Positions 1 through 40,580 of a DNA stretch of 40,580 bases are shown piece after piece (position 1 is the first letter of the stretch; the number at the start of each line of letters is the position of its first letter). A program made the translations under genes and the position numbers. Below the pieces are notes generated by a model. It saw only the letters and a program-made list of their open reading frames with translations, did not search any database and was not told the DNA's origin. Source of the stretch: Pseudomonadota bacterium (GTDB lineage Bacteria; Pseudomonadota; Gammaproteobacteria; Competibacterales; Competibacteraceae); contig JAFEGB010000149.1 in assembly GCA_018240295.1 (NCBI GenBank), positions 1 through 40,580 on the forward strand, in the 5' to 3' direction.

Positions 1-78
1 CAGCGCAACTTCCAGGCGAACGCGCAGGTGATCCAGACCGCCGACCAGCTGACGCAGACGCTGCTGCAGATCCGCTGA
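1..78 (+). CDS. flgE: Flagellar hook protein FlgE, C-terminal end (partial)
   Basis: Only the last 25 codons are present, in frame from base 1 to a TGA at 76-78. The peptide (QRNFQANAQVIQTADQL and a few more residues ending LLQIR) matches the C-terminal helix shared by flagellar axial proteins, in the form typical of FlgE. That helix pairs with the N-terminal helix to form the D0 domain inside the hook. The assignment also rests on gene order, because flgF, flgG and flgH follow directly. FlgE is the usual gene before flgF; another rod/hook protein cannot be fully excluded from so short a piece. Confidence 0.8.
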   Translation, partial: QRNFQANAQVIQTADQLTQTLLQIR

Positions 79-123
79 TAGCCAGCTTGCCACCCGCCTG
101 TCCCGCCGTCCGGAGAGCCTCCC

Positions 124-858
124 ATGGACCGCATGCTTTACGTCGCGATGAACGGTGCGCAGCAGATCCTGCGGGCGCAGACCGTGGTCAGCAACAACCT
201 CGCCAATGCCGCGACGACCGGCTTCCGGCAGGACCTGGCCACGATGCGCAGCCAGCCGGTCATCGGCGACGGTCTGCCGACGCGCGTCTATGCGATGGCC
301 GAGCGCAGCGGCGTCGATTTCACGGCCGGCGGCATCGAAACCACCGGTCGTGATCTCGACGTGGCGCTGAAGACCGACGGCTATCTGGCGATCGACGACG
401 GCCGCGGCGGCGAGGCCTACACGCGCGCCGGCAACCTGCGCATCGATGGCGGTGGCCGGCTGATGACGGCCGACGGTCACGTGCTGCTCGGCGAACGCGG
501 GCCGATCGTGATCCCGCCGGTCGACAAGCTCGACATCGCCGGCGACGGCACGATCAGCATCCTGCCGAGCGGCGAGACCAACGTCGTCGCGCTCGATCGC
601 ATCAAGCTGGTCAGGCCCGCGGCCAATGACCTGATCAAGGGTGCCGATGGTCTGCTGCGCAGCAAGGCCGGAGGACCGTTCGCGCCGGATGCCTCGGTGC
701 AGCTCGTGCCCGGAGCGCTCGAAGGCAGCAACGTCAACACCGCGCATGCGCTGGTCTCGATGATCGAGCTGGCACGGCGCTACGAAACCCAGGTGAAGCT
801 GATGTCGGCGGCCGATGACGCCGCGCGCAGCACCGACCGCCTGATGAGCCTGAGCTGA
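124..858 (+). CDS. flgF: Flagellar basal-body rod protein FlgF
   Basis: FlgF is a proximal rod component of the flagellar basal body, exported by the flagellar type III system. At 244 residues it has the usual family length. The N-terminal rod motif ([15 protein letters not shown], about residues 23-37) and the C-terminal axial helix ([21 protein letters not shown]) are both present. An SD-like GGAGAG lies 8 bases before the ATG, which fixes the start. It sits 45 bp after flgE and 14 bp before flgG in one operon. Similarity to FlgG is expected; the shorter length and the position before a clear FlgG identify this as FlgF. Confidence 0.95.
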
Positions 859-872
859 CAGGAGCCGATGCC

Positions 873-1658
873 ATGAATCCCGCCCTCTGGGTCGCCAAGA
901 CCGGGCTCGACGCCCAGCAGACGCGCATGGACGTGATCGCCAACAACCTCGCCAACGTCAACACCACCGGCTTCAAGAAGAGCCGCGCGGTGTTCGAGGA
1001 CCTGCTGTACCAGAACGTCCGCCAGGTCGGCGGCCAGACCTCGCAGAACACGACGCTGCCCTCGGGCCTGATGCTCGGTACCGGCGTGCGCGTCGTGGCC
1101 ACCGAAAAGATGCATACGCAGGGCAACGTCATCAACACCGACAACGCCCTCGACGTGGCCATCAACGGCCGCGGCTTCTTCCAGATCCAGCTGCCGGACG
1201 GCACGACGGCCTATACCCGCGACGGTTCGTTCCAGATCAACGACCAGGGCCAGATCGTCACCTCCGAAGGCTATCCGCTGCTGCCGAACCTGACGGTGCC
1301 GAACGGCGCGCAGAGCCTGACGGTGGGTTCCGACGGCGTGGTCAGCGTCACGCTCGCCGGCCAGATCGCGCCGCAGCAGATCGGCAACCTGCAGATCGCC
1401 GACTTCCTGAATCCGGCCGGCCTGCAGCCGATCGGCGAGAACCTGTTCCTCGAAAGCGGCGCGAGCGGTGCGGCCCAGCTCGGTGATCCGCGCACCAACG
1501 GTCTCGGGGCGCTGCAGCAGCACATGCTGGAGAGTTCGAACGTCAACGTCGCCGAGGAACTGGTCAGCATGATCGAGACGCAGCGCGCCTACGAGGTCAA
1601 CTCCAAGGCCATCCAGACCACCGACCAGATGCTGCAGTACCTGAACCAGAACGTCTGA
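873..1658 (+). CDS. flgG: Flagellar basal-body distal rod protein FlgG
   Basis: FlgG builds the distal rod that passes through the P and L rings. The protein has 261 residues, almost exactly the family standard. The N-terminal segment ([16 protein letters not shown], about residues 24-39) is the canonical axial-protein motif. The C-terminal stretch ([20 protein letters not shown]) is the matching D0 helix. An AGGAG lies 9 bases before the ATG. Only 11 bp separate its stop from flgH, so the two are surely cotranscribed. Confidence 0.97.
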
Positions 1659-1669
1659 GGTCCGCCGCG

Positions 1670-2344
1670 ATGAATCCCTGTCTGCGCCTCGGCCTCGTGC
1701 TCGTGGCCGCCCTGAGCACCGCCTGCACGACGCTGCCGCTCGATCACGAATTCAGGCCGGTCATGCCGACGGTGATGACGACGGTGCCGCAGGCACGCCC
1801 GCGTGTCGCCGATGGTTCGATCTACCGCGCCGGCACCGATCTGCGTCTGTTCGAATCGCGCACGGCCCGGCGCATCGGCGACGTGATCACGATCCGGCTC
1901 GCCGAACGCACCAATGCCTCGAAGAAGGCCGATACCAAGCTCGACAAATCCTCGAATGCCTCGGTCGCGGCACCGGCGGTGCTGTTCGGCAAGGTGTATC
2001 CGAAAGCCGAGATCGATCTGAGCAGCGAACGCGATTTCGAGGGTTCGGGCAGTGCCGATCAGTCCAACAGCATCACCGGCACGATCACCGCGGTGGTCAC
2101 CGAGGTTTATCCGAACGGCAACCTGCAGATTCGCGGCGAAAAGAAGGTCACGCTGAACCAGGGCGACGAATTCGTGATCGTGCAGGGCGTGGTCCGGCCC
2201 GATGACATTGCCGCCGACAATTCGATCGCCTCCGGCCAGGTCGCCGATGCGCAGATCACCTACGCCGGCAAGGGCGCGGTCGCCGATGCCAATACCGCCG
2301 GCTGGCTGACGCGCTTCCTGATCCACGCGTTCTTCCCGATCTGA
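1670..2344 (+). CDS. flgH: Flagellar L-ring lipoprotein FlgH
   Basis: FlgH forms the outer-membrane L ring through which the rod turns. The 224-residue product begins with a lipoprotein signal: a short basic start, a hydrophobic core and the lipobox LSTAC, with the lipidated Cys near residue 19. The middle (GDVITIRLAERTNASKKADTK) and the end (GWLTRFLIHAFFPI) match the FlgH family. The SD GAGG overlaps the flgG stop. This is the last flagellar gene here: flgI, the normal next gene, does not follow, and a terminator-like hairpin lies about 135 bp downstream. Confidence 0.96.
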   Translation: MNPCLRLGLVLVAALSTACTTLPLDHEFRPVMPTVMTTVPQARPRVADGSIYRAGTDLRLFESRTARRIGDVITIRLAERTNASKKADTKLDKSSNASVAAPAVLFGKVYPKAEIDLSSERDFEGSGSADQSNSITGTITAVVTEVYPNGNLQIRGEKKVTLNQGDEFVIVQGVVRPDDIAADNSIASGQVADAQITYAGKGAVADANTAGWLTRFLIHAFFPI

Positions 2345-2469
2345 CGCGACGCGCGGCTGACGCAGCGGATTTTCGGGAGCGGGCCGGGCGGTTTCGCAGA
2401 ACGACCCCGTCCGGTCCGGAAAACCCGATTCCGGCGGGTCCGGTGATCCGGATTCGCCGGCCAGGCTCC

Positions 2470-2522
2470 AAAAACACCGCGCCCCCGTTCCGGATCAGGG
2501 AAGCGGGGGCGCTCAGGGTTTT
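2470..2522. terminator. Bidirectional intrinsic terminator between flgH and the DUF924 gene
   Basis: A 9-bp perfect stem (GCGCCCCCG at 2479-2487 with CGGGGGCGC at 2504-2512) is extended inward by TTCC/GGAA past a one-base bulge. On the plus strand it is followed by TCAGGGTTTT. On the minus strand it is followed at once by GGTGTTTTTGG. The minus-strand side is the better terminator. It could end flgH transcription on one strand and the DUF924 gene, or a small RNA, on the other. Confidence 0.75.
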
Positions 2523-2689
2523 GATGGCAAACAGTATCCGGAATGATCCAGGCTCGTATCTGCAACGGTCTGCGCCGGTCGGAACAGTGAAGGGCGTTAC
2601 CGGATTCACCGTAGGATGAGGGCCTGTTCAGCATCACCGCGAATCTGGCCTTCGATAGTGCCTCCATACATTTACTTGCCTGACTGACG
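2470..2689 (-). ncRNA. Candidate small RNA in the flgH/DUF924 convergent gap
   Basis: The 446-bp gap between flgH and the DUF924 gene has no convincing gene. It contains, in minus-strand order: an FNR/Anr-like box (2731-2744), a weak -10-like GATTAA (2701-2696), about 220 nt of sequence, and the intrinsic terminator whose T-run ends near 2470. This layout resembles oxygen-controlled small RNAs such as Pseudomonas PhrS, which is about 210 nt and Anr-dependent; no sequence homology is claimed. A 21-codon open frame (start MYGGTIEGQ) lies near the 5' end but has a poor SD. The box-to-start distance, about 48 nt, is longer than the usual 41.5, which weakens the case. Confidence 0.3.
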
Positions 2690-2730
2690 AACAGCTTAAT
2701 CCTGTTTCGCCACCGTGCCAGCCCCGGATA

Positions 2731-2744
2731 TTGATCTGGGTCAA
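2731..2744. promoter_or_regulatory. FNR/Anr-like box
   Basis: TTGATCTGGGTCAA differs from the FNR/Anr consensus TTGAT-N4-ATCAA at one position. It lies between two converging genes, where no annotated coding gene would need a promoter. A perfect 7-bp hairpin (GTGCAGG-AGC-CCTGCAC) follows at 2750-2766 and may help end the DUF924 transcript. Confidence 0.45.
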
Positions 2745-2790
2745 TCGAAGTGCAGGAGCCCTGCACGCGCCGGGGATTTCGCGCGCCGGT

Positions 2791-3399
2791 TCAGAGAAAG
2801 GAACTTCCGGGGCTGGCAAGAAAGTCCTGTTCGGCCGCCGTCGTCTGCCGGCCGAGCAGCGCATTGAGATCCGGAAAGCGGCCAAAGCGTTCGATCACGG
2901 CCCGGTGGCGTTCGGCGTAATCGAGCCAGCCGGCGCTCTGCTGCTGCAGCGCCGGCGGGGTTTCAGCGTGCAGCCGGGTGAAGGCGGCGACCGAGGCGGC
3001 CTGCAGCACGGCGTCCTCGGCGTGTTCGAGCGGCAGGTAATGGAACAGGCGCTCGACCGGGTGCAGGGCGAGGTCATCGCCGCGCACGATGCCGGTCAGG
3101 GCCTGAGCCTGCGCGAGTCGATCGCTGGCGAAGGCCGCGGCCGTGGCGCGGTACACATGCCGCGGACATTGATCGAGCAGCAGGATCAGCGCCAGACGCC
3201 CGCGCGGCGACGCCGGCCAGTCGTCGAGTTCGCCGCGGGCGGCGCGTTCGATCAGCGCACCGAAACGCGTGCGGATCGGCGTGTCCCAGGCGCGGCCATC
3301 GAGAAACCAGTGCGCTGCGCGCACGGGATCCAGGCGGCCGGCATCGGGCAGGGGGCCGAACCAGAAATCCAGCAGTTCGGCGGCTTCGTCGGGCAGCAT
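2791..3399 (-). CDS. DUF924 family protein
   Basis: The 202-residue product matches the DUF924 family (helical, TPR-like fold). Recognisable parts are the N-terminal LLDFWFGPLPD, the central LALILLLDQCPRHVYR and the HPVERLFHYLPLEHAED segment. It is full length, with no signal peptide or membrane segment, so probably cytosolic. The biochemical role of the family is unknown to me. It is the last gene of a minus-strand run and converges on flgH. The start ATG has only a weak SD. Confidence 0.88.
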   Translation of the reverse strand: MLPDEAAELLDFWFGPLPDAGRLDPVRAAHWFLDGRAWDTPIRTRFGALIERAARGELDDWPASPRGRLALILLLDQCPRHVYRATAAAFASDRLAQAQALTGIVRGDDLALHPVERLFHYLPLEHAEDAVLQAASVAAFTRLHAETPPALQQQSAGWLDYAERHRAVIERFGRFPDLNALLGRQTTAAEQDFLASPGSSFL

Positions 3400-3443
3400 G
3401 GCGGGCTCGCGTCGGACACGGGCCCGTCAGTATGGATCGCCGC

Positions 3444-4448
3444 TCAGGAAGCGGCAGCCCGGGGGGGACGGCCGGGCTCCGCGAAGGCATGCACCGGCAC
3501 GGCGACCGTGACGTTTTCGGCGCGCAGCGGCATCAGGCCGCGACAGTCGGGGTAATGCCGGCAGCCCCAGAAGCGGGTGCCGGCGCGGGGCCCGCTGGTG
3601 AGCGTGCGCAGCAGCATCTTGTCGCCGCACTGCGGGCAGCTCGGCGTCGCGTAGTCATCCCGGACGATTTCGGCGTACAGCGCGGCGCTGGCTTCGGCCG
3701 GCAGTTTCCGCAGCAGTGCGACCAGACCGGACGGGTCGAGCAGCCGCAGGGGCTTGCCCTGCGCGAAGGCCACGGCCTCGGCGCTGTAACCGCTGCGGCT
3801 GACATACAGGCCAAGCGCAGCCGCTTCGGCCGTCATCATGCCGTACAGCTCCCGCAGCTCGCGGATGCCGGTGCAGCCGCCATTGCCGCAGGCGCGGCAG
3901 AGCAGGATGCCGAGCAGGCGATCACCGGTGTCGGGCCGGTACAGCTCGATGTGGATGCCGCCATCACTGCCGGGCGGCCGCTGTTCGGTGCGATAGCCCC
4001 GCAGCCGGAAGTAACCGGCGCAGAGTTCCTCGAAGCGACGCCAGTCGAGTGCCGCGAGCAGTCCGGTCGTCCAGACCGCTGCGCTGCCGGGGGCGACAGG
4101 GCTTGCCGTTCTGGTGTCTGCCGGGGTGTCGCTGGCAGCCGGCCGAGGGGCCGGCACGACCGTGGCTTCCGGTGCGCTGCCCTGCGTGGCGTAGGTGGCG
4201 CGGGCGCGCAGCTGCACGCGGCGCAGATGCCATTCCTCGCGGGCGCGCCGCTCCTGCCAGACCATCAGACCGAGACCGAGACCGAGCGTGATGGCGCTGG
4301 CGAAACCGCCGAGCAGCAGGGCGCGCAGCAGCGCGATGCCGGCGTGGCGGGCGTCCGCGAACGGCAGCGACAGGCCCAGGGCCAGCACGGCCACGCTGCA
4401 GCCGATCAGCAGCAGCAGGCGCTCGAAGGGGGAGAGTCGACGGGACAT
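3444..4448 (-). CDS. Membrane-anchored Mrr/PD-(D/E)XK nuclease-like protein with C-terminal topoisomerase zinc finger
   Basis: The ATG at 4448 is chosen over an upstream in-frame start because AAGGGA lies about 10 bases before it. The 334-residue protein has two membrane segments (about residues 10-30 and 38-62), a linker, an Mrr-like nuclease domain (about 130-260) and a topoisomerase-type zinc ribbon (Cys 271, 274, 296, 302; CRHYPDC). The GSDGGIHIEL motif carries the expected Asp162. The expected (Q/E)-x-K triplet reads Leu183-Cys184-Arg185, so cleavage activity is doubtful. Family members bind or cut DNA; anchored near the membrane, this one may bind DNA without cutting it. No methylase is adjacent, so it does not look like a restriction system. 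Confidence 0.8.
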   Translation of the reverse strand: MSRRLSPFERLLLLIGCSVAVLALGLSLPFADARHAGIALLRALLLGGFASAITLGLGLGLMVWQERRAREEWHLRRVQLRARATYATQGSAPEATVVPAPRPAASDTPADTRTASPVAPGSAAVWTTGLLAALDWRRFEELCAGYFRLRGYRTEQRPPGSDGGIHIELYRPDTGDRLLGILLCRACGNGGCTGIRELRELYGMMTAEAAALGLYVSRSGYSAEAVAFAQGKPLRLLDPSGLVALLRKLPAEASAALYAEIVRDDYATPSCPQCGDKMLLRTLTSGPRAGTRFWGCRHYPDCRGLMPLRAENVTVAVPVHAFAEPGRPPRAAAS

Positions 4449-4557
4449 GGCGCAATTCCCTTGCAGGTCGGTGCCTTGGCGACACCGAAGCAAACTGCCA
4501 TGTCAGTCATGACGAATCAAGATTTGACGAGTGTAAAGCTTGCTGATGCCGCGTGCT

Positions 4558-5160
4558 TCAGCGATCGGCATGGCCGATGCCGTCGGCTTCCGTTTCGGCG
4601 GCGAGCGGGCGTGGCCGGTGAAACTGCGGCATCAGCCAGGCGACGACCGGACCCGCCGCCGACCAGCCATGGCAGGTGTCGAGCAGTGCCGGCGGCCGGC
4701 GCAGCGTCCGCATTTCCTCCTTCGACTTCTGCTGGCGCTTGAACACGGTCTGGAAGGCTGTCGTCGCCATCGGCCCGAGCAGTTCGGTCAGGTGCGTGCA
4801 GCCCTGCGTGCCGCCGAGGCGCTCCTTCAGGTGCTTCTTCCAGCCCGGGCCGATGCGCAGCCCCACCAGCCGGCCGTAGGCGTCGTTGATCTCGGGACAG
4901 ATGTTGAACGGCGAATATTCGGTCCAGGACTCGGCGGCGTGCACGAGCAGGTGATCGTCGATCGTGATGCGCAGCCACATGCCGTGGACCGGTTCGCCTG
5001 CCTTGATCTCGCCGCCGCGGTCGCGGTTCGGGAAGGCGTAGGTCTTCACGTCGGTCATGTGGCCTTCGATGTCCCAGAGCCCGTCCTCGCGTTCATAGCC
5101 GCGGCAGGTGACGGTGCGGGTGTGCGAGAGCTGACGCGGGGCGGGCGGGGAGAGCGGCAT
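4558..5160 (-). CDS. DUF2889 family protein
   Basis: The 200-residue protein fits the DUF2889 family. It opens with HTRTVTCRGYEREDGLWDIE, contains VHGMWLRITIDDHLLVHAAES in the first half, and has the CTHLTELLGPMATTAFQTV segment near residues 123-141. No function is established for the family as far as I know. There is no signal peptide or membrane segment. It lies 10 bp downstream of the DUF1289 gene in the same direction, so the two are probably cotranscribed. A GAGG stands about 8 bases before the ATG. Confidence 0.85.
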   Translation of the reverse strand: MPLSPPAPRQLSHTRTVTCRGYEREDGLWDIEGHMTDVKTYAFPNRDRGGEIKAGEPVHGMWLRITIDDHLLVHAAESWTEYSPFNICPEINDAYGRLVGLRIGPGWKKHLKERLGGTQGCTHLTELLGPMATTAFQTVFKRQQKSKEEMRTLRRPPALLDTCHGWSAAGPVVAWLMPQFHRPRPLAAETEADGIGHADR

Positions 5161-5170
5161 GCGGGGGGCC

Positions 5171-5371
5171 TCAGTCGTCGGTTTCGCCGTCGAGGTAACG
5201 CGCCTGCCGGTCCTCGGCCATCGCGATCACGGTCCATTTCTGCTTCGGGTCGTAATCCCACCAGTGTTCGATCTCGTCGAGGGTCCGGAAACAGCCCAGG
5301 CAGAGACCGGCATCGTTCATCTGGCAGATGCCGATGCACGGCGAGGCGGGGTCTTCGATCGCATACGTCAT
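5171..5371 (-). CDS. DUF1289 domain protein, small cysteine-rich
   Basis: The 66-residue product carries the DUF1289 signature: SPCIGIC near the start, LCLGCFRTLDEIEHWW in the middle, then a short charged tail. The four cysteines (C-x3-C, then C-x2-C) probably bind a metal ion; this is inference. The ATG at 5371 is preferred to an upstream GTG because family members begin just before the SPC motif. The product is likely a small cytosolic protein of unknown role. It is followed by DUF2889. Confidence 0.87.
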   Translation of the reverse strand: MTYAIEDPASPCIGICQMNDAGLCLGCFRTLDEIEHWWDYDPKQKWTVIAMAEDRQARYLDGETDD

Positions 5372-5485
5372 GGCGGCAGGCGGCGGTACAGTCAGGGATG
5401 GCACGGACGGTCGATGCTACTGCACTGCAGCATCAGCAGCCATATGTCACGGTGAACTGCCGGGATACCGGCGCGTGCGCCTGAC

Positions 5486-6661
5486 TCAGCCCCGCTCGAC
5501 GGCGACGGCGGTCGCCTCGCCACCGCCGATGCACAGCGTCGCGATGCCGCGCCTGAGTCCGTGCCGCTGCAGCGCCGCGATCAGCGTCACCAGCAGGCGC
5601 GCACCGCTGCAGCCGATCGGGTGGCCGAGCGCGCAGGCACCGCCGTGGACGTTGACCTGCGCGTGCGCGAGGCCGAGCTCGCGCAGCGCCGCGATGGCGA
5701 TCACGGCAAAGGCTTCATTGATCTCCCAGAGATCCACGTCGGCGATGCGCCAGCCGATGGCCGCGCAGAGCTTGCGCACGGCCGCGGCCGGCGCGTCCGT
5801 CCAGCCGCGCTGTGCCTGCGTGGCGTGGCCGCGGATGCGGGCGAGCACCGGCAGCCCGAGGTTCGCCGCCGCGCTGGCGCGCATCAGCACCAGCGCAGCC
5901 GCCCCGTCGGCGATGGCGCTGGCGTTGCCGGCGGTGACGCTGCCATCGGCGCGGAACACCGGCGGCAGCCGGGCGATGCGTTCGGCCCGTGCGTGCAGCG
6001 GATGCTGGTCGACATCGACCCAGGTCCCGCCGCCCCGCTCCGGCACGGCGCAGCCGCTGATCTCGCCGGCGAAGGCACCCTCGTCGATCGCCGCGCGGGC
6101 GCGGCGCAGCGATTCGAGCGCCCAGGCATCCTGATCCTCGCGCGGGCAGCCGATCGCCGCGGCGCAGTCCTCGGCGTATTCGCCCATCCGCCGGCCGGGT
6201 TCGAACGGGTCTTCGAGGCCGTCGGTGAACAGGTGATCGAGCAGTTGCCCGTGGCCGAGCTGCAGGCCGGTGCGTGCCTTCGGCAGCAGGTAGGGCGCGT
6301 TGCTCATCGATTCCATGCCGCCTGCGACCGCCCGCTGCAGGCTGCCGGCGAGCAGGCCGTCGTGCGCGAGCATCACGGCCTGCATGCCCGAGCCGCAGAC
6401 CTTGTTGACCGTCGTGCACGGCACCGACCACGGCAGGCCGGCTGCGATCGCCGCCTGCCGGGCGGGCGCCTGACCGAGGCCGGCGCTCAGCACGCAGCCC
6501 ATGAACACGGCATCGATGGCCTGCGCGTCGACGCCGGTCCGCGTGACGGCGGCGCGGATCGCCACGGCACCGAGTGCGGGGGCGCTGAGGGCCGACAGCG
6601 CGCCGCGGAATTCGCCGAGCGCGGTGCGCGCCTGGCCGACGATGACGACCGGGTCCTTCAC
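5486..6661 (-). CDS. Acetyl-CoA C-acyltransferase (thiolase)
   Basis: Thiolases join or cleave acyl-CoA and acetyl-CoA. All catalytic parts are present: nucleophile Cys89 in VNKVCGSGMQ, His347 in GHPIG and Cys377 in CIGGGEATA, plus NEAFA. The length (391) is normal. An unusual detail is extra cysteines around the His loop (GGACALGHPIGCSGAR), where most relatives have alanine. The start is GTG. It lies 19 bp after the liuA stop, so it is translated from the same message. That context suggests cleavage of acetoacetyl-CoA from leucine degradation, though a general role in fatty-acid breakdown is possible. Confidence 0.92.
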   Translation of the reverse strand: MKDPVVIVGQARTALGEFRGALSALSAPALGAVAIRAAVTRTGVDAQAIDAVFMGCVLSAGLGQAPARQAAIAAGLPWSVPCTTVNKVCGSGMQAVMLAHDGLLAGSLQRAVAGGMESMSNAPYLLPKARTGLQLGHGQLLDHLFTDGLEDPFEPGRRMGEYAEDCAAAIGCPREDQDAWALESLRRARAAIDEGAFAGEISGCAVPERGGGTWVDVDQHPLHARAERIARLPPVFRADGSVTAGNASAIADGAAALVLMRASAAANLGLPVLARIRGHATQAQRGWTDAPAAAVRKLCAAIGWRIADVDLWEINEAFAVIAIAALRELGLAHAQVNVHGGACALGHPIGCSGARLLVTLIAALQRHGLRRGIATLCIGGGEATAVAVERG

Positions 6662-6680
6662 GGTGAGGGCCGGGCGCGGT

Positions 6681-7862
6681 TCAGGCGGTTTCTTCGAACA
6701 GTTCGCGGCCGATCAGCATGCGGCGGATCTCCGAGGTGCCGGCGCCGATCTCGTAGAGCTTGGCGTCGCGCCACAGCCGCCCGGCCGGGTAGTCGTTGAC
6801 ATAGCCGTTGCCGCCGAGGATCTGGATGGTTTCGCCGGCCATCCAGGTGGCTTTCTCGGCGGCGTAGAGGATCGCGCCGGCGGCATCCTTGCGCAGCGAG
6901 CGCACGTGCTGGTCACCGAGGCGGTCGAGCGCCTGGCCGAGCGCGTAGACGTAGGCGCGGCAGGCCGACAGCGTCGTGTACAGATCGGCGATCTTGCCCT
7001 GCATCAGCTGGAACTCGCCGATCGCCTGACCGAACTGGCGGCGTTCGTGCAGGTAGGGCACGGCCACGTCCATGCAGGCCTGCATGATGCCGAGCGGTCC
7101 GGCGGCGAGCACCGCGCGTTCGTAATCGAGTCCGGACATCAGCACCCGTACACCGTTGCCGACGCCGCCGAGCACGTTGTCTACGGGCACCTCGCAGTCG
7201 TTGAAGAACAGCGGATAGGTGTTCGAACCGCGCATGCCGAGCTTGTCGAGGTGCGGGCCATGGCGGAAGCCCGGCATGTCCTTCTCGAGGATGAAGGCCG
7301 TGAGGCCGCGCGCGCCGGCATCCGGGTCGGTCTTCGCATAGACGATCAGCGTGTCGGCATCGCCGCCGTTGGTGATCCACATCTTCGCGCCGTTCAGCAC
7401 GAAGTGATCGCCGCGGCGCTCGGCGCGCAGGCTCATTGCCAGCACGTCGGAGCCGGCACCGGGTTCGCTCATCGCCAGCGCGCCGACGTGCTCGCCGCTG
7501 ATCAGCTTCGGCAGGTAGCGGGCCTGCTGGGCCGCGCTGCCGTTGCGGCGGATCTGGTTCACGCAGAGATTCGAATGCGCCCCGTAGGACAGGCCGACGG
7601 CAGCCGAGGCACGCGAGATTTCCTCCATCGCCACCATGTGCGCGAGATAGCCCATGCCGGCACCGCCGAAGTCCTCGGGTGCGGTGATGCCGAGCAGGCC
7701 GAGTTCGCCGAGCCGGGGCCAGAGATCGGCCGGAAAGCGGTTGTCGCGATCGATCGCCGCGGCACGCGGGGCGATCTCGGCCTGCGCGAAGGCGCGCACC
7801 GTGTCGCGCAGGGCATCGATGGTGTCGCCGAGCGCGAAGTTCAGGGAGGGCAGTTCGATCAT
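6681..7862 (-). CDS. liuA: Isovaleryl-CoA dehydrogenase
   Basis: This FAD enzyme oxidises isovaleryl-CoA to 3-methylcrotonyl-CoA in leucine catabolism and passes electrons to ETF. The 393-residue protein has the acyl-CoA dehydrogenase signatures ([28 protein letters not shown]). The catalytic base is Glu248 within SGLDYERA, the position characteristic of isovaleryl-CoA dehydrogenases rather than medium-chain enzymes, whose Glu is near the C-terminus. [14 protein letters not shown] is typical of the liuA group. GGAG stands 7 bases before the ATG. The usual partners (liuB, liuC, liuD, liuE) are not beside it. A MerR regulator lies upstream, and a dyad operator precedes the gene. Confidence 0.94.
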
Positions 7863-7982
7863 CGTCGTGCTCCGGAGCGGGCCGGGCCGGCGCGGGATCG
7901 GATCAGGGGCGGGGCCGTGCAGGCATCAGGGTGCAGGCCCGGCTGCCCGGCCGGCGGGGCAGTTACCGGCAGGCTAGGTGAC

Positions 7983-8000
7983 GTTGACGTGAACGTCGAC
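7983..8000. promoter_or_regulatory. Dyad operator upstream of liuA
   Basis: GTTGACGTGAACGTCGAC is an imperfect palindrome with the core ACGT-N2-ACGT. It lies about 120 bp upstream of the liuA start and just downstream of the regulator gene. It shares its core and flanks with the perfect palindrome in front of the regulator gene, so the MerR-family protein encoded next to it is the likely ligand. Confidence 0.6.
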
Positions 8001-8037
8001 CGCCTGGCGCAGGGGCAGGGGGCAGGGCGCTGGCCGT

Positions 8038-8478
8038 TCAGGCGGGGACGGTCGGTCCGGCCGGGTCCTGCGGCGACGGTTCGGCGTGTTCGGCGAGCAG
8101 GCGCTCGCACTCGGCAGCGGCGGCGTTGATCTCGTGCAGCACGGCCTCGATGTCGCGCTGCTGCTGCACGAGGATGTCGCGGCGCTCACCGAGGATGCGC
8201 AGGAAGCGTTCGAGCTGGCGGGCCTCGTCACGCGAGCTGTCAAACAGATCAAACAGTTCCCGGGTTTCGCCGAGCGTCATGCCGAGACGCTTGCCGCGCA
8301 GGATCAGCTTCAGGCGCGTGCGGTCGCGACGGGCGTAGATGCGCCGGCGGCCGACGCGCTCCGGAATGAGCAGACCCTGATCCTCGTAGAAGCGGATGGC
8401 CCGCGTCGTCACGTCGAATTCCCGGGCGAGCTGACTGATCGTGTAGGTCGTGCCCGCGGTCTTGTCGCCGGTGTTCAA
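8038..8478 (-). CDS. liuR: MerR-family regulator, LiuR type
   Basis: The TTG at 8478 is chosen because GGAGAG stands about 7 bases upstream; a longer reading frame would run through the operator. The 146-residue protein has the MerR helix-turn-helix at its N-terminus (TYTISQLAREFDVTTRAIRFYEDQGLL, residues about 11-37) and a long coiled-coil. Only one cysteine is present, arguing against metal sensing. MerR regulators beside liuA in proteobacteria (LiuR) repress branched-chain amino acid catabolism. A perfect palindrome about 55 bp upstream of the start suggests autoregulation. The exact effector is unknown. Confidence 0.82.
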   Translation of the reverse strand: MNTGDKTAGTTYTISQLAREFDVTTRAIRFYEDQGLLIPERVGRRRIYARRDRTRLKLILRGKRLGMTLGETRELFDLFDSSRDEARQLERFLRILGERRDILVQQQRDIEAVLHEINAAAAECERLLAEHAEPSPQDPAGPTVPA

Positions 8479-8531
8479 GCTCGCTCTCCAGAGGTTGGGG
8501 CGGGGATCGGATGGCGGGCGAAGGTGAAACA

Positions 8532-8551
8532 GATTGACGTATACGTCAATC
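8532..8551. promoter_or_regulatory. Perfect 20-bp palindromic operator upstream of liuR
   Basis: GATTGACGTATACGTCAATC is a perfect 20-bp palindrome. It lies between the divergent liuR and the small unknown gene at 8697. The core ACGT-AT-ACGT matches the dyad in front of liuA, with 12 of 16 core positions also matching a site in front of phaC. It is probably the autoregulatory site of the MerR protein. Confidence 0.75.
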
Positions 8552-8696
8552 GACCGGCTCCGGCTGCAACAGGCCGGCAGGCCGATGTTTGCTTTCAAGT
8601 TGCTGATGGGCATAGAAACATTTCATTGCAAGGTCCGGCCGGCGTGCTTTGCTTGGGAGGAGGAAGCCGGAAAGCACGTTTGTCGGGAGAGCCATC

Positions 8697-8960
8697 ATGT
8701 TGTCTTATGTCGATTGTGTCGGGTTCGCGGGCCTGACCGAAGACGAGATCGAAGCCATTGCCGAACACGAGCATGTACCGGAAATCGTCGCGGCCGAATT
8801 CGGCTGCTGCCTCTGCGAAACGATCGAGGGCGTGCCGCTGATGCGCCGCATCCTGCTCGATGACATCCGTCACGCCGAGGCGCACGGTGCCGTACTGCAC
8901 GCGCTGCATCTGCGTGCGGTGCTGGCGAAATTCGAAGCCGGTCACGAAGTGCTGCACTGA
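8697..8960 (+). CDS. Small protein of unknown function
   Basis: An 87-residue, mostly helical, acidic protein starting MLSYVDCVGFAGLTEDEIEA. The ATG is supported by GGGAGA about 7 bases upstream; an in-frame start 48 bases earlier is less likely. Notable features are AEHEHVPEIVAAEFGCCLCET, with three clustered cysteines (C-C-x-C), and several histidines at the end. I have the impression of similar short proteins in other proteobacteria but cannot name a family. No signal peptide. It lies alone between the divergent liuR and phaC. Confidence 0.75.
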   Translation: MLSYVDCVGFAGLTEDEIEAIAEHEHVPEIVAAEFGCCLCETIEGVPLMRRILLDDIRHAEAHGAVLHALHLRAVLAKFEAGHEVLH

Positions 8961-9010
8961 CCTCACGGCCTGTCCTTACCTGTAACGGAATCTTTGCCGA
9001 GTCGTCCCGA

Positions 9011-9039
9011 GTCGTGCCACCGTCCGCCGGTGGCGCGAC
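9011..9039 (+). terminator. Hairpin between the small gene and phaC
   Basis: A 12-bp stem (GTCGTGCCACCG with CGGTGGCGCGAC, including one G-T pair) encloses a 5-base loop. It lies about 50 bp after the stop of the preceding gene. No T-run follows, so it is either a weak terminator or a structured piece of the phaC leader. Confidence 0.35.
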
Positions 9040-9108
9040 TGCTGTCATGGTCCGTTGTCTTGAATCGCCCCATCCGCTGGCGTTTACTTGCCCGATGCCC
9101 GGCCGTTT

Positions 9109-9124
9109 GCGTTTACGTAAACGC
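9109..9124. promoter_or_regulatory. Palindromic operator upstream of phaC
   Basis: GCGTTTACGTAAACGC is a perfect 16-bp palindrome 32 bp before the phaC start. A further half-site, GCGTTTAC, lies at 9080-9087. In the register TTTGCGTTTACGTAAA it matches the liuR operator core at 12 of 16 positions with the same 6-bp spacing of CGT units. It is close enough to the start to overlap a promoter, which suggests repression. Confidence 0.55.
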
Positions 9125-9156
9125 CAAGCGCGCCGGGTCCTGCCGGAGGGGCGAAG

Positions 9157-10965
9157 ATGGGTGTGGCCGAGAAATTCGAAATCCAGGTTCCCGATCCGCT
9201 GGCGATCACCTCGACGCTGCACGACATCGTCGCCAGCGGGGATCGTCTGATCGGCAGTCTGTTCCGTGAGCGCATCCGCAAGCCGGTGCGCGTGCCGGAG
9301 TGGCTCGGCGATGAACTCGGCATCGGTCGCGCCTTCGGCGAGGCGACGCTGCGCCTGTGGCGCGATCCGCTGAAGCTGCTCGACCGGCAGACGGCGCTGT
9401 GGGTCGACAGCCTCGATCTGTGGGCCAGGACCTGCAGCGCGCTGTCCGGCACCCGCGTCAGCCCGATCATCCAGCCCGAACGCGGCGACCGCCGCTTCAA
9501 GGACGAGGCCTGGACCGAATTCGCGGTCTTCGATCACATCAAGCAGAGCTATCTGCTGAGCGCCCGCTGGCTGCTGGAAACCATGAAGGGCGTCGAGGAC
9601 ATCGACGAGCAGCACGCGCGCAAGGTCGAGTTCTACACGCGCCAGCTGATCGACGCCCTCGCTCCGACCAACTTCGCGCTGACCAACCCCGAGGCGCTGC
9701 GCGAGATCTTCCGCACCGGCGGCGAAAGCCTGCTGCGCGGGCTGCGCAACCTGATGCGCGACATCGAGCGCGGCAAGGGCCGGCTCAGCATCCGCATGAC
9801 CGACCTCGACGCCTTCACGCTCGGCGACAACATCGCGACGACGCCCGGCTCGGTCGTGTTCCAGAACGACATGATGCAGCTGATCCAGTACGCGCCGCTC
9901 GGCGACACGGTGCGCAGGCGGCCGCTGCTGATCGTGCCGCCGTGGATCAACAAGTTCTACATCCTCGACCTGCGCGACAAGAACAGCTTCATCCGCTGGG
10001 CCGTCGCGCAGGGCAACACGGTGTTCGTGATCTCCTGGGTCAATCCGGATGCCAGCTACGCGGCCCGCGGTTTCGATGATTACCTCGAACACGGCATCAC
10101 GGCGGCGCTGCAGGCCATCGAACGGGCGACCGGCGAGCGCGAGGTCAATGCCGTCGGCTACTGCCTCGGCGGTACGCTGCTGTCGGCGAGCACGGCCTGG
10201 TATGCGGCTGGCGATCATCAGCCGATCGCCAGCACCACGCTGTTCACGACCATGCTCGATTTCGCCCGGCCCGGCGAGCTGGAAGTGTTCATCGACGACC
10301 AGCAGCTCGATGCCATCGAGAGGCGCATGCAGAAGCAGGGCTATCTCGACGGCGCCGAGATGGCGTCGACCTTCAACATGCTGCGCGCCAATGACCTGAT
10401 CTGGTCATTTGCGGTCAACAACTACCTGCTCGGCAAGGATCCGTTTCCGTTCGACCTGCTGTATGGGAACTCGGATTCGAAGCGCATGCCGGCGGCGATG
10501 CACAGTTTTTATCTGCGCAACATGTATCAGCACAACCGCCTGCGCGAGCCCGGCGGCATCACGCTGTGCGGCCGGCCGATCGACCTGCATCAGGTGCGCA
10601 CGCCGGTGTATTTCCTGTCGGCGGTCGAGGACCACATCGCGCCGTGGAAATCCACGTATGCCGGCACGCGCCTCTTCGGCGGGCCAGTGCGTTTCGTGCT
10701 CGGCGGTTCCGGGCACATCGCCGGTGTCATCAACCCGCCGGCCGCGAAGAAGTACGGCTATCTGACCAGTCCGCGTCTGGAGCTCGACGCCGACGAGTGG
10801 CTGGCCACGGCCACGCAGACCGCCGGATCGTGGTGGCCGGACTGGGATGCCTGGCTGGATCAGCAGGATGCGACGCGCGTACCGGCACGCCACGCTGGCG
10901 ATGGTGCGCTCGCCGTGCTAGAACCGGCTCCGGGCAGCTACGTCAAGCGCCGGCTCGCGCGCTGA
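9157..10965 (+). CDS. phaC: Class I poly(3-hydroxyalkanoate) synthase PhaC
   Basis: PhaC polymerises (R)-3-hydroxyacyl-CoA into storage polyester on the granule surface. The 602-residue protein has the N-terminal PhaC domain and the alpha/beta-hydrolase core. The lipase-like box GYCLGG contains nucleophile Cys336. Asp492 (VEDHIAP) and His520 (GGSGH) complete the triad. Length and the lack of a phaE or phaR partner indicate class I, specific for short-chain monomers. The gene is alone, with its own terminator; phaA and phaB are not adjacent, although a biosynthetic-type thiolase lies 10 kb away. The palindrome upstream suggests control by the LiuR-type regulator. Confidence 0.96.
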   Translation: MGVAEKFEIQVPDPLAITSTLHDIVASGDRLIGSLFRERIRKPVRVPEWLGDELGIGRAFGEATLRLWRDPLKLLDRQTALWVDSLDLWARTCSALSGTRVSPIIQPERGDRRFKDEAWTEFAVFDHIKQSYLLSARWLLETMKGVEDIDEQHARKVEFYTRQLIDALAPTNFALTNPEALREIFRTGGESLLRGLRNLMRDIERGKGRLSIRMTDLDAFTLGDNIATTPGSVVFQNDMMQLIQYAPLGDTVRRRPLLIVPPWINKFYILDLRDKNSFIRWAVAQGNTVFVISWVNPDASYAARGFDDYLEHGITAALQAIERATGEREVNAVGYCLGGTLLSASTAWYAAGDHQPIASTTLFTTMLDFARPGELEVFIDDQQLDAIERRMQKQGYLDGAEMASTFNMLRANDLIWSFAVNNYLLGKDPFPFDLLYGNSDSKRMPAAMHSFYLRNMYQHNRLREPGGITLCGRPIDLHQVRTPVYFLSAVEDHIAPWKSTYAGTRLFGGPVRFVLGGSGHIAGVINPPAAKKYGYLTSPRLELDADEWLATATQTAGSWWPDWDAWLDQQDATRVPARHAGDGALAVLEPAPGSYVKRRLAR

Positions 10966-11062
10966 GTTCCAGACTGCCTGATTCAGGTTCTGCCCTGTCC
11001 CACCGCCCGCAGCCATACGGTGCCCGCCGGCTCATAAGACCGGATGCCGCCGGCACACCGCA

Positions 11063-11100
11063 ACCGCCGCCTCCTTAAACCGGAGCGGCGGTATTTTTTT
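11063..11100 (+). terminator. Intrinsic terminator of phaC
   Basis: An 11-bp GC stem with one bulged C (ACCGCCGC, CTCC / GGAG, CGGCGGT) is followed by A and seven T. It stands about 100 bp after the phaC stop. This is a textbook rho-independent terminator. Confidence 0.92.
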
Positions 11101-11133
11101 GGCGCGCCGCACGCACGCATCGGATGCAGTTCA

Positions 11134-11172
11134 TAAAAAAATCCGGGTTCCGCGTGAACGGAAAACCCGGAT
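11134..11172 (-). terminator. Intrinsic terminator ending the small secreted-protein array
   Basis: Read on the minus strand, the stem ATCCGGGTT..CCG/CGG..AACCCGGAT (11141-11172, two-base bulge) is followed by a run of seven T. It lies 28 bp after the stop of the last array gene and closes that transcription unit. It stands back to back with the phaC terminator. Confidence 0.9.
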
Positions 11173-11199
11173 CGGGAGAAAGGAAGTCAGGCAGGGCGA

Positions 11200-11469
11200 T
11201 CAGCAGACGCCGGCGTGGCTGTTGCTGCCGTCGCGCGGATTCAGCGCATACGGCTCGACGCAGAATTCCGTCCCGCTGCCGGTTGCGCGCATGCGTTCAT
11301 CGATCGACGCAGCCGTGCTCATCCCGTACGGGTTCGGCTGCTTGTACAGGTAGTCGCTGGCGTTCGGGTTCCAGTCCGGACGCGGATAGGAGTCGCTGTC
11401 GCCGGCATGGGCAGCCGTGGCGGCGGCAAGGGTCAGCAGGCTGGCGGCGATGGCGGTCTTCAGATTCAT
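11200..11469 (-). CDS. Small secreted cysteine-terminal protein, array member E
   Basis: 89 residues. A standard Sec signal peptide (MNLKTAIAASLLTLAAATAA, cleavage after AHA) leaves about 67 mature residues. The mature part shares two motifs with its neighbours: YPRPDWNPNASD near the start, and ERMRATGSGTEFC towards the end. It then has 18 residues and a final Cys as the very last residue (SHAGVC). The two cysteines are the only ones in the mature protein and probably form a disulfide. GAGGA stands upstream of the ATG. I do not recognise the family. It is nearest to member C, with an almost identical signal-peptide coding sequence, indicating recent duplication. Confidence 0.85.
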   Translation of the reverse strand: MNLKTAIAASLLTLAAATAAHAGDSDSYPRPDWNPNASDYLYKQPNPYGMSTAASIDERMRATGSGTEFCVEPYALNPRDGSNSHAGVC

Positions 11470-11544
11470 GGCAGTGTCCTCGTGAGGCTTTCAGGCGGCA
11501 GGGCCGGCGCGGGCGACCCGGACCCGCGCCGTCATGGATGCGGA

Positions 11545-11829
11545 TCAGCAGGTACCGCCGAGCACGTTGCGGCCACTGCTCGGCTCCAGCGGGTACAGCG
11601 CCTGCTGGCAGTAATCGAAGCCGCTGCCGGTGGCACGCATGCGCTGGTCAAAGCCGGGGCTGCCGCTCTGCGTGACCGGGGCGCGCTGGTGCATGCCGTT
11701 ACCGGTCTCGGACGGATATTCCGGATAGGCGCCGGGCCGTGACCCGGTGTCGTACCGGTCCATGGCATGGGCAGCACCGGCGATGGACAGGGTCAGCAGG
11801 CTGGCGGCGATGGCGGTCTTGACGTTCAT
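11545..11829 (-). CDS. Small secreted cysteine-terminal protein, array member D
   Basis: 94 residues with the same signal peptide type (MNVKTAIAASLLTLSIAGAA, cleavage after AHA). The N-terminal P-x-W motif of other members is replaced by YPEYPSET. The C-terminal block is kept: FDQRMRATGSGFDYC, 19 residues, then a final Cys (VLGGTC). GAGGA lies 8 bases before the ATG. Between members D and E, an 8-bp hairpin (11506-11530) without a T-run fills the 75-bp gap. Role unknown; a periplasmic or extracellular location is inferred from the signal peptide. Confidence 0.83.
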   Translation of the reverse strand: MNVKTAIAASLLTLSIAGAAHAMDRYDTGSRPGAYPEYPSETGNGMHQRAPVTQSGSPGFDQRMRATGSGFDYCQQALYPLEPSSGRNVLGGTC

Positions 11830-11845
11830 GTCGGAGTCCTCGTTT

Positions 11846-11880
11846 GCCTCGGGGGGAAGGCTCGTGAGCCTCGGGGGGAA
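11846..11880. repeat. Short direct repeat between array members C and D
   Basis: GCCTCGGGGGGAA occurs at 11846-11858 and again at 11868-11880, a period of 22 bp. Between them lies the small palindrome AGGCTCGTGAGCCT. It probably reflects local duplication in the leader of array member D. Confidence 0.6.
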
Positions 11881-11933
11881 CGGAAACCGGCGCTGACAGC
11901 GACTCGCGGTGCGTCTTCAGCGCCGGTACCGGT

Positions 11934-12203
11934 TCAGCAGATGCCGGCGTGGCTGTTGTTGCCGCCGCGCGGATTCAGCGGATACAGCTCGGTGAGGCAG
12001 AAGTCGGTGCTGCTGCCGGTGGCGCGCATGCGCTCGTCGATCGAGGCGTTCGCGGCCCCGAGCGGTGCGGCCGGGCGGTGCAGGTGATCGCTGGTGGTCG
12101 GATCCCAGGACGGCTGCGGATAGGCATCGCGCTCGCCGGCATGGGCGATCGTGGCGACGGAAAGGGTCAGCAGGCTGGCAGCGATGGCGGTCTTGAGGTT
12201 CAT
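11934..12203 (-). CDS. Small secreted cysteine-terminal protein, array member C
   Basis: 89 residues; signal peptide MNLKTAIAASLLTLSVATIA with cleavage after AHA. The mature protein has YPQPSWDPTTSD, then DERMRATGSSTDFC, a 19-residue spacer (LYPLNPRGGNNSHAGI) and a final Cys. Member E is its closest relative: the ends SHAGIC and SHAGVC, and the motif ASIDERMRATGS, are shared. A GAGAAA lies upstream of the ATG. The protein is glycine-, proline- and asparagine-rich, with no membrane segment after the signal. No function can be assigned. Confidence 0.85.
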   Translation of the reverse strand: MNLKTAIAASLLTLSVATIAHAGERDAYPQPSWDPTTSDHLHRPAAPLGAANASIDERMRATGSSTDFCLTELYPLNPRGGNNSHAGIC

Positions 12204-12330
12204 GGTGGTTTCTCGTCTCTCGGGTGGGTTCGCGGGCTTGGATTCCCGGGGCTTGCAGGGCGATATGCGCTGCAGGGAGCGCGGCGGATGCGGCCGGGGC
12301 GGAATTTTTCCGGCCGGCCGCCGGCAGGGC

Positions 12331-12645
12331 TCAGCAGAAGCCGGTTGCGCCGCTGCGCTCGCGCTCGGATTCGTTCAGGAACACGTTGCAGAAGGTCGTG
12401 TCGTCGCCGACGCGACCGTTGTCGGCCGCCGGCCGGCGCGCCGGAGCCGCGTCCGGACTCGTCAGCGTCGGCAGGGCGGGGTCGGTGTCCCGCAGCGCCG
12501 GCGGCAGCTGCGGGGCGAGCAGCGCGGCGTCGCGGGACGGGACGGCGGCAGGCCCGGCGGCGAGGGCGATGCTGCCGACGGCACTCGCGAGCGCAAAGGC
12601 TGCGGGCAGGACGGCGCGGGCCAGGGAAGGGGCGAAACCTCGCAT
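12331..12645 (-). CDS. Small secreted cysteine-terminal protein, divergent array member B
   Basis: 104 residues. The N-terminus (MRGFAPSLARAVLPAAFALA, cleavage probably after SIALAAG) is a signal peptide of a different sequence from its neighbours. The mature part is proline/alanine-rich and lacks both the P-x-W and the RMRATGS motifs. It keeps the architecture TTFC, 17 residues, ATGFC at the very end. It is therefore a distant relative or a convergent member of the same array. GAGG lies about 9 bases before the ATG. Confidence 0.7.
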   Translation of the reverse strand: MRGFAPSLARAVLPAAFALASAVGSIALAAGPAAVPSRDAALLAPQLPPALRDTDPALPTLTSPDAAPARRPAADNGRVGDDTTFCNVFLNESERERSGATGFC

Positions 12646-12753
12646 GATTGGTACCTCGCAGAGGCAGTCCGTCGGGCGGGTAACGCCTGCTCCGATGCCG
12701 CTGCCGCGGCAAAGGTTCCCGCATCGGCCGGCGTGAACCGCTGCGGGAGCCGT

Positions 12754-13035
12754 TCAGCAGGCCTGCAGGGATGCATTGCGCCCGGCGTTCGGGTTCAGCG
12801 CGACGCGTGCCGCGCAGAGCTCGTGGCCGCTGCCGGTCGCGCTCATGCGTGCCTCGAAGCGGGTCATCGCGGCCGGAGCCTGCGACAGGCCGATCGGGCT
12901 GCCGTACACCGTCTGCTCAGGATTCCAGGACGGCATCGGCAGGCTGTCGGCTTCGCTGGCCAGCGCATTGACGCTGCCGGCGGCGGCAAAGCTGATCAGG
13001 GCGGTGGCGATCAGGGTGCGGATGTTCAGGTTCAT
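12754..13035 (-). CDS. Small secreted cysteine-terminal protein, array member A (first gene)
   Basis: 93 residues. The ATG at 13035 is preferred to one nine bases upstream because GGAG then has proper spacing. The signal peptide (MNLNIRTLIATALISFAAAG, cleavage after NALA) is followed by LPMPSWNPEQTVYGSP, RFEARMSATGSGHELC, an 18-residue spacer with LNPNAGRN, and a final Cys (SLQAC). It shares the P-S-W-[ND]-P and RM-x-ATGS motifs with C and E. As the first gene it follows a 361-bp gap that holds a sigma-54-like site and a dyad. Confidence 0.82.
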   Translation of the reverse strand: MNLNIRTLIATALISFAAAGSVNALASEADSLPMPSWNPEQTVYGSPIGLSQAPAAMTRFEARMSATGSGHELCAARVALNPNAGRNASLQAC

Positions 13036-13338
13036 GGTGCTCATCTCCGGTTCGGACTTCAGGGCAGGCGGATGGGATGGCGGCGGGCTTGCCGCGTCCG
13101 CAGCCGGCGCCTTCGGGCGTCCGGGCTGGGATGAACCGGTATGAGCAGGAGTGATGCCAGCCGGGGAAAAGCCGGTGTTCATTTCATCAGGTTTCTGATG
13201 TGGCTGGATTTTTTTGAGTGGATGGCAGCCGTTTTTCCCTCGCCGGCTGCGGGGCTCCCGGCCGTTGCCGCTGCCGGCCACGGCATGTCGCGGCGGCGGC
13301 AGTGGCCGGTCGCGGCCCGCGACCCGGCCGGGGCATGC
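13036..13338. other. Leader and promoter region of the secreted-protein array
   Basis: No gene is visible. Besides the sigma-54-like site at 13141-13160, the stretch has a perfect 6-bp dyad (CATCAG-GTTT-CTGATG, 13185-13200) and a run of seven T at 13210-13216 that is too far from the hairpin to be a terminator. I searched for NifA-type TGT-N10-ACA and found none. Confidence 0.5.
13141..13160 (-). promoter_or_regulatory. Sigma-54-like -24/-12 site upstream of the secreted-protein array
   Basis: Read on the minus strand, CTGGCATCACTCCTGCTCAT has the GG-N10-GC spacing, TGGCAT at -24 (5 of 6) and CTGCT at -12 (4 of 5). Transcription would start near 13133, giving a leader of about 98 nt. A dyad (13185-13200) lies about 60 bp upstream of that start and could bind an activator. 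In GC-rich DNA such matches also arise by chance. Confidence 0.38.
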
Positions 13339-13367
13339 AAAGAAAAACCCCGGCACGGGGGCCGGGG
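13339..13367 (-). terminator. Intrinsic terminator of the nifV-fix operon
   Basis: On the minus strand, a perfect 7-bp stem (CCCCGGC/GCCGGGG, 6-base loop) is followed by TTTTTCTTT. It stands about 30 bp after the stop of the ferritin-like gene. No comparable terminator is seen inside the operon. Confidence 0.87.
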
Positions 13368-13396
13368 CGATCGGAGGCGGAGTGCGCGGGGCGGGA

Positions 13397-13855
13397 TCAG
13401 ACCGACGCGCGCCGCTCCAGCCGGGCGAGCAGCGCGTTGACGTGGCCGACTTCCTCCTCGGCGAAGGATTCGGCGAAGCCGCGCACCTCGGCATCCGAGG
13501 TCTCGCGCGCGACGCGCCGGTAGAAGGCCTCGCTGCTGCGCTCGGCTTCGAGCGCGAGTTCCAGTGCCGCGGTCACGTCGAGGAAGCTGTCGACGCCGGC
13601 CCAGGCGGCGTCCTCGGGGCTTTCGCCCGGCCCCCATTCGTAGCCGTCCTCGGGCGGCTGCTCGACATCGCGGAACCCCGCGCGGTCGATGGCCTCGGCC
13701 TGATGCATGCGGGCGAACTCGGCCATCTGCCGGAAAAAGGCCGCGACCTCGGCGTCACCGAGCGCGCTCATCGAGTTGGCCAGGTCTTCGTAGCGCCCGG
13801 CGGCCGAGCCTTCGAGCGCGATCGCGTGGGCGAGAAAACGGTTGATGCAGTCCAT
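13397..13855 (-). CDS. Ferritin-like (rubrerythrin-type) diiron domain protein
   Basis: The ATG at 13855 is chosen because GGTGGAG stands 6 bases upstream; an in-frame ATG at 13900 would add 15 residues (Y-P-T-V-E-Y-F) but has no SD. The 152-residue, all-helical protein has the spaced glutamates of a four-helix diiron bundle: Glu15 in IALEGSAAGRYE, the MHQAEA helix, ALEAERSSEAFY, and EEEVGHVNALL with its Glu and His pair. Such proteins handle peroxide or iron. As the last gene of the nif/fix operon, it may protect nitrogenase or supply iron; that is inference. Confidence 0.82.
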   Translation of the reverse strand: MDCINRFLAHAIALEGSAAGRYEDLANSMSALGDAEVAAFFRQMAEFARMHQAEAIDRAGFRDVEQPPEDGYEWGPGESPEDAAWAGVDSFLDVTAALELALEAERSSEAFYRRVARETSDAEVRGFAESFAEEEVGHVNALLARLERRASV

Positions 13856-13970
13856 GAAGTACTCCACCGTCGGGTAGGAAAGGCGCGTCGCCGCGGCCAT
13901 GGATCGGCCGGCGACGGAAGCGGGACCGGGCGTGAGGATACCGGTCCAGCGTTTCGATTCGTGGTCCGGC

Positions 13971-14525
13971 TCAGCCCGCTGCGCTGCAGGCCCGGGCCAG
14001 ATCGGTGATCACCGAGCCGCCGACCTGGTCCTGCGGATCCAGCTCGTGCAGCTTCTCCAGCAGCGGTCCGGCGGCCTTCAGGCCGTGCAGCCGCAGCCGG
14101 ATGAAGGCCAGCGCCTTCAGGCTGAACAGATAGAAGCGGCCCGGGCCGTCGGACCAGTCCGCGGTCCAGTGGCGCAGTTCGTTCCAGCGCACCGGGAAGC
14201 CGCCCTGGCGGGCCGACTCGCCGAGCGCCATCAGCGCCACGCGTTCGGCATCGACCAGCCGCTTCTGGTGGAACAGGAACTTGTACAGCGCGAAGTACAC
14301 GGGCAGATGATTCGGTGCCAGCGCGTGCGCACTCCAGAGCAGGAACTCGCGGCGGGCCGGCTCGACGCCAGCCGCCGCCTGTTCGAGGTAGGCACCGGCA
14401 ACCGAGGCGGCATCGTCCGCTGCCGCCTCGCGCAGCGCCCGGAAGCCGGCGCCATCGGTGACGCCGAGTCCGAACGGGTACTCCGCGAGCGGGACCGCAC
14501 GCAGCGGCAGGGACGGGGTCAGCAT
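13971..14525 (-). CDS. Helical-repeat (TPR-like) protein of the fix operon, function unknown
   Basis: The 184-residue protein lacks a signal peptide and reads as a series of amphipathic helices. The middle (HALAPNHLPVYFALYKFLFHQ, LVDAERVALMALGESA) looks like TPR repeats. The C-terminal half has FSLKALAFIRLRLHG and LLEKLHELDPQDQVGGSVI. It starts 10 bp after the fixX stop and has GAGGA upstream, so it is cotranscribed with fixABCX. The position suggests a scaffold or assembly role for the Fix or nitrogenase proteins, but nothing in the sequence proves it. Confidence 0.8.
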   Translation of the reverse strand: MLTPSLPLRAVPLAEYPFGLGVTDGAGFRALREAAADDAASVAGAYLEQAAAGVEPARREFLLWSAHALAPNHLPVYFALYKFLFHQKRLVDAERVALMALGESARQGGFPVRWNELRHWTADWSDGPGRFYLFSLKALAFIRLRLHGLKAAGPLLEKLHELDPQDQVGGSVITDLARACSAAG

Positions 14526-14535
14526 GGCCTTGTCC

Positions 14536-14823
14536 TCAGCCGAACTTGAACAGGATGCCGTAGCCGCCGCGCGGGTATTCCCAGGCGACGTTGCGGAACT
14601 CCGAGCAGATCACCCGGCAGGTGCCGCATTCCAGGCAGCCGTCGGTGGTCAGCACCACATGCCGGCCGTCCTCGGCCTTGGCGTAGCAGGCGGCCGGGCA
14701 CAGATACGTGCAGTCCTGGGTACCGCATTCCGTGCACTTCTCCTGATCGATGATCTGGATGTGCGGGCGGCCTTCATCGACGCGGTAGCGGTTCTGGAAC
14801 AGCTTTTCCTCGACCTTGCTCAC
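14536..14823 (-). CDS. fixX: Ferredoxin-like protein FixX
   Basis: FixX carries electrons with FixC in the electron-bifurcating FixABCX complex. The GTG at 14823, overlapping the fixC stop (GTGA), is chosen over a GTG 15 bases upstream because GGAGGG stands 8 bases before it. The 95-residue protein has two cysteine clusters: Cys 30, 33, 38, 42 and 46, then 63, 66, 69 and 73 ([11 protein letters not shown]), consistent with [4Fe-4S] centres. [10 protein letters not shown] near the end is typical of FixX. Start-stop overlap indicates translational coupling to fixC. Confidence 0.95.
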
Positions 14824-16115
14824 CGGAATGCCCTCCACAGCTTGTAGGTGTCCTTCATCAGCCCGAACAGCGAGCGGTCCTGCACGAACGCGCCGAGCGC
14901 CGAGCGCTGCTTGGTCTTCTTGTCGACACCGTCGACGCGCAGCATGGTTTCGGCGGCGCGGTTGAGCAGGGTCGGGTAGGTGGTCAGGAACTGCTTCTCT
15001 TCGAGCAGGGCCGGCACGTGCTGGTACTTGCGCAGGTCCTTCATGACGAAGCTGTCGTTGAGCGCCTCGACGTAGGCCTGCAGGTTCGCGGCCGTCGCCG
15101 GCTTGCCGGCGGTCTTCAGCGCGATCAGCGTCTCGGCGGCCAGGCGGCCGCTGGTCATCGCCAGGTTCGAGCCTTCGCGGTGCACGGCATTCACGAAGCC
15201 GGCGGAGTCGCCGACCATCAGCCAGCCGTCGCCGGCGAGCTTCGGCAGCGCCTTGTAGCCGCCCTCGGGGATCAGGTGCGCGGCGTATTCCTTGACCTCG
15301 CCGCCGGCGATCAGCGACTTGATCGACGGGTGGTTCTTCAGGTCTTCGAGCAGCGTGTACGGCGACACGCCCGAGCCCTTGAAGTCCTCCAGCATGCAGC
15401 CGATGCCGATCGCGACCGACTCGCGGTTGGTGTACAGGAAGGCCGTGCCGGCCATGCCGCGGGTGATGGTGCCGGCGATCTCGATGACGACGCCTTCCTC
15501 TTCCTGGATGTTGAAGCGGCTCTCCAGCACGTCCTGCGGCAGGAAGTGGACTTCCTTGACCGCGAGCGCGACGTTCCTCGCCTCGATCTCCTCGCGCAGC
15601 CCGGCCTTGCGGGCCAGCAGCGAGTTGACGCCGTCGGCGAGGATCACGGCATCGGCGTAGATGTCGCCGCCGACGCGGTCGGTGCGCACGCCGACGATGC
15701 GGCCGGCGTCATTCTTCAGCAGCTCCAGCACCGTGGTCTCGTTGATGACCAGCGCGCCGGACTCCCTGACCTTGCCGCTGAACCACTTGTCGAACTGCGC
15801 GCGCAGGATCGTGTAGCGGTTCGGCCGTTCCTCATTGAAGGAGTCGGAGCGGTAGTGCGTACCGACGTGCGACTTGTCCTCCATGATCCAGATGCGCTGC
15901 TCGACGATGTGGCGTTCGAGCGGCGCGTCGTCGCGGAAGTCCGGGATGATGCGCTCCAGCGCATCGGCGTACAGGATCGCGCCCTGCACGTTCTTGGTGC
16001 CCGAGGTCTCGCCGCGCTCGATCTGCAGCACGTTCAGGCCGGCCTTGGCCAGGGTGTAGGTGGCGGCATTGCCGGCAGCGCCGGCCCCGACCACGATGAC
16101 GTCGAATTTTTCCAT
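14820..16115 (-). CDS. fixC: FAD-dependent oxidoreductase FixC (ETF-quinone oxidoreductase type)
   Basis: FixC accepts electrons from FixAB and delivers the high-potential share to quinone. The 431-residue protein starts with the dinucleotide-binding motif [19 protein letters not shown] (residues about 8-26) and has [19 protein letters not shown], the conserved FAD-proximal motif of the family. GGAGA lies upstream of the ATG. Fixed position between fixB and fixX in a nifV-led operon separates it from general ETF-QO, which is larger and carries its own iron-sulfur domain. Confidence 0.96.
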
Positions 16116-16126
16116 GGCGGTCTCCT

Positions 16127-17221
16127 TCAGCCGGCGCGCTTCATCGCCAGACGGGCGCGGCAGGCTGCGGTCAGGGCAGGGAGGATCTGCACCGCATCAC
16201 CGACGATGCCGTAGGTGGCGAAGTCGAAGATCGGGGCCTTGGGGTCCGTGTTGATGGCGATGATGACGTCGGAGGCTTCCATGCCGACGCGGTGCTGGAT
16301 CGCGCCGGAGATGCCGGCGGCGATGTAGAGCTTCGGGCGCACGGTCTTGCCGGTCTGGCCGACCTGGCGGTCCGCACTGAGGATGCCGTTCTGGATCACC
16401 GGCCGGGAGCCGCCGACCTCGGCGCCGAGCACCTCGGCCAGATCCCAGAGCAGCTTGAAGTTCTCGGGCTTGCCGAGGCCGCGGCCGCCGGCAACGATCA
16501 CGTCGGCGTAGGCGAGCTGCGCCTGGTCGGTGGCATCGTCCGGGATGTACGAAAGCAGCTTGGCGATGATGTCGTCCTCGACCAGCTCGACCGGCGCCTC
16601 AAGCACGCGGCCGCTGCGCTCGGGCTGCTGCGCCGGCATCGACATCACGCGCGGACGCACGGTCGCCATCTGCGGCCGGTAGTTCAGCGTCTGGATCGTG
16701 CAGAGCAGCGAGCCGCCGAAGGTCGGACGGGTCGCGGCGAGCGAGCGGTTGTCCGGATCGATCGCGAGTTCGGTGCAGTCGGCGGTCAGGCCGGTCGCCA
16801 GCGTCGTCGCCACGGAACCGGCGAGGTCACGGCCCTGCACGGTGGCGCCGAGCAGCAGGATCTCGGGCTGGAACTGGTTGACGACCGCGGTCAGCGCCTT
16901 CGTGTACGGCTCGTTGCGGTAGCCGGCCAGCACCGGGCTGCGGGTGATGTAGACGAGGTCGGCGCCATAGGTGTGGGCGGTGGCGGCGAAGGCATCGAGC
17001 GGATCCCCGGGGCCGCCGAGCAGCACGCCGGCGAGCTCCACGCCGAGCTTGTCGGCGAGCTTGCGGCCTTCGCCGAGCAGCTCCCACGACACCGGGTGCA
17101 CGGTGCCGCGTTCATGCTCGATGAACACCCACACACCCTTGTACGCGGCCAGCCGCGGGTCCAGTTCGAGTTTCTTGCGGCCGCGCGCTGCGGGGGCGGC
17201 CGGCTTCGGGGCTTCGCTCAT
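16127..17221 (-). CDS. fixB: Electron transfer flavoprotein alpha subunit FixB
   Basis: FixB binds FAD and, with FixA, forms the ETF half of the bifurcating FixABCX complex. The 364-residue protein shows the alpha-subunit C-terminal FAD signature: SRPVIQN, then [18 protein letters not shown] and [11 protein letters not shown] (about residues 273-316). It has a short basic Ala/Pro-rich N-terminal extension typical of Fix versions. It starts 27 bp after the fixA stop, with GGAGA before the ATG. Confidence 0.96.
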
Positions 17222-17248
17222 GTCGGCTATCTCCGGGAGTCGTGGGGT

Positions 17249-18094
17249 TCAGAGCGCGCGGTCGAACAGCTCGCCGTACAGCGGCGCATGCTTCGCGGAC
17301 AGGGTGTCGATGATCAGGTCGGCGATCTCGGTCTGGCTCTTGCCGCCGATGTCGAGCATCTGCGCCGGCACCGACTTCGGCTTCGGCGCGAACACCTTGC
17401 TGACCACGGTCGGCGAGCCCTTCAGGCCGATCTTGCTGATGTCGGTGATGCCGGCGTCGTCCTTGTTCCAGACCGTCAGCGGCGAGCGCGCGGCGCGGAA
17501 CATGTCGGTCATGGTCGCGAAGCGCATCTCGTTGGTGCCTTCGAGCATCGTGATCAGCGCCGGCAGGCGGGTCTTGAGCACCTGCACGCCGCCCTCGGCG
17601 CGCCGCTGCACGGTGATCGTGCGGCCTGCGAGGTCGAGCTCGTCGATCTTCGCGACGTAGGTCAGCAGCTGCAGGTCGAGGCGCTTGGCCACTCCCGGGC
17701 CGACCTGGGCGGTGTCGCCGTCGATCGTCTGCTTGCCGGTGAACACCAGGTCGACCGGCTCCTTCTCGCCGATCTGGCGCAGGGCCTGGGCCAGCGCGCA
17801 CGAGGTCGCCAGCGTGTCGGCACCGGCAAACGCGCGGTCGGTCAGCAGGATCGCCTCGTCGGCGCCGAAGGACAGGGCCTTGCGCAGCGCATCCTCGGCC
17901 TGCGGCGGACCCATCGTGATCACCGTCACCTTGCCGCCGAACTGGTCCTTCAGCCGCAGCGCCTCTTCCAGCGAGAACAGGTCGTAGGGGTTGATGATGG
18001 CCGGGACGCCCTGGCGCATGATGGTGTTGGTGACCGGGTGCACGCGGATCTGCGCGCTGTCCGGTACCTGCTTGATGCAGACGACGATGTGCAT
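17249..18094 (-). CDS. fixA: Electron transfer flavoprotein beta subunit FixA
   Basis: FixA is the beta subunit that holds the bifurcating flavin with FixB. The 281 residues include the ETF-beta start (MHIVVCIKQVPDS), the AIINPYDLFSLEEALRLKD motif, and the signature GKQTIDGDTAQVGPGVA. The C-terminal tail after residue 230 is longer than in respiratory ETF beta and typical of nitrogen-fixation versions. GGAGG precedes the ATG. The gene follows nifW by 49 bp. Confidence 0.96.
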   Translation of the reverse strand: MHIVVCIKQVPDSAQIRVHPVTNTIMRQGVPAIINPYDLFSLEEALRLKDQFGGKVTVITMGPPQAEDALRKALSFGADEAILLTDRAFAGADTLATSCALAQALRQIGEKEPVDLVFTGKQTIDGDTAQVGPGVAKRLDLQLLTYVAKIDELDLAGRTITVQRRAEGGVQVLKTRLPALITMLEGTNEMRFATMTDMFRAARSPLTVWNKDDAGITDISKIGLKGSPTVVSKVFAPKPKSVPAQMLDIGGKSQTEIADLIIDTLSAKHAPLYGELFDRAL

Positions 18095-18143
18095 GGGTGG
18101 CCTCCGGCTCGTCGGGTACGTGGCAGTCGTGGATAAGGGGAAA

Positions 18144-18476
18144 TCAGGTCGCAGGTCGTTCGATGCGTTCGATCTGGTCGAGACCGACGAAGCCCTGGCC
18201 CTGCGCCTGACGGAACACCTTGAAGACCTTCTCGGTGACCGCGTCCGACACGGTGAAATCGAGGTAGGCCTGCACCAGCCGCTCGCGGTAGGCGGCGAAT
18301 TCGTCGGCTTCGGAGAGGTCCGCCTGGACCGGCGAGCGCTTCAGGTAGTCGTGGAAGCGCTTGAGGATGTGCAGGCGGTTGACGTGCACGACGTGCGGGT
18401 CGACGTCGATCTTGAACAGCTCGAAGAATTCATCGGCGGCCGACAGGGTCTGCAGACGATCGCTCAGCGTGCTCAT
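18144..18476 (-). CDS. nifW: Nitrogenase-stabilising/protective protein NifW
   Basis: NifW associates with the nitrogenase MoFe protein and aids its maturation or oxygen tolerance. The 110-residue size is typical. Family features are LSAADEFFELFKIDVDP at the start and HVNRLHILKRFHDYL after it. GAGGAA lies upstream of the ATG at 18476; a longer in-frame reading with upstream starts runs across cysE and is rejected. It sits 11 bp after the cysE stop, so it is in the same operon as nifV. Confidence 0.94.
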   Translation of the reverse strand: MSTLSDRLQTLSAADEFFELFKIDVDPHVVHVNRLHILKRFHDYLKRSPVQADLSEADEFAAYRERLVQAYLDFTVSDAVTEKVFKVFRQAQGQGFVGLDQIERIERPAT

Positions 18477-18487
18477 GGATGGATTCC

Positions 18488-19300
18488 TCAGGAGTGCAGG
18501 GCAGCGGGGTGGGCGGCGGCGGCATGGCGGGCCTGATCGCAGGCATCGCCGCAGTCGGTGCAGGCATGCGGGTGATCGAGTCCGGGGATGGCCGGACCGG
18601 CGGCGGCGAGCCGGGCTTCGAGGTCGTCGATGCGCTGGATCAGGCAGGCGAGCGCACGGCCGACCGGGTCCGGCATCAGGTGGTGATCGAGGTCGATGCC
18701 GTCGGCCCGGGCCGTGTCGCCGCGCGGCACGACGCGACCGGGGATGCCGACGACGGTGGCCGCGGCCGGCACGTCGCGGATCACGACCGAATTCGCCCCG
18801 ACGCGCGCACCGGCGCCGATCTCGATGGCACCGAGCACCTTGGCCCCGGCCCCGACCGTGACGCCGTCCCCGAGCGTCGGGTGGCGCTTGCCGCGCGACA
18901 GACTGGTGCCGCCGAGCGTCACGCCCTGGTACAGCGTCACGTCGTCGCCGATCTCGGCGGTCTCGCCGATCACCACGCCGCAGCCGTGATCGATGAACAT
19001 GCGCCGGCCGATGGTCGCCGCCGGATGGATGTCGATCTGCGTCAGCCCGCGGGCGAGGCCGGCGAGCAGCCGCGCCGTGAAGCGCCACTGGCGGCGCCAC
19101 AGCCCGTTGGCGATGCGGTGCAGGATCAGCGCGTGCAGGCCGGGGTAGGTGGCCAGCACCTCGAAGGCACTGCGCGCGGCCGGATCACGGGCACGGACGG
19201 CGAGCACGTCCTCGCGCAGGCGGGCGAGCAGGCCCGGGCGGACGGTCTGGGTCATCGTCGGGATACCGGCGGCGGACAGGGAATCGGACGGAGCGCGCAT
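18488..19300 (-). CDS. cysE: Serine O-acetyltransferase, nif-associated (CysE/NifP)
   Basis: The enzyme acetylates serine for cysteine synthesis; nif-linked copies supply cysteine for cluster assembly. The ATG at 19300 follows AGGAGG by 7 bases. The 270-residue protein has the hexapeptide-repeat fold, with [21 protein letters not shown] and [21 protein letters not shown]. After about residue 200 comes an unusual tail, ending with [20 protein letters not shown], a Cys/His cluster that could bind metal. It lies 15 bp after the nifV stop. Epimerase-type SATs are shorter, so this resembles the SRPBCC-free bacterial short-type SAT. Confidence 0.92.
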
Positions 19301-19315
19301 CACGAAGCCTCCTGA

Positions 19316-20470
19316 TCAGTTCAGCGTGCCGGCCACGTACGGCCGCGGCGCACGGGTCTCGTGCCAGAAACCGAGCAGTTCGTCGGCGGTCGGTGCGCGC
19401 TTGGTGCTGCCGGCGTGCACGCGGATGCGTCCGAGCAGGCGCTGCACCTCGTCCTCGGCCAGGCGCAGGCCGAGCTCGGCGTAGGCGCGGCGCACCGAGG
19501 CCGTGCCCGAATGCTTGCCGAGCACCAGCCGGTGATGGCGACCGAGACGGGCCGGGTCCAGGCCCTGATAGGTGCGCGGGTCCTTCAGCAGGCCGTCGAC
19601 GTGAATGCCGGATTCGTGCGTGAACACCGCATCGCCGACCACGCTCTTGCCGACCGGCACCGGCCGGCCCGAGGCTTCGGCGACGAGCTGCGAGATCGCC
19701 GGCAGCTGCGCGAGGCGCACGCCGCAGTCGCGGCCGTGCAGCACCGACAGCGCCGTCGCGACCTCTTCGAGCGGGGCGTTGCCGGCGCGCTCACCGAGGC
19801 CGTTGACCGTGGTGCTGACGAAGTCGGCCCCGGCACGCACCGCCGCCAGCGAGTTGGCGGTGGCGAGGCCCAGGTCGTCGTGGGCGTGGATTTCGAGTTC
19901 GATCGCCGTCGCCGCCCGCAGCCGGGTGATGCGCTCGAAGGTGCCGAAGGGTTCGAGCAGGCCGACCGTGTCGGCGTAGCGGAAGCGCCGGGCACCGGCC
20001 GCGGCCGCGGTCGCGGCGATCTCGGCGACGAAGTCCGGATCGGCGCGCGAGGCATCCTCGCCGCCGACGCGCACGTCGTCGAAGCCGGCGTCGCGGGCCA
20101 TCGCCACCATCTGCGCGACGTTCGCGAGCACCCAGCGGCGGTCGCGGCCGAGCTTGAGCTGGATCTGCGTGTCGGAGACCGGCGTCGACAGGTTCACGGC
20201 GCGCACCCCGGTGGCCAGCGCCGCGTCGAGGTCCTTGCGGCTCATCCGGCACCAGGCCACCAGCGTCGTCTGCAGGCCGAGGCCGACGATCGCGCGCATG
20301 TCGTCCTGTTCCTCGGCGCCCATCGCCGGGATGCCGATCTCCAGTTCCTGCACGCCGGCGAGATCGAGGGCGGCGGCGATCGCGAGCTTCTCAGCCCGGT
20401 TGAAGGCCACGCCGGCCGTCTGCTCGCCGTCGCGCAAGGTGGTGTCGTGGATCAGGATGCTGCGGTCCAT
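19316..20470 (-). CDS. nifV: Homocitrate synthase NifV
   Basis: NifV condenses acetyl-CoA and 2-oxoglutarate to homocitrate, the organic ligand of FeMo-co. The ATG at 20470 is chosen because GGAGGA stands 8 bases before it; an ATG 21 bases earlier has no SD. The 384-residue TIM-barrel protein has [15 protein letters not shown] (about residues 9-23), [28 protein letters not shown] and [11 protein letters not shown], all diagnostic of the homocitrate/isopropylmalate synthase family. The nif context separates it from LeuA. It is the first gene of the operon and has a sigma-54 promoter. Confidence 0.95.
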
Positions 20471-20500
20471 GGTTCCGGTCCTCCGGTTCATGGGCAGGAC

Positions 20501-20520
20501 CTAAGCATCAGGCGTGCCAA
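20501..20520 (-). promoter_or_regulatory. Sigma-54 (-24/-12) promoter of the nifV operon
   Basis: On the minus strand, TTGGCACGCCTGATGCTTAG matches the consensus closely: YTGGCACG exactly at -24 and ATGCT (4 of 5) at -12, with GG-N10-GC spacing. Transcription would start near 20493, about 22 nt before the nifV ATG, which already carries its SD. RpoN with NifA is the expected regulator. Confidence 0.88.
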
Positions 20521-20602
20521 CAAAATAATCGTTCAAAAACAGCTATATGATGGTCTGTGTCGGATTTGTTCAGCCGACAATGCCGAGTGCAGCAGTGGGT
20601 AA

Positions 20603-20618
20603 TGTAGGGTTTGCGACG
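20603..20618. promoter_or_regulatory. Possible NifA upstream activator sequence (imperfect)
   Basis: TGT-AGGGTTTGCG-ACG is one base away from the NifA UAS TGT-N10-ACA. It is about 115 bp upstream of the predicted nifV start, the right distance for a UAS. An exact copy was not found in the gap, so the assignment is weak. Confidence 0.3.
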
Positions 20619-20850
20619 CTCGGGACCGTGGCATCGGCAGCCTGCCTGCGCAGCGTGTTCCGCAGCGGGCAGCGGGCAGCGGTCGGGCTCCGGGCAGGCG
20701 AGGGACACGGCCGCGCACCGGCCGCCGGACCGTGATCGCCGCCGGCCCAGGGCCGGCCGGAGGCGGGTCGCCAGCCTGCCGGCACGGCGATCGCTGCACC
20801 GCTGCCAGTCCGCGACCGGCTTGCTGGCGAAGGGGATGAACCTCAAACTT

Positions 20851-20867
20851 ACTTTCAACATGAAAGT
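20851..20867. promoter_or_regulatory. Inverted repeat upstream of the thiolase gene
   Basis: ACTTTCA-ACA-TGAAAGT is a perfect 7-bp inverted repeat with a 3-bp centre. It lies about 117 bp before the thiolase start in an AT-richer patch. TetR-family regulators of fatty-acid metabolism use similar sites, but none is encoded beside it. Confidence 0.5.
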
Positions 20868-20983
20868 GACTGACGGATGCCCTCACCGATCCGCTGTCAG
20901 TCCCGCATCCCCCGGTGCGGCCGTCACGAGCGGCCGTGCCTCATTGACCGACCCGGCCGCCGGGTCCTGAGGAGTGCCGTGCC

Positions 20984-22183
20984 ATGAGTTCGTCATCCGC
21001 CCGTTCCGACGATATCGTCGTCTGTGCCCCGGTCCGCACCGCCATCGGCCGCTTCGGCGGCAGCCTCGTCGACGTGCCGGCCGCCGCGCTCGGCGCGCAC
21101 GTGATCGCCGCCAGCCTGCGCCGCGCCGGACTCGATCCGGCGCAGGTCGACTCGGTCGTGTTCGGCAACGTCATCCAGGCCGGCAACGGCATGAACCTCG
21201 CGCGTCAGGCTGCGATCGGCGGCGGGCTGCCGGTCGGCGTGCCGGCGCTGACCGTCAACCGTGTCTGCGGCTCCGGCGCGCAGGCGCTCGCCAGTGCCGC
21301 GGCCGAAATCCTCGCCGGCCAGGCCGAGGTCGTGATCGCCGGCGGCACCGAGAACATGGACCGCGCGCCTTATCTGTTGCCGGCGATGCGCCACGGCGCG
21401 CGCATGGGCAACGCCCAGGCGATCGACGCGATGCTGCGCGACGGCCTGAACGATGCCTTCTCCGGCGAGCACTCCGGCTGGCATACCGAGGATCTGGTCG
21501 CGAAGTTCGGCCTGAGCCGCGCCGATCAGGACGCCTTCGCCGCGCGCAGCCAGCAGCGCTTCGCGGCCGCGCAGGCCGCCGGCCACTTCGTCACCGAGAT
21601 CGAGCCGCTGGAGATCCGCACGAAGAAGGGCCCGGCGCTGTTTGCCGCTGACGAGGGCAACCGCCCGGAAACGACGCTCGAATCGCTCGCGAAGCTCAGG
21701 CCGGCGTTTCGTGACGGCGGCACGATCACCGCCGGCAATGCGCCCGGCGTCAATGCCGCGGCGGCGGCGATGGTGGTCTGCAAGCGCGCCTGGGCCGATG
21801 CGCACGGGCTGACGCCGATGCTGGTGCTGCGCGCGAGCGCCGTGGTCGGCGTCGAACCGGGTCTGTTCGGCTACGGGCCGGTGCCGGCGATCCGGAAGGT
21901 GCTGACGCGCACCGGCTGGTCGGTCGGCGAAATCGACCGCGTCGAGGTCAACGAAGCCTTCGCGGCCGTGGCGCTGGTCGCGCAGCAGCAGCTCGACATC
22001 GATCCGGCGCGCTTCAACGTCGATGGCGGCGCCATCGCCCACGGTCACCCGATCGGCGCCACCGGCGCAGTCCTGATCGTGCGCCTCGCGCATGCGCTGG
22101 CACGCACCGGCGGGCAGCGCGGCATCGTGTCGCTCTGCATCGGTGGCGGTCAGGGCATCGCGCTGGCGCTGGAACGGCCGTGA
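20984..22183 (+). CDS. phaA: Acetyl-CoA acetyltransferase (biosynthetic-type thiolase)
   Basis: The enzyme condenses two acetyl-CoA to acetoacetyl-CoA, the first step of polyhydroxybutyrate synthesis. The 399 residues contain Cys95 (VNRVCGSGAQ), His355 (GHPIGATGA) and Cys385 (CIGGGQGIA), a full catalytic set. The alternating NEAFA and GNAPGVNA motifs are normal. It is monocistronic, with a strong terminator. The PHA role is inferred from phaC in the same window; an unlinked reductase (phaB) would be required. It is clearly distinct from the thiolase at 5486, which lies in a catabolic context. Confidence 0.9.
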   Translation: MSSSSARSDDIVVCAPVRTAIGRFGGSLVDVPAAALGAHVIAASLRRAGLDPAQVDSVVFGNVIQAGNGMNLARQAAIGGGLPVGVPALTVNRVCGSGAQALASAAAEILAGQAEVVIAGGTENMDRAPYLLPAMRHGARMGNAQAIDAMLRDGLNDAFSGEHSGWHTEDLVAKFGLSRADQDAFAARSQQRFAAAQAAGHFVTEIEPLEIRTKKGPALFAADEGNRPETTLESLAKLRPAFRDGGTITAGNAPGVNAAAAAMVVCKRAWADAHGLTPMLVLRASAVVGVEPGLFGYGPVPAIRKVLTRTGWSVGEIDRVEVNEAFAAVALVAQQQLDIDPARFNVDGGAIAHGHPIGATGAVLIVRLAHALARTGGQRGIVSLCIGGGQGIALALERP

Positions 22184-22248
22184 GGCGCTGCCGGCGGCGG
22201 GGCCCGCAGGGCGGGCCGTGCGCCCGGCAGGCCTGAATCCGCCCGACC

Positions 22249-22285
22249 CCGGGGGCCGGTCCGTGCAGGTCCGGCCCCCGGTTTT
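22249..22285 (+). terminator. Intrinsic terminator of the thiolase gene
   Basis: A perfect 11-bp stem (CCGGGGGCCGG/CCGGCCCCCGG) with an 11-base loop is followed by TTTT. It lies about 65 bp after the stop. A smaller hairpin (GGCCCGC-AGG-GCGGGCC, 22201-22217) stands between. Confidence 0.88.
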
Positions 22286-22526
22286 CATGCGGCTGCCGCC
22301 CATGGCAACTGACTCTCGGGATGCACGGCTGCGCCGGCCGGGCACGGAAGCCATCCCGGCTTCCGGTGGAATTCACCGGCGACTCCGATACCTGTTTCCG
22401 GAAGGAATGTGCAGCGCACATCTTCCGGAAAGTGCATGCCGTAAAACGCCAGCTTCCGGTTCCGCCTGCCATCGGCGCTTGCGGAAATACCGGGCCGTTT
22501 CAGCGGGGCGGCGGCGGAATTACAAG
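22249..22526 (-). ncRNA. Candidate structured RNA downstream of the thiolase gene
   Basis: This gap holds no credible gene but is unusually structured. Three successive perfect or near-perfect hairpins occur: GGAAGCC-ATCCC-GGCTTCC (22346-22364), CCGGTG-GAATT-CACCGG (22363-22379), and a 16-bp stem with a 2-base bulge and 3-base loop (22395-22431, arms TTTCCGGAAG and ATGTGC). A good minus-strand promoter-like sequence lies just upstream at 22533-22561. The thiolase terminator hairpin could close the RNA, but it has no T-run on this strand. The 3' end is therefore uncertain. REP-type repeats or a long thiolase 3' end are alternatives. Confidence 0.33.
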
Positions 22527-22532
22527 CTTAAT

Positions 22533-22561
22533 ATTTTGTAAGTTGATGATTATGCCGTCAA
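22533..22561 (-). promoter_or_regulatory. Sigma-70-like promoter on the minus strand in the gap before ygfZ
   Basis: Read on the minus strand: TTGACG (5 of 6), 17-bp spacer, CAAAAT (4 of 6). It lies in the only AT-rich patch of the gap, which also contains TTACAA...TTGTAA as an inverted repeat (22520-22541). Nothing coding lies downstream, so any transcript would be noncoding or antisense to the thiolase 3' end. Confidence 0.4.
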
Positions 22562-22788
22562 ACGTCTGATCGCGTCTGCAGATGAGGGCCTGCGGAATCA
22601 GCCGGATTTCCGGTTGCCGCCATGGTGGCGAATGAGCATCGCGCCAGGCTGCCGGGGCGGGGCCGTAATCATCTTGTCCGCAGGATTTCAGCGATGTGCG
22701 GGCGTAATGATGTGCGGGAGGCCTCCATGACCTCCATGGAACCGCCTCCGTAATCCGGCCCGGGCCGGCCGCGCGCGGAACGTCCGAG
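22562..22788. other. Gap downstream of ygfZ
   Basis: No gene is supported here. It includes a small hairpin (CGCCA-TGG-TGGCG near 22620) and the GC palindrome GGCCCGGGCC near 22760, which may end the ygfZ transcript. No clear T-run follows, so no intrinsic terminator is called. Confidence 0.4.
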
Positions 22789-23751
22789 TCAGGTGTCCTG
22801 TCCGGCGTGCAGCGGCTGCAGCCGCAGCGGCGTGCCGTCGGCGAGCCGGACGGCGTCCCGGGCGGCGAGTTGTGTCGTGACGACGGCCAGCATCTGCCAG
22901 CCGCCCGCAGGGTCGGCGGCGACGCTGACGATCTGGCCGGCCTGCTCGTTCGGACCGGCCTGATCCGCGATCAGCGCCTCGGCCACGGCCGGTGCCGCGG
23001 GGGCATCGACGTGCGCCCGGTACAGCCGCTGCTTGATCTGGCCGAGGTAATGCACGCGCGCGACGATCTCCTGGCCGGTGTAGCAGCCCTTGCTGAAGCT
23101 GATGCCGTCGGTGCGGTCGAGGTTCAGCATCTGCGGCACGAAGGCTTCGACCAGCGGACCGTGCACCTCGGCGATGCCGGCGGCGATGTCGAGCGCCGCC
23201 CAGTCTTCGGCCGTGGCGGCACGCGCCCCGGCTGCGAGCAGCGCCTGCTGCAGGGCGTCGATGCGGGCCGGATCGCCGATCACGGCCAGACGCGGCGGCG
23301 CTGCGGGCAGGCCGAGCACGGTGAGGCCATCGTGCGTCAGCGCGCGGTCCGCCTGCTCCGGCACCGGCACGCCCAGTACCCCGGCAAGCCGTGCGCCGGC
23401 GCCTGCACCGCTCACGCCGAGGGCGGCGAACTGCGGACTCACGTCGCTCAGTTCCACCTTCGCGCGCAGCACGTACATCTTCAGCCGCTGTGCCAGCGCG
23501 GCCGCGCGCTCGGCCGGCAGCCAGAGCCACAGCGCCTGATCGCGCGCGAACAGCCGCAGCGTCGCCAGCACGCGGCCCTTCGGGTTGCAGCAGGCGGCGC
23601 GCAGCGTCGTCGTCGCGTCGATGCGGCGCACGTCCTGCGTCAGCTGGCCCTGCAGGAAGGCGGATGCCTCGGCACCGGCCACGCGGATCAGGCCGGGGGC
23701 GGGCAGGGGATGGAGGCAGGTGTCGGCAGTCGGATCGGTATCGTCGGTCAT
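22789..23751 (-). CDS. ygfZ: Folate-binding protein YgfZ (iron-sulfur cluster assembly/repair)
   Basis: YgfZ is a tetrahydrofolate-binding GcvT relative that supports iron-sulfur enzymes. The 320 residues contain the diagnostic KGCYTGQEIVARVHYLG, with the essential Cys at residue 223, and the upstream LQGQLTQDVRRID of the GcvT fold. Length is normal. It stands alone and divergent from the sdh assembly factor and sdh operon, themselves iron-sulfur enzyme genes; the pairing is suggestive but may be chance. Confidence 0.93.
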   Translation of the reverse strand: MTDDTDPTADTCLHPLPAPGLIRVAGAEASAFLQGQLTQDVRRIDATTTLRAACCNPKGRVLATLRLFARDQALWLWLPAERAAALAQRLKMYVLRAKVELSDVSPQFAALGVSGAGAGARLAGVLGVPVPEQADRALTHDGLTVLGLPAAPPRLAVIGDPARIDALQQALLAAGARAATAEDWAALDIAAGIAEVHGPLVEAFVPQMLNLDRTDGISFSKGCYTGQEIVARVHYLGQIKQRLYRAHVDAPAAPAVAEALIADQAGPNEQAGQIVSVAADPAGGWQMLAVVTTQLAARDAVRLADGTPLRLQPLHAGQDT

Positions 23752-23963
23752 CTTCGGGGATCTGGCGGGCGGCGAAGGGGAAGGCGGCGCGGAGGGCCGG
23801 GGATGGCGTCATCCCGGCGCCCGGGTGGCGCCGCCCTTGCGTTGCAAGCGTACTGCCCGGTCCGCATAATGCGCGATCATCGAAAAAAAGCCCGTACCGG
23901 CGACCGTGATCCTGGAATCAGGTCGTGACGGCCGACAGCTTTTGCGGCGGAGATCAAGGACAT

Positions 23964-24152
23964 ATGAGCGTAACGTGCGACGAGCCGTCGCCGGCAGTCG
24001 AACCTGTACCGCCGGCCGCCCCTGCCGGGCATCCCGACAGCCTCGACGAAACGCCGCCGCCCGCCACCACCACCGAGTACGGTGGTCGCGCCGGCCCTGA
24101 ACCGACCCGCTATGGCGACTGGGAGAAGAACGGTCGCTGCATCGATTTCTGA
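23964..24152 (+). CDS. DUF1674 protein, SDHAF4-like succinate dehydrogenase assembly factor
   Basis: The 62-residue protein has a variable proline-rich N-terminus and the conserved end GGRAGPEPTRYGDWEKNGRC, followed by IDF, which is the DUF1674/SDHAF4 signature. Eukaryotic SDHAF4 binds flavinated SdhA and protects it during complex II assembly; a similar role is inferred here because sdhC lies 295 bp downstream. The ATG at 23964 has AAGGA 5-6 bases before it; an ATG 39 bases upstream lacks one. Confidence 0.87.
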   Translation: MSVTCDEPSPAVEPVPPAAPAGHPDSLDETPPPATTTEYGGRAGPEPTRYGDWEKNGRCIDF

Positions 24153-24278
24153 ACCGCATTCCGCTGCTGCCATGCTTGCCCGGGCGGGCGGCGGTTTGCG
24201 ATATTGCGCGCGTTTTTTGGCTTTGACGGTCCGGGAATTCAGAATCACGAAATTCGAATTCCTTATCCCGGATTCCGG

Positions 24279-24307
24279 TTGCAATGACGCTTCAGTGACC
24301 GGATTAC
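24279..24307 (+). promoter_or_regulatory. Possible sigma-70 promoter of sdhCDAB
   Basis: TTGCAA, 17-bp spacer, GATTAC (3 of 6) occurs upstream of the leader hairpins. The -10 match is poor, so this is only the best candidate in a 294-bp gap. The region before it has an interrupted inverted repeat around two GAATTC sites. Confidence 0.25.
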
Positions 24308-24328
24308 GGTGGCCGCAGGCCGAGGGGG

Positions 24329-24399
24329 TGCCGGACTCTAATGCGTTCCATCGACACATTAGACACCGGCAAAATCGCCGGCCGTCGCCAGACGGCCGG
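24329..24399 (+). promoter_or_regulatory. Structured leader of sdhC: two consecutive hairpins
   Basis: Hairpin 1: TGCCGG-(AC)-TCTAATG pairs with CATTAGA-(CA)-CCGGCA (24329-24371), giving 6 bp, a 2x2 internal loop, 7 bp and a 13-base loop. Hairpin 2: a perfect 9-bp stem CCGGCCGTC/GACGGCCGG with a GCCA tetraloop (24378-24399). Both precede the sdhC ATG by under 120 bp. No T-run follows either, so they are not simple terminators. The TCTAATG arms could also be a DNA operator. Confidence 0.5.
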
Positions 24400-24446
24400 A
24401 CAGAACGATAAACCAGCGTCAAGCCCGCATCTCGAGGTGGACATAC

Positions 24447-24824
24447 ATGGCAACGGACAAGCGGCCCCTGTCGCCGCATCTTCAGGTCTACAAACCGCAG
24501 ATGACCTCGGTCCTCTCGATCCTGCACCGCGGCACCGGTGTCGCGCTGTCGATCGGAACGCTGCTGATCGTCTACTGGCTGGCCGCCGCCGCCGTCGGCC
24601 CTGAAGCCTTCGAGCGTGCGCAGCACGTGCTCGGTTCGATGCTCGGCCAGCTGTTCCTGTTCTGCTGGACCTGGGCCCTGTTCTACCACCTGTGCAACGG
24701 CATCCGGCACCTGCTGTGGGACGCCGGCCACGGCTTCGACATTCCGACCGTTTACAAGACCGGCAAGACGGTTCTCGGCGCCGCGACGGCGCTGACCTTC
24801 GTCTGCTGGATCATCGTGACCTGA
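24447..24824 (+). CDS. sdhC: Succinate dehydrogenase cytochrome b556 subunit SdhC
   Basis: SdhC is one of two membrane anchors of complex II and holds haem b and the quinone site. The 125-residue protein has three membrane segments, the quinone-site motif SILHRGTG (about residues 24-31) and the haem-ligand region FYHLCNGIRHLLWD. GAGGTGG before the ATG acts as SD. It heads the sdhCDAB order usual in proteobacteria. Confidence 0.95.
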   Translation: MATDKRPLSPHLQVYKPQMTSVLSILHRGTGVALSIGTLLIVYWLAAAAVGPEAFERAQHVLGSMLGQLFLFCWTWALFYHLCNGIRHLLWDAGHGFDIPTVYKTGKTVLGAATALTFVCWIIVT

Positions 24825-24837
24825 GGGGGGAGACACG

Positions 24838-25227
24838 ATGAGCAAGAGCAGTCTGCGCACGCCGCTGGCCCATGTCCGCGGCCTCGGTTCGTCCCGTAGC
24901 GGTGTCCACCACTGGTGGCTGCAGCGCCTGAGCGCCGTGATCCTGGTGCCGCTGGTGCTGTGGTTCGCGGTATCGCTGCTGTCGGTCGCCCATGCCGACC
25001 ACGCGACGATGAAGGCCTGGGTCTCGCGCCCGTTCAACACCGCGCTGCTCGTCGTCCTGCTGACGGCGATGTTCTATCACGCGCGGCTCGGCCTGCAGGT
25101 GGTGATCGAGGACTACGTCCATGAGGAGCTGGTGAAGCTCGGTGCGCTGCTGGCGATGAATCTTGTCGTCATCGTCGCCGGTGCCACCGCCGTCATCTCC
25201 GTCCTCAAGATCGCCTTCGGAGGCTAA
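24838..25227 (+). CDS. sdhD: Succinate dehydrogenase membrane anchor subunit SdhD
   Basis: 129 residues with three membrane segments. The N-terminal [20 protein letters not shown] and the haem-ligand region [20 protein letters not shown] are typical of SdhD. It starts 13 bp after sdhC, with GGGGGGA upstream of the ATG. It completes the anchor together with SdhC. Confidence 0.94.
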
Positions 25228-25235
25228 GGATTTTC

Positions 25236-27026
25236 ATGGCTACGACCGATTACAAGATCATCGAACACACCTACGACGTGGTCGTGGTCGGTGCCGGCGG
25301 CGCCGGCCTGCGCGCCACGTTCGGCATGGCGCAGAAGGGTCTGCGCACCGCCTGCCTGACCAAGGTCTTCCCGACCCGCTCGCACACGGTCGCCGCGCAG
25401 GGCGGCATCTCGGCCGCGCTCGGCAACATGGGGCCGGACTCCTGGCAGTGGCACATGTACGACACGGTCAAGGGCTCCGACTGGCTCGGTGACCAGGACG
25501 CGATCGAGTACATGTGCCGCGAGGCGATCCCGGCGATCATCGAGCTCGAACATCAGGGCGTGCCGTTCTCGCGCACCGAGGAAGGCAAGATCTACCAGCG
25601 CCCGTTCGGCGGCATGACCACGAACTTCGGCGAGGGTCAGGCCCAGCGCACCTGTGCGGCCGCCGACCGCACCGGTCACGCGATCCTGCACACGCTGTAC
25701 CAGCAGTCGCTGCGCCACAACGCCGAGTTCTTCATCGAATACTTCGCGCTCGACCTGCTGATGGAAGACGGCGAGTGCCGCGGCGTGCTGGCCTGGGATC
25801 TCGCCGAGGGCACGCTGCATGTGTTCCGCGGCCAGCAGACCGTGCTCGCCACCGGCGGTTACGGCCGCGCCTACTTCTCGGCGACCTCCGCCCACACCTG
25901 CACCGGCGACGGCAACGGCATGGTGCTGCGCGCCGGCCTGCCGCTGCAGGACATGGAGTTCGTGCAGTTCCACCCGACCGGCATCTACGGCGCCGGCTGC
26001 CTGCTGACCGAAGGCTGCCGCGGCGAGGGTGGCTACCTGACCAACGGCAACGGTGAGCGCTTCATGGAGCGCTACGCGCCGAACGCCAAGGATCTCGCCT
26101 CGCGCGACGTGGTCTCGCGCTCGATGACCGTCGAGATCCGCGAGGGCCGCGGCGTCGGCCCGCTGAAGGATCACATCCACCTGCACCTGGAGCACCTCGG
26201 CCCCGAGGTCATCCACGAGCGCCTGCCGGGCATCGCCGAGACCGCGCGCATCTTCGCCGGCGTCGACGTGACCAAGGAACCGATCCCGGTGCTGCCGACC
26301 GTGCACTACAACATGGGCGGCATTCCGACCAACTATCACGGCGAGGTCGTCAACCTCGTCGACGGCAACCCGGACGCCGTGGTCAAGGGCCTGATGGCGA
26401 TCGGCGAGGCCGCCTGCGTGTCGGTGCACGGCGCCAACCGCCTCGGCTCCAACTCGCTGCTCGACCTGGTGGTGTTCGGCCGCGCCGCCGCCAACCGCTG
26501 CGCCGAGACGGTCAAGGCCGGTGCGCCGCAGAAGCCGCTGAAGGCCGGCACCGTCGATGCGCTGGTCGAGCGCTTCGACCAGATCCGCAACGCCAGCGGC
26601 TCGAAGCCGACCGCGCAGATCCGCGCCGCGATGCAGCGCACGATGCAGAACGACGCCGCGGTGTTCCGCACCGACGCCTCGCTCGCGCAGGGCGTGGCCG
26701 CGATCACCGAGCTGTACAACAGCTTCGCGGACGTGAAGGTTGCCGACCGCAGCCTGGTCTGGAACTCCGATCTGGTCGAAACCCTGGAGCTGCAGAACCT
26801 GCTCGGCTGCGCGCTGGTGACGATGACCTCGGCGCTGAACCGCAAGGAAAGCCGCGGTGCGCACGCGCACGAGGATTACCCGGATCGCGACGACGGCGAG
26901 TGGATGAAGCACACGCTGACCTACGTCGAGGACGGCGGGCAGGTACGCATCGATTATCGCCCGGTGCACACCTACACGCTGACGGACGAGATCGAGTACA
27001 TCGCGCCGAAGAAGCGCACGTACTGA
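25236..27026 (+). CDS. sdhA: Succinate dehydrogenase flavoprotein subunit SdhA
   Basis: SdhA oxidises succinate with covalently bound FAD. The 596 residues start with the FAD motif [15 protein letters not shown] and carry [11 protein letters not shown], whose His forms the flavin link. Active-site segments ([34 protein letters not shown]) are all present. It follows sdhD by 8 bp. No unusual feature. Confidence 0.98.
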
Positions 27027-27042
27027 CAGAGGGCGACAGACG

Positions 27043-27822
27043 ATGGCCGAATTCAAGCTTCCCGCCAACTCGATCGTCGGTTCGGGCAAGACCTACCACG
27101 CCCCGACCGGCGCCAAGCGCGTGCGCAGTTTCCAGATCTATCGCTGGGATCCGGACTCGGGCCAGAACCCGCGGCTGGACACCTACGACATCGATCTCGA
27201 CGCCTGCGGTCCGATGGTTCTGGACGCGCTGATCAAGATCAAGAACGAGATCGACCCGACGCTGACCTTCCGCCGCTCCTGCCGCGAAGGCATCTGCGGT
27301 TCGTGCGCGATGAACATCGACGGCACGAACACGCTCGCCTGCATCAAGGCGATCGACGAGGTCGAAGGCAACGTCAAGATCTACCCGCTGCCGCACATGC
27401 CGGTGATCAAGGACCTCGTGCCGGATCTGACGCACTTCTATGCGCAGTACGCGTCGATCAAGCCCTGGCTGCAGACCGTCACGCTGCCGCCGGAGCGCGA
27501 GCGCCTGCAGTCCAAGGAAGACCGCGCCAAGCTCGACGGCCTGTACGAGTGCATCCTGTGCGCCAGTTGCTCGACCTCGTGCCCGAGCTACTGGTGGAAC
27601 GGGGATCGCTACCTCGGCCCGGCGATCCTGCTGCAGGCCTACCGCTGGATCATCGATTCGCGTGACGAGTTCACCGGCGAGCGCCTCGATGACCTCGAGG
27701 ATCCGTTCCGCCTGTACCGCTGCCACACGATCATGAACTGCGCCCGCACCTGCCCGAAGGGCCTGAACCCGGCCAGGGCGATCGGCGAGATCAAGAAGCT
27801 GATGTTGCAGCGCAGCCTCTGA
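27043..27822 (+). CDS. sdhB: Succinate dehydrogenase iron-sulfur subunit SdhB
   Basis: SdhB passes electrons from FAD to quinone through three clusters. The 259 residues show the [2Fe-2S] motif [12 protein letters not shown] plus a later Cys, the [4Fe-4S] motif [12 protein letters not shown], and the [3Fe-4S]/[4Fe-4S] end [18 protein letters not shown] 16-bp gap separates it from sdhA. It has a slightly extended N-terminus compared with the E. coli protein. Confidence 0.98.
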
Positions 27823-27847
27823 TCCCGGCGTAGCGTTGTCTCACCCG

Positions 27848-27874
27848 CAGGGCGGCCCGCACACGGCCGCCCTG
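27848..27874 (+). terminator. Hairpin between sdhB and sdhE
   Basis: A perfect 10-bp stem (CAGGGCGGCC/GGCCGCCCTG) with a 7-base loop lies 25 bp after the sdhB stop and 33 bp before the sdhE start. The downstream TGCATTT is only weakly T-rich. It may reduce read-through to sdhE and ygfX or stabilise the sdhCDAB message. Confidence 0.5.
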
Positions 27875-27906
27875 TGCATTTCCGCGATCCGCAAGGTCAT
27901 CCGTCC

Positions 27907-28149
27907 GTGGAAAATCCCCCGAAGTCCAAGCTGTACTGGCGCTGCCGCCGCGGCATGAAGGAACTCGACATCGTCATGCTGCGCTACCTCGATCACCACT
28001 ACGACGCAGCGCCGGAGGCCGAGCGACAGGCCTTCATCGCCTTGCTCGACGTGCAGGATCCGCAGCTCTGGAGCTGGGTCACCGGCCGCGAGCAGCCGCA
28101 GGATCCGGTCATGGCCGATGTCCTCGCGAAGGCCGCCACCGCCGTTTGA
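27907..28149 (+). CDS. sdhE: SdhE, FAD assembly factor for succinate dehydrogenase
   Basis: SdhE attaches FAD to SdhA. The product has 80 residues, begins at GTG and contains the RGMKELD motif required for flavinylation, within LYWRCRRGMKELDIVMLRYLD. The helical five-helix pattern and length match the family. AAGG lies about 10 bases before the GTG. The more upstream GTG has no SD and crosses the hairpin. Confidence 0.92.
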   Translation: MENPPKSKLYWRCRRGMKELDIVMLRYLDHHYDAAPEAERQAFIALLDVQDPQLWSWVTGREQPQDPVMADVLAKAATAV

Positions 28150-28555
28150 GATCGCGATCGGCCGCTCGCCACGGCTGCTGCTGCTGCAGGCGGTGCTGCA
28201 CGCGCTGGCGCTGCTCGCGATCGGTGTCTGCCGGCTGCCGGGGGGGCTCTCCTGGGGGCTGGCCGGCGTCGTGCTTGCGTCGTTCGGGCGCGAGCTCGAT
28301 CGCTACCGCCGGCCGCGGTGGCGGGCGCTCGCCGCCGATGCCGGCGGCTGGACGCTGGTGGCGGACGACGGCAGCCGGATTGCACTGACGCCGGTGTCGG
28401 CGTACGTGCATCCGTGGCTGGTGATCGTGCGCTACGTGACGGGCAGCGACGGCTGGTGGCCGCGGGCGCTGCTGATCGCGGCCGACGCCGCCGATGCGCA
28501 GGCGCTGCGCCGCCTGCGCGTGCGGCTGCGGCTGCACACCGCGGTCGAGCCCTGA
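28118..28555 (+). CDS. ygfX: YgfX-like inner membrane protein
   Basis: The 145-residue protein has two closely spaced membrane segments in the first half (LLLQAVLHALALLAIGV and GLSWGLAGVVLAS) and a soluble C-terminal domain, as in E. coli YgfX (CptA), partner of YgfY/SdhE. It overlaps the sdhE 3' end by 32 bases. It may be linked to assembly of complex II. An alternative start further in is possible. Confidence 0.8.
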   Translation: MSSRRPPPPFEIAIGRSPRLLLLQAVLHALALLAIGVCRLPGGLSWGLAGVVLASFGRELDRYRRPRWRALAADAGGWTLVADDGSRIALTPVSAYVHPWLVIVRYVTGSDGWWPRALLIAADAADAQALRRLRVRLRLHTAVEP

Positions 28556-28571
28556 ACGGGCCCGCGCCGGT

Positions 28572-30206
28572 TCACCAGCCCGGCATGCGCTCGGCCAGCG
28601 CCCAGTTGCCGGGCACGAGCACGGTGTCGCGCGGCGGGTGCGCGGTGTCGGTTTCCGGGTAATCGAGCGTGTAGTGCAGGCCGCGGCTTTCCTGGCGGGC
28701 GAGCGCGCAGCGGATGATCAGCTCGGCGACCTGCGCGAGGTTGCGCAGCTCGATCACGTCGGCGCTGATGCGGAAGTGCCCGTAGTACTCGTCGATCTCG
28801 CGCAGCAGCAGCTCGACGCGATGCCGGGCGCGCGCCAGGCGCTTGTCGGTGCGCACGATGCCGACGTAATCCCACATGAAGCGCCGCAGCTCCAGCCAGT
28901 TGTGCGAGACAACGACCTCCTCGTCGGAATCGGTCACGCGGCTCTCGTCCCAGTCCGGCAGCGGCGGCGGCGGCGGCACGTCGGCGAGCCGGGTCAGGAT
29001 GTCCTGACCGGCCGAGGCTGCGAACACCAGGCATTCGAGCAGCGAGTTCGACGCCATGCGGTTGGCCCCGTGCAGGCCGGTGAAGGCGACCTCGCCGACC
29101 GCATACAGGCCGGGCAGGTCGGTATGGCCGGCGAAGTCGGTCATGACGCCGCCGCAGGTGTAGTGCGCGGCCGGCACGATCGGCAGCGGTTCGCGGCGCA
29201 TGTCGAAGCCGTAGTCGAGGCAGGTCGCGAGCACGTTCGGGAAGTGTTCCTCGATGAAGGCCGCCGGCTTGTGGCTGATGTCGAGGTACAGGCAGGGCAC
29301 GCCGAGGCGCTTCATCTCGTGGTCGATCGCGCGCGCGACGATGTCGCGCGGAGCGAGTTCGAGGCGCGGATCGAAGCGCTCCATGAAGCGCGTGCCATCG
29401 GGCAGCAGCAGGTGACCGCCTTCGCCGCGCACCGCCTCGGTGATCAGGAAGGACTTGGCCGCCGGGTGGTACAGGCAGGTCGGGTGGAACTGCATGAATT
29501 CCATGTTCGCGATCCGGCAGCCGGCGCGCCAGGCCATCGCGATGCCGTCGCCGGTCGAGCCGTCCGGATTGCTCGAATACAGATACACGCGGCTCGCACC
29601 GCCGCTCGCGAGGATCACGAAGCGCGCGGCGATCACCTCGATGCGGCCGCTGTCGCGATCGAGCACGTAGGCGCCGACGCAGCGGTTGTCGGTCAGTCCG
29701 AGCTTGCGGGTCGTCACCAGATCGACGGCGACGTGATTCTCGAACAGCCTGAGCGTCGGGCAGGCGCGGGCGCGTTCCTCCAGCGTGGTCTGGATCGCAC
29801 GGCCGGTGGCGTCGGCGGCATGCACGACGCGCCGGTGGCTGTGGCCGCCCTCGCGCGTCAGGTGGTATTCCCGCGAGCCGTCGTCGCGCGCCTCGAGCGT
29901 GAACGGCACGCCCTGCTCGCTGAGCCAGCGGATCGAGGCCGGGCCATGCTCGACCGTGAAGCGCACCGCACCCTCGTGGCAGAGGTCGGCACCGGCGATC
30001 AGCGTGTCCTGGATGTGCGATTCGATCGAGTCGGCGGCATCGAACACCGCCGACACGCCGCCCTGGGCGTAGTTGGTGCTGCCTTCGGACAGCGGTCCCT
30101 TGGCGAGTACCGCAACCTTTGCGTGTTCGGCGAGTCTCAGGGCGAGGCTGAGGCCGGCGGCACCGCTGCCGATGATCAGCACGTCGAAAGCAAAGTGACC
30201 GGTCAT
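28572..30206 (-). CDS. nadB: L-aspartate oxidase NadB
   Basis: NadB oxidises aspartate to iminoaspartate, the first step of NAD synthesis. The 544-residue protein has the flavoprotein start [18 protein letters not shown], the [14 protein letters not shown] motif, the substrate-side residues PTCLYHP, and the fumarate reductase-like C-terminal domain. Absence of the SdhA-like His-flavin link, and the flexible capping region, separate it from SdhA. It is convergent with ygfX (16 bp gap) and divergent from rpoE. Confidence 0.97.
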
Positions 30207-30335
30207 GATCTTGAGGGGGCCTCGGGCGTGGGGTACTTTGAGCCGCGTCGCCAGCCGGGCGACATGGCATGTCTTCTGCTATATCCCGGCGTCCGCTGCT
30301 TCAAATCATCTTAATCAACTTCCCGGTATCGGTGC

Positions 30336-30362
30336 GAACCCGGGGCCGTTGACGCGGTCTAC
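30336..30362 (+). promoter_or_regulatory. Possible sigma-E promoter of rpoE
   Basis: GAACCC, 16-bp spacer, TCTAC resembles the RpoE/AlgU consensus GAACTT-N16-TCTGA (4 of 6 and about 4 of 5). It lies about 50 bp upstream of the rpoE start, in the place expected for autoregulation. Matches are imperfect. Confidence 0.42.
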
Positions 30363-30410
30363 CAGGTGACTCGCACGGACGATGCCTTACGGTCAAAGGG
30401 GTTTGCCCGC

Positions 30411-30989
30411 ATGGGCGAGTCAGTGGCAGATCAGGAACTGGTCCTTCGGGTACAGAAAGGGGACAAGCGTGCGTTCGACATCCTGGTCAGCAAGTACCAG
30501 TACAAGATCGTCAAGCTCGTCACCCGCTACGTTCACGACCAGACGGAGGCGCTGGACGTCGCGCAGGAAGCTTTCATCAAGGCATACCGCGCACTGTCCG
30601 GGTTTCGTGGTGACAGTGCGTTCTATACCTGGCTGTACCGGATTGCGATCAACACTGCCAAGAACTACCTCGTGGCCCAGGGGCGCAGACCGCCCGGATC
30701 GGACATCGATGCCACCGAGGCCGAGCAGTACGAGAGTGCTGCGCTGCTCAAGGAGATCGACACGCCGGAGAGGCTGCTGCTCAGGGACGAGATCGAGGCA
30801 ACCATCTTCCGGGCGATCGAGGCTTTGCCCGAGGATCTGCGCACGGCCATCACGCTGCGCGAGATCGAAGGAATGAGCTACGAGGAGATCGCGCAGTCCA
30901 TGGGCTGCCCGATCGGTACGGTCCGCTCCCGCATCTTCCGCGCGCGCGAGGCCATCGACAGACACCTTCGTCCACTGGTGGACGGTTAG
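30411..30989 (+). CDS. rpoE: RNA polymerase sigma factor RpoE (sigma-E/AlgU)
   Basis: RpoE directs the envelope-stress regulon. The ATG at 30411 is supported by AAAGGGG and by alignment with E. coli RpoE, whose start it matches. The 192-residue protein is near-identical over RGDSAFYTWLYRIAVNTAK-type region 2 (here FRGDSAFYTWLYRIAINTAK) and the region 4 helix GTVRSRIFRAREAID. It begins the operon rpoE-rseA-rseB-rseC-mucD. Confidence 0.97.
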   Translation: MGESVADQELVLRVQKGDKRAFDILVSKYQYKIVKLVTRYVHDQTEALDVAQEAFIKAYRALSGFRGDSAFYTWLYRIAINTAKNYLVAQGRRPPGSDIDATEAEQYESAALLKEIDTPERLLLRDEIEATIFRAIEALPEDLRTAITLREIEGMSYEEIAQSMGCPIGTVRSRIFRAREAIDRHLRPLVDG

Positions 30990-31002
30990 CAGGGCTGAAG
31001 AC

Positions 31003-31542
31003 ATGACGGACAAGACTGCTGAACAGCTTTCGGCGCTGACGGACGGTGAGCTCGACTCCCAGGAGCTCGATCTGCTGGTCCGCCGGCTGGAGCGCGACGA
31101 GGAACTCGCCGCGCGCTGGACGCGTTATCACCTGATCGGCGAGGCGATGCGCAACAACCTGCCCGAACAACTGCCGTTCGACCTCACCGCCCGGGTATCG
31201 GCGGCGATCGCCGAGGAAGCGCCGGTCGTTGCGCCGGCCGTCGCCACCCGGGGCTGGAAGCGGCCGGTCGTCGGACTGGCACTGGCGGCCTCGATCGCGG
31301 CTGCCGCACTGATCGGCCTGCCGCCGCAACAGGCGCTGCAGCCCGAGGCGGGGGCGCCGGTCGCCGTGCAGACGCCGGAGAAGCTGCCGGGTGCAGCCGC
31401 CGGACAGGTCGCCCAGGTCGACTGGGAGCGCAACGCGCGTTTGAACGAGTTCCTGATGAGCCACAACGAATCGGCGACGATGAACCAGATGAGCGGTGTC
31501 ATCCCGTATGCCCGCATGGTCGGTTACGAGGAGGAGCGTTGA
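31003..31542 (+). CDS. rseA: Anti-sigma-E factor RseA/MucA
   Basis: RseA binds and holds sigma-E at the inner membrane. The 179-residue protein has the N-terminal sigma-binding domain (LSALTDGELDSQELD, then RWTRYHLIGEAMRN) and one membrane segment at about residues 88-105 (VVGLALAASIAAAALIGL). The periplasmic part, which binds RseB, follows. It starts 13 bp after rpoE and ends in the start codon of rseB. Confidence 0.9.
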   Translation: MTDKTAEQLSALTDGELDSQELDLLVRRLERDEELAARWTRYHLIGEAMRNNLPEQLPFDLTARVSAAIAEEAPVVAPAVATRGWKRPVVGLALAASIAAAALIGLPPQQALQPEAGAPVAVQTPEKLPGAAAGQVAQVDWERNARLNEFLMSHNESATMNQMSGVIPYARMVGYEEER

Positions 31543-32615
31543 TCAGCGCCGGCACAGTATGTAAGCGAGCCGCCTGCGCGGCGGTGCTGCTGCTGCCGGT
31601 GCTGGTGGCGACGACCGCCGGGGCTGCGGAAGACGGACAGCCCAGGGCGGCCGGCGAGGTGCGCCAGTGGCTGGAGCGTACGCTCGGCGGTGTCGAGCGG
31701 CTGAACTTCGAAGGCACCTTCGTGTACGTGCAGGGCTCGCACGTCGAATCGATGCGCATCACGCATGGCCGGGCCGACACCGGCGAATGGCAGCGCCTGA
31801 ACTCGCTGTCGGGTCCGAAGCGCGAGGTGCTGCTGGCCAATCGCGACCTCACCTGCTCGCTGCCGCAAGGGCAGATCACGCTGAAGAGTCGCCGCGTGAC
31901 CAGCTTCCCGGTCAGTCTGCCGAAGGACATCGACCGCCTCGAACGCCATTACGCCTTCGGGCTGCAGGGCGAGGACCGCGTCGCCGGCCACGAGGCCCGC
32001 ATCCTTGCCGTCACGCCGCGTGACGGTCTGCGTTACGGCCTGCGGCTGTGGCTCGAAAAGAACACCGGCATGATCGTGCGCACGATGCTGGTCGGCTCCG
32101 ACGGCGCGCCGCTCGAACAGATGATGTACACCGACCTGCGCTTCCTGGACGTGGCGCCGCCCGCACCGAGTGCGGCCGAGCTGCAGGCGGCCGGGGCCGG
32201 CGATCCCGGCAGCGGCGAAACCCCGGTGTCGACGGTCGCCGAGGTGGCGCCGGTCGCGCAGTGGAGCCTCGCCAGCCCGCCGGCCGGCTTCGAGCAGGTG
32301 CAGCACAACCGCTTCCAGCGCCAGAGCGATGGCCGCCCGACCGAGCATGTCGTCTACAGCGACGGGCTGGCGACGATCTCGCTGTTCATCGAGCGCGTGA
32401 CGCCGGGCCGCAGCCTGCTCGAAGGGCCGTCGCGCATCGGCGCGATGAACGCCTGGGGCAAGGTCGCCGACGGCATCCAGGCGGTCGTGGTCGGCGAGGT
32501 GCCGGCGGCGACGGTGGCTGCGTTCGCGCAGGGCCTGAAGTTCGCACCGGCGCCCGTCACCAGCACGGCCACCACGGCGGGCACGGCCGACAAGACGGCG
32601 GAAACCAAGCCTTGA
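31539..32615 (+). CDS. rseB: Sigma-E regulatory protein RseB/MucB
   Basis: RseB is a periplasmic protein that shields RseA from proteolysis. The start is TTG overlapping the rseA stop in TTGA, with GAGGAG just upstream. The 358-residue product has a signal peptide (KRAACAAVLLLPVLVATTAGA) and two domains: residues about 40-210, including LNFEGTFVYVQGSHVESMRI, and 230-330 with the PPAGFEQVQHNRFQ segment. Family length agrees. Confidence 0.9.
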   Translation: MISAGTVCKRAACAAVLLLPVLVATTAGAAEDGQPRAAGEVRQWLERTLGGVERLNFEGTFVYVQGSHVESMRITHGRADTGEWQRLNSLSGPKREVLLANRDLTCSLPQGQITLKSRRVTSFPVSLPKDIDRLERHYAFGLQGEDRVAGHEARILAVTPRDGLRYGLRLWLEKNTGMIVRTMLVGSDGAPLEQMMYTDLRFLDVAPPAPSAAELQAAGAGDPGSGETPVSTVAEVAPVAQWSLASPPAGFEQVQHNRFQRQSDGRPTEHVVYSDGLATISLFIERVTPGRSLLEGPSRIGAMNAWGKVADGIQAVVVGEVPAATVAAFAQGLKFAPAPVTSTATTAGTADKTAETKP

Positions 32616-33037
32616 TCGTCGAGGAAGGCATCGTGCTCGGTCCGGCTGCCGACGGCCGGCTGCTGGTCGAAACCCGGCGGCGCAGCGCCTGCGGCAGCTG
32701 TCAGGCCCAGGCCGGCTGCGGCACGGCTGCGATCGGCAAGGTCACCGGCGGGCGGCGCAACGTCGTTGCCGCGCTCGCCGATGCCGATTACCGCAGCGGC
32801 GAGCACGTCGAACTCGGTCTGGCCGAAGGCGCACTGCTCGCCGGATCGGCGATCCTGTACCTGGTGCCGCTGCTCGGCCTGCTGGGCGGGGCGCTCGCCG
32901 GCTCGCCGTTCGGGCAAGGCACGAGCGCGGCGAGCGGTATCGCCGGTCTGCTGCTTGCGCTGCTGTGGACACGCCGGCGCGCCCGGCGCATGGCCCTGGA
33001 CCCGCGCTTCCAGCCGGTCATCCTGCGCCGGCTCTGA
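32612..33037 (+). CDS. rseC: SoxR-reducing/sigma-E regulator RseC
   Basis: The 141-residue protein begins at TTG that overlaps the rseB stop (TTGA). The N-terminal cysteine cluster SACGSCQAQAGCGTAA and two membrane segments (LLAGSAILYLVPLLGLLGG and GIAGLLLALLWT) match RseC/MucC. The family helps reduce SoxR and modulates the sigma-E response. It is the fourth gene in the operon; a later GTG start would lose the conserved IVEEG beginning. Confidence 0.86.
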   Translation: MIVEEGIVLGPAADGRLLVETRRRSACGSCQAQAGCGTAAIGKVTGGRRNVVAALADADYRSGEHVELGLAEGALLAGSAILYLVPLLGLLGGALAGSPFGQGTSAASGIAGLLLALLWTRRRARRMALDPRFQPVILRRL

Positions 33038-33176
33038 ATCCCTGGACCCCCTGATCCCCGCCGCAGCTGCCGGGAAGGCTATTCACAGTCCTCCGGAGTG
33101 CGCAGGTATACTCGCCGCTTTCCGGCCCGCGGCTCGCGGGTCCAGTTCTGGTTCGTCGTGACGGCGGGAGTCGTGC

Positions 33177-34538
33177 ATGGTCGTGTGGCGGGGCGCTCTG
33201 GCGGGCGTGCTGTGGCTGCTGGGGTGTGCCGGTGCACTGGCGGCCGGATTGCCCGATTTTCCGGCACTCGTGAAGCGCAATGCCGGGTCCGTCGTCAACA
33301 TCAGCTCGATCGGCAAGCTCGCGGCCGCGACCGAGCCGGCGGCCGATGACAACAGCGATGACGGTGACGAAGACGCTTCTCCGGACGCTGCCGATGCGCT
33401 CGGGACCGGCCTCGTGATCGCGGCCGACGGCTGGCTGCTGACCAACCGCCACGTGATCGCCGATGCCGAGGACATCGTCGTGCGCCTGCCGGACCGGCGC
33501 GAACTGCCGGCGCGCGTGATCGGCACCGACGAGCGCACCGACCTCGCGCTGCTGAAGATCGACGCCGACGGCCTGCAGCCGGCCACGGTCGGGCGGGCCG
33601 ATGCGCTGGAAGTCGGCGAGTGGGTGCTCGCGATCGGTTCGCCGTTCGGCTTCGAGCAGTCGGTGACCGCCGGCATCGTCAGTGCCAAGGGCCGCAGCCT
33701 GCCGAGCGAGCCCTACGTCGCCTACATCCAGACCGACGTGCCGATCAACCCCGGCAACTCCGGCGGACCGCTGATCAACCTGCGCGGCGAGGTCATCGGC
33801 ATCAACTCGCAGATCTACAGCCAGACCGGCGGCTACATGGGCCTGTCGTTCGCGATTCCGATCGAGACGGCGATGGACGTGGCGCGCCAGCTGCGTGACA
33901 GCGGTCACGTCAGCCGCGGCTGGCTCGGCGTGCTGGTGCAGCCGCTGACCCGCGATCTGGCCGAATCCTTCGGGCTCGCGAGCCCGCGCGGCGCGCTGGT
34001 CAGCCGCGTGTTCCCGGACGGTCCGGCGGCCGCGGCCGGCCTGCGCACCGGCGACGTGATCACGCGCTTCGACAGCCACGAGATCGACCTGTCGACGGCG
34101 CTGCCGCCGCTGGTCGGCGCGACCGGCGTCGACCGGCGCGTCGAACTCGCGATCATGCGCGGCGGCAAGCCGCAGACGCTGGCGGTGCAGATCGCGGCGC
34201 TGCCCGACAACGAGCCGCCGGTCGCGAGCACCGAGCCGGTCGTCACCTCCGAGCGGCCGCTCGACCGGCTGGGCCTGCGCGTCGCGCCGGTGCCGCCGGA
34301 GCTGCGCCGCCAGCTCGGCATCCCCGAGGGCGGCGTGCTGGTCGAGCAGGTCGACAACAGCCGTGCCGCCCGTGCCGGCCTGCGCCAGGGCGACGTGCTC
34401 GGCATGCTCAACGGCGCGCAGATTCGGGATCCGGATGCCTTCGACCGCACGCTCGAAGACCTGCCGGCCGGCCGTGCCATCGCGCTGCTGGTGCTGCGCC
34501 GCTCCGGACCCGCCTATCTGGCCCTGCGCGTGCCCTGA
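33177..34538 (+). CDS. mucD: Periplasmic serine protease DegP/MucD
   Basis: A Do-type protease/chaperone for misfolded envelope proteins. The 453 residues include a signal peptide (cleavage near ALAAG), the protease domain with catalytic His (LLTNRHVIADAED), Asp (RTDLALLKID) and Ser (NPGNSGGPLIN), and two PDZ domains (from about residues 240 and 350). An acidic insert (DDNSDDGDEDASPD, about 56-69) lies before the protease core. GGGAG precedes the ATG. The location after rseC is that of mucD. Confidence 0.94.
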   Translation: MVVWRGALAGVLWLLGCAGALAAGLPDFPALVKRNAGSVVNISSIGKLAAATEPAADDNSDDGDEDASPDAADALGTGLVIAADGWLLTNRHVIADAEDIVVRLPDRRELPARVIGTDERTDLALLKIDADGLQPATVGRADALEVGEWVLAIGSPFGFEQSVTAGIVSAKGRSLPSEPYVAYIQTDVPINPGNSGGPLINLRGEVIGINSQIYSQTGGYMGLSFAIPIETAMDVARQLRDSGHVSRGWLGVLVQPLTRDLAESFGLASPRGALVSRVFPDGPAAAAGLRTGDVITRFDSHEIDLSTALPPLVGATGVDRRVELAIMRGGKPQTLAVQIAALPDNEPPVASTEPVVTSERPLDRLGLRVAPVPPELRRQLGIPEGGVLVEQVDNSRAARAGLRQGDVLGMLNGAQIRDPDAFDRTLEDLPAGRAIALLVLRRSGPAYLALRVP

Positions 34539-34610
34539 CGCGGCAAGCGCCGGCCCGCTCTCCCTTCGCCTGCGCAGTCCCTGCGCGGGCCCGCCGGAAC
34601 CTTCGCACCC

Positions 34611-36416
<1,806 letters not shown>

Positions 36417-36578
36417 TGCCGGCCGCACCGGGCATGCCTGGCCTTCCCCCGTTTCCCGACCGCCCTGCGGTGAGCGCAGGGGGCTGAAATCGTCGGTGGC
36501 TTCCTTCCGCCGGGGACGGCATGAGCCGCCGCTCCCGGCGCCAGACTCCACGCCCGCAAGCAAGAGGAATCCGGTTCG

Positions 36579-37358
36579 ATGACTTTCGATTTTGCTGCCG
36601 CGCTGGTGCTCGCCGCACTCGTGACCGGTCTGGTCTATGCCCTCGATGTCTGGAAGCTGGCACCGGCCCGGGCCGCCGCCGGCGGGGTCGGCGGGCCGCG
36701 GCCGATGCCGTGGTACGTCGACTGGTCGCGATCCTTCTTCCCGGTCATCGTCGTCGTGCTGCTGCTGCGCTCCTTCATCGTCGAGCCCTTCCGCATCCCG
36801 TCCGGCTCGATGCTGCCGACGCTGCGCGCCGGGGACTTCATCCTGGTCAGCAAGTTCTCGTGGGGCCTGCGCCTGCCGGTCAGCAACACCGAGATCCTGT
36901 CGACCGGAGAGGTGAAGCGCGGCGACGTGGCGGTGTTCCGCTATCCGGAAGACCCGTCGACGGCCTTCATCAAGCGCATCGTCGGCCTGCCCGGCGACAG
37001 GCTGGTCTATCGCGACAAGCAGCTGTTCGTGAACGGGCAGGCGGTCGAGCAGACGAAGCTGCCCGGCCCGGTCAGCGACCTCGAACCGGGGTTCGAGGCG
37101 CGCCAGGAACAGCTCGGCGACGTGAAGCACCTGATCCAGGTGGCGCCGCGCATGCTCGACAGCGGGGCGCGCGAGTACGTCGTGCCGCCGGGCCACTATT
37201 TTGCGATGGGCGACAACCGCGACAACAGCCGCGACAGCCGCTACTGGGGTTACCTGCCGGCGGAGAACCTGATCGGCAAGGCGTTCATGATCTGGATGAA
37301 CTGGGATTGCGTGACCGGCAACGGCCACTGCGGCCGCATCGGCAGGAGGATCGAATGA
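36579..37358 (+). CDS. lepB: Signal peptidase I LepB
   Basis: LepB removes signal peptides from exported proteins. The 259-residue protein has two N-terminal membrane segments, the catalytic Ser in FRIPSGSMLPTLRAGD and the catalytic Lys in AFIKRIVGLPGD, plus GDNRDNSRDSRYWG. A gap of 162 bp after lepA includes a 7-bp hairpin CCCTGCG/CGCAGGG (36463-36481) of unclear use. Its stop overlaps the start of the next gene (ATGA). Confidence 0.97.
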   Translation: MTFDFAAALVLAALVTGLVYALDVWKLAPARAAAGGVGGPRPMPWYVDWSRSFFPVIVVVLLLRSFIVEPFRIPSGSMLPTLRAGDFILVSKFSWGLRLPVSNTEILSTGEVKRGDVAVFRYPEDPSTAFIKRIVGLPGDRLVYRDKQLFVNGQAVEQTKLPGPVSDLEPGFEARQEQLGDVKHLIQVAPRMLDSGAREYVVPPGHYFAMGDNRDNSRDSRYWGYLPAENLIGKAFMIWMNWDCVTGNGHCGRIGRRIE

Positions 37359-37774
37359 GAAGGCAGCAGCCCCGTCCCTGCGCCCGCGCGCTGCGGGCGG
37401 GCCAGCGCGGCATGTCGCCGATCACCGTGCTGCTGGTCTGCGGCGTGATCGGTTTCTGCATGCTGATGGTGTTCCGGATCGCACCGATCTACATCGCGGA
37501 CGCGACGGTCAGCAGTGCGATGAAGGGCATCGAGCAGGAAGCCAATCTGGCGCGGATGTCGGCGTACGAGATCCGCAACCGCCTGCAGCGGCACTTCGAC
37601 GTCAACGACATCGACGCGATCAAGTCGAGCGACGTCAAGGTCACCAAGGATGCCGGCGAACTGGTGATCTCGATCGAGTACGAGACCCGCCGGCCGCTGA
37701 TCTACAACCTCGACGTGGTTGCGCATTTCACGCATGAACAGCGTGTCAAGATCGCCTCTGCCTCCGGCCTCTGA
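37355..37774 (+). CDS. DUF4845 membrane protein
   Basis: A 139-residue protein starting at the ATGA overlap with lepB, with AGGAGG just before the ATG. One N-terminal membrane segment ([21 protein letters not shown]) is followed by [21 protein letters not shown], typical of the DUF4845 family that sits between lepB and rnc in many proteobacteria. Function unknown; the location suggests a role near the membrane. The basic N-terminus before the membrane segment is longer than usual. Confidence 0.87.
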
Positions 37775-37787
37775 GGCGGGCGCCGGC

Positions 37788-38480
37788 ATGCATACCGGCC
37801 TGCCGAGCGCGGCTGCGCGTCTTGAGCCGGCGCTCGGCCACCGCTTCCGCGACCCGGCGCTGCGCGACGCGGCGCTGACGCACCGCTCGGCCGGTGGCAG
37901 CAACAACGAGCGCCTCGAATTCCTCGGCGATGCGCTGCTCGGCTGCGTGATCGGCGAGGCGCTGTACCAGCGCCTGCCGCGTGCGCCCGAAGGCGACCTG
38001 ACGCGGCTGCGCGCGCTGCTGGTGCGCGAGGCGACCCTCGCCGAACTGGCGCGCGAGCTGGCGCTCGGCGATGCGCTCGCCCTCGGCGGCAGCGAACTGA
38101 AGAGCGGCGGCTACCGGCGCGCCTCGATCCTCGCCGATGCCTTCGAGGCGCTGATCGGCGCGATCTACCTCGACAGCGACTTCGAAACCTGCCGCCGCGT
38201 CGTGCTGGCGCTGTTCGGTCCGCGGCTCGATGCGCTGCCATCACCGTCCGAACTCAAGGACCCGAAGACGCGGCTGCAGGAATACCTGCAGGCCCGCCAG
38301 CAGCCGCTGCCGGCCTACCGCATCGTCGAAGTCAGCGGCGAGGCGCACGCGCAGACCTTCACGGTCGAATGCACCTGCAGCGGCCTGCCGGCCGTCGTCG
38401 CCCGCGGCACGAGCCGGCGCAAGGCCGAACAGGAAGCCGCCGGCCGCATGCTGGCGACGCTCACCGCTGGCGGCCACTGA
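37788..38480 (+). CDS. rnc: Ribonuclease III
   Basis: RNase III cuts double-stranded RNA in rRNA and mRNA processing. The ATG at 37788 gives 231 residues, close to the normal 226; a longer in-frame start would overlap DUF4845. The signature [12 protein letters not shown] is present, with catalytic Glu/Asp residues, and a C-terminal dsRNA-binding domain starts at about residue 160 ([11 protein letters not shown]). GAGG lies about 12 bases upstream of the ATG. Confidence 0.94.
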
Positions 38481-38537
38481 ACATTCCTTTCCCTGTCGCG
38501 CCGCCCTGCCGGCGGCGCCCGTCCGGATGCCGTGACC

Positions 38538-39485
38538 ATGACCGAACCGACCGAACCGACCGCAACGCCGGACAGCGCCGCCGATGCCCCGAACACCCGT
38601 GCCGGCTACGTCGCGCTGCTCGGCCGGCCCAACGTCGGCAAGTCGACGCTGCTGAACCGCCTGCTCGCCTTCAAGCTCAGCATCACCTCGCCGAAGCCGC
38701 AGACCACGCGCCACACCATCCTCGGCATCCAGACGCTCGCCGACACGCAGATCGTTTATGTGGATACGCCGGGCCTGCACCTGAACGGGCGCAAGGCGAT
38801 GAACCGCTACATGAACCGCGCCGCCGGCAACGTGCTCGGCTACGTCGATGCCGTGGTGTTCGTGATCGAGGCGCTGCGCTGGACCGACGAGGATGCCGCC
38901 GTGCTCGAACGCCTCGCCGACTACGCCGGCCCGGTGCTGCTCGCCGTCAACAAGGTCGATCGCGTCACCGACAAGCCGAAGCTGCTGCCCTTCCTGCAGC
39001 AGATGGCCGAAAAGCGCGCATTCGCGGCGGTCGTGCCGCTGTCGGCCCAGAAGGGCACGAACGCCGCGGCGCTGGAGACCGAGATCGCGAAGCAGCTGCC
39101 GGCCAATCCGTTCTTCTTCGACGAGGACCAGATCACCACCGCCAGCAAGCGCTTCCTCGCCGCCGAGCTGGTGCGCGAGAAGCTCACGCGCGTGCTCTCC
39201 GACGAGCTGCCGTATGCGCTGACCGTCGAGATCGAGAAGTTCGAGGTCGAGGGCCGGCTGCACCGGATCTCGGCGGTGATCTGGGTCGAGCGCAAGGGCC
39301 AGAAGGCCATCGTCATCGGCGACAAGGGCGGCACGCTCAAGGAAGCCGGGCGGCTGGCGCGCCTCGACATGGAAGAGATGTTCGACGCCAAGGTGCACCT
39401 GGAGACCTGGGTCAAGGTGCGCGAAGGCTGGTCCGACGACGAAAAAGCCCTGCGCAGCCTCGGCTTCGACGAGTCGGAGGACTGA
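38538..39485 (+). CDS. era: GTPase Era
   Basis: Era assists maturation of the small ribosomal subunit. The 315 residues have G1 [10 protein letters not shown]3 DTPG, G4 NKVD, and the C-terminal KH domain ([20 protein letters not shown] and following). The ATG at 38538 is preferred to a GTG two codons upstream; both have weak SDs. The N-terminus is a Thr/Pro-rich extension of about 22 residues. Confidence 0.96.
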
Positions 39486-39503
39486 AGCCGGGCGGCTGGC
39501 GTG

Positions 39504-40259
39504 ATGTCCCCCGGACTCGAACCCGCCTGGGTGCTGCACACGCGCCCGTACCGCGACACCAGCCTGCTGCTCGAACTGCTGACGCTGACGCGCGGCCGGG
39601 TCGGCGCGGTGGCGCGTGGCGCGCGCGGACCGCGTTCGCGCAGCCGCGGCTGGCTGCGGCCGTTCCAGCCGCTGCTGGTCGGGCTTGCCGGGCGCGGCGA
39701 ACTGGCGACCCTCACGAGCGCCGAGGCCGCCGGTGCCGCCTTCTGGCTCGCCGGCGAGCGCGCCGTCGCCGGCCTGTACCTGAACGAACTGCTGCTGAAG
39801 CTGCTCGCCCGCGACGATCCGCAGCCGCTGCTGCTCGGCCATTACCGCGCCGCGCTGGTGGCGCTCGCCGAACCTGCCGACCCGGAACCGGCGCTGCGCG
39901 TGTTCGAGTGCGAGCTGCTCACCGCGCTCGGCTACGCACCGGCGCTGGCGGTCGATACCGACGGCGAGCCGCTGCAGGCCGATGCCCGCTATCACTACCG
40001 GCCCGATGCCGGCGCCCGGCGGCTGCCGGGCCTCGCCGAAGCGCCGGCCGGCGGCGTCGAGCTCAGCGGCCGCACGCTGCTCGCACTCGCCGCCGGTGCC
40101 GAATCATTCACCTGTCCGGATCGCGACACGCTGCGCGAGGCGCGCACGCTGACGCGCTCGCTGATCGATCACTGTCTCGGCGGCCGGCCGGTGCGCACGC
40201 GCGAACTCGCGCGCGCTTTCCGCAGCCTCGCCGCCCCCGCCGGAGGAAAACCCGCGTGA
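39504..40259 (+). CDS. recO: DNA repair protein RecO
   Basis: RecO helps load RecA in the RecFOR pathway. The 251-residue protein has the N-terminal OB fold ([20 protein letters not shown]) and a helical C-terminal half. The gene lies between era and pdxJ, the usual position. A GTG precedes the ATG by one codon; ATG is chosen. The stop overlaps the pdxJ start. Confidence 0.93.
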
Positions 40260-40580
40260 ACGCCCCGACCCCGCTGCTGCTCGGCGTCAACATCGATCAC
40301 GTCGCGACGCTGCGCCAGGCGCGCGGCAGTACGCGCTACCCGGAGCCGGTGCAGGCGGCGCTGGTCGCCGAACAGGCCGGTGCCGACGCGATCACGCTGC
40401 ACCTGCGCGAGGACCGCCGCCACATCCAGGATCGCGATGTCGAGCTGATCGCGCAGGTGCTGCAGACGCGCATGAACTTCGAGATGGCGATCACCGAGCC
40501 GATGCTGGCGTTCGCCGCGCACCTGCGCCCGGCCGATGTCTGTCTGGTGCCGGAGCGGCGTCAGGAGCTGACCACCGAAG
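40256..40580 (+). CDS. pdxJ: Pyridoxine 5'-phosphate synthase PdxJ (partial, cut by window end)
   Basis: The first 108 codons are present. GTG start overlaps the recO stop (GTGA), with GGAGG about 9 bases upstream. The translation [18 protein letters not shown], and later [19 protein letters not shown] and [11 protein letters not shown], is clearly PdxJ, which builds pyridoxine phosphate from 1-deoxyxylulose phosphate and aminoacetone phosphate. The remainder lies beyond base 40580. Confidence 0.96.

Follow-up and report, generated by a model that had tools for sequence, protein, structure and literature searches.

A run of five small minus-strand genes at positions 11200–13035 of the window (the whole stretch of 40,580 nucleotides that was analyzed) raises the question of what a set of exported proteins, each ending in a cysteine, might do for the bacterium that carries it. 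The five open reading frames are consecutive and encode proteins of 89–104 residues, each with a signal peptide and with Cys as its last residue, as a preliminary description had reported; we lettered them A to E in the order of transcription. Member A (12754..13035, 93 aa), the first array gene, has a signal peptide running to ...NALA and carries P-S-W-N-P, RMSATGSG, Cys74, and the terminal Cys93. Member B (12331..12645, 104 aa) is divergent and has a signal peptide, Cys86, and the terminal Cys104. An AHA cleavage motif is found in each of the other three: member C (11934..12203, 89 aa; PSWDP, RMRATGSS, Cys69, and the terminal Cys89), member D (11545..11829, 94 aa; RMRATGSG, Cys74, and the terminal Cys94), and member E (11200..11469, 89 aa; PDWNP, RMRATGSG, Cys70, and the terminal Cys89). 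Both motifs noted earlier were recovered, RM[RS]ATGS[GS] in every member except B and P-x-W-[ND]-P in A, C, and E. All five frames end in TGC TGA, and each protein holds exactly two Cys, the first standing 18–20 residues before the last, with the previously described 17–19 residues between them (74/93, 86/104, 69/89, 74/94, and 70/89 in A–E). By inspection of the sequences, all five have a hydrophobic N-terminus that includes an A-x-A site; inspection combined with a simple heuristic assigned a Sec-type signal peptide with such a site to A, C, D, and E, and the same four scored for a last-residue Cys with a second Cys 17–21 residues earlier and no others. The mature proteins are acidic and hydrophilic (net charge −1 to −4, GRAVY −0.08 to −0.89). 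Two AlphaFold2 runs both ended without a fold (pLDDT 51–52), which favors reading the modelled proteins as disordered chains, as the predictions have them.

Chance is excluded as the origin of the array, because conservation of the mature parts extends to unlinked copies and to other genera, where relatives keep the protein frame, because substitutions between relatives are mostly synonymous, because a purine-rich stretch precedes the ATG of each of the five genes, and because only one of 151 ordinary predicted genes (≥150 aa) of the same loci ends in Cys. Plus-strand shadow reading frames were rejected, as the minus-strand frames match the conservation and the codon pattern, and so was selenocysteine read-through at TGC-TGA, since three relatives end in TGC-TAA and conservation is lower past the stop codon than ahead of it. 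Just upstream of member D (window positions 11839–11880) stand two tandem 20-base copies of CTCGTxxGCCTCGGGGGGAA, which duplicate a ribosome-binding-like stretch. Paralogy is clear for A, C, D, and E. Member B, rightly described as divergent with the two-Cys layout, has this layout and its array position in common with the others; homology to them was not recovered by hhalign (probability 0.4%) or by a full-length profile built without B.

The preliminary description took the family to be undescribed, and our searches bear this out: no convincing match was found in Pfam, NCBIfam, PHROGs, PADLOC, or PDB, none at all among phages, plasmids, and viral contigs, and a literature search on the family returned nothing relevant. 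The only PDB sequence match below E 0.01, obtained with the sister subfamily introduced below as query, was an adhesin (5my7, E 8e-4), which we judged not homologous, as the match begins in the signal peptide and covers none of the conserved C-terminal ring; a weak EnvC match also begins in the signal peptide and was set aside.

The array itself stands as described, but the family is not confined to it; it spans the order, mostly as single genes. Besides B, we found 17 members in 9 of 40 genomes and 4 of 14 genera of the order, which was sampled across two families. A profile of the array recovered two further copies in its own genome (C120:2995-3258 and C5:7806-8093) and two in a congener (G001 C14 and G001 C2), and weak, nearly full-length matches in another genus seeded a wider profile that added six more members from two further genera. 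Nine members from three other genera probably constitute a sister subfamily, with a C-terminal signature of roughly FND...Q.LS...GFN[QR][QR]...C[DE]L...GF..S.S...C. The two subfamilies are probably joined, at a strength short of proof: subfamily-against-subfamily hhalign gave E 9e-5 and a probability of 59%, resting mainly on the N-terminal part, and the alignment places a tail L-x-P-x-x-G...C in both. In a tree of 11 members, one of the eight inner branches was well supported. Near an intact member in another genus (around position 1594, minus strand, of locus L035; G024 contig C66) lies a fragment of a second, decayed copy, so duplication has occurred there too. In samples of the class (369 genomes) and the phylum (398 genomes), matches outside the family were confined to signal-peptide similarity in unrelated proteins and were rejected, and since these runs scored few candidates in each genome, absence beyond the order is not strict. 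The sole match in a scan of named genomes (L018, a Planctomyces MAG) proved to be an MRATGSG that occurs by chance in a helicase-like reading frame, and an extra match to the C-terminal motif on contig C324 was spurious. The comparisons support an undescribed family whose members known so far all fall within the host's own order.

Downstream of the array and convergent with it lies phaC (9157–10965, plus strand); in the congener, which has no array at this place, the genes before phaC look the same and those after it differ. Upstream, on the same strand as the array, is a nifV-cysE-nifW-fixABCX-TPR-ferritin-like cluster (13397–20491, minus strand). An intrinsic terminator after the ferritin-like gene (13347..13368, minus strand) parts the nifV-cysE-nifW-fixABCX region from the array, and another after member E (11140..11173, minus strand) comprises 14 pairs with a bulge followed by a T run (−20.7 kcal/mol, z −2.6). 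Because terminators stand on both sides, the array forms its own transcription unit.

From the gene set, its signal-peptide-like N-termini and Cys layout, the terminator-bounded unit, the spread of the family, and the selection regimes described below, we tentatively propose that these are stand-alone exported proteins in which a variable, disordered spacer leads to a disulfide-closed C-terminal loop, and that they belong to a lineage-restricted family that was locally amplified. The five-gene transcription unit would represent this amplification. Each Sec signal peptide would be cleaved after its A-x-A motif, releasing to the periplasm or beyond a mostly disordered chain of 65–80 residues. 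In the oxidizing envelope the two Cys, 17–21 residues apart, would most likely pair in one disulfide and so close a ring that ends at the C-terminus itself and would usually contain L-x-P-x-x-G. Function may reside in this conserved ring, which would dock to a partner, for example a component of the envelope, a polymer of the matrix, or another cell, and the variable N-terminal half would serve as a spacer free to diverge between paralogs.

The pattern of conservation favors such a ring. The terminal Cys stays in 16 of the 17 members, and in B, with identity to member C down to 20–30%; the exception, in the congener (G001 C14), has six residues after its last Cys. Both Cys are present in 16 of the 17, and the distance between them shifts between the subfamilies, from 17 in the sister group to 18–21 in the array group, which speaks for a ring rather than a fixed site. 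No member exceeds two Cys, and 13 neighborhoods of family copies have no consistent partner gene, both of which count in favor of the proposal. A ring on a variable spacer also fits the selection regimes: relatives in the sister subfamily are under purifying selection, with dN/dS of 0.10–0.46 and third positions changing most, whereas the array paralogs give 0.70 (E/C), 0.76 (E/D), 0.78 (C/D), and 0.89–1.09 with A, and look to have evolved in a relaxed or diversifying manner. The expansion under selection raised in the preliminary description is in this respect weakly supported, as values of 0.7–1.1 fit either regime and do not demonstrate positive selection. The near identity it saw in the signal-peptide DNA of C, D, and E was overstated, at 81–88% nucleotide identity, and gene conversion of the signal-peptide part was rejected because its silent sites are not significantly more alike than those of the mature part. 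Against the ring, the link between the subfamilies comes chiefly from the N-terminal part and from a brief motif in the tail, which weakens the proposal; the second copy in one genome (G033 C134) has lost the first Cys and keeps the terminal one, so the ring is not needed in every copy; and a disulfide by itself does not explain why a stop codon directly follows the Cys in nearly all members.

These last two points bear on the main rival to the ring, an unlikely one, in which the thiol of the terminal Cys links the protein to other molecules or to a substrate, through dimers or through cross-links to the matrix or to other thiols, the first Cys being auxiliary. The terminal Cys, with nothing after it, is placed more strictly than the first, the G033 C134 copy has kept it alone, and cross-linking would be well served by a thiol at the end of a disordered tether. 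The first Cys, however, is kept in 16 of the 17 members at a near-constant distance, a better fit to an intramolecular partner. Less probable again is that the functional group is the encoded C-terminal Cys itself, as a novel type of signal or handle that an envelope enzyme or receptor would read or that would become thiol-linked to the matrix, the array copies placing this one handle on different chains. A C-terminal Cys is the functional residue in pearlins (TglA type) as well, but there it is attached to a scaffold peptide before being modified (PMC12452194), whereas the array genes themselves encode the Cys, along with a signal peptide.

Three further readings each fail at least one test. 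It is improbable that the array encodes secreted antagonistic peptides, Sec-dependent and bacteriocin-like, in the form of diversified tandem copies, each carrying a disulfide ring at its C-terminus. The likeness is to the class IIa bacteriocin pediocin PA-1, a small exported peptide of 44 residues whose last residue, Cys44, pairs with Cys24, 20 residues earlier (PMC5998028); the ring geometry proposed here would be the same, and tandem copies with relaxed or diversifying evolution would be in keeping with such a role. The array chains, however, have only two Cys, are predicted to be disordered, and in their mature form are acidic and hydrophilic rather than cationic and amphipathic; no linked immunity or ABC exporter genes and no sequence similarity to pediocin PA-1 were found for the array, immunity or exporter genes do not recur next to the family copies, and the purifying selection in the sister-subfamily relatives also argues against antagonism.

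A role as accessory proteins of nitrogen fixation is about as doubtful. Six of the seven copies in the array's own genome (B counted) lie just downstream of nif clusters, the array behind nifV-cysE-nifW-fixABCX and the C5 copy behind nifB...nifT. The SIR2-like gene (Pfam SIR2_2) that ends the nifB cluster lies at 6579–7589 of locus L033, and a similar-looking gene stands near nifB in the congener (L059, 11011–11934). A sigma54-like −24/−12 site, TGGCATCACTCCTGCT (13144..13159, minus strand), is found 109–124 bases upstream of member A with a weighted score of 0.92, a score that about 1% of random 300-base stretches reach; no NifA-type upstream site was found with it. A slightly better site precedes nifV and another precedes an unrelated gene, the latter presumably by chance, so the site before A serves as a hint only, suggestive of a promoter of this type, and nitrogen-linked expression of the array can be inferred at most. 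Against a nitrogen-fixation role, the terminator before the array and a strong stem-loop before the C5 copy part both from the nif genes, no other member has an equally good sigma54-like site, and copies in other genomes are not by nif genes, though most of those genomes have nifB; linkage to nif genes is seen in the array's own genome only. At E≤1e-120, fixC also matched only in this genome, with no match in the 38 others of the taxonomic family, which suggests that fixC was acquired in the host or lost elsewhere; the position of the array by nif/fix genes therefore looks recent. Elsewhere the genes around the copies vary, so there is no conserved partner. Three copies adjoin a gene whose product starts MCGRF, as we take SRAP proteins to do. 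In one genome (G016 contig C152) a radical SAM-like gene lies upstream of a member and, directly downstream of it (L103, about 7044–7301, plus strand), an open reading frame for an exported NPCAAK-repeat protein.

Least probable is that the proteins are modified-peptide precursors, one or both Cys being altered in trans by an MNIO (DUF692) enzyme whose gene lies elsewhere. Two MNIO (PF05114) genes are present in the genome (L091 1084–2310 on contig C33, and L092 on contig C340), Sec signal peptides are possible in MNIO substrates, and some precursor genes stand alone (PMC12452194), but each of the two has its own Cys-rich bufferin-like precursor beside it, no family member lies near either, and no EGKCG or bufferin motif is present. 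The earlier statement that no modification enzyme lies beside the array was correct, as both MNIO genes are on other contigs. The array proteins resemble MNIO-modified bufferins (BufA, DUF2282, and relatives) in being small, in containing Cys, and in having Sec signal peptides (PMC12452194), and differ from them in having two Cys instead of many, no linked MNIO or DUF2063 gene, and no family-model match.

The array brings to a nitrogen-fixing, polyhydroxyalkanoate-making lineage an orphan family of exported proteins that none of the searched family libraries contains; the genome carries both phaC and nif genes. A conserved end Cys behind a predicted disordered tether offers a simple, testable chemistry, whether as a ring, a cross-link, or a handle. 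Secreted proteins are poorly known as contributors to aggregate structure and cell interactions in sludge, and if the host belongs, as suspected, to the Competibacter group of sludge bacteria, these proteins could affect the structure of its aggregates or its cell–cell interactions.
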